Under the pieces are notes generated by a model that saw only the letters and a program-made list of their open reading frames with translations, did not search any database and had not been told where the DNA came from. The position numbers and the translations under genes were made by a program. Positions 1 to 43,402 of a DNA stretch of 43,402 nucleotides are shown here, in pieces (positions within the stretch are counted from its first letter, which is position 1; each line of letters begins with the position of its first letter). The DNA is from Candidatus Bathyarchaeota archaeon (GTDB lineage Archaea > Thermoproteota > Bathyarchaeia > 40CM-2-53-6 > FEN-987). The stretch is taken from assembly GCA_022865625.1 (NCBI GenBank), contig JALHTB010000109.1, positions 1-43,402 of the forward strand, given 5' to 3'.

Positions 1-717
1 TATTAGTCGTTGTCGCTCTCTTTCCAGTTGTGTTTCCAACATCGGAAACAGTACTGCATTGATAAGCGCCTTGGCACCACCAAGAGCAGTCATCGGTGTT
101 TGGGCCAACTGAGTTGACACCTCCAGCGCTCGCGCGTGCAGTTTGTCGTCTGGCACGACCTCGTGGACGAGCCCTAGGGACAACGCTTCCTTTGCGTCAA
201 GTACCGGGTCAACCATCAGGAGTTCCATAGCTTTCGCCGCCCCGATGATGCGAGGCACGAAGACAGTCCATCCTCCGTCCGGAACCAGACCGATAGAGGT
301 GTAGGCTTGCTTGAATTTGGCGCTCTCGGCTGCAAGACGGAGGTCGCAGGCTGCTGCCAAGCTCATCCCAGCACCTCCGGTCGGACCGTTGACCGACGCC
401 ACGACCGGTTTCTCCATCAATCGAATATCAGTAATGGCACGATGCAGAGGCACCGTCAAGTCGCGGAAGAAGTGGCGAGGGTCTTTTCCTGCCTGGATAT
501 GCTCCCAAACTGCCTTCATATCTCCTCCGGCACAGAAACCACGACCAGCGCCGGTGATGATCACAGCCCGAATCTTCTCATCGTCCATGCATACTTGGAT
601 TGCTCCAACCAATGCCTCAGTCATAGCGAGGTTGAGGGCGTTGAGCACTTCAGGCCGGTTAAGCGTGATTATGGCTACGGCATCAGATACGTCCAATCGC
701 ACAACCTGATCTGTCAT
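1..717 (-). CDS. enoyl-CoA hydratase/isomerase family protein, 3' end cut by window
   Basis: I translated the reverse strand from ATG at 717; the frame stays open to base 1, so about 239 residues are visible and the C-terminus lies outside the window. The crotonase fold is clear: oxyanion-hole segment FCAGGDM at residues 61-67 and the second oxyanion glycines in GPTGGAGM (111-118). The two glutamates that activate water in classical enoyl-CoA hydratase are absent: the aligned positions are Ser119 and Tyr139. An aspartate occurs in VPDGG (Asp147), a position used by isomerase-type members such as PaaG. It is therefore more likely an acyl-CoA isomerase or other crotonase-fold enzyme than a plain hydratase; the substrate cannot be read. 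The 3-hydroxyacyl-CoA dehydrogenase at 20655-21593 could be in the same acyl-CoA metabolism, but nothing links them transcriptionally. Confidence 0.88.
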   Translation of the reverse strand, partial: MTDQVVRLDVSDAVAIITLNRPEVLNALNLAMTEALVGAIQVCMDDEKIRAVIITGAGRGFCAGGDMKAVWEHIQAGKDPRHFFRDLTVPLHRAITDIRLMEKPVVASVNGPTGGAGMSLAAACDLRLAAESAKFKQAYTSIGLVPDGGWTVFVPRIIGAAKAMELLMVDPVLDAKEALSLGLVHEVVPDDKLHARALEVSTQLAQTPMTALGGAKALINAVLFPMLETQLERERQRLI

Positions 718-930
718 TCCACCACTTCTCGCAACAGGTTCACGTGCAATGCATGTGAGACTTGACTCTTCTGTGTGGTGTAAGAGACCGGAATGATCAA
801 AGGTCGCCCAATGAGAGACGGGTCGAATAGCCAAAACGGCAACCGAACCCTCGGCGTGAGGCCCTGTTGTGTGTTGGTCCCTTGGCGCGCACACACTTGG
901 TTTCAATCTGTTGTTCCTATTCGAGGAACG

Positions 931-940
931 TTTATAGTAT
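931..940 (+). promoter_or_regulatory. TATA-like element upstream of lipA
   Basis: TTTATAGTAT lies about 35 bases before the ATG at 971. This fits an archaeal TATA box giving a short leader with a GGTGAG ribosome-binding sequence near 953-958. Assigned from position and composition only. Confidence 0.45.
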
Positions 941-970
941 CGCTAAAGATGTGGTGAGAAACGCTTCGTG

Positions 971-2350
971 ATGAGCTCCTCGTCAAAGCCTGACTGGGTA
1001 AGGGCGAAAGCCCCCTTGGGACCAACCTATGCGCGGCTCAAGGAACTGACAAAACAATACTCACTTCATACTGTATGTGAGGAGGCTCACTGCCCTAATG
1101 TTGGAGAGTGCTGGGGCAGCGGCACCGCGGCCTTCATGATAATGGGAGAACTCTGTACGCGCGCTTGCAGATTCTGCAACGTGAAGAACGGCAAACCGAA
1201 CGGCATCTTGGACCGCGAGGAGCCTGCAAACGTCGCAAGAGCCGTCAAGGATCTGGGGCTGAAGTATGTTGTGTTGACTTCTGTTGACCGTGATGATTTA
1301 TCGGACGGTGGAGCGTCACATTTCGCCCAAACGATCACCGCCATCAGAAGCAGCGCTCCCGATGCGCACATCGAAGCATTGATTCCTGATTTTCAGGGAA
1401 GCGCCAAAGAAATCAAAACAGTGGTTCACGCGCGTCCTGACGTGATTGGCCACAACCTCGAGACTACCGAGGCACTAACCCCTAGGGTGAGAGACCCGAG
1501 GGCCAAGTATCACCGCTCACTCAAGGTCCTCGAACATGTGAAACGACTAGACCTACGGATCTTTACCAAGTCGTCACTCATGCTCGGGCTGGGTGAGCAA
1601 GAAGACGACGTTCTACAGACGATGCGTGACCTTCGGAGTGTCGACACAGACTTCCTAACGTTGGGTCAGTACCTCAGACCTTCACCACGCAACCTTCCCG
1701 TCGTCGAATATGTCGCACCTAAGCGGTTCGACTACTATCGAGCTAAGGCCGAGCAGATGGGGTTCCGCTACGTCGCCTCCGGTCCGCTGGTTCGCAGCTC
1801 TTATCGGGCAGGAGAGCTCTTCCTCTCCAACATTATCGGACGGACTCGCCGACAAACCTCTCGAAACGAGGAAAAAAGCCTCATGGATCTGAACTTCAGC
1901 TGGGTGATTGAAGACGAAGTCGCCGGATCAAGAGGCCCACGCTCGAAGTCTGACCTCATCTCGTTGAAGAAGCAAGGCATTGGTGCCCTAGTGAGACTCG
2001 TCGAGGCAGATGAGGCCTACATCACAGCCGACGACGTTCGCGAAACCGGACTAGAGGACTACAACGAGCCAGTTCCCGACTTTCACGCGCCTACAGACGC
2101 GCAGATCGACAAGATCATCGAATACATAGACACCCATGTCCAAGCAGGCGTCCCAGTCGATGTCTCATGCTACGCAGGGATCGGCCGGTCTGGTGTCGTG
2201 TTGGCTTGCTATCTGGTGCACAGAGGCTACAGTGCGAAGGACGCCTTGGAGCTTGTCCGCAGAAGGCGGGGCAGAGGTCCAGAAGTGTCAGTGCAGATCG
2301 AAGCGGTCGAAGCCTACTGGCGTAGAATCAATTCCGTCCCCAACCACTGA
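971..2350 (+). CDS. lipA: lipoyl synthase fused to a dual-specificity-phosphatase-like domain
   Basis: 459 residues from ATG 971 (a GTG at 968 directly precedes it). Residues 1-295 are a complete lipoyl synthase, the radical SAM enzyme that inserts two sulfurs into protein-bound octanoyl groups. The auxiliary-cluster cysteines are Cys36, Cys41 and Cys47 (CEEAHCPNVGEC), the SAM cluster is Cys62, Cys66 and Cys69 (CTRACRFC), and the terminal RSSY motif is at 275-278. Residues 305-459 continue in frame into a DUSP23/cysteine-phosphatase-like domain starting MDLNFSW. It has a candidate general acid Asp370 and the P-loop CYAGIGRSG (Cys400, Arg406). The usual histidine before the cysteine is Ser399. 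An internal ATG at 1883 with GAGG upstream could allow separate translation of the second domain. The junction contains a run of six A, so a sequencing indel should be excluded. The 3' end overlaps the convergent neighbour by 23 bases. Confidence 0.9.
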   Translation: MSSSSKPDWVRAKAPLGPTYARLKELTKQYSLHTVCEEAHCPNVGECWGSGTAAFMIMGELCTRACRFCNVKNGKPNGILDREEPANVARAVKDLGLKYVVLTSVDRDDLSDGGASHFAQTITAIRSSAPDAHIEALIPDFQGSAKEIKTVVHARPDVIGHNLETTEALTPRVRDPRAKYHRSLKVLEHVKRLDLRIFTKSSLMLGLGEQEDDVLQTMRDLRSVDTDFLTLGQYLRPSPRNLPVVEYVAPKRFDYYRAKAEQMGFRYVASGPLVRSSYRAGELFLSNIIGRTRRQTSRNEEKSLMDLNFSWVIEDEVAGSRGPRSKSDLISLKKQGIGALVRLVEADEAYITADDVRETGLEDYNEPVPDFHAPTDAQIDKIIEYIDTHVQAGVPVDVSCYAGIGRSGVVLACYLVHRGYSAKDALELVRRRRGRGPEVSVQIEAVEAYWRRINSVPNH

Positions 2351-4355
2351 GATACATGGTAACTTGGTCAGGGTCGCTCACTGAGACACGAATCGATTCT
2401 CTCCGAAGGGCCGTCCATTGCACGCTCGGATTCTCCATAGCAGTGAATTGAGGCTCAATGAGAGAATCTTGGCTCTTTCCGTCAACCTGCTTGATGTGTT
2501 GGTCGAAGAAGCCGGCGATCATCTTCGTGATCTCCGCACGACTTGGACTGATCCGTCCGCCTGCTGGTGCGAACCCATGTCCCGCATTCTTGACTATCAC
2601 GAGCGTCGCAGGCACATGAGCCCCAATCAGCACCTTGTAGAACTCCTGCGACTGACTTAGCGGAACCAGAGCGTCCTTCTCCCCGTGTAGGATGAGGAAT
2701 TGCGGATCATCGCTCGTAACGTAGGTCACTGGACTAGCACGCTTCAGTATCTCAGCGTTTGAATCTGTAACACCGAACACTTGCTGTAGGATTTGCGGGT
2801 TGGCACCGCTAAAGATCTGTGTCAGATCGGTGGGACCAAACATGTCCACCACAGCTTGGACACGACTCGATTCATCAGCATATCCTCCCGAACCTTCGAA
2901 TCCAGCGCTCGGATCGGTTACTCCCAACAGTGAGACAAGGTGACCACCGGCGCTACCACCCCACGCTCCGATACGCTCCGAATCTATGCCATACTTCTCT
3001 GCGTTGGCTCGCAGGAAACGAATAGCGCACTTGACATCTTCGATCTGAGCCGAGAACTTGTACTGCGGTGCCAGACGGTAGTTTATGGCCGCGACGAAGT
3101 ACCCACGCTTGACGAGTTCGCGAATATCGAGACTGCCTGCTCCAGAGCCCTTGTTCCCCTTGGTCCAACCCCCGCCATGAACGTATACGAGCACCGGCTG
3201 AGGCTTCTTGTCAGTCGTGGGGTAGTAGATGTCCATTTTCAACTGAACACCGTCTACGGTGCAGTAGGTAGCATCACGCTCGACTTTGCTCGCTTGATCA
3301 ATCGAGACGCCGCTATTGCGTGGGTCGACGCCAGGATGAGTCTTCTCCCATCCTGCGAAATCATCAGCCATCTGCGAGAAAGTCGCCCACCGGACTTTGC
3401 CAGATACAACAAGTGGATTGACGACTTCTGCTAGGAAACGGTCAACAACCGAGTAGGGGTGTGCTGGGTCACCACGGAATTCTCCCGGATGGATAGTGAT
3501 GTGGAAGACATTGACTCTGTCTGGTTGTGCGGCGTCCAGTGAGCGCTCGAGGCTTTCTTTGATGAAGTCGAAGTATGCTTGGTCGCCTCCCTTCGCTATC
3601 ATCTGTCGCTTCGCTGCAAAACCTTGAGGATCGTAGGATCCATCCGGGAGGAAAACGATCTTCCCTTGCGGGTCATGCTTCGCAAAGAGAACGAGGCTGT
3701 TCTCAGTTGGCCCGCCTGCGGGACGCCACGGATCGACTCCTACAACAAGTGCGTCAGTCTGTTGAGTGTGCGGGTTCTTCCAATCGCTCATCACGTCTAG
3801 ACCCGCGAGCGCAACCGCATCCAAGATTCCCGGGTAGAGATTGCCTCCACTCCAGTACAGGACTTTCGTGGCTCCAGCCTGCTTGATGTACGAGATTTCC
3901 TGAGACATCGCTTCGGCCCAAGTCTCAGCTGGGAGAGCCTCGGGGTTCTGTCCCAAGTGAGCCTCTTCATGGAAGTGAAGGGCAATCTCATGGCCGTGCG
4001 CTTCAAGATCCGCAAACAAGGTCTCCCTGGACTGAATCGCCATGAGCGTGAAAGGCGTCTGTGCTTGAACTGTGAGTACTCCTCCATACTTCTCGGCCAT
4101 TCCAGCCAACATTCGGATGTCTTCAACGTGATGCTGGAAGAACACTTTCTGATTGTATTCTCCCAATGGTTCGATGTGTATCCCAATTCCGAAAAGTAGC
4201 ACGGGCTCTGCTGAATTCTCTGCGGAATTCCCGTCCAATGCCATCAAATAGGGAATGGATCCCATGTAGACTGCGTATGTGGCGCCCGCAAGAACAAGAG
4301 TCACGATCATGATCGCGATCAGTGTCTTCCGTATCGTCATTCCAGCTTTCTCCAT
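2328..4355 (-). CDS. exported polysaccharide-deacetylase-like / alpha-beta hydrolase fusion
   Basis: 675 residues from ATG 4355; ATG 4340 (residue 6) is a good alternative because GGAG lies about 10 bases before it. A hydrophobic N-terminal helix (residues 10-31) indicates a signal anchor or export signal. Residues 50-340 resemble a divergent deacetylase-type barrel: GHEIALHFHE at 121-130 recalls the metal-binding HxxxH motif, but the usual aspartate pair of motif 1 is not evident. Residues 360-640 form an alpha/beta hydrolase of the BD-FAE/hormone-sensitive-lipase type: oxyanion HGGG 393-396, nucleophile elbow GGSAGG with Ser468, Asp561 and His593. Together they suggest an extracytoplasmic enzyme that removes acyl or acetyl groups from a carbohydrate or similar polymer; substrate unknown. 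The hydrolase half is assigned with high confidence, the first half with less. Confidence 0.8.
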   Translation of the reverse strand: MEKAGMTIRKTLIAIMIVTLVLAGATYAVYMGSIPYLMALDGNSAENSAEPVLLFGIGIHIEPLGEYNQKVFFQHHVEDIRMLAGMAEKYGGVLTVQAQTPFTLMAIQSRETLFADLEAHGHEIALHFHEEAHLGQNPEALPAETWAEAMSQEISYIKQAGATKVLYWSGGNLYPGILDAVALAGLDVMSDWKNPHTQQTDALVVGVDPWRPAGGPTENSLVLFAKHDPQGKIVFLPDGSYDPQGFAAKRQMIAKGGDQAYFDFIKESLERSLDAAQPDRVNVFHITIHPGEFRGDPAHPYSVVDRFLAEVVNPLVVSGKVRWATFSQMADDFAGWEKTHPGVDPRNSGVSIDQASKVERDATYCTVDGVQLKMDIYYPTTDKKPQPVLVYVHGGGWTKGNKGSGAGSLDIRELVKRGYFVAAINYRLAPQYKFSAQIEDVKCAIRFLRANAEKYGIDSERIGAWGGSAGGHLVSLLGVTDPSAGFEGSGGYADESSRVQAVVDMFGPTDLTQIFSGANPQILQQVFGVTDSNAEILKRASPVTYVTSDDPQFLILHGEKDALVPLSQSQEFYKVLIGAHVPATLVIVKNAGHGFAPAGGRISPSRAEITKMIAGFFDQHIKQVDGKSQDSLIEPQFTAMENPSVQWTALRRESIRVSVSDPDQVTMYLSGWGRN

Positions 4356-4448
4356 TCCATTGTGCTGGCTCGAATACGCGAAAAGGGACTTAAAGGACGT
4401 ATGAATGAATGGTCCTCCTCAATCATTTAGAATGGAGAGAGAGACAAC

Positions 4449-4901
4449 TTGGATCTGCAAAGTTTCCTCAGCCCTCTACAAACGGCCCTGGTTCCTGTCG
4501 TATTGTCTTCCACAGGAGGCTTGCTGTGCCTCATGATTCAAACCAGATACGGCCGCATCGTCGACCACACAAGACAACTCCTGCAACTTCCCACACGTGA
4601 CACGGAAGTAGAGAAGGTGCTCGAGATGCTGTTTAAGCGAGCACGCTATGCGAAATGGGCGCTCTTCGGACTATTCCTAGGCGTCACGTGCTTCCTCACA
4701 TTATCTCTCGTGATTCTAGTTTCGATGCTGCTTCCCGAGCCGATCCAGGTCGGCCTAATCGTTTCCATCTTCACTATGGGAATGGGATCAATGCTAACCG
4801 GCGTTTGGTTCGAAGTTCTCGAACTATGGGATTCCTTCAGAGGAATCAGCCTCGAGTACTCGATCTATCAGAAGAAGGTACGAGAACAAGCGAAGCTGTA
4901 G
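4449..4901 (+). CDS. DUF2721-like membrane protein
   Basis: 150 residues from a TTG start with GGAG at 4434-4437. Three hydrophobic segments are visible: near residues 10-28, 70-94 and 100-120. The segment IQTRYGRIVDHTRQL just after the first helix is the conserved short motif of DUF2721 proteins, small integral membrane proteins of unknown function. It lies between the divergent deacetylase/esterase and the class V aminotransferase, with no operon link to either. The basic C-terminal tail (KKVREQAK) is probably cytoplasmic. Confidence 0.65.
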   Translation: MDLQSFLSPLQTALVPVVLSSTGGLLCLMIQTRYGRIVDHTRQLLQLPTRDTEVEKVLEMLFKRARYAKWALFGLFLGVTCFLTLSLVILVSMLLPEPIQVGLIVSIFTMGMGSMLTGVWFEVLELWDSFRGISLEYSIYQKKVREQAKL

Positions 4902-5001
4902 AGAATCAACCGAGGCCAGCTGGTGTTCTCGAACCGAGAAGACCACACACAGGATCTGACGATGCAGAGAATGAACAGATCATAGAGTCAGGGCTACCAT
5001 C

Positions 5002-5009
5002 TTTTTAAA
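5002..5009 (+). promoter_or_regulatory. TATA-like element before the class V aminotransferase
   Basis: TTTTTAAA lies 34 bases before the GTG start at 5043, at the spacing expected for an archaeal TATA box with a short leader carrying AGAGGT. Confidence 0.45.
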
Positions 5010-5042
5010 GGGAAAGGGCTCGAACAACGATTCAGAGGTATT

Positions 5043-6173
5043 GTGACCTTGTGGAACAAACCGCGAGGATCTATCAGGCTCCTGATGACTCCCGGACCGG
5101 TGGAAGTTTCTCCCAGAGTTCTCCAGGCAATGTCAAGACCACAGATCTATCACTACTACGAGAACTTCGTGGAATTCTTCGCTGAAACAACAGAGAAGAT
5201 GAGGAAGATCTACCAGACGAAGAACGATGTCCTCATCCTGCAAGGAGAAGGGGTACTTGGTCTCGAAGCAGCGGTAATGAATACGATCAATCCAGGCGAT
5301 AAGGTGCTCGTGCTGGATTCCGGACCCTTCGGCAAATGGTTCTCGTTCTATGTCCAGAATGCTGAAGGTAAGCCTGTAATGCTCTCATGTGATAACAACG
5401 ACGCAATAGATCCTAAGAAACTCAAAGAGATCCTAGACGTTGAGAAAGACATCAAGGCAATGACAGTAGTTCACTGCGAGACTCCCTCAGGCACACTGAA
5501 CCCAATCAAGGAACTGTGCCCAATCGCCAAGAAGAAGGGAATCCTTACCATTGTTGACGCAGTCGCTTCCCTCGGAGGAGTCGATGTGAGACCTGACGAG
5601 TGGGGAATCGACATCTGCTGCGGCGCATCTCAGAAGGCGATCTCAGCTGCTCCAGGCTTGACAATGATGTCGATAAGCCGCGATGCTTGGAAAGCAGTGG
5701 AGCAGAAGAAGAAACCAATCAAGAACTCGTACATCAGTCTAATCGACTACAGAGACACGTGGATCAAGGACAAACGCTTCCCATTCACGCCGTTTGTGTC
5801 TGAGATGTATGGATTGGCTGAAGCAACAGACGAACTACTGGAAGAAGGCCTTCAGAACTCGTTCAAGAGACACGCAATGGTTGCCGAGGAGTGCAGGAAA
5901 GGATTGGAGAAGCTCGGCGTGAAGCTATGGCCGAAGAGACGGGAGATATGCTCTAACACTGTCACAGCATTCGAGATTCCGACGCCATTCACTGACCCGC
6001 AAATTGTAGGCACAATGGCGGAGAAATATGGCGTGCTCATCGGCGGCGGATTCCGGGAAACGAAAGGCCGCTTGCTCAGAATCGGCCACATGGGCTACCA
6101 AGCTTCGCTGACGAACATCCTGACGACACTCGCAGTTATGGAAAGGACCCTGAACGACCTGAGAAAATCCTAG
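5043..6173 (+). CDS. class V PLP aminotransferase (alanine-glyoxylate / serine-pyruvate type)
   Basis: 376 residues from GTG 5043, preceded by AGAGGT at 4-5 bases' spacing. The TPGPVEVSPRVLQAM segment near residues 16-30 is the hallmark N-terminus of the alanine-glyoxylate/serine-pyruvate aminotransferase group. VDAVAS at 171-176 supplies the aspartate that contacts the PLP ring nitrogen, GASQKA places the Schiff-base lysine at 198, and RIGHMGY near the C-terminus holds the carboxylate-binding arginine. Length is normal for the family. Likely reaction: transamination between serine or alanine and a 2-oxoacid such as glyoxylate or pyruvate, in the cytoplasm. It is monocistronic, with its own TATA-like element and a T-tract downstream. 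Confidence 0.88.
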   Translation: MTLWNKPRGSIRLLMTPGPVEVSPRVLQAMSRPQIYHYYENFVEFFAETTEKMRKIYQTKNDVLILQGEGVLGLEAAVMNTINPGDKVLVLDSGPFGKWFSFYVQNAEGKPVMLSCDNNDAIDPKKLKEILDVEKDIKAMTVVHCETPSGTLNPIKELCPIAKKKGILTIVDAVASLGGVDVRPDEWGIDICCGASQKAISAAPGLTMMSISRDAWKAVEQKKKPIKNSYISLIDYRDTWIKDKRFPFTPFVSEMYGLAEATDELLEEGLQNSFKRHAMVAEECRKGLEKLGVKLWPKRREICSNTVTAFEIPTPFTDPQIVGTMAEKYGVLIGGGFRETKGRLLRIGHMGYQASLTNILTTLAVMERTLNDLRKS

Positions 6174-6235
6174 GCTCTCGCCGTCCGATCCGAGTTGCAC
6201 GCTCAAGAGTTCGGACACTCTTCTCTTTCTTCCAC

Positions 6236-6241
6236 TTTTTT
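6236..6241 (+). terminator. T-tract terminator after the class V aminotransferase
   Basis: Six T in a pyrimidine-rich stretch about 65 bases past the stop at 6173. Archaeal transcription commonly ends on such tracts; no hairpin is needed or seen. Confidence 0.35.
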
Positions 6242-6368
6242 CATTCTTCTGCGCCTCATCGATTGCATGGAAACCAAACCGACGGTCCGCTCGGCTTCTC
6301 TTCACGCCTCAGGAGCTTTCTCTAGGCCACGAGAATCAGAGACCGAACTGTAGGATCGTACATAGTGG

Positions 6369-6403
6369 AAAAAAAAGGGAGGAAGCCGGGATCGACAACC
6401 GGC
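6369..6403 (-). terminator. hairpin plus T8 terminator of the ECF operon
   Basis: Read on the reverse strand, GCCGG (6403-6399) and CCGGC (6389-6385) can pair around a 9-base loop. Eight consecutive T follow at 6376-6369. It starts 7 bases past the stop of the S component and ends the leftward ECF operon. Confidence 0.6.
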
Positions 6404-6409
6404 AGTGAT

Positions 6410-7036
6410 CTAGCCGATTCCTTGAGTGACGTAGAAGCCGACGATAGCCGCGAGAACGATTGCCACGATCACAACTATGGCTACTGCGACCTTCATGTTT
6501 AGGGGCGGCGGAGCATAGGACTTGATTCCGGGATAGGCTCTGAGAACGAGTTCTATGAGTATCAGGGCGACTATTGCTCCTGCTGTTACCTGAAGGATGT
6601 TGATCGTGCTTAGCTCTGCGATGGCAGCTCCAATGCCGTAGAGCGGTGTCTCCACAGCGAAGTACCCGAGAAGCATCGCAATTGCTCCCACAATGACTGC
6701 GGCGATTCTGGCCGGCAAGCGTCTGTTGTGACCTATCAGTCCCACCAAGAACCCTTCTGTGCCCTTGATGAGCAGAGTCATAGGCGCGAAGTAGCCGAAT
6801 CCGAGGAGCACGTCAGCGATTGCGGATCCGACACCTCCGGCGATGCCACCGAGCCTTGCACCCAACAGAAGTCCTGCCAACATCACCATGGCGTCGCCGA
6901 GGTTGAAGTATCCTCGTGTCAACGGGAATGGTATACTGATCAACATTGTAAGTGCTGCTGTCGCGGCGATCATGACGGCGGAAAGTGAGACCTCACGTGG
7001 GCCCATTCCTTTTCGTCTGACTGTTTGAGTGGTCAT
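6410..7036 (-). CDS. ECF transporter substrate-binding (S) component
   Basis: 208 residues from ATG 7036. About six hydrophobic helices are visible. The N-terminal half has the segment GYFNLGDAMVMLAGLLLG followed by a glycine-rich GGIAGGVGSAIADVL and the WAP-like FAPMTLLIKG, a pattern of the PF07155-type S components. These bind a vitamin or precursor outside the membrane and deliver it through the ECF module. The substrate cannot be decided from sequence. It is the last gene of the ecfA-ecfT-ecfS operon, 29 bases after ecfT, so it is probably the dedicated partner of that module. An additional C-terminal helix (about 182-204) extends beyond a minimal six-helix S component. Confidence 0.82.
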   Translation of the reverse strand: MTTQTVRRKGMGPREVSLSAVMIAATAALTMLISIPFPLTRGYFNLGDAMVMLAGLLLGARLGGIAGGVGSAIADVLLGFGYFAPMTLLIKGTEGFLVGLIGHNRRLPARIAAVIVGAIAMLLGYFAVETPLYGIGAAIAELSTINILQVTAGAIVALILIELVLRAYPGIKSYAPPPLNMKVAVAIVVIVAIVLAAIVGFYVTQGIG

Positions 7037-7065
7037 ACGTTAAGTCAGTCCTCGTGAGGTGAGTG

Positions 7066-7854
7066 CTATGCCCCAAAACCGTATAATAGCCTTGCGAACA
7101 TGAGAGCACCGAAAGCGACGGCGACTGCACCTAGTGCGAGTCCATCAGCGGCTCGCATCTTCAAGTCAATGACGTAGGTTCTTTTCGTCGGTGCTCCGAA
7201 TGCTCGTGATTCAATAGCTAACGAAAGCTGATCCGCCATCCGAAGTGCTGTAATGACAACAGGAGCCATCACATACACATACTTCAATATCTTGCGCATG
7301 AAATTGCCCTTGTCGAGTTCAAGTCCTCGCGCTTTCTGAGCGTCCATTATCATGAGAATTATCCCACTGAAAGTCGGGATGTACCTGAGGGCTATAGCGA
7401 GTGACAATCCGTACTCATAGGGCAGGCCGAGTCTCACAAGCCCACGTACCAAGCTGCCTTGTGCCGTCGTGTAAAGGAGCGCAAATGCGCAGAACGCCAT
7501 GACGTTGATTCTCAGCGCAGATGATATGCCGGCTAGAATGCTCGGGAGTGTTATGATGATCGGTCCCCAACTGAACAGAACCGGCGTCCCGGTCCTGTAG
7601 AACAATGGCCACAGGCAGATGATCATTATCGAGACCGGAAGGATCGTTCGAAATGCGAACTTGAATCTCTCCCAAGTCACCTGTCCAAGCTTGATCACGA
7701 TGAGTACAATGGCATAGATCACGGCGAGAACTAGAAGGTTTGAGACAGCTACAGCCGCAATCATTCCAAGGCCGGCGCCAATCAGCTTCACCCTTGGATC
7801 CAGTCTGTGAATCATCGTGTCCCTTTCGATGTAGAGATCATACTTCAACGACAT
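7066..7854 (-). CDS. ecfT: ECF transporter transmembrane scaffold EcfT
   Basis: 262 residues from ATG 7854, two bases after the ecfA stop; an upstream in-frame start at 7881 would overlap ecfA by 25 bases, but GGAGG at 7870-7866 favours 7854. The N-terminus YDLYIERDTMIHRLDPRVKL is the conserved EcfT/CbiQ opening. Several transmembrane helices follow. The two coupling-helix motifs that dock into the ATPases are visible as AQKARGLE and ESRAFGAP (Ala-Arg-Gly and Arg-Ala-Phe-Gly). The protein transmits ATP-driven motion to the S component. Confidence 0.92.
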   Translation of the reverse strand: MSLKYDLYIERDTMIHRLDPRVKLIGAGLGMIAAVAVSNLLVLAVIYAIVLIVIKLGQVTWERFKFAFRTILPVSIMIICLWPLFYRTGTPVLFSWGPIIITLPSILAGISSALRINVMAFCAFALLYTTAQGSLVRGLVRLGLPYEYGLSLAIALRYIPTFSGIILMIMDAQKARGLELDKGNFMRKILKYVYVMAPVVITALRMADQLSLAIESRAFGAPTKRTYVIDLKMRAADGLALGAVAVAFGALMFARLLYGFGA

Positions 7855-7856
7855 TG

Positions 7857-9626
7857 TCAGAGCGCCTCCAGGCTGGAACAAAACTCGTCGACTGAGAGGA
7901 TGTCATTCGCGAAACCCATTGATTGCAGATCTTGAGCCAAGCATGTGATTTGGGGTGGCGTAAGAAACGTCGTCTTCAACACGTCAGGTCTTGAGAATAC
8001 CTCCCGGGTCGGTCCGTCGAGGATAATCTTGCCATTCGCAAGCACGATCGTCCTCTCTGCGTACTGCGCAACGACACGCATGCTGTGTGTTATCGTTATG
8101 ATTGTATGGCCCTGCTTGTTGAGTTCGCGGACAGAGTCCATGAGTTGAATGGATCCGTTCCAGTCGATTCCTGTGGTCGGCTCGTCGAGTATCATGACAT
8201 CAGGCTTCATCGCAACTATCGACGCCAACGTCACCTTTCTGCGCTGTCCCAAGCCGAGTGTAGAAGGCGGAACCTCCCGATACTCCTCAAGTCGCACGAG
8301 TTTCAACGCTTCAGCGACTCGCCTCTCGGTTTCTTCTGGGTCTGCCCCCAGATTCTTCGGACCAAAGGCGATTTCCTCTTCAACTGAGGTGCTGAAGATC
8401 TGGTGGTCAGGATTCTGAAACAGATATCCGACCGTCTTTGAAAGCTGCGCAATAGTCTTGCCAGCTGTCTCGATGCCATTCACAATGATCTTGCCGCTTG
8501 TCGGACGAAGCAGCCCATTGAAATGCTTCACAAGCGTGGTCTTTCCGGATCCGTTTTGCCCTACTATTGCCACGCATTCTCCTCTATTGATACTGAGATT
8601 GATTCCTGTCAGCACTTCGGTGTCTTTTTCGTATTCGAAGTGCAGATCCTTGACCTCCACTGCGGGAGGTTGATCGTTCGCCACTGTCGAGCGCCGCTGT
8701 TCTGTCTTACCGGTTTCAGGGCTTGCTCCCGATCTAGCCTTGGATTTGGAGAAGTCCCTGAGTATGCTCTCCTCGGCCTCCTGAAGAGTCAGAAATGAGT
8801 AGGGCCTGCTAGGCCCGAATTTCTGGTTCATCTTCTCTGAAAGTTCGCTGACTTGGGGAACACTCAGTCCGATGTCGAGCAGAGTCTGTGCTCGCGAGAA
8901 TACGTCCCGCGGCGCTCCTTCAAGCACGATCCTACCTTGGTCCATCACTACTACTCGGTCTGAGAAGCGCGCGATCTCTTCGCTCTCATGCTCCACCATG
9001 ACTACGGTCATGTTTCGCATCTTCTTCAGGTCATGAACGACAGAGAAGACTTCCATCTTGCCGATTGGATCCAACCCAGAGGTAGGCTCGTCCAACACCA
9101 GTATCGACGGCATCATTGACAATGCTGCAGCAATCGCAACTCGCTGTTTCTGCCCGCCTGATAATCTGAAGGGAGAACGTTCGCGGAACTGCTCCATTCT
9201 AACAACGCTGAGTGCCCAGTCGACTCTCTTCCGAATCTCGTCAGGTGGCACACCTAGGTTCTCTGGCCCGAACGAGACTTCCTCTCCAACATTCATCGAG
9301 AAGAGCTGACTCTCTGGTTCCTGAAAGATGATGCCAACCTTACTTGTGAGGACATGAACTCCATGCGCCAGTGTATTCATGCCCTCGACGACAACGCTTC
9401 CATTCATCTTGCCACTTAGAGACTGCGGGATTATGCCATTGAGTGTCAAGCATAGAGTGCTCTTGCCTGCACCGGTCGGGCCCATGATCGAAAGAAACTC
9501 GCCCTTGCGCACACTGAGATTGATGTCTCTCAGTACGGGTTCCTTTGATGTCGGGTATGAATAGGTGATTCCCTTGATGTCAATTGCCAGTTCTTCGCCC
9601 TGTTTCTGTGCTTCACCGATGGCCAT
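7857..9626 (-). CDS. ecfA: ECF transporter double ATPase (EcfA1-EcfA2 fusion)
   Basis: 589 residues from ATG 9626; the frame is open to 9707, but the TATA-like element at about 9728 would place transcription start near or after 9707, and homology begins after residue 10. Two complete ABC domains sit in one chain. Domain 1 has Walker A GPTGAGKST (49-57), signature LSGGQKQR (153-160) and Walker B ILVLDEPT (173-180). Domain 2 has Walker A GQNGSGKTT (354-362), a degenerate signature LGLGQRRKV (455-463) and Walker B VMILDEPT. A linker of about 60 charged residues joins them. The unequal signatures suggest one full and one weakened hydrolysis site. It heads the operon ecfA-ecfT-ecfS and energises vitamin uptake. 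Confidence 0.93.
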   Translation of the reverse strand: MAIGEAQKQGEELAIDIKGITYSYPTSKEPVLRDINLSVRKGEFLSIMGPTGAGKSTLCLTLNGIIPQSLSGKMNGSVVVEGMNTLAHGVHVLTSKVGIIFQEPESQLFSMNVGEEVSFGPENLGVPPDEIRKRVDWALSVVRMEQFRERSPFRLSGGQKQRVAIAAALSMMPSILVLDEPTSGLDPIGKMEVFSVVHDLKKMRNMTVVMVEHESEEIARFSDRVVVMDQGRIVLEGAPRDVFSRAQTLLDIGLSVPQVSELSEKMNQKFGPSRPYSFLTLQEAEESILRDFSKSKARSGASPETGKTEQRRSTVANDQPPAVEVKDLHFEYEKDTEVLTGINLSINRGECVAIVGQNGSGKTTLVKHFNGLLRPTSGKIIVNGIETAGKTIAQLSKTVGYLFQNPDHQIFSTSVEEEIAFGPKNLGADPEETERRVAEALKLVRLEEYREVPPSTLGLGQRRKVTLASIVAMKPDVMILDEPTTGIDWNGSIQLMDSVRELNKQGHTIITITHSMRVVAQYAERTIVLANGKIILDGPTREVFSRPDVLKTTFLTPPQITCLAQDLQSMGFANDILSVDEFCSSLEAL

Positions 9627-9723
9627 AGAGTTCCCCGCTATGCCAGAGCTGTTGTGATTTAAGAGTATGCGACCCGCCAAGGAGATCGCTCGTTGAGTCT
9701 GGGCCAAGCCCTTCAGGTCAAAA

Positions 9724-9731
9724 GCTTAAAC
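9724..9731 (-). promoter_or_regulatory. TATA-like element of the ECF operon
   Basis: On the reverse strand GTTTAAGC lies about 100 bases before ATG 9626 and just before the longest open frame start at 9707. It supports a downstream start for ecfA. The same AT-rich spot lies about 50 bases before the rightward aminopeptidase gene and may serve both directions. Confidence 0.4.
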
Positions 9732-9779
9732 TCCTATGCAGTACCCTCTGTCTTGCTCATCCGAATCAGGTGAACGAGA

Positions 9780-10775
9780 TTGAAGTCGCCGATCACGATG
9801 TTGAAGGAGGCTTCCGTGCTCGTCAAGCATTCATACAGAGTTGAGAGAGGCGAGAGCGTGCTGGTCCTATCAGATGATGAGCATATGCAGGAAGCATTGG
9901 CTCTTGCGTCAGCGGTGCGAGCTGTTGACGGCATACCTGCAGTCATGAACATATCCTCTTCCGTGCTCGATGGCATGCTGGCTCCTGGTATCCCTGAAGC
10001 TCCGAAGCATGTGGCAGCGGCAGTTGAGAATGCTGATGTTACAATGATCAGCACTGTAATCGATTACGCTCACAGGTTCGCACATACAGCCGCTGTTAAG
10101 AGAGGAGTGGAACGCATGGCGAGGATCGCTTCTGTTGAGGAAGGGCTTGGCTCTTGGGGCCTGACAGAGGATGACATTCGTCAGGTCCATGAGAGAACTT
10201 TGAAGCTCAGAGATGCCTTGAAGAACGCAGACAAGATACATGCAACCACGAAATTCGGCACAGACATCACGTTATCTATCAAAGGTCGCCCTCCACTGAT
10301 CGTCACTCCAATCAGAGAGAAGGGAGTCAGCATGGGTCCCCTTCCGCTTTGGGGCGAACTCACCTACGCTGCAATCGAGGACTCAGCTAACGGAAAGATC
10401 GTTGTCGATGGCCTGATGAATGTTGTCGCACCTACCGGATTCAAGCAGCCAATCGAGATGCTGGTCAAGAACGGAAAGGCCTACGAAATCAAAGGTGGCG
10501 AGGAAGCAACCAAACTACGCAACATCATCGAAAAAGGCGACAAAGGTGCCAACGTTATCGCAGAATTTGCAGTCGGCACAGGCCACAAGGAGATCACTGG
10601 AACTCTGCAAGAAAAGGGCAGACTCGGAACAATGCACATGGCCCTAGGTGACAACTCTCGAGCCTATCCAGGCGGACAAAATGTGAGCAGCTCACACATC
10701 GACTCTCTCATGCGCAGTCCAACTGTCGAGGTTGATGGCAAACTTCTGATAAAGGACGGAAACTGGGTCTTCTAA
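9780..10775 (+). CDS. M29-family aminopeptidase-like metalloenzyme (AmpS/NicX-like)
   Basis: 331 residues from TTG 9780 with GGTGA at 7 bases' spacing; ATG 9798 is an alternative. The C-terminal half carries the full metal-ligand set of thermophilic aminopeptidases: Glu262 in AEFAVGTG, Glu278 in LQEKGRLGT, His286 in MHMALGDN, and His306 with Asp308 in SSSHIDSLM. M29 enzymes are usually about 400 residues; this chain is shorter and closer in size to the related 2,5-dihydroxypyridine dioxygenase group. It could be a peptidase removing N-terminal residues or a ring-cleaving dioxygenase; the ligands alone do not decide. It is transcribed away from the ECF operon and convergently to the cupin gene. 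Confidence 0.8.
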   Translation: MKSPITMLKEASVLVKHSYRVERGESVLVLSDDEHMQEALALASAVRAVDGIPAVMNISSSVLDGMLAPGIPEAPKHVAAAVENADVTMISTVIDYAHRFAHTAAVKRGVERMARIASVEEGLGSWGLTEDDIRQVHERTLKLRDALKNADKIHATTKFGTDITLSIKGRPPLIVTPIREKGVSMGPLPLWGELTYAAIEDSANGKIVVDGLMNVVAPTGFKQPIEMLVKNGKAYEIKGGEEATKLRNIIEKGDKGANVIAEFAVGTGHKEITGTLQEKGRLGTMHMALGDNSRAYPGGQNVSSSHIDSLMRSPTVEVDGKLLIKDGNWVF

Positions 10776-10834
10776 TCTGATCACATCGAGGAAGAGCGTA
10801 GTAGAAGGTTAGTCCTGATTCAACACGAGCATAG

Positions 10835-11194
10835 CTACGTCTTTGTCGGCGGGTACTTGGGATACGAGAACACATACACCATGGTCAAGTCTTCATGGCC
10901 GTTGTTGAGGGTGCCATGCTTGACGCCAGGAGGGATATAGAGCGCCATTCCCTTCTCCACTGACACGTCACCATCATCACACAGAATCAGACCCTTCCCT
11001 GTGAGGATGTAGCATAGCTCCTCTTCTTCATGGATGCGAGCAACGGTTCCTGTTCCTGGTTTGAAGACTGAGTACGCAAGCATAGTCTTCTGGGTACCGA
11101 CAGATTCGCCTGTGAGAAGTTCTCTCGCCCAACTCCCTCCGCCAAGGTCGAGGTGCTTTCCCTCTTCAAGCTTGACTGTCTTGACCCAAGTCAT
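10835..11194 (-). CDS. small single-domain cupin protein
   Basis: 119 residues from ATG 11194 with GGGA at about 8 bases. A longer GTG start at 11236 lies on or before the likely transcription start, since TATATA at 11226-11232 precedes ATG 11194 by about 32 bases. Cupin motif 1 is present as IHEEEELCYILTGKG (the second histidine of HxH is replaced by glutamate) and motif 2 as IPPGVKHGTLNNG. Such proteins bind a metal and act as isomerases, dioxygenases or binding proteins; the activity cannot be predicted. It is monocistronic. Confidence 0.8.
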   Translation of the reverse strand: MTWVKTVKLEEGKHLDLGGGSWARELLTGESVGTQKTMLAYSVFKPGTGTVARIHEEEELCYILTGKGLILCDDGDVSVEKGMALYIPPGVKHGTLNNGHEDLTMVYVFSYPKYPPTKT

Positions 11195-11396
11195 TCGAAT
11201 TCCCTCAAGACCATCTGGTTGCTCAGTATATAGCACTCAAGGTAGTTGTTGATCCGACTGCTCGAGAAAGCAAGTCTGTTTTCGATTCAGAATTCCCTGA
11301 GAGCAGTCACCGTCCGGCTTGGAAGACTAGCAGAGAGCGCCTGTTGGAAACGGTAAATAGCTTCCTATTCCCATTTGGCCGACTCGGTGGCGCGAA

Positions 11397-11825
11397 ATGG
11401 ACGAAGACATTCGCCAGTACATAATGGAGGAATTCGGCAGAATCCATCCGGTTTTCGAAAGCATGGAGAAGTATAATCCTGAACTCCTCAAGGGATTCAT
11501 CATTTCAAGAAGATCAACGCTACCGCCGAAGGGCAAGCCCGAGATTCTATCTCGCAAAGTGAAGGAACTCATCATGGTGGCGGTGGAGGTTGCACTGGGA
11601 AGAGGCGAGAAGGGGAAAAGCCACGCAAGGAAAGCGGTGAGAGCAGGTGCAACACCCGCCGAAATTCATGAGGTTGTTTCCTTGTGTCAGTGGCTTGCAG
11701 GCCAAGCAACCTATGTTGATGGCGGAATGGACGCAGTCAAAGCCGCCGAAGATGAGGAGGCAAAGAAGAAAGCCGGAAAGGACTTCTACTGGACCTCCGA
11801 GACCAAGACCTCTGAAGAACACTAG
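11397..11825 (+). CDS. carboxymuconolactone decarboxylase-family protein without redox cysteines
   Basis: 142 residues from ATG 11397. The central segment LSRKVKELIMVAVEVALGR...HARKAVRAGATPAEIHEVV is typical of the CMD/AhpD fold. The CxxC pair that AhpD-type peroxidase reductases use is absent: the region between Glu and His reads GRGEKGKSH. A single cysteine occurs later (SLCQWLAG). It is therefore more like a decarboxylase or non-redox member. It precedes the molybdenum hydroxylase genes by 71 bases on the same strand and may be first in that operon. The tail after residue 115 is highly charged. Confidence 0.78.
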   Translation: MDEDIRQYIMEEFGRIHPVFESMEKYNPELLKGFIISRRSTLPPKGKPEILSRKVKELIMVAVEVALGRGEKGKSHARKAVRAGATPAEIHEVVSLCQWLAGQATYVDGGMDAVKAAEDEEAKKKAGKDFYWTSETKTSEEH

Positions 11826-11896
11826 CGGGTCCGCTCCACGAGCGTACACATTTGCCAGCGCTCTCATCCAAACTTGAGCAACTGAGGTAGACGTTC

Positions 11897-12787
11897 ATGG
11901 TCATGGGAGGTCTTCGAGGTTTCGAATATGCAGAACCAACAAGTCTGAAGGAGGCATTCTCAATTCTCGGACGCAACGAAGGCGCCCGAATTCTCGCTGG
12001 CGGAACCGACCTAATCTTGGGAATGAGAGAACGCAAGTTCGAGCCTCGTATTGTAGTCAACATCAAGAAGATTCCAGATCTCAATCGAATTCAGATCGAC
12101 GAGCACGGAGGACTGAGAATCGGAGCTCTCGTCACGATCAACACCGTAGACAGTTCCGAAGTTGTCAGGACAGCTTTTCCTATGCTCGCTGATGCTGCGC
12201 ACAACTTGGGTTCATATCAAATCCGAAACCGAGCAACAGTGGGCGGTAATCTCTGCAATGCTTCACCGGCCGCCGACACCGCGCCGCCTCTGATCGCTCT
12301 TGGAGCAGTCGCGAAGATCGCTGGTCCGAGAGAAGAGAGAATGGTCAAGCTCGAGGACATATTTATCGGCCCCGGCAAGACGACTCTCTCGAAAGATGAG
12401 ATTCTAGTGGAAGTCGATGTCCCTAGTCCACCGAGAGGATCCTATGGTGCATATTTGAAGCACGGACCGAGAAACGCTATGGACATTGCGACAGTGAACG
12501 CGGCATTGATGTTCACTTTGTCAGAACAGAAATGCGTCGACGCAAGAATTGTACTCGGATCTGTCGCTCCAATCCCGATGAGGGCACGAAAAGCAGAGAC
12601 GGAGATACGTGGCAAGCCCATTGATGACAACACTGCAAGAAAAGCGGCAGAGCTTGCATCCGAGGAATGCTCGCCGATTTCCGATGTGAGAGCATCAGCC
12701 GAATACAGGAAGGCGATGGCCAAGGTGGTAGTGAGAAGACTGTTCCGGGATGCTCTGCACTCCAAGTCTGTCAAGAGCGAGGTGTAA
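11897..12787 (+). CDS. molybdenum hydroxylase FAD-binding subunit (CoxM/XdhB-like)
   Basis: 296 residues from ATG 11897 (ATG 11903 also possible) with GAGGT at about 9 bases. FAD-binding motifs of the vanillyl-alcohol-oxidase-type fold are visible: ARILAGGTDLI near residue 30 and the TVGGNLCNASPAADT loop near 115-128. The CO-dehydrogenase flavoprotein C-terminal domain follows. This subunit takes electrons from the 2Fe-2S subunit encoded next and passes them to an acceptor. It is followed after 6 bases by the iron-sulfur subunit and then the large subunit, in the order M-S-L seen in Cox-type operons. Confidence 0.93.
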   Translation: MVMGGLRGFEYAEPTSLKEAFSILGRNEGARILAGGTDLILGMRERKFEPRIVVNIKKIPDLNRIQIDEHGGLRIGALVTINTVDSSEVVRTAFPMLADAAHNLGSYQIRNRATVGGNLCNASPAADTAPPLIALGAVAKIAGPREERMVKLEDIFIGPGKTTLSKDEILVEVDVPSPPRGSYGAYLKHGPRNAMDIATVNAALMFTLSEQKCVDARIVLGSVAPIPMRARKAETEIRGKPIDDNTARKAAELASEECSPISDVRASAEYRKAMAKVVVRRLFRDALHSKSVKSEV

Positions 12788-12793
12788 GGCTCC

Positions 12794-13276
12794 ATGAAGC
12801 GTATGGTGAAATTCCAAGTCAACGGTGAACAGACAGCGATCGATGCGGAACCGACGAAGACTCTGCTAGATGTACTCAGAGAGGATCTGTTCCTTACTGG
12901 CACGAAACGCGGATGCGATAGCGGTGAATGTGGCGCCTGCACTGTACTCTTGAACGGCCAAGCAGTGCACTCTTGCCTCATATTGGCTGCTGAATTGGAA
13001 GGACAAGATGTGCTAACGATTGAGGGCCTTTCAAAGAATCCGAAGGAACTTCATCCTCTTCAGAAAGCGTTCATCGAGAAAGGCGCCGTTCAGTGTGGTT
13101 TCTGCACACCAGGACTGATGATGTCGGCGAAGGCACTGCTTGACAGGAATCCGAATCCAACCGAAGAGGAAGTCAGGCACAGTATATCCGGCAACTTGTG
13201 TCGCTGCACTGGATATAGCAAGATAGTTGACGCGATCCTCACGGCTGGCGAGGAGATCCGGGGGAATAGCCAATGA
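12794..13276 (+). CDS. molybdenum hydroxylase 2Fe-2S subunit (CoxS/XdhC-like)
   Basis: 160 residues from ATG 12794. The plant-ferredoxin-type cluster is bound by Cys41, Cys46, Cys49 and Cys61 (CDSGECGAC...C). The second cluster, near molybdopterin, is bound by Cys101, Cys104, Cys136 and Cys138 (CGFC, CRC). All eight ligands are present and the length is normal. It relays electrons from the molybdenum site to FAD. Its stop overlaps the start of the large-subunit gene by four bases (ATGA), indicating coupled translation. Confidence 0.95.
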   Translation: MKRMVKFQVNGEQTAIDAEPTKTLLDVLREDLFLTGTKRGCDSGECGACTVLLNGQAVHSCLILAAELEGQDVLTIEGLSKNPKELHPLQKAFIEKGAVQCGFCTPGLMMSAKALLDRNPNPTEEEVRHSISGNLCRCTGYSKIVDAILTAGEEIRGNSQ

Positions 13277-15561
13277 CTGCTACGCTTGAAGTTGAGAAAT
13301 ACGCCACAATCGGCAAGTCGATTCATAGAGTAGATGCGCTTGAGAAAGTAACCGGACGTGCCATCTACGGGGACGACATGCAATTTCCCGATTTACTCTA
13401 CGGGAAGGTGCTTCGCAGCCCCTACGCTCATGCGAAGATAAAGAGGATAGACACCTCCGAGGCTGAGAAGTTTCCTGGTGTGAAGGCTGTTGTAACTGGC
13501 AAGGGCGCACCATTCCGAGGCGGAGAAGCCATCAGGGACCAACCTTTCCTCGCAGTTGGCAAGGTCCGCTTTGCCGGTGAGGCAGTGGCTGCCGTCGCTG
13601 CCGAAACTGAAGAGATAGCAGAACGCGCCATGGAACTCATCAAAGTCGAGTACGAACCGCTCCCAACACTTTTTGATGCAGTCGAGGCCATGAAACCCGG
13701 AGCCCCGCTCATACATGAAGAGTTGCACACCTATGCTCACATGCCCATAGTCAATCCTATTCCAAACACGAACATCTGCGCGAAATTCGAGTTCAATCAG
13801 GGCGATGTGGAGAAAGGTTTCAAACAGGCCGACCACGTTTTCGAGGAGACCTTCACATTTCCTACAGGACATCACTGTCAGATCGAGCCTTTCATGGCGA
13901 TAGCACAGGCCGAAATCTCAGGGAGAATAACGATCTGGGTTCCAAATGATGCACCTCACCGCTTGAGGAAGGACTTGGCAGATGCGATGGGCGTCCCGTT
14001 CGAGCGATTGAGGGTGATATCGCCGCCATACATGGGCGGTGGGTTCGGCGGAAAAGGCGGGCTCAAGGTTGAGATGGTGTGCATAGCGCTAGCCATGCGA
14101 ACGGACTACCGACCAGTCAAGATCGTTCTCACAAGAGAAGAAACCTTCACCTCGTCCCTCATGAGACACCAAGCGGTAGTCACAGTCAAGACAGGGGTCA
14201 AGAAGGACGGAACAATAATAGCTTCACAGTCGAAACTCGTCTACAACACGGGAGCGTACGCCGAGAAAGGCCCGACTGTTACATTACACGGCTGCGAATC
14301 AGGAGTCGGCCCATACAAGATTCCTAATGTGAAAGTTGAAGGATACACGGTCTACACCAATAGACCGGTAGCAGGAGCGCTCAGAGGCTACGGCCTTCCT
14401 CAGTCCAGCTTTGCGCACGAGTCCTTGATCGACATGATCGCCGCGAAGATGGGATGGGATCCAGTCGAGTTCAGACTCAAGAATGCACTGGAGGAAGGAT
14501 CGATCAATCCTACGCGGGGTGATGTCCTGTCGAGCATTGGCCTGAAGGAGTGCATCCTCAAGGCCGCGAAAGCAATCGAGTGGGGTAAGCCCAGACCCCT
14601 CAACAGAGGCGTGGGTATAGCTTGCGAGTACAAGGCAACAAAGACTCCGTCTGGGTCTGCCGCTTTCCTTAAGGTGGAACAGGACGGCGGTGTGACAGTC
14701 ATCACGAGCGCCGTGGAAGTCGGGCAAGGAATCAAGACGATCTTGGCGCAGATCGCGTCAGAGGAGCTCGGTGTTCCGGTCGAAAGGATCACTGTCACAT
14801 CGCCGGATACGGACTATACACCTTTCGATGCCTCGACGACGGCAAGCCGGGCAACATTCCATATGGGTAACGCCGTCAGGTTCGCTGCAAAGGATGCAAA
14901 GGAGCAGATCTTCGCGCTTGCGGCTCCTATGCTCGGTGTCAGCCCAGGAGAACTAGAGACCATCAACGGAGATGTCCGCGTCAAGGGCGACACCAAGAAA
15001 ATGACAATCGCTGAGGTGATAAGAGGCAAGTACAGAGCTGGAATGACCATCCTCGGCAGAGGATCTTACTATCCTGAAATCCAAGGCACGATGTTTTCCG
15101 CTCGAAGCATTTTCTATATGTACAGTGCCCAAGCGGTTGATCTCGAAGTTGATCTAGAAACCGGTAAGATCAGAATTGTCAAGATCACTGCTGCGCACGA
15201 CGTTGGCAAAGCCATCAACCCGAAAGCATGTGAAGGACAGATCGAAGGAGGAGTCGTTCAAGGAATGGGTACAGCAGTATTCGAGGAAGTAAAGTTCGAC
15301 AACAACGGCAAGATGCTCAACCCGAACTTCAGAGACTACAGGATTCCGACCGCATCGGATGCTCCCGAGATCGTGCCAATAATTGTTGAGGCCACGCATG
15401 ATGAGGGACCTTTCGGGGCCAAAGGTATCGGCGAGATGACTCTTGTCTCGACACCTACCGCGATAGCGAACGCGGTCTACAATGCCACGGGGATAAGGAT
15501 AAAGGAGCTTCCAGTCACGCAAGAGAAGCTCTTCAACTTGTTGAAGGAGAGAGATGCGTGA
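13273..15561 (+). CDS. molybdenum hydroxylase large subunit (xanthine dehydrogenase / CoxL family)
   Basis: 762 residues from ATG 13273. Both the a/b hammerhead domain (residues 15-125) and the molybdopterin-binding domain are complete. Motifs include GGGFGGKGG near 258, the substrate-site loop AGALRGYGLPQ and GAKGIGE with catalytic Glu721. The loop does not have the AYRCSFR sequence with active-site cysteine of form I CO dehydrogenase, so CO oxidation is unlikely. It looks more like hydroxylases or reductases of heterocycles, aldehydes or aromatic acyl-CoAs. Substrate unassigned. The catalytic partner subunits are encoded immediately upstream and an LLM flavin enzyme 12 bases downstream. Confidence 0.93.
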   Translation: MTATLEVEKYATIGKSIHRVDALEKVTGRAIYGDDMQFPDLLYGKVLRSPYAHAKIKRIDTSEAEKFPGVKAVVTGKGAPFRGGEAIRDQPFLAVGKVRFAGEAVAAVAAETEEIAERAMELIKVEYEPLPTLFDAVEAMKPGAPLIHEELHTYAHMPIVNPIPNTNICAKFEFNQGDVEKGFKQADHVFEETFTFPTGHHCQIEPFMAIAQAEISGRITIWVPNDAPHRLRKDLADAMGVPFERLRVISPPYMGGGFGGKGGLKVEMVCIALAMRTDYRPVKIVLTREETFTSSLMRHQAVVTVKTGVKKDGTIIASQSKLVYNTGAYAEKGPTVTLHGCESGVGPYKIPNVKVEGYTVYTNRPVAGALRGYGLPQSSFAHESLIDMIAAKMGWDPVEFRLKNALEEGSINPTRGDVLSSIGLKECILKAAKAIEWGKPRPLNRGVGIACEYKATKTPSGSAAFLKVEQDGGVTVITSAVEVGQGIKTILAQIASEELGVPVERITVTSPDTDYTPFDASTTASRATFHMGNAVRFAAKDAKEQIFALAAPMLGVSPGELETINGDVRVKGDTKKMTIAEVIRGKYRAGMTILGRGSYYPEIQGTMFSARSIFYMYSAQAVDLEVDLETGKIRIVKITAAHDVGKAINPKACEGQIEGGVVQGMGTAVFEEVKFDNNGKMLNPNFRDYRIPTASDAPEIVPIIVEATHDEGPFGAKGIGEMTLVSTPTAIANAVYNATGIRIKELPVTQEKLFNLLKERDA

Positions 15562-15573
15562 ATCAAGCGGTGA

Positions 15574-16581
15574 ATGTTTGTGGAGTTTAGTGTTCGTCTT
15601 CCTAACTCAGGTCCGCTCGCAAGCCCAGAAGCAATAGTCAGTTCGGCCATGAAGGCCGAGAGTCTTGGATTTGACTCCGTTTGGGTCCATGACCACATAA
15701 CTTGGGGAACCGAACAGCATCGCGGCCACCTCTCATCAGGGTCAGCGGAGGCGCTTACCCAAGCGCAGCTGCCGAACTTCTACGAGTCCCTCATGACACT
15801 AGGCGTCCTTGCTGGAGCGACAAAGAGGGTGAAGCTCGGCGTCGCTGTCATCGTGCTACCGCTGAGGAACCCTGTGGTACTAGCCAAGCAAATCGCAGTC
15901 CTCGACGTACTTTCGGGCGGTAGGTTTCTCCTAGGAATTGCACCAGGAGCACCCAAGATTACGGAGCCGGAGTTTGCAGCCGTCGGAGTTGACTATCACA
16001 AGCGAGGCAAAATAACTGACGACTACCTCAAAGCCATGCAGGCGCTATGGATCCAGCCGCTCGCGACCTACGAAGGCGAGTACATATCCTTCAAGGAGGC
16101 ACAAATGTTTCCGAAGCCTCTTCAGAAACCATGGCCTCCCATTCTGATAGGTGGCGGTGAGAGAGGTCTCAGTCCTCGAGCAATGAAGCGAGTGCTGGAA
16201 TTCGGGAACGGATGGATACCCGCCTACTTGACCGAAAGCGAACTCACAGAAGGCATTACACAGCTTCACGATGGTGCAAAGAAGGTCGGAAGAGGAAGCG
16301 AGAAGTTCATTGTGGGTCTCGAGATGTTCATCGGGATAGGACCGTCAGACAACGAGGCGGTAGCGGCTCATTCTGCGAGTTTGACAAAGAACTTCGTCTC
16401 AGCTGAAGAAGGAGTGAAGCGAGGCCTAATCGGCACAACAAGAACCATTGCCGACAAGATTGAGCGCTACGAAAAGATTGGACTCGACTTCTTCGAATTC
16501 AAGTTCATCTATTCGACGATCAAGGAATTTCATGCGAGAATGGAAACTTTCGCGAAAGACGTGATTCCTTCTTTCCGGTGA
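15574..16581 (+). CDS. LLM-class (luciferase-like) flavin/F420-dependent oxidoreductase
   Basis: 335 residues from ATG 15574. The TIM-barrel of bacterial-luciferase-like enzymes is evident: SLGFDSVWVHDHITWG (31-46), RVKLGVAVIVLPLRNPVVLAKQIAVLDVLSGGRF split over residues 83-117, and PPILIGGGERG near 190. In archaea such proteins often use coenzyme F420, but no motif here separates F420 from FMN. It starts 12 bases after the molybdenum hydroxylase large subunit and is probably cotranscribed, which suggests a joint role in oxidising or reducing one substrate pathway. Confidence 0.88.
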   Translation: MFVEFSVRLPNSGPLASPEAIVSSAMKAESLGFDSVWVHDHITWGTEQHRGHLSSGSAEALTQAQLPNFYESLMTLGVLAGATKRVKLGVAVIVLPLRNPVVLAKQIAVLDVLSGGRFLLGIAPGAPKITEPEFAAVGVDYHKRGKITDDYLKAMQALWIQPLATYEGEYISFKEAQMFPKPLQKPWPPILIGGGERGLSPRAMKRVLEFGNGWIPAYLTESELTEGITQLHDGAKKVGRGSEKFIVGLEMFIGIGPSDNEAVAAHSASLTKNFVSAEEGVKRGLIGTTRTIADKIERYEKIGLDFFEFKFIYSTIKEFHARMETFAKDVIPSFR

Positions 16582-16682
16582 AGTCCAGGCCCAGACGGAT
16601 CTTAGGCCACGTCAAAGATCACTCGTTGATGACAGGAATACTCTACCTGTAGCAGCTCTGAGATGAAGAAGGGACTGAGCCT

Positions 16683-18515
16683 CTAGGCGAGACCTAGAGA
16701 CTTCAGTTTCTCTTGGGTTGGTACTCCTTGTTCGTCCCATCCACGCATCTTGTAGTAGTTGTCAAGCATTCTGTTTACATCAAATGTCTGTCCTTTCGAG
16801 TTGCCGTCGGGCATTGGTTCCAAGAATCGATCTGGGAGGTTGTCATCCATACGAGTGTATCCTTCTCTGATGTTGAAGAGCCTCTCAAGGTTCACTATCC
16901 GTTCACCGACTCTTACCATGTCCGCGTAGCTTCGCTTCATCCCAGTTGCCTCACGCATCAGTCTCTCAACCACTTCGGGGCTGAATCCGAAGTCTAGGCA
17001 GAAGTCACAGAACACGGCCGAGTCGATGGGTGCTGCCGTCGAATCCTGGAAGTCGATTACCCACTTCACCTTGCTTGGATCCTCTGCGAATCTGTCCACC
17101 TGCTGGGGCATCCCGAAGAGTTCGACTGCGATGGTCCATCCATCATTGTGGTCTGCACCCCGAGATGCCGTCGCATAGTTCAAGCCTATGCCCTTGGCGC
17201 CTCTTGGATCGTAGCCAGGCATCTCGAGACCCTTGACGTGCATAGCATACTTCCAAGCATTGCCGCCCAGTCTCTCGGCAGCGATCTTGACGCCTTCTGC
17301 TAGGATGTCTCCTACGCTTTCTCTGTGTGCTATCTTTTCCATAAGCCACATTAGCGCATCTTCGCTTCCGAAGTTGAGCTTCATTCCGCCTGTCTGCTTG
17401 TCAGTTATGATTCCTCTCTCGTAGCACTCCATTGCAAAGGAAGCGACGACGCCAGCTGAGATCGTGTCCATGCCGTACTTGTCACAGAGCAGGTTTGCGT
17501 GTGCTATCGCCTCAAATGATGATACTCCGCAGTTCGAGCCGAGAGCGAAGATGTTCTCATGTTCAGGTCTGTCTGTCCTAACGCCGGCGTGCTTTCCTTC
17601 CTTAACGTCGACCCACTTTGAGCAGAGCACTCGGCATCCCCAACAGTGGACGAACCCCTTGACGGGGTAGTGACTGTTGATGTAGTCAGAATCGATACTC
17701 TTTCCACTCTCGAAGTAGCCGGTCTGGAAGTTTCTAGTAGGCATCAGACCCATCTCATTCACCACAGAGACGGATCCAGTAGTCCCAGCTTGATTGAAGA
17801 TCTTCACAACTTCGTTGCTGTCAACTATCTTTCCTATCCAGTCGAGCGTTTCTTTCCAAGTGTTCTTGTCGACGTGTGTCTCGACTCGCCCTGAGCCGGA
17901 TACGGCGAAGGCTTTGAGGTTCTTCGAACCCATCACTGCTCCTGGACCGCATCGTGCCCCCGCTGCGTGTTGATCGCTCATAATTGAGGCGAATCGGACC
18001 GACTTCTCGCCCGCTGGGCCAATGGAAGCCACTCTCGCCTTCGAGCCGACTTCTTTCCTGACAAGTTCCTCGGTCTCGTGTGTCGTCTTGCCCCAAATGT
18101 GTCCGGCATCCTTCAGGTCCAGTTTGCCGTCCTCGAGGTAGGCGTAAACTCTCTTCTTCGATGCGCCCTCGAATACTACTCCGTCATATCCAGCGAACTT
18201 GATGTTCGGGCCAAAATGCCCTCCACAGTAGCTGACTGAGATTGTGCGCGTCAGCGGAGACTTCATGCCGACAGTATACTTGCCGGTCAGCGGAACTCCG
18301 GTGCCCGCCAGCGGGCCTGTCATGAAAATCAGCTTGTTCTCAGGTCCAAGCGGATCAGCCCTAGGGGCAAGTTCATCATGCAGAATCTTCGCGATGAAGC
18401 CCCTTCCGCCGATCCATTTCTCGGCGAAGTCATTCTCGATCTTTGTCTCAGAAGTCTTTCCACGACTTAGGTCAACGCGTAGGATCCTGCCAACATACCC
18501 TTTGTAGTCAACCAA
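16683..18515 (-). CDS. aor: aldehyde:ferredoxin oxidoreductase (tungsten), copy 1
   Basis: 610 residues from TTG 18515. The start is supported by the conserved opening GYVGRILRVDLSRG at residues 6-19. The [4Fe-4S] ligands are Cys291, Cys294 and Cys298 (HCWGCRVLC), with the distal ligand most likely Cys503 in DSAVFCDFC. Tungstopterin contacts such as GPAGE (167-171), RCGPGAVMGSKNLKA (188-202) and DPRGAKG (436-442) are intact. The enzyme oxidises aldehydes to acids and reduces ferredoxin, in the cytoplasm. It is divergent from a second AOR across 138 bases. Full length for the family. Confidence 0.94.
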   Translation of the reverse strand: MVDYKGYVGRILRVDLSRGKTSETKIENDFAEKWIGGRGFIAKILHDELAPRADPLGPENKLIFMTGPLAGTGVPLTGKYTVGMKSPLTRTISVSYCGGHFGPNIKFAGYDGVVFEGASKKRVYAYLEDGKLDLKDAGHIWGKTTHETEELVRKEVGSKARVASIGPAGEKSVRFASIMSDQHAAGARCGPGAVMGSKNLKAFAVSGSGRVETHVDKNTWKETLDWIGKIVDSNEVVKIFNQAGTTGSVSVVNEMGLMPTRNFQTGYFESGKSIDSDYINSHYPVKGFVHCWGCRVLCSKWVDVKEGKHAGVRTDRPEHENIFALGSNCGVSSFEAIAHANLLCDKYGMDTISAGVVASFAMECYERGIITDKQTGGMKLNFGSEDALMWLMEKIAHRESVGDILAEGVKIAAERLGGNAWKYAMHVKGLEMPGYDPRGAKGIGLNYATASRGADHNDGWTIAVELFGMPQQVDRFAEDPSKVKWVIDFQDSTAAPIDSAVFCDFCLDFGFSPEVVERLMREATGMKRSYADMVRVGERIVNLERLFNIREGYTRMDDNLPDRFLEPMPDGNSKGQTFDVNRMLDNYYKMRGWDEQGVPTQEKLKSLGLA

Positions 18516-18653
18516 AGTCCAATCAGCTCGACTGCTCTTGCGCAGCTAGGGCACGCAGAGAAGCCTTAATGCTTTCGTAGTGAGTTTGATCGATCAGGAC
18601 TGACGGAAACTCGCGAACCATTGAGACTAACTAGTAGTAATTAGCGGCGTGGC

Positions 18654-20594
18654 TTGTCTCGAAGCAACGTCGAAACCATTAAACACAATACGCGTGTAAG
18701 TCCCGATATCCTTGCAGGGAAGATCCAAACCTTGGAGTTCGGAGGATACTCAGGCAACATTCTGAGGATCGACCTTTCTACACAGACTGCTCGGAATGAG
18801 CCACTGAAGAAACATGACGTGGAGAGATTCGTCGGAGGAAGAGGACTTGGATGCTACTACCTCTTCAAGGAAGTCGACCACAGAGTCGGACCACTCAGCC
18901 CAGCCAACAAGCTCTTCCTCACCACCGGACCACTGACAGGTACATTTGTTCCCACCTCAACGAGATTCGTCGTTATAACCAAGTCTCCACTGACAGGAAT
19001 CTACTGTTTCTCGGTTTCCAGTGGCGAATTCGGACCCATGATGAAGCGGGCAGGATGCGACATGATCATCCTGGAGGGAAAGGCCGCAAAGCCGACCTAC
19101 CTCATAATCGACGACGGCAGCGCGCACTTCCAGGACGCGGCGTCTCTGTGGGGTCTGCCCACATTTGAGACATCGAGAGTGCTTCGCGAATCTCACGGCT
19201 ACGCCTTCAGCACGATCCAGATAGGACCGGCCGGCGAGCGAATGGTGAACCTTTCCGCGATCATAACAGACGATCGAAGAGCTGCCGCGAGGTGTGGCGT
19301 TGGTGCGGTCATGGGTTCGAAGAACCTGAAGGCCATCATGATCAAAGGCAGCGGAGATGTCCCAATAGCAAATCGCGCCGCATATGACAAGGTCCTGCGT
19401 GAAGCATTCTCAGCAATCGCTGCTCAACGTGGTCCATGGAAGGACTTCCCATCGACCGGAACTCAATCCGGAGTCATAAAGAACCAAGGTTGGGGTATCC
19501 TTCCAACCAATAACTGGCGTGACAGTGTCTTCGAGCAAGCGGCAGAGATTAGCTACCCGAAACTGCGAGAAAAGCTTGTGCTTAAGGACAAAGGTTGTCC
19601 ACGCTGCCCTGTTTGCTGCACAAAACTGACTTTGGTCCAAGAAGGCCCGTATGCTGGCGCTAGCACGGACGGCCCCGAATACGAAACCATCTACGCATTC
19701 GGCAGCGCCTGTGGCGTAGGCAAACCCGAACCTATTGTCGCAGCCGACATGATGTGTGATGACTTTGGTCTGGACACAATGTCGACTGGATTGTCAATTG
19801 CTTGGGCGATGGAGAACTTCGAACGAGGCATATTCACCACAAAAGACACAGACGGACTTGATCTTCGATTCGGCAACGATGAAGCAATGGTCCAAACAAT
19901 CCGAAGAATCGCGTACAAAGAAGGTAAACTGGGCACCCTTCTCGGAAAGGGCGTGAGAGAAGCTGCCGAGGAGGTCGGGCGAGGTTCAGAGAAATATGCC
20001 ATGCACGTGAAGGGCTTGGAGCTCGGTGGATACGATCCGCGTGGCTCAAGGGGACAAGCTCTCGTCCTTGCCTGCGGCCCACGAGGCGGATGCCACCACG
20101 CATATGGGGTCGCAGCTTTGGTCGAAATGCCGTCTGGGACAGGGCTCCAGACTGCGGGAAAGGGCAATCTAGTGCGAGACCTAGCGCGTGGCAGAATCCT
20201 CTTCGATTCAGCGCCTATTTGCGCGTTTGTTGGAATGCGTATAGTGCCCCCAATGCTCGGCCAGCTCGTCGAAGCAGCAATCGGCATCGATATGCCAACC
20301 AGCAAATGGCTTGAAGTCGCCGACAGGATCGCAACACTAGAGCGGGCCTATAATGCGAGGGAGGGGCTGACGCGCGAGCATGACACACTGCCAGGGAGAT
20401 TACTCGAAGACCCGGTTAGATCGGGCCCGAATAAGGAACAGGTTGTTTCGAGAAAGGAACTGGAATCGATGAAGAACGACTTCTATCAGTCGATGGGTTG
20501 GGAAATCAAAACAGGGCTTCCGAGTGCGGAGAGGCTACGCTCGCTCCAGCTCGAAGAGGTGGCTGAAGACCTGCAGAAAGCCGGAAAACTGTAG
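18654..20594 (+). CDS. aldehyde:ferredoxin oxidoreductase family protein, copy 2
   Basis: 646 residues from TTG 18654. About 28 extra residues precede the conserved FGGYSGNILRIDLSTQ, so TTG 18732 is a plausible shorter start. Cluster ligands are Cys315, Cys318 and Cys322 in CPRCPVCC (an extra Cys321 lies next to the third), with a distal cysteine in DSAPICAF. GPAGE, RCGVGAVMGSKNLKA and DPRGSRG are conserved. The copy differs clearly from its divergent neighbour in the cluster loop and N-terminus, so the two are old paralogues probably using different aldehydes. The intergenic 18516-18653 must hold both promoters. Confidence 0.92.
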   Translation: MSRSNVETIKHNTRVSPDILAGKIQTLEFGGYSGNILRIDLSTQTARNEPLKKHDVERFVGGRGLGCYYLFKEVDHRVGPLSPANKLFLTTGPLTGTFVPTSTRFVVITKSPLTGIYCFSVSSGEFGPMMKRAGCDMIILEGKAAKPTYLIIDDGSAHFQDAASLWGLPTFETSRVLRESHGYAFSTIQIGPAGERMVNLSAIITDDRRAAARCGVGAVMGSKNLKAIMIKGSGDVPIANRAAYDKVLREAFSAIAAQRGPWKDFPSTGTQSGVIKNQGWGILPTNNWRDSVFEQAAEISYPKLREKLVLKDKGCPRCPVCCTKLTLVQEGPYAGASTDGPEYETIYAFGSACGVGKPEPIVAADMMCDDFGLDTMSTGLSIAWAMENFERGIFTTKDTDGLDLRFGNDEAMVQTIRRIAYKEGKLGTLLGKGVREAAEEVGRGSEKYAMHVKGLELGGYDPRGSRGQALVLACGPRGGCHHAYGVAALVEMPSGTGLQTAGKGNLVRDLARGRILFDSAPICAFVGMRIVPPMLGQLVEAAIGIDMPTSKWLEVADRIATLERAYNAREGLTREHDTLPGRLLEDPVRSGPNKEQVVSRKELESMKNDFYQSMGWEIKTGLPSAERLRSLQLEEVAEDLQKAGKL

Positions 20595-20654
20595 GTTCGC
20601 TATCCTTTCGATTTCGCTTAGTGAACGTGCAGATCCAGTGGTCGGAAAGCAACC

Positions 20655-21593
20655 CTACTTTTCTCTCACCAGTTTCATGAGATGCTCGTCGCGTTTCCTG
20701 ATGACTTCCGGAAGAGAGCGTTTGCTCCAATCATAGAAGCCCTTGCCGGATTTGGCGCCGGTTTCGCCCCGCGCGACTTTCTCCTTCAGCAATGCGTGAG
20801 GCTCCTTCGACGCGTCCAGATCCTTGAACAGATTACTGGAGACGGCCAGTGCCAAGTCGAGCCCTGACAGATCGGCGAGCTCGAGCACACCAAGTATCGG
20901 AAGGCGGGTCCCTAGTGCTTCCTGTATGATTGTGTCCACGTCTTCAGCACTCGCGACGCCTTTTTCCACTAGTGAGATGGCTTCTCGAAGCATTGTGTAG
21001 AGGATCCTAATCCCAACTTGGCCTGGGACATCCTTGGAAACGACCACCGGCCTCTTACCGACCTTGGTGAGAACTTCCTTGACTACTCGAACGGTTTGGT
21101 CCGATGTTCTTTCGCCCCGTATGACCTCAACAGCCCTCATCAGGAGGGGCGGGTTCCAGAAATGAGTCCCAACAACTCTCTCCGGCGTCTTCGTGAACGA
21201 CGCAATTTGGGTTATGGGAAGACCAGACGTGTTGCTTGCGAGTATTGCGTGTGGTGGCGTCAACTTGTCCAGGTCTGAGAAAACCTGACGCTTGGCGTCC
21301 ATCTTCTCGACAACAGCTTCAACGACCAGATCCGCATTCGCGGCCGCCTCCTTCACGTCGACTGTGGTTTTGATCCTGCGCGAGGCTTCGTCGCATTGAT
21401 TTCGAGTCATCACGCCGCCTTCGATGCAGCAATCGAACTCTTTCTCGATCTGTGCTTGAGCATTCGATAGGAACTCTTGCTTGACATCCATCAGCGTAAC
21501 GCTGTATCCGTAACGAGCAAATACCGCCCCGATTCCGTGGCCCATAAGGCCGGCGCCTATGATTGACACGGTCCTCACGTCTTCGGTCTTCAT
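20655..21593 (-). CDS. 3-hydroxyacyl-CoA dehydrogenase
   Basis: 312 residues from ATG 21593. The NAD-binding motif IIGAGLMGHGIG is at 11-22, the SNTSGLPI segment at 120-127, and the catalytic histidine in THFWNPP at His144. The C-terminal dimerisation domain ends with KSGKGFYDW, typical of the family. It oxidises (S)-3-hydroxyacyl-CoA to 3-oxoacyl-CoA with NAD. Single-domain, without the crotonase fusion seen in some archaea; the partial crotonase-family gene at the window's left edge could be a functional partner. It is convergent with AOR copy 2. Confidence 0.93.
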   Translation of the reverse strand: MKTEDVRTVSIIGAGLMGHGIGAVFARYGYSVTLMDVKQEFLSNAQAQIEKEFDCCIEGGVMTRNQCDEASRRIKTTVDVKEAAANADLVVEAVVEKMDAKRQVFSDLDKLTPPHAILASNTSGLPITQIASFTKTPERVVGTHFWNPPLLMRAVEVIRGERTSDQTVRVVKEVLTKVGKRPVVVSKDVPGQVGIRILYTMLREAISLVEKGVASAEDVDTIIQEALGTRLPILGVLELADLSGLDLALAVSSNLFKDLDASKEPHALLKEKVARGETGAKSGKGFYDWSKRSLPEVIRKRDEHLMKLVREK

Positions 21594-21799
21594 TTTTGAT
21601 CAGCGTCCCCTGTGGAGATGCAGGTGGCAATAAGCGTTAGCAGACACTTCGTGGTCGGCCTATTCATCAGTGTCTCTTGCCCGCTCACTTTGTACGCAGT
21701 GACAGCACGGACTTATCTGGAAGCTTACAGAACTCAGCCAACCCTAGGCATCTTCGAGTTTGACACTCGCCGAGCAGAATCAGCGGAGCGCAGAACCTG

Positions 21800-22297
21800 A
21801 GAAAGCCATAGAAGCGATACAGCGAAAGGCTCTAGAGCTGGGGTGAGTTCAACCAAACTCATCAGAACCGGAGACATTTCTGTTGAGCACTGGGTGAGGC
21901 AGAAGCGTCAGTACGGCTGTCACAGGTTCGCGAAACGCTTCACCTGCCCTCCATATTCGCCTACTCCGGAAGAGACTAGCAGGAGACTCCAAGGATACAG
22001 ACAAGCGCTGTTGATCGAATTTGCCGATGTGCAGGAGGGAAAGAGACCGAAGGTGCATGAGATCATGTTTGAGCTCGAAAGGGAGGCTTTCCTGAGCGGA
22101 CTCTACAAGGCCTTTGCTTATGCGGCTGGACCATGTAGGATCTGCGGCAGTTGCGTGGCAGAGGAGATCGACAGCCCGAACGAGTATAGCAAGAAGCAGT
22201 GCAAATACCCCGAAAAAGGGAGGCCGGCTATGCTATTAGAGTGATTAGAGACGCGGAAGATCGGTTCACGCTTTTCTGTCTCCTATTGGTTGAGTAA
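21800..22297 (+). pseudogene. decayed DUF2284 metal-binding protein gene (at least two frameshifts)
   Basis: The longest open part is 21843-22244 (133 residues, GTG start), with CPPYSPTPEET and GPCRICGSC typical of DUF2284, a cysteine-rich, presumed metal-binding family. Three signs of decay are visible. Bases 21800-21842 in another frame read EKAIEAIQRKALELG, which looks like the missing N-terminus; one inserted base at the GGG near 21841 would join the frames. After RPAM the frame stops at 22244, but a shifted frame at 22232-22297 reads AIRVIRDAEDRFTLF...LLVE*, resembling the normal C-terminus, with some residues lost between. The first cysteine of the usual KCxxGC is Arg (KRQYGC). Alternatively it is a shortened functional protein. 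Confidence 0.6.
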
Positions 22298-22444
22298 TGC
22301 TCGACGACATCGATTCTTGTTGATTCAAGCAAACCAGTGCAGAAATCACTACTTGCAAGCTGGTCACCTAGAACGGCTGTCAGGAGTTTTCTGTGTGTGT
22401 CGGTTACTTGTGCACTCGAATCGATGCCAAGATCGGTAGACCAG

Positions 22445-22453
22445 CATAATAAT
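22445..22453 (+). promoter_or_regulatory. TATA-like element of the lpd-lipB operon
   Basis: CATAATAAT lies about 55 bases before GTG 22503. It places transcription start after the TTG at 22461, which supports the downstream start chosen for lpd. Confidence 0.4.
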
Positions 22454-22502
22454 TAGGAACTTGTGGGACCGTTTGACAGCTTCCGCACTAGAAGGGGTAT
22501 CT

Positions 22503-23897
22503 GTGGAAAGTCAAGTCGAGAACCTCGTGATTGGGGGCGGCCCCGGTGGATACGTTGCCGCAATAAGGCTCGGGCAACTAGGCCGACAAACAATGGTCGT
22601 CGAGAAAGAGGCACTTGGTGGCGTCTGCCTGAACGTAGGATGCATTCCATCCAAAGCAATAGTACGCGCGGCCAGATTGATGAAGCAGATTCAGAAAGGC
22701 CAGGATTTCGGAATCGAGGCTCCTCAACCCAAGGTGAACCTTCAGAAACTCCAAGCGTGGAAGAAGAGCGTCATTGACAAACTCATCTCAGGAGTCGCAT
22801 ACCTCTGCAGAGGTAACCATGTGGAAGTCATCCAAGGAGAAGCCACGTTCCTGGGCCCTCACCAAGTCCAGATCAGAACCAAAGACGGAACGCGGATCCT
22901 CACCGCACAGAACATAATAGTCGCAACTGGCTCGCGTCCTGTCGAGATCCCTGGATTCAAGTTTGACGGAGATTTCATCATCACAGCGACGGAGGCGCTT
23001 GCATTCACCGAGGCGCCCCGCAGCTTTGTCATTGTTGGAGGCGGCGTGAGCGGACTGGAACTTGGAATGTCATACGCACAATTCGGTAGCAAGGTCACAG
23101 TCATCGAGATGCTCGACCAGCTCCTGCCAGGCGTCGACATCGAACTCGTCAGAGTCGTAGAGCGCACTCTGAAGAAGATGGGCGTGGACACACATCTGAA
23201 GGCTCGTGCCAAATGGGCCAAGGACGGAAAGGTTGCGGCTCAGCTCTCTGATGGAAAAGAGACCGAGATTCCAGCAGACAAAGTGATGGTTGTGGTTGGC
23301 AGGCGTCCGAATTCCGACCAAATCGGACTTGAGACCACAGGCGTGAAGACGAACCAAGCAGGATTCATTGAAGTCAACAAGCAGATGCAAACCAACGTTC
23401 CCGGAATATACGCAATCGGCGATGTCACAGGGCCACCCCTGCTCGCTCACAAAGCATCAAAGGAAGGAATCGTCGCAGCCGAAGTGATATCAGGCCAAGC
23501 GAGCGCAGCCGACTTCAAAGCGATGCCGAGCGCCATCTGGACAGACCCCGAAATTGCAACCGTCGGCCTCACCGAAGCAGAAGCAAAGAAACAAGGATAC
23601 GATCCAATCGTCGGGAAATTCCCGTTTACAGCTCTTGGCCGAGCCATGATAGCCGGCGAGACGGAAGGGTTCGTCAAAGTCGTCGCAGACAAAGAGAGCG
23701 AACAGATACTCGGCATACACATGGTAGGTGCGGACGTGTCGGATCTGATCAGCGAGGCCGCGCTCGCAATCGAGATGGGGGCAACCCTCGACGATCTGGC
23801 GTTGACTGTTCACCCTCACCCGACGCTTCCTGAAAGCCTCATGGAGGCAACCGAAGCAGCCAAGGGCAAGGCAATCCACATACTGAAACCACCATGA
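22503..23897 (+). CDS. lpd: dihydrolipoamide dehydrogenase
   Basis: 464 residues from GTG 22503, chosen because GAAGGGG lies 5 bases upstream; a TTG at 22461 would add 14 residues. FAD-binding GGGPGGYVAA is at 11-20, the redox disulfide GGVCLNVGCIPSK has Cys42 and Cys47, an NAD-binding GGGVSGLELG lies mid-protein, and the C-terminal HPHPTLPESLMEA carries the catalytic His-Glu pair. It reoxidises dihydrolipoyl groups of 2-oxoacid dehydrogenases or the glycine cleavage H protein. No E1, E2 or H-protein gene is in this window. The gene overlaps lipB by four bases, tying it to lipoylation. Confidence 0.95.
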   Translation: MESQVENLVIGGGPGGYVAAIRLGQLGRQTMVVEKEALGGVCLNVGCIPSKAIVRAARLMKQIQKGQDFGIEAPQPKVNLQKLQAWKKSVIDKLISGVAYLCRGNHVEVIQGEATFLGPHQVQIRTKDGTRILTAQNIIVATGSRPVEIPGFKFDGDFIITATEALAFTEAPRSFVIVGGGVSGLELGMSYAQFGSKVTVIEMLDQLLPGVDIELVRVVERTLKKMGVDTHLKARAKWAKDGKVAAQLSDGKETEIPADKVMVVVGRRPNSDQIGLETTGVKTNQAGFIEVNKQMQTNVPGIYAIGDVTGPPLLAHKASKEGIVAAEVISGQASAADFKAMPSAIWTDPEIATVGLTEAEAKKQGYDPIVGKFPFTALGRAMIAGETEGFVKVVADKESEQILGIHMVGADVSDLISEAALAIEMGATLDDLALTVHPHPTLPESLMEATEAAKGKAIHILKPP

Positions 23898-24562
23898 GCA
23901 AGACACTGCTCGTTGACCTGCAGACACGAGACTACAAAGAGACGTTAGAATTACAGCACAGACTCGTGGAACTGCGAGCAGAAGCGCGGCTGCCAGATGT
24001 CTTGCTGCTGGTGGAACATCCACATGTCGTAACCATGGGCAAATCAGCGAAAACCGAGAACATCCTATCCAGGACACTTCCAGTCTACGAGATCGAGCGC
24101 GGTGGAGATGTCACGTATCATGGATACGGTCAGCTGGTTGGATACCCGATTTTGGACTTATCCTCACGGGGCAAGGACATCAGAACATATCTGAGAAATC
24201 TGGAGAAGATACTCATCGAGACACTAGCTCGTTTTGGACTCACAGCACAGAGGATACAGGGCCGGACAGGCGTGTGGGTAGGAGAGAAGAAGATAGCATC
24301 GATTGGCGTTGCCGTTCGCAGTTGGATAACATTCCACGGTTTCGCGCTGAATGTTTCAACCGATCTCTCATACTTTGCCAAGATCAATCCTTGTGGTTAC
24401 CACAGCTCGATAATGACCTCAATGAAAGAACAGCTGGGAAAGGAAGTCTCAATCGCAGATGTCAAAGGGTCTCTCACACCTATCTTCGGAAAGATCTTCG
24501 ACACTGAGCTTGAGATAACCAGCGAAGAAGCACTCAGAAACCTGCTGAAACCCAACTGTTGA
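23894..24562 (+). CDS. lipB: lipoyl(octanoyl) transferase
   Basis: 222 residues from ATG 23894, overlapping the lpd stop (ATGA). It moves octanoyl from acyl carrier protein, or another donor in archaea, onto the target lysine for LipA. The signature ERGGDVTYHGYGQLVGYP spans 68-85. The catalytic Cys167 lies in INPCGY and Lys133 in GEKKIASIG, so the acyl-transfer dyad is complete. Length is normal. With the fused lipA at 971-2350, the window encodes a full endogenous lipoylation route plus the enzyme that reoxidises the product cofactor. Confidence 0.95.
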   Translation: MSKTLLVDLQTRDYKETLELQHRLVELRAEARLPDVLLLVEHPHVVTMGKSAKTENILSRTLPVYEIERGGDVTYHGYGQLVGYPILDLSSRGKDIRTYLRNLEKILIETLARFGLTAQRIQGRTGVWVGEKKIASIGVAVRSWITFHGFALNVSTDLSYFAKINPCGYHSSIMTSMKEQLGKEVSIADVKGSLTPIFGKIFDTELEITSEEALRNLLKPNC

Positions 24563-24577
24563 AAGGACTTGGCGCGA

Positions 24578-25630
24578 CTAGTCTTGGCAAGCCCCTAGAC
24601 ACGAGCGCGATGGTGTTATCGCGGGCACGCCAATCTCTTGACTTTTGAAGAATGGTTCACGCACTTGTACTGCTCGTTTGAATATTTCGCCGATCTCCTC
24701 GTCCGATGCGCCAGCTCTCATCCTAGTCAGAAAGCCCACGTGATTGTCGTCGCGAAGTAGACACGGCTTGAACTTGCCATCATATGTGATTCGGATTCGG
24801 TTGTTCTTCATACAGAATTCTGAGTTGTGCATTGGACGCACAACTTCAACTGTGACCCCGTTTGGCAGGACATACCTTGGGCGGTTATGCAGTCCTCTCC
24901 TGTAGACCGCTATTGCTTGGGTCTTCAAGCGCTCTTCGATTGGAGCTAAGTCACAGTGGTACTTCGAGTAGAACATTGGATCCGTGACAACGAGTTCTAT
25001 CAGTTGAAGAACTACCTCTCCATTTCCACCCGTCCTGTGAGCGAAGTCAATCATCTCGTCAATCTCATCGTCGTTGACATTCTTCAACAGCGTCATGTTC
25101 AGCTTCACCGGCAGAAGCTTAGCCTGAATCGCCGCACTCACCGCGCTCCGTGCTTCATCATAGCCGTCCACGCCTACTATGAAGCGAAAACGGTCTCTGC
25201 GTAGGCTGTGAAGGCTGACGTTCACTCTTGACAAGCCTGCGTCATGCAGTTGCTCGGCAAGCTTCGAGAGAAGCGTGCCGTTAGTGGTCATAGAGATCTC
25301 TCGAAGATCCAAAGCCCTGAGTTTCCTCACGATCTCAATTATGTCTCGGCGAAGCATAGGCTCGCCCCCCGTCAGCTTCACGGCGTCGACGCCGAAGCGA
25401 GACAAGATGCGGACTGTGCGCTGTATCTCATCAGCCGTCATCGATTCTGGTGATGACGATTTGATGCCTTCCATGTGACAATGAATACATCTGAAGTTGC
25501 AGCTAGAGCTCGAGTTCAGCGAGATGCGAGCATTAGTGACTGGCCTTCCGAACCTGTCCAAGAGGACGGAGTGCCCACTGACTCTATCACCTTTGATGTC
25601 GCAGAGAGGGAGGGGCTTTTTGGAGCTCAA
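24578..25630 (-). CDS. moaA: MoaA-like radical SAM enzyme (GTP 3',8-cyclase family)
   Basis: 350 residues from TTG 25630; family homology begins at LLDRFGRPVTNARISL (23-38), and a TATA-like TTAAAT about 35 bases upstream fits this start. The SAM cluster is Cys44, Cys48 and Cys51 (CNFRCIHC), and KLTGGEPMLRRD at 85-96 is typical of MoaA. In the C-terminal cluster the family usually has FCxxCNR; here it reads EFCMKNNR (Cys273, Asn276) with Cys290 in KPCLL, so one of three ligands is replaced. The C-terminal double glycine of MoaA is also absent (ends GACQD). It probably makes the molybdopterin precursor needed by the Mo/W enzymes in this window, but a different radical SAM function is possible. 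Confidence 0.75.
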   Translation of the reverse strand: MSSKKPLPLCDIKGDRVSGHSVLLDRFGRPVTNARISLNSSSSCNFRCIHCHMEGIKSSSPESMTADEIQRTVRILSRFGVDAVKLTGGEPMLRRDIIEIVRKLRALDLREISMTTNGTLLSKLAEQLHDAGLSRVNVSLHSLRRDRFRFIVGVDGYDEARSAVSAAIQAKLLPVKLNMTLLKNVNDDEIDEMIDFAHRTGGNGEVVLQLIELVVTDPMFYSKYHCDLAPIEERLKTQAIAVYRRGLHNRPRYVLPNGVTVEVVRPMHNSEFCMKNNRIRITYDGKFKPCLLRDDNHVGFLTRMRAGASDEEIGEIFKRAVQVREPFFKSQEIGVPAITPSRSCLGACQD

Positions 25631-25726
25631 AGCTGTGGCGTTACACCGCCTGCATGCCCAATTTAAGGAATGCCAAATACAGAAATGTGACTCAAAATCG
25701 TGAATAGACTTCCGTGAGTATCGCTA

Positions 25727-25735
25727 TTCTTATAG
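25727..25735 (+). promoter_or_regulatory. TATA-like element upstream of alba
   Basis: TTCTTATAG lies about 80 bases before GTG 25812, in the non-coding gap after the moaA-like gene. A second AT-rich spot (CTATAA, 25805-25810) is too close to the start to be its TATA box. Confidence 0.35.
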
Positions 25736-25811
25736 GGTCAGGGGAAAAGTAGACGAGGCCATACCTTCACCAAGCAAGGGATAGCCTACATCCAACACCT
25801 CTGTCTATAAC

Positions 25812-26096
25812 GTGACCCGGATCATGGAACAAGCAAACCTAGTTCGCGTCGGCAAGAAGCCCATCATGAATTATGTCGTCGCATGCGTGACTCTCTTCAA
25901 CTCCGGCGCCGACGAGGTTATGGTCCGCGCTCGAGGGCAAGCCATAACGAAGGCCGTGGACGCTGTCCTCATGCTCAGGAACTCCTTCAGCAAAGACGTT
26001 GAGATTGACGACATAACCATAGGGTCAGAAGAAGTCACGCGGCTAGACGGATCCCGAGGAAGCATTTCGACGATAGAGATCCTGCTCGTGAAATAG
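25812..26096 (+). CDS. albA: Alba DNA/RNA-binding chromatin protein
   Basis: 94 residues from GTG 25812; ATG 25824 (residue 5) is the likelier alternative by codon. The Alba signature VRVGKKPIMNYVVACV (11-26) includes the lysine pair Lys15-Lys16 that contacts DNA and is acetylated in Sulfolobus Alba. ARGQAITKAVDAV follows as the second conserved helix. Alba dimers coat DNA and structured RNA in archaea. Single gene with its own upstream TATA-like element and a strong hairpin terminator 25 bases past the stop. Confidence 0.95.
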   Translation: MTRIMEQANLVRVGKKPIMNYVVACVTLFNSGADEVMVRARGQAITKAVDAVLMLRNSFSKDVEIDDITIGSEEVTRLDGSRGSISTIEILLVK

Positions 26097-26120
26097 AGAG
26101 ATCGTATCGGCAAGGTCTAG

Positions 26121-26142
26121 GGGTTTTCGCAAACCCTTTTTT
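26121..26142 (+). terminator. intrinsic hairpin terminator of alba
   Basis: GGGTTT (26121-26126) and AAACCC (26131-26136) form a perfect 6-bp stem with a TCGC tetraloop, followed immediately by six T (26137-26142). This is the clearest stem-plus-T terminator in the window and is unusual in having a bacterial look. Confidence 0.8.
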
Positions 26143-26183
26143 GAGTCGATCCACGTAGCATCGAGGCTGTTGGTGGAGCTGGA

Positions 26184-27533
26184 ATGAGCGGGAAAGCGAA
26201 GTATCCGAAGATCGTAGTTACACCCCCCGGACCTAAGGCACGCGAACTCGTTCGCGAGGATGAATCCTACATCTCCAAATCGATGGTGAGATGGTATCCG
26301 CTCGTAGCCGAATCTGGATCCGGATGCATCGTCAAGGATGTTGACGGAAACGAGTTTATCGACTTCAACTCTGGACTGGGGGTTCTCAATGTGGGCCATT
26401 GTCACCCCAAAGTCGTCAGCGCAATCACTGAACAAGCCAAGAAGCTGATACACTACTCATACACGGACTTCTACTACCAATCAATAGTCGACCTGTCCAG
26501 GGAACTCACAAAGATCACACCTGGCTCATTCTCTAAAACCGTGTTCTTCTGCAACAGCGGCGCTGAGGCAATCGAAGCAGCAATGAAGATGGCAAAGTGG
26601 CACACTCGAAACAACCTCTTCCTAGCCTATTCCGGATCATTTCACGGACGAACCCTGGGAGCCGTTAGCCTGACCGGGAGCAAGCCCGTGCAACGGAGAC
26701 ACTTCTTCCCACTCGTCCCAGGAGTCACACATGTTCCATACCCCTACTGTTACCGGTGTCCATTTCATCTATCGTATCCCGAATGCCACCTCTGGTGTGC
26801 TGACTTCATCGAAGAGGAAGTGCTCAGCAAATACATCCCGCCTGAGAACGTTGCTGCCATGTTTGTGGAGGCCATTCAAGGTGAAGGTGGCTATGTCGTT
26901 CCACCTGACGACTACTTTGCCAGACTAAGAAAAATCCTTGACAAGTACGACATAATCATGATTGACGACGAAGTGCAGTCGGGCATTGGAAGAACAGGCA
27001 AATGGTTTGCAATCGAGCATTTCGACGTCGTTCCGGATGCCGTGTGTGTCGCGAAAGCCATCGGATCCGGCCTTCCAATTGGCGCACTCATCAGCAAGAG
27101 TGAACTCATGGATTGGGAGAGCGGATCACACGCGAGCACCTTCGGAGGAAACCCAGTCGCCTGTGTCGCCGGTGTCGCTGTGATTGACGTTATCCGTGAG
27201 GAACGGCTCCTCGAAAACGCAGCCAAACAGGGCGCACACCTATTGACGCGCCTCAAAGAGATGCAACGTAAGTATCCAATCATAGGTGACGTACGCGGCA
27301 AAGGACTCATGGCAGGTGCTGAGATCGTCAAGGACCCCGAGACCAAACAACCCAACCCTGAGATGGTTGAAGAGATCATGATGAAGTGCTTCAAGAGAGG
27401 ACTCGCAATCATAACTGCAGGCAAATCCACGATGCGTTTCGTGCCACCACTAATAATCACCCGTGAACTATTGGACTCCGGCCTCGACGTGTTCGAAGGC
27501 GTAGTGAAGGAAGTAGCTGGTTCAGCGAAGTAA
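26184..27533 (+). CDS. class III aminotransferase-fold PLP enzyme (GABA aminotransferase / amino acid racemase-like)
   Basis: 449 residues from ATG 26184, preceded by GGTGGAG. NSGAEAIEAAMK (124-135) and SGSFHGRTLGA (150-160) are class III motifs. DDEVQSG (261-267) contacts PLP, and Lys291 in VAKAIGSGLPIGA forms the Schiff base. The family includes GABA and acetylornithine aminotransferases and the archaeal broad-substrate amino acid racemases; sequence alone does not separate these. An insert YCYRCPFHLSYPECHLWC (188-205) has cysteines at 189, 192, 201 and 205 spaced like a metal site. Monocistronic. Confidence 0.85.
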   Translation: MSGKAKYPKIVVTPPGPKARELVREDESYISKSMVRWYPLVAESGSGCIVKDVDGNEFIDFNSGLGVLNVGHCHPKVVSAITEQAKKLIHYSYTDFYYQSIVDLSRELTKITPGSFSKTVFFCNSGAEAIEAAMKMAKWHTRNNLFLAYSGSFHGRTLGAVSLTGSKPVQRRHFFPLVPGVTHVPYPYCYRCPFHLSYPECHLWCADFIEEEVLSKYIPPENVAAMFVEAIQGEGGYVVPPDDYFARLRKILDKYDIIMIDDEVQSGIGRTGKWFAIEHFDVVPDAVCVAKAIGSGLPIGALISKSELMDWESGSHASTFGGNPVACVAGVAVIDVIREERLLENAAKQGAHLLTRLKEMQRKYPIIGDVRGKGLMAGAEIVKDPETKQPNPEMVEEIMMKCFKRGLAIITAGKSTMRFVPPLIITRELLDSGLDVFEGVVKEVAGSAK

Positions 27534-27643
27534 AGCCCGGACGAATAGGCGAGCCGTTTCAGCCATGCGCCAACGGTTCCTAGCTTCCAATATCGTTCAT
27601 TACTACCCTCGATAGGTCACCATCTCACAGGCCGTTGTGCGGA

Positions 27644-28339
27644 ATGGCAAAAAGGCGCCACTCGCTCGCTTCGCAGAAACAAATGCTAGCAAAGATACTG
27701 CGCCGGTTTCCTGTGCGAAACTGGGCTGGATCCGCATCGCCGTTTGAGGTCCTTGTCGGAACCATTCTGTCACAGAACACGAATGACTTGAACAGAGATA
27801 AAGCGATGAGCAGGCTCACGGAACGATTCCATATCACACCGCAGGTTCTCTCGGAGGCTCCCATCGACGAACTGGTCGAGTGCATCAGACCTGCCGGGCT
27901 ATACAGAGCAAAGGCGCCAAGAATCAAGGAAGTCTCGAGGATTCTTCTTGATCGGTTCTCAGGCGACTTGAATTCTATACTCAAGAGGGAACCTGCCGAA
28001 GCCAGAGCGATGCTACTGGAGCTGCCTGGAGTCGGATACAAGACAGCGGACATTCTCCTCGCATTCGTCGCAGGTCATCCGACCATCCCAGTCGACACCC
28101 ATGTGACCAGAGTCACCAAGAGACTGGGAATCGCTCGAAAGAAAGCAAACTACGAAGAGATCCGACTCGCGCTTGAAAGGCTCGTACCTGCGAATCGCAG
28201 AGTGAGAATGCATCTTTCTCTCATTCGATTTGGACGTGACGTCTGCAAAGCTCCGAAGCCGCTCTGTCCCAGGTGTCTAGTCAAGCGAACTTGCCCAAGC
28301 GCTATTACTCGTGTCAGAAGCAGACGCGCGATAGTTTAG
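27644..28339 (+). CDS. nth: endonuclease III, DNA glycosylase/AP lyase
   Basis: 231 residues from ATG 27644 (a TTG at 27635 would add three). The helix-hairpin-helix LPGVGYKTAD carries catalytic Lys133 and PVDTHVTRV the catalytic Asp151, the pair that makes endonuclease III a bifunctional glycosylase/lyase on oxidised pyrimidines. The [4Fe-4S] loop is Cys201-x6-Cys208-x2-Cys211-x5-Cys217, all present. The basic tail after the cluster (RVRSRRA) may add DNA contacts. Monocistronic, located between the aminotransferase and an ECF S component. Confidence 0.94.
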   Translation: MAKRRHSLASQKQMLAKILRRFPVRNWAGSASPFEVLVGTILSQNTNDLNRDKAMSRLTERFHITPQVLSEAPIDELVECIRPAGLYRAKAPRIKEVSRILLDRFSGDLNSILKREPAEARAMLLELPGVGYKTADILLAFVAGHPTIPVDTHVTRVTKRLGIARKKANYEEIRLALERLVPANRRVRMHLSLIRFGRDVCKAPKPLCPRCLVKRTCPSAITRVRSRRAIV

Positions 28340-28457
28340 CTGCGGCACATCCAATCTATGTCCATTTGGCCGCTATATTATGGCAAAGGCGTCATTCTGT
28401 AGTGACGTGGCTAACAAGTAATATACCACTATATGCGGTCATAGCTGTGGGCTTCAC

Positions 28458-29021
28458 TTGAGAACGCGGGAGATCACCGGCACAGCAATCCTAGGCGCAC
28501 TGGTTGTGGTCTTCGACTATGTGCTGAAGTTCGCAGGCATCAAGATCCCATTTCCATTCTTTCCAGTTCTGAGGTTCGACCTAGACGGCATTCCAATAGT
28601 CCTCTCGCTATTGTTGTACGGCCCGTACTCCGCTTTGACAACATGTTTCGTAGCTTTCGTGGCTATACTCGCTCGGAGCGGCGATGCGTTAGGTGCGTCA
28701 ATGAAAGCCGTAGCTGAGTTCGGAACCGTCCTAGGAATGATCCCCTTCTACAAGTTGAATCCAAGTCGGCTGAGAGGAATATCCGCCGTTTCAGGCGTGG
28801 CAGTTAGGATTGCCATAATGGTCGCCGCCACTCTAGCCGTCTGGCCTCTTCTATTCAAATCACAGAATGCTGCTCTCGCATTCGTGCCATTCTCCGCAGG
28901 ATTCAACGCGGTTGCAGCTGTGATCAGTATCTCGGGCGGATTCCTAATCTATGAGGCCTTGAGCAAGAGGGCTCCGGCTCTTCTGCCGAACGCACACAAG
29001 CTGGACACCCAAGACCACTGA
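28458..29021 (+). CDS. orphan ECF transporter S component
   Basis: 187 residues from TTG 28458. About five to six hydrophobic helices are visible, with the segment LRFDLDGIPIVLSLLLYGPYSALTT split by a loop near 38-62 that is typical of S components of the riboflavin/vitamin type. It is not next to any ATPase or EcfT gene, so it probably shares the ECF module encoded at 6410-9626. A TATA-like ATATAC/CTATATG stretch near 28421-28435 precedes it. Substrate unknown. Confidence 0.72.
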   Translation: MRTREITGTAILGALVVVFDYVLKFAGIKIPFPFFPVLRFDLDGIPIVLSLLLYGPYSALTTCFVAFVAILARSGDALGASMKAVAEFGTVLGMIPFYKLNPSRLRGISAVSGVAVRIAIMVAATLAVWPLLFKSQNAALAFVPFSAGFNAVAAVISISGGFLIYEALSKRAPALLPNAHKLDTQDH

Positions 29022-29048
29022 CAGTCCACCCGTCCTCGGGACAACTGA

Positions 29049-29339
29049 CTAGGTTCCGAACTGTGTCGTCTTTTGAAGCAAATCACTGATAAGTTCCGGT
29101 TTTCGCGGCGTGAGAACTCGAGACCTGCCGACCTCGTACACTTCTAGCAGCCTAGCAGCTCGCAGAACATGGACATGTCTGTAGATTGCGGCATAGTCCA
29201 TGCTCAGGTTTCGAGCGACGGCCTTTATGTGAAGAGGCTTCTTCGTCTCAATCAGCATCTTCAGTATCTTCAGTCTCACGACGCTACCTAGTGCGTTGAA
29301 TGTTGTGGATACTGATCTGAGGTCTTCTTCTGGCAACAT
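29049..29339 (-). CDS. ArsR-like winged-helix transcription regulator
   Basis: 96 residues from ATG 29339; ATG 29372 would add 11, but a TATA-like TTATCATAA lies at about 29375-29383, so the shorter form is favoured. The core FNALGSVVRLKILKMLIETKKPLHIKAVARNLSMDYAAIYRHVHVLRAARLLEV (described here in pieces: LGSVVRLKILKML, AVARNLSMDYAAIYRHV) is a canonical winged helix. No metal-binding cysteines of ArsR sensors are present. It is convergent with the S component and follows the next winged-helix gene on the same strand. Confidence 0.78.
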   Translation of the reverse strand: MLPEEDLRSVSTTFNALGSVVRLKILKMLIETKKPLHIKAVARNLSMDYAAIYRHVHVLRAARLLEVYEVGRSRVLTPRKPELISDLLQKTTQFGT

Positions 29340-29386
29340 TGCTCTCGCTTCTGAATAGAAGCAAGGTGTCATTTATGATAATTTCG

Positions 29387-29650
29387 CTAAGAGCCCAGTC
29401 GCTGTTGGCCGAACTTGGTGACTGCCCAAACATAGGGGCGCTGCTTGGATCTCTCGACAAGCCGCTCTTTCATCATTGACCTAAGATGGTATGTCACGCA
29501 GTCATACCCGAGGCCACTCGCTTTGGCGACCTCTGGCGCGCGCTTCTTCATCTCCTCCAAGATGAACAAGATCTTGGAACGGGCCCTCAGACCTGCTTTG
29601 ACATTTCGCTTGGTAGTCAGGTGCGCCTTTGGATGCATCTCCACCTTCAT
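29387..29650 (-). CDS. small winged-helix protein downstream of DP2
   Basis: 87 residues from ATG 29650, preceded by GGGGAAGG. It starts 18 bases after the DP2 stop and is probably cotranscribed. The segment RSKILFILEEM...VAKASGLGYDCVTYHL is a winged helix-turn-helix, and the C-terminal KQRPYVWAVTKFGQQRL looks like the wing. The N-terminal 25 residues are basic. It is likely a DNA-binding protein; no ligand domain is visible. Whether it regulates the polymerase operon is unknown. Confidence 0.75.
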   Translation of the reverse strand: MKVEMHPKAHLTTKRNVKAGLRARSKILFILEEMKKRAPEVAKASGLGYDCVTYHLRSMMKERLVERSKQRPYVWAVTKFGQQRLGS

Positions 29651-29668
29651 CCTTCCCCACCAAGATGT

Positions 29669-32600
29669 CTAGATGAAATCGGCCAGAGCTGGCTGCTTCT
29701 TCTCCTCGGCCTCTTCGCGGAATAAGGACTTGAGCTCTTCCTGAAGCAGCAACAATCTCTGCGCGTTATAGGTTCCGAGGTCATAGCGTCTAACAAGATC
29801 GCGTGCGAGATCAAGATACTTCTCAATAGTGCCTCTGTACACGGTCATCGCAATCTTCCCCCCGCACTTCGGACAGACGCCCTTCAGCGGCGGCCGACGG
29901 AACTTCGCATTGCATCTCATGCAACGCATCCGCTGCGTCGAGAAAGCCCTCAGGTTCCCCATTAGATCTCTCATAAGATGCGTTGAGAGCACTCGTCTAG
30001 CTACATCCGAAGCTACTACTGCCCGAGTCTTCTCTGCTAGGCTTAGTTGTGCAGTCATCTTGTCTATCATCGTCGGGAGTTGGGTGTAAGCGCTCTCGTG
30101 TGTTCCTGTGTTGATGTCTGCGATCTCATGCGTGAAACCGATCGGGTCGAGGATCTGCTCAGTTCCGAGCCGATGCAAGACAACCTCGACCAGATCTGTG
30201 AGAGCTTTCGGATCAGCGTTTCTAGACGCCTCTTCGAAGAACCGGAGCGGAAGCTGGCTCACAACCTCGAGATTGAAAGCTTGACGAGCGACCTCTGAAG
30301 GATTCATCACAACCGTCAGGAGGAGAGGCGCATCCATGATTCCGCCAATACGTGATGGAAGGAACGATCTCGAGAAATTCAGCAGCACATCCAAACCCAA
30401 CGCGACGGAATCCTCGTCTCCGTCACAGTCTCTTCGCTTGGATGCGTGCCAGAATGGGTGAGCGAAGCATACCCTCGCCTTTGTGAAGCCAATGATCCTG
30501 CCGATTATGCCCACGGAGGTATGAGGAGAGAGACCGATAACGAGGTGCCCCACCAGATCGTCACGTGACTTGATGTTGTAGAAAGGTGGGAGCCCATAAA
30601 ATTTCGATAGTAGATCGTCAATGAACTTCGCGACTCTAATGAGGTACTCCCCGCATGAGTCATTGACGATGATGTCTTGGACCCCTATCGGCAGGAGTTG
30701 ATCGGGACGCTCAAGCGGCTCCCCATTGACATCCAAGTCGTAGCCGAGACTGCACAGTCTCTCTACCGTAACACCGACCTCTATTGGCGTGAAGTCAGTG
30801 AGTGGTGCGTTTGTTGCGTCAAACCTCACTGTACCGTCCTTGAACATTGAGAGGTCATGTCTTGCTCGCAGGATGCCCTTCTCAAGATGCTCTGCGTACC
30901 TGCCGCCACTGGTGAGACCTTTCACACCTTTGACAACGCCAGGTTGCTCTGCCAACTGGAGTTTCTTACACGCCGCCGCCCACATATCCTTCAGAGAGAC
31001 CGTCCTTCGATCATATGGCTGGCAGCGTATCTTGCATACGGGACAAAGACCCTGTGAACCTTCTTTTCCGCATTTCGGACACACCATCTCGATCTCCGTT
31101 CTGCTCCCACATTTCGGGCATAGACTCTGATGGGTAAGCTCCTTGCAGCTTCTGCAACGACGTCTAACAAGCTCGACTTCTACAACGCTCGTTGATTTCG
31201 CCGCTTCGGTGATATTGCGTCTTGAACCTCCAGCCAGCCCCAGCGGAAATAGACAGTGTACTATCGGACGCATCTCTCTCCTCTTTGCCTTCTCGGGTCT
31301 ACCCATCCTCGCACCAATGAACGTGCCACCTCTAGACAAGATTGGAAAGCCCGCAGCTGTCTGGGCAAGCTCTAGGCCATCTTTTCCTGTACGCCAATCC
31401 ACTTGTTTTCCCGCACCAAGACATGCGGCAAAGACGTGGATCTCGCCACCAAACGAGATCGCATCACCCTCGACATTGTGAGGAATGCAGAGAGTTTCGA
31501 GAATAGCCTTCAGTCTAGGCTCGGTCGGAATGATGAGCCGGCCAGACACCCCCTTCTTATCGTCTAGGTGGGAGCAGACTACCTCGCTGAGGAACAGCCA
31601 GTCCTCGGGGGAAAGCCTCTCCCAGAACCAAGTGTAGCGAGGATGCAGAGGCACTCCGAGTTTCTGAGAAAGTAACAGACTTTCGTTGGGGGATGGGTAG
31701 TTTCGTAGAGGGCTCTCCATGAGCTCCTCAAGTCGGCTTTGAGACATGCCAGATGCATGTCGGGCTTCGGATACTGTGCGAAACCCAAATTCGATTCGGT
31801 TCTTGAGTAGCTGCGCCCACCATTCTTCTGTGAATCCCGGGGGGACGAGCGGCCGATTGTTCTCAAGGAACTCGCCGAACGAGACAAGCAAGTCTCCGAG
31901 AAAGAGTATGGATTCAATCGATTTCTGTACCTGTCTTGCCTGTTCAGTGGTCTCGAGTCTGACTACTGAACCATTGTTGAGCTTGACTATGGGCGGTTCT
32001 ATGGTGTCTACCGGTGTGACGATGCCTGCCTTTCCAGGTTTTTCCACTCTCAGTTGAGTTCCGGTCGCTGGGAAATCATCCAAGACTACCATTGTGGCCG
32101 GATGAATGCCAACTGCAGCCATGCCGGTCGCGCGCGTACGTCCATAGCGAAGCCTGAATCCTCCTGGAACTGCAGGAAAACAGAAGATGGGTCGTCCAGC
32201 GACGACGTCCTCCATGAATCTGAGTTCTCTGACTTCTTCAGCATCAGGAGATGGCTGATGAAGGTCCCGCAGCCAGTCCCATCCTTGAAGGTTCAGTCTT
32301 TCAACGATCTTCAGAATCTTCTGACTCCGGCCGATTAGGCCGTCATTGACAACACGCAGGGCACCGCCTCTGACACGGTTTGTCTCAATTCCGGGCACGT
32401 TTCGGTATGACGAAACCTCAATGGGATCTGTCTCCACTCCCGTGATCTCGACTGAGAGTTTCATTATCGCGTTAGAGAGTTCTACATCGGGAACCCTGTA
32501 CTGAAACCTCGCTACTTCGCGTTCGTAGAGTCTCAGTTCTTCCACGAAGCGTTTCGCGTCAACGTCTGTGGCCTTGTACCTGCCAAGTCCAACGATCTGA

Positions 32601-33091
32601 CGAACATAGTCGGCGACGACGACCGTGAGTCCCATTTCGGTGCCTCCGGCTGATCTGATCGGCCCGGCGAAATACACCGCGAGGTATCTCGATTTGTCAG
32701 GATTGTTCTTGACCTTGACTGTGTTTATTCCTTGAAGTGGGGCTGCGGTCACGCCTTCGTCGAGGATCGCTGAGGCGGTTCGTATCGCTTGCTCGGCCGC
32801 GGCTTCTCCCTCAGAAGGGAAATGTGCGCGCGCTATCTCCTCAGCAATCTTGATTGCAACTTCTTCACGTGGAATCATTGAGGAGAGTTCTCGGATTCTT
32901 TTTGCAATTCCTGGCGGACCTACTGACTTCTCGACCCTCTCCGCAACATCCTTGGCAACATTGGATTCTGGTTCCAGTGAAGGATCCAATCCCTTCGAAC
33001 GTGCGAGTGTTGCCAATTCATAGAGTTGATCGAACTGGACACGAAGACCGTTACCTTGGGGGCTCGTCACTGCAAGGTTCCCGGCCTTCAA
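29669..33091 (-). CDS. polC: DNA polymerase D large subunit DP2
   Basis: 1140 residues from TTG 33091 (GTG 33070 is an alternative). DP2 is the catalytic subunit of the archaeal replicative polymerase D. YFAGPIRSAGGTEMG near 140-155 is a conserved N-terminal motif. The catalytic aspartates are in RDCDGDEDS at about 885-893. Two zinc regions are visible: four CxxC pairs at about 645-695 (CRSC, CPKC, CPKC, CPVC) and CMRC...CPKC at about 1055-1080. The sequence runs through the catalytic motif without an intein, which many archaeal DP2 genes carry. DP1 is encoded about 5 kb to the right on the same strand, and Elf1 lies 92 bases upstream. Confidence 0.97.
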   Translation of the reverse strand: MKAGNLAVTSPQGNGLRVQFDQLYELATLARSKGLDPSLEPESNVAKDVAERVEKSVGPPGIAKRIRELSSMIPREEVAIKIAEEIARAHFPSEGEAAAEQAIRTASAILDEGVTAAPLQGINTVKVKNNPDKSRYLAVYFAGPIRSAGGTEMGLTVVVADYVRQIVGLGRYKATDVDAKRFVEELRLYEREVARFQYRVPDVELSNAIMKLSVEITGVETDPIEVSSYRNVPGIETNRVRGGALRVVNDGLIGRSQKILKIVERLNLQGWDWLRDLHQPSPDAEEVRELRFMEDVVAGRPIFCFPAVPGGFRLRYGRTRATGMAAVGIHPATMVVLDDFPATGTQLRVEKPGKAGIVTPVDTIEPPIVKLNNGSVVRLETTEQARQVQKSIESILFLGDLLVSFGEFLENNRPLVPPGFTEEWWAQLLKNRIEFGFRTVSEARHASGMSQSRLEELMESPLRNYPSPNESLLLSQKLGVPLHPRYTWFWERLSPEDWLFLSEVVCSHLDDKKGVSGRLIIPTEPRLKAILETLCIPHNVEGDAISFGGEIHVFAACLGAGKQVDWRTGKDGLELAQTAAGFPILSRGGTFIGARMGRPEKAKRREMRPIVHCLFPLGLAGGSRRNITEAAKSTSVVEVELVRRRCRSCKELTHQSLCPKCGSRTEIEMVCPKCGKEGSQGLCPVCKIRCQPYDRRTVSLKDMWAAACKKLQLAEQPGVVKGVKGLTSGGRYAEHLEKGILRARHDLSMFKDGTVRFDATNAPLTDFTPIEVGVTVERLCSLGYDLDVNGEPLERPDQLLPIGVQDIIVNDSCGEYLIRVAKFIDDLLSKFYGLPPFYNIKSRDDLVGHLVIGLSPHTSVGIIGRIIGFTKARVCFAHPFWHASKRRDCDGDEDSVALGLDVLLNFSRSFLPSRIGGIMDAPLLLTVVMNPSEVARQAFNLEVVSQLPLRFFEEASRNADPKALTDLVEVVLHRLGTEQILDPIGFTHEIADINTGTHESAYTQLPTMIDKMTAQLSLAEKTRAVVASDVARRVLSTHLMRDLMGNLRAFSTQRMRCMRCNAKFRRPPLKGVCPKCGGKIAMTVYRGTIEKYLDLARDLVRRYDLGTYNAQRLLLLQEELKSLFREEAEEKKQPALADFI

Positions 33092-33183
33092 GTAAGATCA
33101 AGAAGGCTCAGTTAGTGAACGCATTTAATTCTACCCGAAACAGCGTGACCCTATGGCATGGTCCAGCTAGGACTTCTTTGCGA

Positions 33184-33459
33184 CTAGCTGGTCTGGCTAG
33201 TACTAACCTCAGTTGTGGATTGTGTCTTACCGGTCGCGTAGAACTTGTCCGTGAACTTGCAGTAGACGTCGACCATCTGTGTGCCACGTGGGGCATCGAA
33301 CTGGTCCTTGGCCCCACATGCTGCGCACTCAACTGTTGCCAAGCCTGCTGCCTTGGGTAGTGTGACCTTCATGGCATCCTCATTGCAGACCGGGCAGGTG
33401 AAGACCGTAGGCAGCTTCTTTTTCACGATTCTGATGACGCGTCTACGTCGACGACCCAT
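33184..33459 (-). CDS. transcription elongation factor Elf1-like zinc ribbon
   Basis: 91 residues from ATG 33459. The basic N-terminus MGRRRRRVIRIVKKKLP is followed by a zinc ribbon with Cys22, Cys25, Cys45 and Cys48. The closing VDVYCKFTDKFY matches the Elf1 pattern. Elf1 binds RNA polymerase and helps it through nucleosomes in eukaryotes; archaeal copies are restricted mainly to TACK and Asgard lineages, which helps place this genome. It is transcribed toward DP2 on the same strand. Confidence 0.9.
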   Translation of the reverse strand: MGRRRRRVIRIVKKKLPTVFTCPVCNEDAMKVTLPKAAGLATVECAACGAKDQFDAPRGTQMVDVYCKFTDKFYATGKTQSTTEVSTSQTS

Positions 33460-33566
33460 GCTAGTCTCACTGGGCGAACTGGGTGAGCAGGCGCTTATTT
33501 CAAGGTTCTAGCCTTGCATTCCAAGCCAGTCGGGCAAGGATTATCAGGCGCGACGGCTATGGTGCC

Positions 33567-33588
33567 GGGGATACGAAACTGTATCCCC
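33567..33588. repeat. perfect inverted repeat upstream of the 33599 gene
   Basis: GGGGATAC (33567-33574) and GTATCCCC (33581-33588) are exact reverse complements separated by GAAACT. The dyad ends 11 bases before the TTG start and 3 bases before GAGAAGG. It could be a protein operator or a 5' RNA hairpin. Confidence 0.8.
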
Positions 33589-33598
33589 TAGAGAAGGC

Positions 33599-34096
33599 TT
33601 GAAAATGAGCGCAGAAGAGGTTCAATCACCCATGGATTGGTCGCTTTCCAGACTGAAAGAGGACCCGCTTGCGAGGACCTTGCTCGAGAATAGTCACCTG
33701 ACGGAAGTCCAGTTTGCGACATTGCTGATAGACGTACTCTGGCCTGCCAGTCAGGTGCCCATGGACGAGGAGAAACTTCAGCCTCGATCAGATCGACGGC
33801 AAGTAAGTAAGGGCGCGTTCAACAGATCGCTGTCTCAGGGTCGCAGAAACGTCATCAAATCCATATACACTGTCTTCCTCCTAGCATACTTCGGGTTGTT
33901 TGATAGTCCGAAACTGGAGCCTTTTCTCCGCTTAGGCGATGAAATGAAGACCTACTTTGATGCACGGCATGAAACTCACCACGCAGGCGACGTTGAGGCT
34001 TACAATGCCACTAAACTGCTGGAAGAGACCTTGCAGGCAACAGTTGGTGAGCTCGCAAAGATGGGCAGCTTCAAACGCCATCGTGACATCACGTGA
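33599..34096 (+). CDS. archaeal protein of unknown function
   Basis: 165 residues from TTG 33599 (ATG 33605 also possible), with GAGAAGG upstream. I do not recognise a characterised family. The protein is mostly helical. A basic stretch VSKGAFNRSLSQGRRNVIKSIYTVFLLAYFGLF (in pieces: KGAFNRSLSQGRRNVIKSIY, then TVFLLAYFGLF) in the middle has the look of a DNA- or RNA-contacting helix followed by a hydrophobic helix. No cysteine or clear enzyme motif is present. It starts the replication-side gene group, divergent from Elf1, and its stop codon lies inside a 16-bp palindrome. A DNA-binding role is inference from context. Confidence 0.7.
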   Translation: MKMSAEEVQSPMDWSLSRLKEDPLARTLLENSHLTEVQFATLLIDVLWPASQVPMDEEKLQPRSDRRQVSKGAFNRSLSQGRRNVIKSIYTVFLLAYFGLFDSPKLEPFLRLGDEMKTYFDARHETHHAGDVEAYNATKLLEETLQATVGELAKMGSFKRHRDIT

Positions 34097-34100
34097 TGTC
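34085..34100. repeat. 16-bp perfect palindrome over a stop codon
   Basis: GACATCACGTGATGTC is a perfect palindrome covering the stop (34094-34096) of the preceding gene. It is the first of several dyads running to 34342. Confidence 0.85.
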
Positions 34101-34153
34101 TTGGACTGTGCAAGGCTTCCACTGGAGATCACACTCATGCGTAACTGAACGGC

Positions 34154-34169
34154 GGTGTGACGTCACACC
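34154..34169. repeat. 16-bp perfect palindrome
   Basis: GGTGTGACGTCACACC is fully self-complementary and lies 53 bases after the previous palindrome. The symmetric form suits a dimeric DNA-binding protein. Confidence 0.85.
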
Positions 34170-34217
34170 CGTCACATCATTCCAAGGCGAGTGCCCGCGT
34201 AGACGGACGATCGGTGG

Positions 34218-34266
34218 CCTCCAAGTGAGCGGAACGCCGTTTGTGAGCGTGACTTGTGCTTGGAGG
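34218..34266. repeat. 8-bp inverted repeat, long spacer
   Basis: CCTCCAAG (34218-34225) and CTTGGAGG (34259-34266) are exact reverse complements with a 33-base spacer. It could close a stem if the region is transcribed. Confidence 0.6.
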
Positions 34267-34295
34267 TCGGGAACCATGGCGTCGGCTACGAGCCT

Positions 34296-34342
34296 GTCGT
34301 GATGTTGTCTCCTGATCACATTGCATGATCTCACATCACGAC
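34296..34342. repeat. 10-bp inverted repeat with nested dyad
   Basis: GTCGTGATGT (34296-34305) and ACATCACGAC (34333-34342) are exact reverse complements. Inside the loop GATCA and TGATC can also pair, giving a two-tier hairpin. Confidence 0.7.
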
Positions 34343-34461
34343 TCTGCAACATCTGTAGCGTCACAGCGAAATCACACTACGCAACGGTGCTAGATTGACA
34401 AACTAGGAGTATTGAAGACATAAAAGCAGACAAGGCGAATAGTTAGGCGGCAAGGATTACT

Positions 34462-35226
34462 ATGGATTATTTCTGGCTGCTGGCAGCCGTTTGGGCGGGT
34501 TTCGGAGCGCTACTGACGGCACTCGTCCTCAGAAGGCTGGACATCTCACGCATGAGCTACCATGAGGCAAGACAGCTACTATCATCCATGGTTGCCTCAC
34601 TCTCAGCACGAATACACCAGAATGAGATTCTGACCAAGGAGTTGTCGGAACAACTCCAGATCTTGAGCGCGAACCAATCACGACTCACAGCACAAGGACA
34701 GACCGCAGATAAAGAGCGCCTACTGGAGTACATGCAGGACTCGATGACGAATGTCAGACGGTTCATCGAGAAAGTAGACGTGCTCCAGAAGAACCTGAAG
34801 AGTGTGGAAACAGAGTTCAGGGAAATGCGGAAACACGTTGACGAAGTAACCAGCGTTCAACACGTCGACTTCGCCAATCAACCCACCCCTGTGGGAGTTG
34901 TGACAAAAGACACGATTACAGCACTATCCGACACAGAGAGGGGAGTACTGGAGCTTCTAGTCACCGGCCCCAAGGCGGCGCCGGAGATAGGACGGCTCAT
35001 GACGAAGTCACGGGAGCATACAGCTCGGCTCATGAAGTCACTGCATGAACAGGGCTTTGTTGAAAGAGAGACGCATCGCCAGCCGTACGAATACCGCCTG
35101 AATGACAAGGTAAGAGAAGCAATAGGACACAGTATTCGCGACAAGCAGACTACTGGTCGAGAAGATTGGGGGAAGCCTCGGCAAGACAGTAGCGCCAACG
35201 ACTCGAGGAACCTGAACGACGCATGA
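34462..35226 (+). CDS. membrane-anchored coiled-coil winged-helix protein
   Basis: 254 residues from ATG 34462. Residues 4-24 form one transmembrane helix (WLLAAVWAGFGALLTALVL). Residues 30-125 are rich in heptad-like Leu/Ile/Val spacing with many Glu, Lys and Gln, consistent with a long coiled coil. Residues 155-215 (LSDTERGVLELLVTGPKAAP, then KSREHTARLMKSLHEQGFVER) form a MarR-type winged helix. The polar tail of about 35 residues overlaps the end of the opposite gene by 77 bases. The architecture would hold a DNA-binding domain at the membrane next to the predicted origin; a chromosome-tethering or membrane-signal regulator role is inference. Confidence 0.75.
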   Translation: MDYFWLLAAVWAGFGALLTALVLRRLDISRMSYHEARQLLSSMVASLSARIHQNEILTKELSEQLQILSANQSRLTAQGQTADKERLLEYMQDSMTNVRRFIEKVDVLQKNLKSVETEFREMRKHVDEVTSVQHVDFANQPTPVGVVTKDTITALSDTERGVLELLVTGPKAAPEIGRLMTKSREHTARLMKSLHEQGFVERETHRQPYEYRLNDKVREAIGHSIRDKQTTGREDWGKPRQDSSANDSRNLNDA

Positions 35227-35557
35227 GACCTCTGTCCACAAGCCTCGACAAGTAGGTCGCAACAGTCGTCAGCGGGATGGGTTCTCCGTAGAATTCCTGG
35301 TACAGATCCCTCACCTCATCCGAAGAGAACGTCTTGTCGTTTAGTCTATGCAAGGCAAGATCACGAATGCGCTCGAGTTTTGTGCGAGCGTATCGGGTCG
35401 GCTCGTTTGCGGCAGGTTTCGAAGCAAGACCACCCATCAATTCGGCGTAGTCCAGGATCCTAGCTATCTTCTCGCGGGTGATGGGCCCCTCAAGTGAGAC
35501 AGTGTGACGGCAGCCGGAGTCATCGTAGAAATCCACTCTGACCCGCTTGACCGTCAC
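35150..35557 (-). CDS. winged-helix protein divergent from the predicted origin
   Basis: 135 residues from GTG 35557. Residues 1-45 look like a small beta-plus-helix module (VKRVRVDFYDDSGCRHTVSL...). Residues 60-125 are a winged helix with recognition-helix candidate PLTTVATYLSRLVDRGLM and a wing SGSSSRWRYCLA. The gene is transcribed away from the origin-like region, and a GTTCACA box lies 1 base upstream of its start codon, suggesting autoregulation. It overlaps the membrane-anchored winged-helix gene tail to tail. Functionally it recalls, but cannot be equated with, the Sulfolobus winged-helix initiator WhiP. Confidence 0.72.
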   Translation of the reverse strand: MTVKRVRVDFYDDSGCRHTVSLEGPITREKIARILDYAELMGGLASKPAANEPTRYARTKLERIRDLALHRLNDKTFSSDEVRDLYQEFYGEPIPLTTVATYLSRLVDRGLMRRSGSSSRWRYCLAEASPNLLDQ

Positions 35558-35659
35558 TGTTCACACCTTCGCACTATCATGTGAACTGGGCAGACATAAA
35601 GTACGTCCTACTCAGCTTGCGCCCTAGCCAATGTGGTTTCCATCGGAAAAATGCAACGT

Positions 35660-35679
35660 TCCAGTGGAAACGGAGGGGT
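35660..35679 (+). promoter_or_regulatory. origin recognition box-like element 1
   Basis: TCCAGTGGAAACGGAGGGGT (preceded by GT) has the two parts of an archaeal ORB: the dyad TTCCAGTGGAAAC and a G-string. It is the expected binding site of Orc1/Cdc6, encoded 480 bases away. Confidence 0.78.
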
Positions 35680-35688
35680 CTGGCCTAT

Positions 35689-35703
35689 TTCACACAATGT
35701 GAA
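35689..35703. repeat. 15-bp palindrome made of two GTTCACA-type half sites
   Basis: TTCACACAATGTGAA has perfect 6-bp arms around CAA. It sits 10 bases past ORB 1, between the two ORB-like elements, so it could bring a second DNA-binding protein next to the initiator. Confidence 0.7.
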
Positions 35704-35796
35704 CTCTTTCTGTACCGTGATCAGGCGTCACGGCCCGAACAATGAAGTTCAGATTTGTCACTTGGATTCGTTCACACCAGATAGACCGACCCTCTA

Positions 35797-35816
35797 ACCC
35801 CTACATTTCCAGTGGA
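35797..35816 (-). promoter_or_regulatory. origin recognition box-like element 2, inverted
   Basis: On the reverse strand TCCACTGGAAATGTAGGGGT matches element 1 at 17 of 20 positions. The two boxes face each other about 117 bases apart, as inverted ORBs do in several archaeal origins. Confidence 0.72.
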
Positions 35817-36160
35817 GTCGACTGGACCCATGCAACCCCGGTTACAGTGAATCCCCCTGTCAGAAACACTCAGTCACCAATGATAATGTGATCAGTACAC
35901 TACTTCGTACCATTGGTCTTATTCTAAAAGTCGGGTTATAGTGTCACGAGGATTTTTTTCTCACGACTCACACCATAACTTTGAGGATATACTTTCCACA
36001 CGAAAGACACGGGTGCCGGGGATCCGAGTTTTCCGCACGGTAGTTCCGTCATCTCTATCTCTCCTCGACTTTTCTGTTGCGACTAGTCTCTTTCTCTCGA
36101 CAACGACCATTATTATGGGCTCAACATGAAACACAGGCGTTACCACTGGAGAGCCCTCGC

Positions 36161-37414
36161 ATGGAATCCGGAGATGTTCTTGAAGGCATCTTCGAGAACT
36201 TCCTTACTGGGCCCCAACTGTTTTCCAATCGTGACGTTCTGAGGAATGATTACATTCCGAGCACACTTCCTCATCGCGCCGAACACATTCAAAGACTTGG
36301 AGCGATCCTCGCTCCGGCCCTGAGTGGTTCCAAGATATCCAATCTCTTCCTGTATGGAAAAACCGGAACCGGCAAGACCATCGTAGCCAAGTTCGTTTTG
36401 GAGAGATTGAAGAAGAAGGCTGAGGACGTTGGCGCTCCTGTCCGGATATCATACATCAACTGTCGCATGGCCGGCAGCAACTACCGAGTCTTAGCTGACC
36501 TCTGTAGGTGCGTTGGAGTCGAGATTCCTTTCACTGGATTGGCACTCGGAGAAGTGATTGAGAGATTCAAGAACGGCCTGAACGCCGACAGGTTCGCGCT
36601 CATTGTTGTCTTGGATGAAATAGACGCCCTAGTAAGAGGCCGCCAAGATGATTCTCTCCTCTATGAGCTCACCAGAATCAATGAGGAGCTCGTCCAGAGC
36701 TGGATCGGAATAGTCGGCGTCTCAAACGACCTACACTTCAAAGAGTTCCTCGACCCTCGAGTCTTGAGCTCTCTGAGTGAAGAGGAGGTTGTCTTCAGAC
36801 CATACTTGGCGAACGAGTTGTATGACATACTCCTCGATAGGGCTAAGCTTGCATTCTCCGGTGACATACTCTCAGAGTCATCTCTTCGACTTTGTGCAGC
36901 ACTCGCCGCCGGCGAGCATGGAGATGCAAGAAGGGCTCTGGATCTGTTGCGTGTGGCGGGAGAACTGGCGGAACGCGAAGGAGCACGTAGGATCGAGGAG
37001 GAGCACGTGAAATGTGCGCAGCACAAGATAGAGCATGACAGAGTTGCCGAGGTCCTGAAGTCACTTCCTGCCCACTCAAAGATTGTAGTAGTTTGCGCAT
37101 ACGTAGCGAGTAATCAGGCGCGCGAGGGGGTAATCACCGGCGACATCTACGAGGTCTACCACGAGCTCTGCTCTGTCGCAGGACTGGATCCTTTGACACA
37201 GAGACGAGTCAGCGGACTAGTGAACGAGCTTGACGTGATGGGAATCCTCAACGCGAGAGTTGTCAGTTTCGGTCGATACGGCAGAACCAAGAAGATAAGA
37301 CTCGGAGTTTCACCTAGGGTCATAGTTGAAACGTATTCGGAGGATACCCTCGTCGGACGACTATTCGGGCACGTCACAAAGTCCCTCCAAAAACAGCATG
37401 CCCCGTCTGCGTAG
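36161..37414 (+). CDS. cdc6: Orc1/Cdc6 replication initiator
   Basis: 417 residues from ATG 36161, with GGAG at 36149-36152. The frame is open to 36077, but a TATA-like ATTATTATG at 36109-36117 would start transcription near 36140, so the short form is favoured. Walker A GKTGTGKT is at 66-73, Walker B VVLDEID at 149-155, sensor 1 in GVSND, and a sensor 2-like HGDARRALDLLR. A C-terminal winged helix (about 320-417) binds origin boxes. CCACTGGA at 36143-36150, matching the core of the origin boxes, overlaps the leader and could allow autoregulation. The gene overlaps the DUF99 gene by 17 bases. Confidence 0.95.
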   Translation: MESGDVLEGIFENFLTGPQLFSNRDVLRNDYIPSTLPHRAEHIQRLGAILAPALSGSKISNLFLYGKTGTGKTIVAKFVLERLKKKAEDVGAPVRISYINCRMAGSNYRVLADLCRCVGVEIPFTGLALGEVIERFKNGLNADRFALIVVLDEIDALVRGRQDDSLLYELTRINEELVQSWIGIVGVSNDLHFKEFLDPRVLSSLSEEEVVFRPYLANELYDILLDRAKLAFSGDILSESSLRLCAALAAGEHGDARRALDLLRVAGELAEREGARRIEEEHVKCAQHKIEHDRVAEVLKSLPAHSKIVVVCAYVASNQAREGVITGDIYEVYHELCSVAGLDPLTQRRVSGLVNELDVMGILNARVVSFGRYGRTKKIRLGVSPRVIVETYSEDTLVGRLFGHVTKSLQKQHAPSA

Positions 37415-37988
37415 GGCTCTTGGCATAGACGACGGTCCATCAACGCTGCCTTCAGAACGGAGAAAGTCACGTCATCATTACGCATCCCTAGTTGCGGTCT
37501 GGTTTGCCGGGCTAACGGTTGATGACATACGCATTGGCGTCGCGCAGGTAGACGGCCTAGACGCGACAGATGTGATTCTCCGGCTCACGTCGAGAAGACG
37601 AGTTGACGTCATTTTCCTTTCAGGGGCATCCTTCGCAGGGTTCAACATCGCCGACTCCGGCAGGCTCCACAGGATACTGCATGTTCCCGTGATCGTAATT
37701 TCACGAGAGAAGCCTAACAACGCTTCCGTCAAACGGGCGCTCAAGAACCACTTCGCAGACTGGAAGACTCGATGGGATTTGGTTCGTAGGCTTGGGAGAA
37801 TTCACTCATATGCCCCCAAGTCTGCTGAGGCACCTTTGTACTTTGAAGCGATCGGCATCTCGGCCACAGATGCGAAGAAGATCATCCGAGCGTACTGTAT
37901 CACTTCAAGGGTTCCTGAACCGATCCGTGTTGCCGGGATAGTGGCTAAGGGGCTAGCTCTCACCGGAAATGAGCTACGTGCTCGCTGA
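37398..37988 (+). CDS. DUF99 protein, endonuclease V-like fold
   Basis: 196 residues from ATG 37398, which lies inside the end of cdc6 (stop at 37412-37414). An upstream frame from 37326 would overlap more and lacks homology. RALGIDDGPST near residue 5 and VDVIFLSGASFAGFNIAD near 70-87 are the hallmarks of DUF99, an archaeal family distantly related to endonuclease V. Function unproven; nucleic acid processing is the usual suggestion. Translational coupling with cdc6 and the convergent overlap with DP1 (15 bases) place it in the replication cluster. Confidence 0.88.
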   Translation: MPRLRRALGIDDGPSTLPSERRKSRHHYASLVAVWFAGLTVDDIRIGVAQVDGLDATDVILRLTSRRRVDVIFLSGASFAGFNIADSGRLHRILHVPVIVISREKPNNASVKRALKNHFADWKTRWDLVRRLGRIHSYAPKSAEAPLYFEAIGISATDAKKIIRAYCITSRVPEPIRVAGIVAKGLALTGNELRAR

Positions 37989-39500
37989 CATGAAATCGGT
38001 CGCGCTGAGTTTCAGGGTCTGAAGATTCACAATCGGAAGTATGCCAGGTGTCGGGTTGAGGCCGATTCGTTCCATGTAGCTCGTCTGGGCTTGCCAGGTT
38101 CCTGAGTTCACAATCAGGGTTCCACGATAGTTCTCGTGCGCAAAAACGTGGATGTGTCCTGAATGGAACACATCCGGTGCCTCATCGATTACTAGATGAT
38201 CAGTCCGCGACGGCACGATTGATGTCCGGTTACCATACTCGGGGGCCAAATGCCTACACCTCAACTGGAGTTCCATTCCTTTCTCCGGCTTGTCGAAACC
38301 CATCCCGGGTGCGCTCGTCAGCAAATCGTCCAGACTTCGCCCATGATGCAACAGGAAATGCACTCCATGAAGCTCGACCTCACATGGGTTACCGAGCGAT
38401 AGTACGGCTCGTGCTTCATAGACGGGCTCAGCGAACTCTTTGGAGACTGCCGGTTGCGGAAGTGCCTGCCTGACTCCATCATGATTGCCTGGAATGAGAA
38501 TGAGATCCATGTTTTCAGGTATCTGTTCGATGAATCTGGCCGCAAACTTGTACTGCTCATAGATGTCAGGAATGCTCAGCTCTTCCTCTTGGCGCGGGTA
38601 TACTCCTATTCCGTCTACGAGATCTCCCGCAATGATCACATACTTCGTTTGGTGCGCAACACGTACCTGCTCAGGTGTCCCCACCTTGCCGTTCAGCCAC
38701 AGAATGGCTCGGTTGAATACGTCTTCCAGGAATTTGTTGCTGCCCACATGTATGTCAGAGAGAAGAACGGCATAGATCTCCTCTTCTGCTCCTCGTGGCT
38801 TCCTTTCTGGGATATCTGGGAGTATGATCCTCTCGGCGACCAGAAGGTCGCTTCGACTTCTTACAGCCTCGATGCAGACAACTTGGTCGAGTGGTGCCCT
38901 CATCGCCATTTCGTAGAGTTGACGATCACGATCGGTCTGAACCAGAACTGTCGCTGCATCCTCAAGATCATCCACTGTGAGGAACAGTCTATCTCCTCGT
39001 TCGCGCTTGTCCATTATCATTCCGATGATTTTCACGTGTTCGTTCGGTTGAGCACTCAGAGCGTTTGAGATCGTGCCTGCGTCTCTTGCATCGGTTCTTC
39101 TCTGCAGGATCTCCCGCAGTTTCGTGAATCTATCGCGAAAGTGGAGGCTGAATTCTTCGATTGATCCGGCGAAGCCCGGAGTGCTTGACGGATCCTTCAA
39201 GACCTTGATTTTGCTCTCAACTTCGGATGCAAGTGGCGCCGCAGCCCTGACGGATTCTTGTATCTGTACGCTTTGGCCGGGTGAGCGCAACCGGTTAGTC
39301 GCTTGCTCCACAATGTCGCGGTCGATTAGGTGCGGTCCCTCTTCCTTCCCACGTGCTACAGCAAGTAACTCATCAGTGAGCTTGTCTTGGTCAAACTGGC
39401 TGGTCGAGGTGCGGAGAAGGTCGAAAGCCTCTGTGTTGAGCTGCCATCCTGCGGAGACCAAGCGCTGTAGGATTCGCCTGAACTCGTCTTGGACCTCCAT
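37974..39500 (-). CDS. polB: DNA polymerase D small subunit DP1
   Basis: 508 residues from ATG 39500 with GAGAAGG upstream and a TATA-like TTTAAGATAT near 39552-39561. DP1 carries the 3'-5' proofreading nuclease of polymerase D. Residues 1-140 include the N-terminal helical domain and a linker, 150-230 an OB fold (HVKIIGMIMDKRERGDRLFLTVDD), and 240-508 a calcineurin-like phosphoesterase. Its metal motifs are SDIHVGS (Asp249, His251), AGDLVDG (Asp293), PGNHDG (Asn339, His340), LHHG (His385, His386) and GHIHVF (His449, His451). All metal ligands are present, so the exonuclease should be active. Its partner DP2 is at 29669-33091. Confidence 0.96.
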   Translation of the reverse strand: MEVQDEFRRILQRLVSAGWQLNTEAFDLLRTSTSQFDQDKLTDELLAVARGKEEGPHLIDRDIVEQATNRLRSPGQSVQIQESVRAAAPLASEVESKIKVLKDPSSTPGFAGSIEEFSLHFRDRFTKLREILQRRTDARDAGTISNALSAQPNEHVKIIGMIMDKRERGDRLFLTVDDLEDAATVLVQTDRDRQLYEMAMRAPLDQVVCIEAVRSRSDLLVAERIILPDIPERKPRGAEEEIYAVLLSDIHVGSNKFLEDVFNRAILWLNGKVGTPEQVRVAHQTKYVIIAGDLVDGIGVYPRQEEELSIPDIYEQYKFAARFIEQIPENMDLILIPGNHDGVRQALPQPAVSKEFAEPVYEARAVLSLGNPCEVELHGVHFLLHHGRSLDDLLTSAPGMGFDKPEKGMELQLRCRHLAPEYGNRTSIVPSRTDHLVIDEAPDVFHSGHIHVFAHENYRGTLIVNSGTWQAQTSYMERIGLNPTPGILPIVNLQTLKLSATDFMSAST

Positions 39501-39619
39501 GTGGCAGCCTTCTCTTCAGGATTCCAGAAGCGTGTGTAGTCTCTAGATCATGTTGTGGATATCTTAAACGGAGTGGTAAGCCCTCATGATCACTTCATTA
39601 ACCAGTCATCACGCAACGA

Positions 39620-40615
39620 TTGGTCGGTGTTGAAGTAGGCTTGGATCTCCGTCGGCTCCAGAGAACATCAGACGGAACATACTTTGTGACACTTCCAAAG
39701 GCTTGGGTCACCAAGAACAAGCTGGAGAAAGGCGCTATTCTGAGTTTCTCTGAACGAAAAGACGGGAAGATCCTCGCTGAACCCTACGGTGGGCAAGAAC
39801 GGAAGATAACCACTGTCACGCTAACGCCAAGCCCGTTACTGCAGCGCGAGATCGAGGAGAAGTATCTGCTCGGATACGACGTATTCGAGATTGTCTCTCA
39901 GCAGGTCATTCACGTGGACACACGGGAGGCAGTCAGGAGGACCGCCAGAAGCCTGGTTGGTTTGGAGATTGTGGAGGAGGATGCAAAGAAGATCATTATC
40001 CAGTGCCTAATCGAGCCCTCCCTTCTGTTTCCAGACCGGATCCTGCGGAGACTGCACTTGATCACGTTAGGAATGCAGAAGGATGCCGTCTCATCCTTTG
40101 CACGCGGCGACGCAAAGCTAGCACATACGGTCGTTGAACGCGATGAGGATGTTGACAGACTGTATTTCCTGCTCGTGAGAGTTGTTAGAGCGGCTCTCAC
40201 TGATCCGGCAATCGCTGACAAACTAGGGACCAATCCCATAGACTGCTTGGATTACAGGATTCTCGCGAGCCTCGTCGAGAACTTCGCTGACCATGCCACT
40301 GACATCGCAGAGAGTACATGGCCTCGATCGAAGGGCAAACCCACCGACGGCACCATCCGAAGCATCGAGAAGGCAGGTGATGCGCTCAATCGTATGCACA
40401 AGGAAGCGGTTGAGGCCGTCTTCGCAAGGAACCTGGCTCTTGCTCAGGAAGTGGCCAAACTCTATGATGAGGCTAGAGCGAACATCAAGACCGCGGAACG
40501 TGGATTGGTCAACGCAAAGCCTGAGACAATCGATCGCCTGACAACTGTAGTGTCAGCCCTCAAGGCGATGTCGGAAACAAACGTCGATATCGCGGATCTA
40601 GCGGCTACCCGGTAG
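39620..40615 (+). CDS. AbrB/SpoVT-PhoU fusion regulator
   Basis: 331 residues from TTG 39620. Residues 5-50 (RRLQRTSDGTYFVTLPKAWV...LEKGAILSF) form an AbrB-like swapped-hairpin DNA-binding domain, and residues 110-330 contain two helical PhoU repeats with acidic metal-binding patches (ERDEDVDRL). Archaeal proteins of this build are thought to regulate phosphate uptake genes, but no transporter gene lies nearby. ATTAA at 39594-39598 is about 25 bases before the start, compatible with a leaderless transcript. It ends 11 bases inside the Nudix gene on the other strand. Confidence 0.87.
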   Translation: MVGVEVGLDLRRLQRTSDGTYFVTLPKAWVTKNKLEKGAILSFSERKDGKILAEPYGGQERKITTVTLTPSPLLQREIEEKYLLGYDVFEIVSQQVIHVDTREAVRRTARSLVGLEIVEEDAKKIIIQCLIEPSLLFPDRILRRLHLITLGMQKDAVSSFARGDAKLAHTVVERDEDVDRLYFLLVRVVRAALTDPAIADKLGTNPIDCLDYRILASLVENFADHATDIAESTWPRSKGKPTDGTIRSIEKAGDALNRMHKEAVEAVFARNLALAQEVAKLYDEARANIKTAERGLVNAKPETIDRLTTVVSALKAMSETNVDIADLAATR

Positions 40616-41168
40616 AGCGACGCCGCTTCTGTCTCTTTCGTTGTCTTCTATGTGTAGCCAGATAGTAGAGTGCACAGATTGTCTTGGCATCTTGGATCTC
40701 GCCACTCTCTATTCTCCGCAGGCCATCATGCAAATCAATGGTTCGAGTGGTGATCGTCTCGTCTTCCTCTGGTTTCGCTTCGGTTCGGATCAAGCGAGTG
40801 GCAACGAAGAAGTGCATCCTCTCTGTGCTATATCCAGGAGCTAGATAACAGGAGAAGGCCTTCCGGATGTTTCCGGCAGAGTACCCAGTTTCCTCGACTA
40901 GCTCCCTCTTCGCACACGAGAGGGGGCTCTCAGCTTTCTCAAGTGTTCCCGCCGGGATCTCCAGCAGCTGCCTGCCAGCCGCGGTTCGATACTGTCTCGT
41001 GACTACGATCGTCTGGTCGTTCAGGAGGGGAATGATCGCGACTGCTCCTGGATGCTCGACGACCTCCCTAGTTGTCACCAGACCGCTTGGCAGTCGGACC
41101 TTCGCGACTCGAAGTCTGAGCAGCTTTCCCCTGTATGGGTAGCGTTTGCTGGTGACCATTTCGGACAT
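40605..41168 (-). CDS. Nudix hydrolase, ADP-ribose pyrophosphatase-like
   Basis: 187 residues from ATG 41168; TTG 41177 is possible. The Nudix box GTLEKAESPLSCAKRELVEETGY, listed here as positions 74-96, has the complete G-x5-E-x7-REUxEExGU pattern. The N-terminal VVEHPGAVAIIPLL and RQYRTAAGRQLLEIPAG match ADP-ribose pyrophosphatases. Substrate likely ADP-ribose or a related nucleoside diphosphate. The C-terminus is very basic (RRQRKRQKRRRS), possibly a nucleic acid-binding tail. GGGGAG upstream can be sequestered in a small hairpin (41179-41193). Confidence 0.9.
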   Translation of the reverse strand: MSEMVTSKRYPYRGKLLRLRVAKVRLPSGLVTTREVVEHPGAVAIIPLLNDQTIVVTRQYRTAAGRQLLEIPAGTLEKAESPLSCAKRELVEETGYSAGNIRKAFSCYLAPGYSTERMHFFVATRLIRTEAKPEEDETITTRTIDLHDGLRRIESGEIQDAKTICALYYLATHRRQRKRQKRRRSTG

Positions 41169-41178
41169 GTTGCTCAAT

Positions 41179-41193
41179 CTCCCCGTATGGGAG
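41179..41193 (-). promoter_or_regulatory. hairpin covering the Nudix ribosome-binding site
   Basis: On the reverse strand CTCCC and GGGAG pair around ATACG; the second arm is the probable ribosome-binding sequence about 10 bases before ATG 41168. The stem is only five pairs. Confidence 0.35.
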
Positions 41194-41301
41194 GGGGGAG
41201 CGATATAGATGCAGCCACAGGGAAGGGGCTATCTGACCTAGCGCACCAAAAAGCAGCAGTAAACGTTCATTAATACTCACAATTTTGGGCAGAAAGTCCC
41301 G

Positions 41302-41664
41302 CTACGCGTTCAGCCATAGAAGGTACCGGGCCTGCCCCTTGCAATGGGAGCACCTGCATACGGGGGTTGGTACGAATTCAGCTGGCACCCATAATTCCAG
41401 ACTGTGTGTTCGGCTTTCAAGCCCGCAGTTTGTGCAGAAGACCCCTTCCAAGGTCCATGCCAGCTTCTCTGAGCCGCACTCACAGGGTTCCTGTTCGAAC
41501 TCCAAGTCAGCATTTGTTATCCTCACAACTCGTTTGAGGAACTTCTCGCGGTAGTATCGCTTTCGTTTCCACATCAGGTAGCATTCGTGAGAGCAGACGC
41601 GTCGGGGCCTGCCGAAGGTGTAGGGTATTTCTTTTCCACAGACGACACATGCCGCGTTGGCCAT
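41302..41664 (-). CDS. zinc-ribbon protein of unknown function
   Basis: 120 residues from ATG 41664, preceded by AGGGAT. Three cysteine clusters are visible: Cys6, Cys9, Cys24 and Cys28 (CVVC...CSHEC, similar to small FCS/MYM-like or HNH-less zinc fingers), Cys61, Cys63, Cys77 and Cys80 (CEC...CTNC), and Cys103, Cys105 and Cys108. A basic helix MWKRKRYYREKFLKR separates the first two. At least two zinc sites are likely. I do not recognise the family. A role in nucleic acid binding is inference from the basic helix. It is monocistronic, with a TATA-like CTTAAGAC near 41713-41720 on its strand. Confidence 0.7.
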   Translation of the reverse strand: MANAACVVCGKEIPYTFGRPRRVCSHECYLMWKRKRYYREKFLKRVVRITNADLEFEQEPCECGSEKLAWTLEGVFCTNCGLESRTHSLELWVPAEFVPTPVCRCSHCKGQARYLLWLNA

Positions 41665-41991
41665 GGGTGATCCCTGTTCTGTTCGGCTGGACCTCCGGCT
41701 TGCATATGGGCATGTCTTAAGGCTATTCCGGTGCCTGTGAAGGCAAAGTGGGCGCTTAGTTTCGGAGAAGATGTAGGCACTCCGCCCTGACTGCGCGTTT
41801 TGGTCGTAACATTTTCAGTCGTCTCTAATCTAGGGTCCAGAAATCCCACACGAACCAATACATCCCTTCGAGAAGGTGGAATGGAGAAAAGACAGAACTG
41901 TTGAAAGAACGGTATTAGAGTCTCGATGACTCATGTACCGGGAAGCGATTAGAGAACGACATTTATGCGTGGCATGTATCCGGTCGTGGTA
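41665..41991. other. non-coding gap between the zinc-ribbon gene and tRNA-Ser
   Basis: 327 bases. On the left is the leftward promoter of the zinc-ribbon gene and on the right the tRNA promoter. Open frames here are short and look like chance. I see no further structured element. Confidence 0.5.
41961..41967 (+). promoter_or_regulatory. TATA box of the tRNA-Ser gene
   Basis: ATTTATG lies 25-31 bases before the first tRNA base at 41992, the spacing expected for an archaeal tRNA promoter. Confidence 0.6.
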
Positions 41992-42022
41992 GCCCGGGTT
42001 GCCGAGCCAGGTACGGCGACAG

Positions 42023-42054
42023 AGCCTATGCGTTTCGGTGCGCTGGGCGTTGAA
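42023..42054 (+). other. tRNA intron 1, 32 bases, position 30/31
   Basis: A perfect bulge-helix-bulge can be drawn. The exon/D-side bases CGAC pair with GTTG at the intron's 3' part (one G-T), flanked by 3-base bulges AG^A and AA^C. The inner helix is GCCTA/TGGGC, then GCG/CGC with one bulged T. Cutting between bulge bases 2 and 3 gives exactly the ends needed. The position is non-canonical. Confidence 0.78.
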
Positions 42055-42061
42055 CCTCGAG

Positions 42062-42084
42062 ATCGCAAAGAATTGGACCAAGTA
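42062..42084 (+). other. tRNA intron 2, 23 bases, position 37/38
   Basis: This is the canonical archaeal intron position, one base 3' of the anticodon. The central helix would be CTCG with CAAG (three pairs and one C-A mismatch), with bulges AG^A and TA^A. The inner helix is poor, so this is a relaxed motif. Removal is required to form the 5-bp anticodon stem. Confidence 0.68.
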
Positions 42085-42258
42085 AGCTGTTGGTCCTCTG
42101 GGCCGCGTGGGTTCAAATCCCACCCCGGGCGCCTACACAACAACCAAAGGGTCACGTTCCACTACAGGGTACGCTTTCTCATCAGCGTTTCATAGATTCA
42201 TGAGAATCCCGAAAGGCTCTTACGTTATTCGAATAGCATTCGTGGTTAGGAAGGAGCC

Positions 42259-43402
42259 TTGTCATCTAATTCGACGACATTGCGAATTGTGTTCTTGACG
42301 GTAGTATTCGTGACCGCGTGTCTGGTTGGTCCAATGATACCTCACGTGTACGCATGGAACTTGACAGCGAATCCCCCGAGCCAGACCACCACGCCGGGCG
42401 GTACAGCCACATACTCCATTTCGGTCTTCTACGACGCCGCTGAGCTTCCTCTCCCTCCAGTGAGTCTCTTGGTTTCTCCCCCAGAAATCGGAATAACTGC
42501 CGATTTCTTACCTAACAGCGGGATTGTTCCATTCAACTCCGTTATGACGGTGCACGTTGACCCTGCGAAACCTCCAGGTGTATACACCCTGGATGTGTGG
42601 GCGCATCCTGATGGTGTGCCCTTTCCGGGACCCGGCAATAGGGCAATCAATGTGCAAGTTATCGCCCAACCGGTCGGTCCAGCAGGAACAGACTGGGCAT
42701 TGTTGAATCCCACATTGTCGCCGGCTTCTCCGAATGTTGGTGATCCGGTCACCTTCCGAGTGGATCTTGTAGCCGTGTCCTCAAGTCAACCGTTCCCACA
42801 GAGTCCTGCCATAGTTGCCAAGTTGGATGGTACGATCATAAGCGGCGAGACGATTGAGTATCCTGGACCAGTAAGTCGACCGGTCACCGTCTCTTCGGTG
42901 CCTGCGTGGCCAGCGACAGTCGGTACCCACACGATAACTTGGAGTATAGGTCCGGGCGTACTGGATCCTAACCCAGCGAACAATGAGGTTTCCCGGACAT
43001 TCGCGGTTGGGCCCCCTCCGGCTCAGTTTGACTTTGAAGTATTGGCTTTACCCGCTCAGCAGACGGTGACGCCTGGAAGCAGCGCAAGTTACACTATTAC
43101 GGTGAATCTCCTCTCAGGATCAACCCAGAATGTTGCTCTGACTCTATCAGGAGAACCGGGAGGAGTCACCAAATCATTCTCCACATCATCAGGGAACCCC
43201 GCTTTCTCATCAATACTGACTCTGTCCACATCTCCATCCGTTTCGCCAGGAAGCTACTCAATGACTGTAACTGGGAGTGATGGAGGCAAGACTCACACGG
43301 CGACGATTAGACTGATTGTCTCACAAGCGAAGGATTTTCGAATCGACATTAGCCCGCCAACTCAGACTATCAGCCAAGGTCAAGCCACATCGTATTCCCT
43401 CA
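42259..43402 (+). CDS. secreted protein of tandem beta-sandwich repeats, 3' end cut by window
   Basis: The frame is open from 42250 to the window end; TTG 42259 follows AAGGAG. At least 381 residues are visible. Residues 8-32 (TLRIVFLTVVFVTACLVGPM...HVYA) form a signal peptide with likely cleavage after Ala32. Three Ig/CARDB-like domains follow, at about 33-130, 135-250 and 258-355, and a fourth begins near 360. Repeat starts share the pattern QTTTPGGTATYSISV, QTVTPGSSASYTITV and QTISQGQATSYSL. There are almost no cysteines or charged clusters, and many Ser, Thr, Pro and Val. It is a surface or extracellular protein, probably adhesion or cell-envelope related; function otherwise unknown. Confidence 0.8.
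   Translation, partial: MSSNSTTLRIVFLTVVFVTACLVGPMIPHVYAWNLTANPPSQTTTPGGTATYSISVFYDAAELPLPPVSLLVSPPEIGITADFLPNSGIVPFNSVMTVHVDPAKPPGVYTLDVWAHPDGVPFPGPGNRAINVQVIAQPVGPAGTDWALLNPTLSPASPNVGDPVTFRVDLVAVSSSQPFPQSPAIVAKLDGTIISGETIEYPGPVSRPVTVSSVPAWPATVGTHTITWSIGPGVLDPNPANNEVSRTFAVGPPPAQFDFEVLALPAQQTVTPGSSASYTITVNLLSGSTQNVALTLSGEPGGVTKSFSTSSGNPAFSSILTLSTSPSVSPGSYSMTVTGSDGGKTHTATIRLIVSQAKDFRIDISPPTQTISQGQATSYSL

Follow-up and report, generated by a model that had tools for sequence, protein, structure and literature searches.

Lipoyl synthases (LipA) are recognized by three hallmarks, namely the auxiliary-cluster motif CX4CX5C, the radical-SAM motif CX3CX2C and a C-terminal RSSY motif. The assembly of lipoate in archaea is poorly understood: in an excerpt of PMC10332631, archaeal LipB/LipA pairs are called unexpected, because archaea are generally without acyl carrier protein. 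For the phosphatases of the DUSP23/Tk-PTP group, an excerpt of PMC5965843 names Asp63 and Glu132 as the two acid/base residues of Tk-PTP, and assigns to Glu134 of DUSP23a the main part beside Asp65. Here we describe an archaeal protein in which representatives of these two known families are joined; in agreement with the initial annotation of the locus, the open-access literature that we searched yielded no description of a LipA-phosphatase fusion, and likewise none of a lipA-linked group of Ser-Cys phosphatases or of a phospho-switch acting on the assembly of the lipoate cofactor.

The window, as we call the whole stretch of 43,402 nucleotides analysed here (Candidatus Bathyarchaeota archaeon, contig JALHTB010000109.1), contains at positions 971-2350 of the forward strand a continuous open frame that encodes 459 residues. 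Profile and sequence comparison identify a full LipA at the N-terminus, followed in the same frame by a DUSP23/Tk-PTP-like phosphatase (Table 1). The two-enzyme chain is genuine, and the fusion frame is confirmed by the related proteins described below.

Table 1. Coordinates, in the window, of the fused gene's features and of the genes for dihydrolipoyl dehydrogenase and LipB.
Feature	Position	Strand	Evidence
Lipoyl synthase (LipA) domain, residues 1-297	971..1861	+	TIGR00510, phmmer, invariant motifs
Lost LipA stop, putative site: codon 298 or codon 294	1850..1864	+	relatives' LipA ends
Linker before internal ATG, probably former intergenic DNA	1862..1882	+	sequence, low model confidence, lower conservation
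GAGG, candidate ribosome-binding site for internal start at 1883	1868..1871	+	weak, four-base match
DUSP23/Tk-PTP-like phosphatase domain, beginning with the internal ATG (155 codons and a stop)	1883..2350	+	
Phosphate-binding loop V-S-C-Y-A-G-I-G-R-S-G, residues 398-408, with Cys400 and Arg406	2162..2194	+	row conservation
Dihydrolipoyl dehydrogenase	22461..23897	+	TIGR01350, 563.4 bits, cut-off 408.8
Octanoyltransferase LipB	23894..24562	+	TIGR00214, 177.5 bits, cut-off 83.55

Neither a tRNA nor an Rfam match was found within the window, which also encodes a DP2 DNA polymerase, an archaeal enzyme that marks the window as archaeal, and, at 16683-20594, two divergently transcribed proteins that resemble aldehyde:ferredoxin oxidoreductases, as judged by eye from their translations. 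A 675-aa protein encoded at 2328-4355 on the reverse strand has a C-terminal BD-FAE/esterase-like hydrolase domain (PF20434, residues 374-576) preceded by some 365 residues without Pfam match, and is another possible two-domain fusion.

The LipA half matches TIGR00510 over residues 5-288 with 388.1 bits (cut-off 310.25), and human lipoyl synthase (8tsk) with a phmmer E-value of 4.5e-97. All the hallmark motifs are present, and C36, C41, C47, C62, C66, C69 and the RSSY at 275-278 are invariant in an alignment of 47 rows, which bears out the initial reading of a complete LipA with six cluster cysteines and RSSY. In the profile for the LplA-LipA fusion (NF053790) the match covers positions 331-604 of 606, with 380.3 bits against a cut-off of 800: the protein falls outside that family, as the lipoate ligase part is absent and the score is under the cut-off. 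This half would insert sulfur into octanoyl groups attached to target proteins by LipB. The genes for LipB and dihydrolipoyl dehydrogenase, which overlap by 4 nt, lie 20 kb from the fusion, and their presence in the window makes it probable that this archaeon both makes and uses lipoate; given the excerpted statement on acyl carrier protein cited above, a LipB at this locus raises the question of the octanoyl donor.

The catalytic residues of the phosphatase half were studied in 122 rows, consisting of the window protein, the fused cluster P0003 and 120 relatives (the best 120 of 255 hits). Cys400, Arg406 and Asp370 occur in 122/122 rows, Ser or Thr at residue 407 also in 122/122, and Glu438 in 117/122. 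The fold is that of the dual-specificity phosphatases (DUSP23/Tk-PTP group); as in these, the Cys-x5-Arg loop is followed by Ser or Thr (C400, R406, S407), while D370 and E438 align with D63 and E132 of Tk-PTP. The DUSP23-like domain with an intact loop and a candidate general acid that had been proposed for this gene is thus what we find. The residue directly before the catalytic Cys is Ser399 in place of His, and the domain is therefore classed in a related Ser-Cys subgroup, outside the His-Cys group. This substitution had been pointed out as a peculiarity of the protein; it is present, but as a rule of the family (Ser in 120/122 rows) rather than a trait special to the fusion. In other PTPs, loss of the His raises the pKa of the thiolate. 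A match to the Pfam family PTP-NADK (PF22741) scores 29.2 bits (cut-off 27). In the relatives P0122-P0241 the loop typically reads V-S-C-N-A-G-I-G-R-S/T-G, and among the 122 rows the usual Asn after the Cys is replaced by Tyr only in the fused rows and in P0122.

The fusion, again of 459 residues, recurs in two other protein clusters: P0002 is 99-100% identical to the window protein (100% in residues 296-459; 55 members, one source), and P0003 87-88% (88% in residues 296-459; 9 members, three sources). Both have LipA domains, both were treated at the level of the cluster rather than member by member, and they rank first among the listed LipA relatives. The search that yielded these two clusters was scored on residues 296-459, covered proteins whose length is 0.55-1.75 times that of the full chain, and needs shared exact words, so that distant fusions could escape it. 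The same C-terminal extension, which the initial annotation had suggested looking for in LipA homologues, is therefore found in these two clusters. It is absent from the 118 other LipA relatives (best 120 listed of 8000 candidates scored), which are 267-339 aa long and have LipA or radical-SAM domains only; one of them, P0110 (62% identity), is named Nitrososphaerota archaeon. The possibility that all close relatives encode the two proteins separately thus fails for P0002 and P0003, and describes the other listed relatives correctly. The phosphatase-scored search, of which the best 120 of 255 hits were used, returned proteins of 131-181 aa, as its length limits exclude fusions. Among the listed relatives the fusion appears to be local, in one small clade.

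In the LipA tree, which omits 12 of 121 proteins (P0089 and 11 that are short), the fused rows fall into a single clade (100/99), with the nearest unfused LipA weakly placed (86/4). In the phosphatase tree, from which 4 short proteins of the 123 were omitted, P0122 groups with the fused rows (100/97) and is placed among them (95/52). P0122 is 90% identical and is annotated, on a contig of 613 bp, as a separate protein of 155 aa; it has Tyr401 in common with the fused rows, a residue absent from the other 119 phosphatase relatives. It may represent a cut contig, a choice in the start call, or an unfused close relative.

The ends of the separate proteins suggest how the fusion came about. Among 89 clade relatives, LipA ends at window residue 293 in 59 and at 297 in 22 (81/89 together); the closest unfused LipAs among those listed, P0004-P0006 (81-82% identity), end at residue 297, and P0040 and P0056, which the LipA tree places close to the fused clade (83/89), at residue 290. 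Window codons 294 (1850-1852) and 298 (1862-1864) both read CGA, which a single transition separates from TGA. On the other side of the junction, 81/120 listed unfused phosphatases start exactly at window Met305, and 39/120 elsewhere. Taken together, these LipA ends and phosphatase starts point to an ancestor with lipA, its stop, a short gap and an in-frame phosphatase start, in that order: the two genes would have been in the same frame by chance, and a single change would have joined them. The fusion has probably arisen once, and its likeliest origin, judging from protein ends and contig sizes, is that the stop codon of lipA was lost and the gene thereby joined to its neighbour. The lost stop was probably codon 298, as favoured by the closest relatives, or else codon 294, as favoured by most of the clade. 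The former intergenic stretch would now be read in frame, probably as a flexible linker: in a model of the full-length structure pLDDT is <50 for residues 291-321 (the phosphatase half of this model is poor, with a shallow alignment behind it), and identity to P0003 is 63% over residues 288-306, versus 87-88% in the domains.

We have also studied whether lipA and the phosphatase gene are linked where they are separate, using as a proxy for linkage an exact match in bp, rather than in name, between the longest contigs of LipA and phosphatase clusters. The lists comprised the best 120 hits each, every cluster being represented by its single longest contig; the window and fused clusters (P0001-P0003) and P0089 (without contig) were left out, and the chance expectation was obtained by shifting the contig bp values by 1-100 either way. 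Exact matches with one of the 120 phosphatase clusters can be recognized for 17/88 LipA clusters of the clade (>=69% identity), versus a chance mean of 1.24 and maximum of 5. For contigs of at least 3 kb there are 12/47 matches versus 0.21 expected, and below 3 kb 5 pairs versus about 1 expected by chance. In the outer LipA group (<=65% identity) the numbers are 2/29 versus 0.46 expected, and 0/19 at >=3 kb. Both of the outer-group matches are doubtful: at 2828 bp the LipA clusters P0075 and P0108 both meet phosphatase P0228, which leaves the pair ambiguous, and we reject the P0102/P0199 pair (1239 bp) as a chance match, the contig being too short for both genes.

If equal bp values denote the same contigs, the LipA and phosphatase distances should be congruent. 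For the 17 pairs the correlation of paired distances is r = 0.798, a value reached in 0/20000 permutations; when only the five pairs <3 kb are considered it is r = 0.641, which 512/20000 permutations reach. This congruence shows common lineage: the two genes are co-inherited in the archaeal clade and, as contig sizes and protein ends suggest, are apparently neighbours. Their closeness would be read from short contigs, the best case being the 1578-bp contig common to P0020 and P0139, on which the two genes leave no more than 231 nt uncovered; the nearest neighbours of this pair are in agreement. The link between lipA and the phosphatase seems older than the fusion, and a real clue to function. 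No phosphatase-domain match was found by tblastn at E 0.01 in 34 LipA loci that are bacterial by title (532,369 bases, up to 10 kb on each side, so that a distant phosphatase could be missed), and no phosphatase relative in a scan of viral_contigs.

That the fusion is real, that it originated by stop loss and that its phosphatase is active we consider, as a joint statement, quite probable, and each component has an alternative or refinement to be weighed. An A6 run at 1872-1877 lies inside the linker, where an assembly or sequencing artefact in the homopolymer could hide a stop. P0002 and P0003, however, have equal length and frame, and P0003, which comes from other sources, has diverged by ~12% from the window protein in both domains with no indel in the linker; the frame across the run thus holds in two diverged lineages, and we reject an artefact as extremely improbable. 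The phosphatase domain might instead be a non-catalytic phospho-binding module: the three solved relatives with alignments shown have His where the signature loop of the window protein has Ser399. Yet the conservation of Cys, Arg, Asp, Glu438 and the Ser/Thr after Arg is unlike that of a dead enzyme, and makes this reading an unlikely one. With the acid/base pair of Tk-PTP aligned to Asp370 and Glu438, the domain is probably active: Cys400 would accept the phosphate, Arg406 would hold it, and Asp370 and Glu438 would act as acid/base. As to the product, the initial annotation had offered two proteins from one message, the full-length chain and a free phosphatase from the ATG at 1883. This ATG sits at the start position shared by the 81 unfused phosphatases, and is preceded at 11 nt by a GAGG, whose spacing recurs before the start at 12794; GAGG, however, is a match of four bases only, and P0003 has Val at the position of the internal Met. 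We retain the proposal as tentative, somewhat short of an even chance: some free phosphatase may come from ATG 1883.

The preferred reading, an active phosphatase joined to LipA by stop loss, still leaves a choice as to function. The fusion could be a tolerated accident that joined neighbours without functional link, with independent domains and a general role for the phosphatase. Such an accident would be consistent with the low model confidence and lower conservation of the linker, with the limitation of the fusion to one small clade among the listed relatives and with the persistence of a start codon at the old phosphatase start; on the other hand, the gene pair is co-inherited across the clade, and the fusion was kept while two lineages diverged by ~12%. 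We give this explanation a little under an even chance, which is about as likely as our best guess for the target, itself a conjecture of less than even standing, a phosphorylated protein belonging to the machinery that uses lipoate. The earlier suggestion that lipoylation is coupled to a phosphorylated partner draws its support from the linkage of the gene pair, the partner being conjectural. A wider proposal, that the clade controls lipoylation via a dedicated phosphatase encoded beside lipA and joined to it in one lineage, as a phospho-switch on cofactor assembly, is doubtful; if true, a lipoyl-enzyme partner would be dephosphorylated at the very place where sulfur is inserted. That LipA is inherited together with a phosphatase family, and in one lineage is joined to a member of it, points concretely to phosphorylation in the lipoate pathway, and the fusion offers a single protein in which this can be tested.

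These features can be compared with those of known systems. With LipA (TIGR00510; human 8tsk) the window protein shares the complete catalytic chain, including RSSY and the two cluster motifs, and it differs by the phosphatase at its C-terminus. The LplA-LipA fusion (NCBIfam NF053790) is a known fusion that includes LipA, but its partner is a lipoate ligase rather than a phosphatase. With Tk-PTP and DUSP23 (VHZ) the phosphatase domain has in common the fold, the Cys-x5-Arg loop and the two acid/base residues; unlike them, it has Ser before the catalytic Cys and is joined to LipA. PTP-NADK (PF22741) is a phosphatase of the same superfamily described as fused to a metabolic enzyme, in that case a different partner, NAD kinase.
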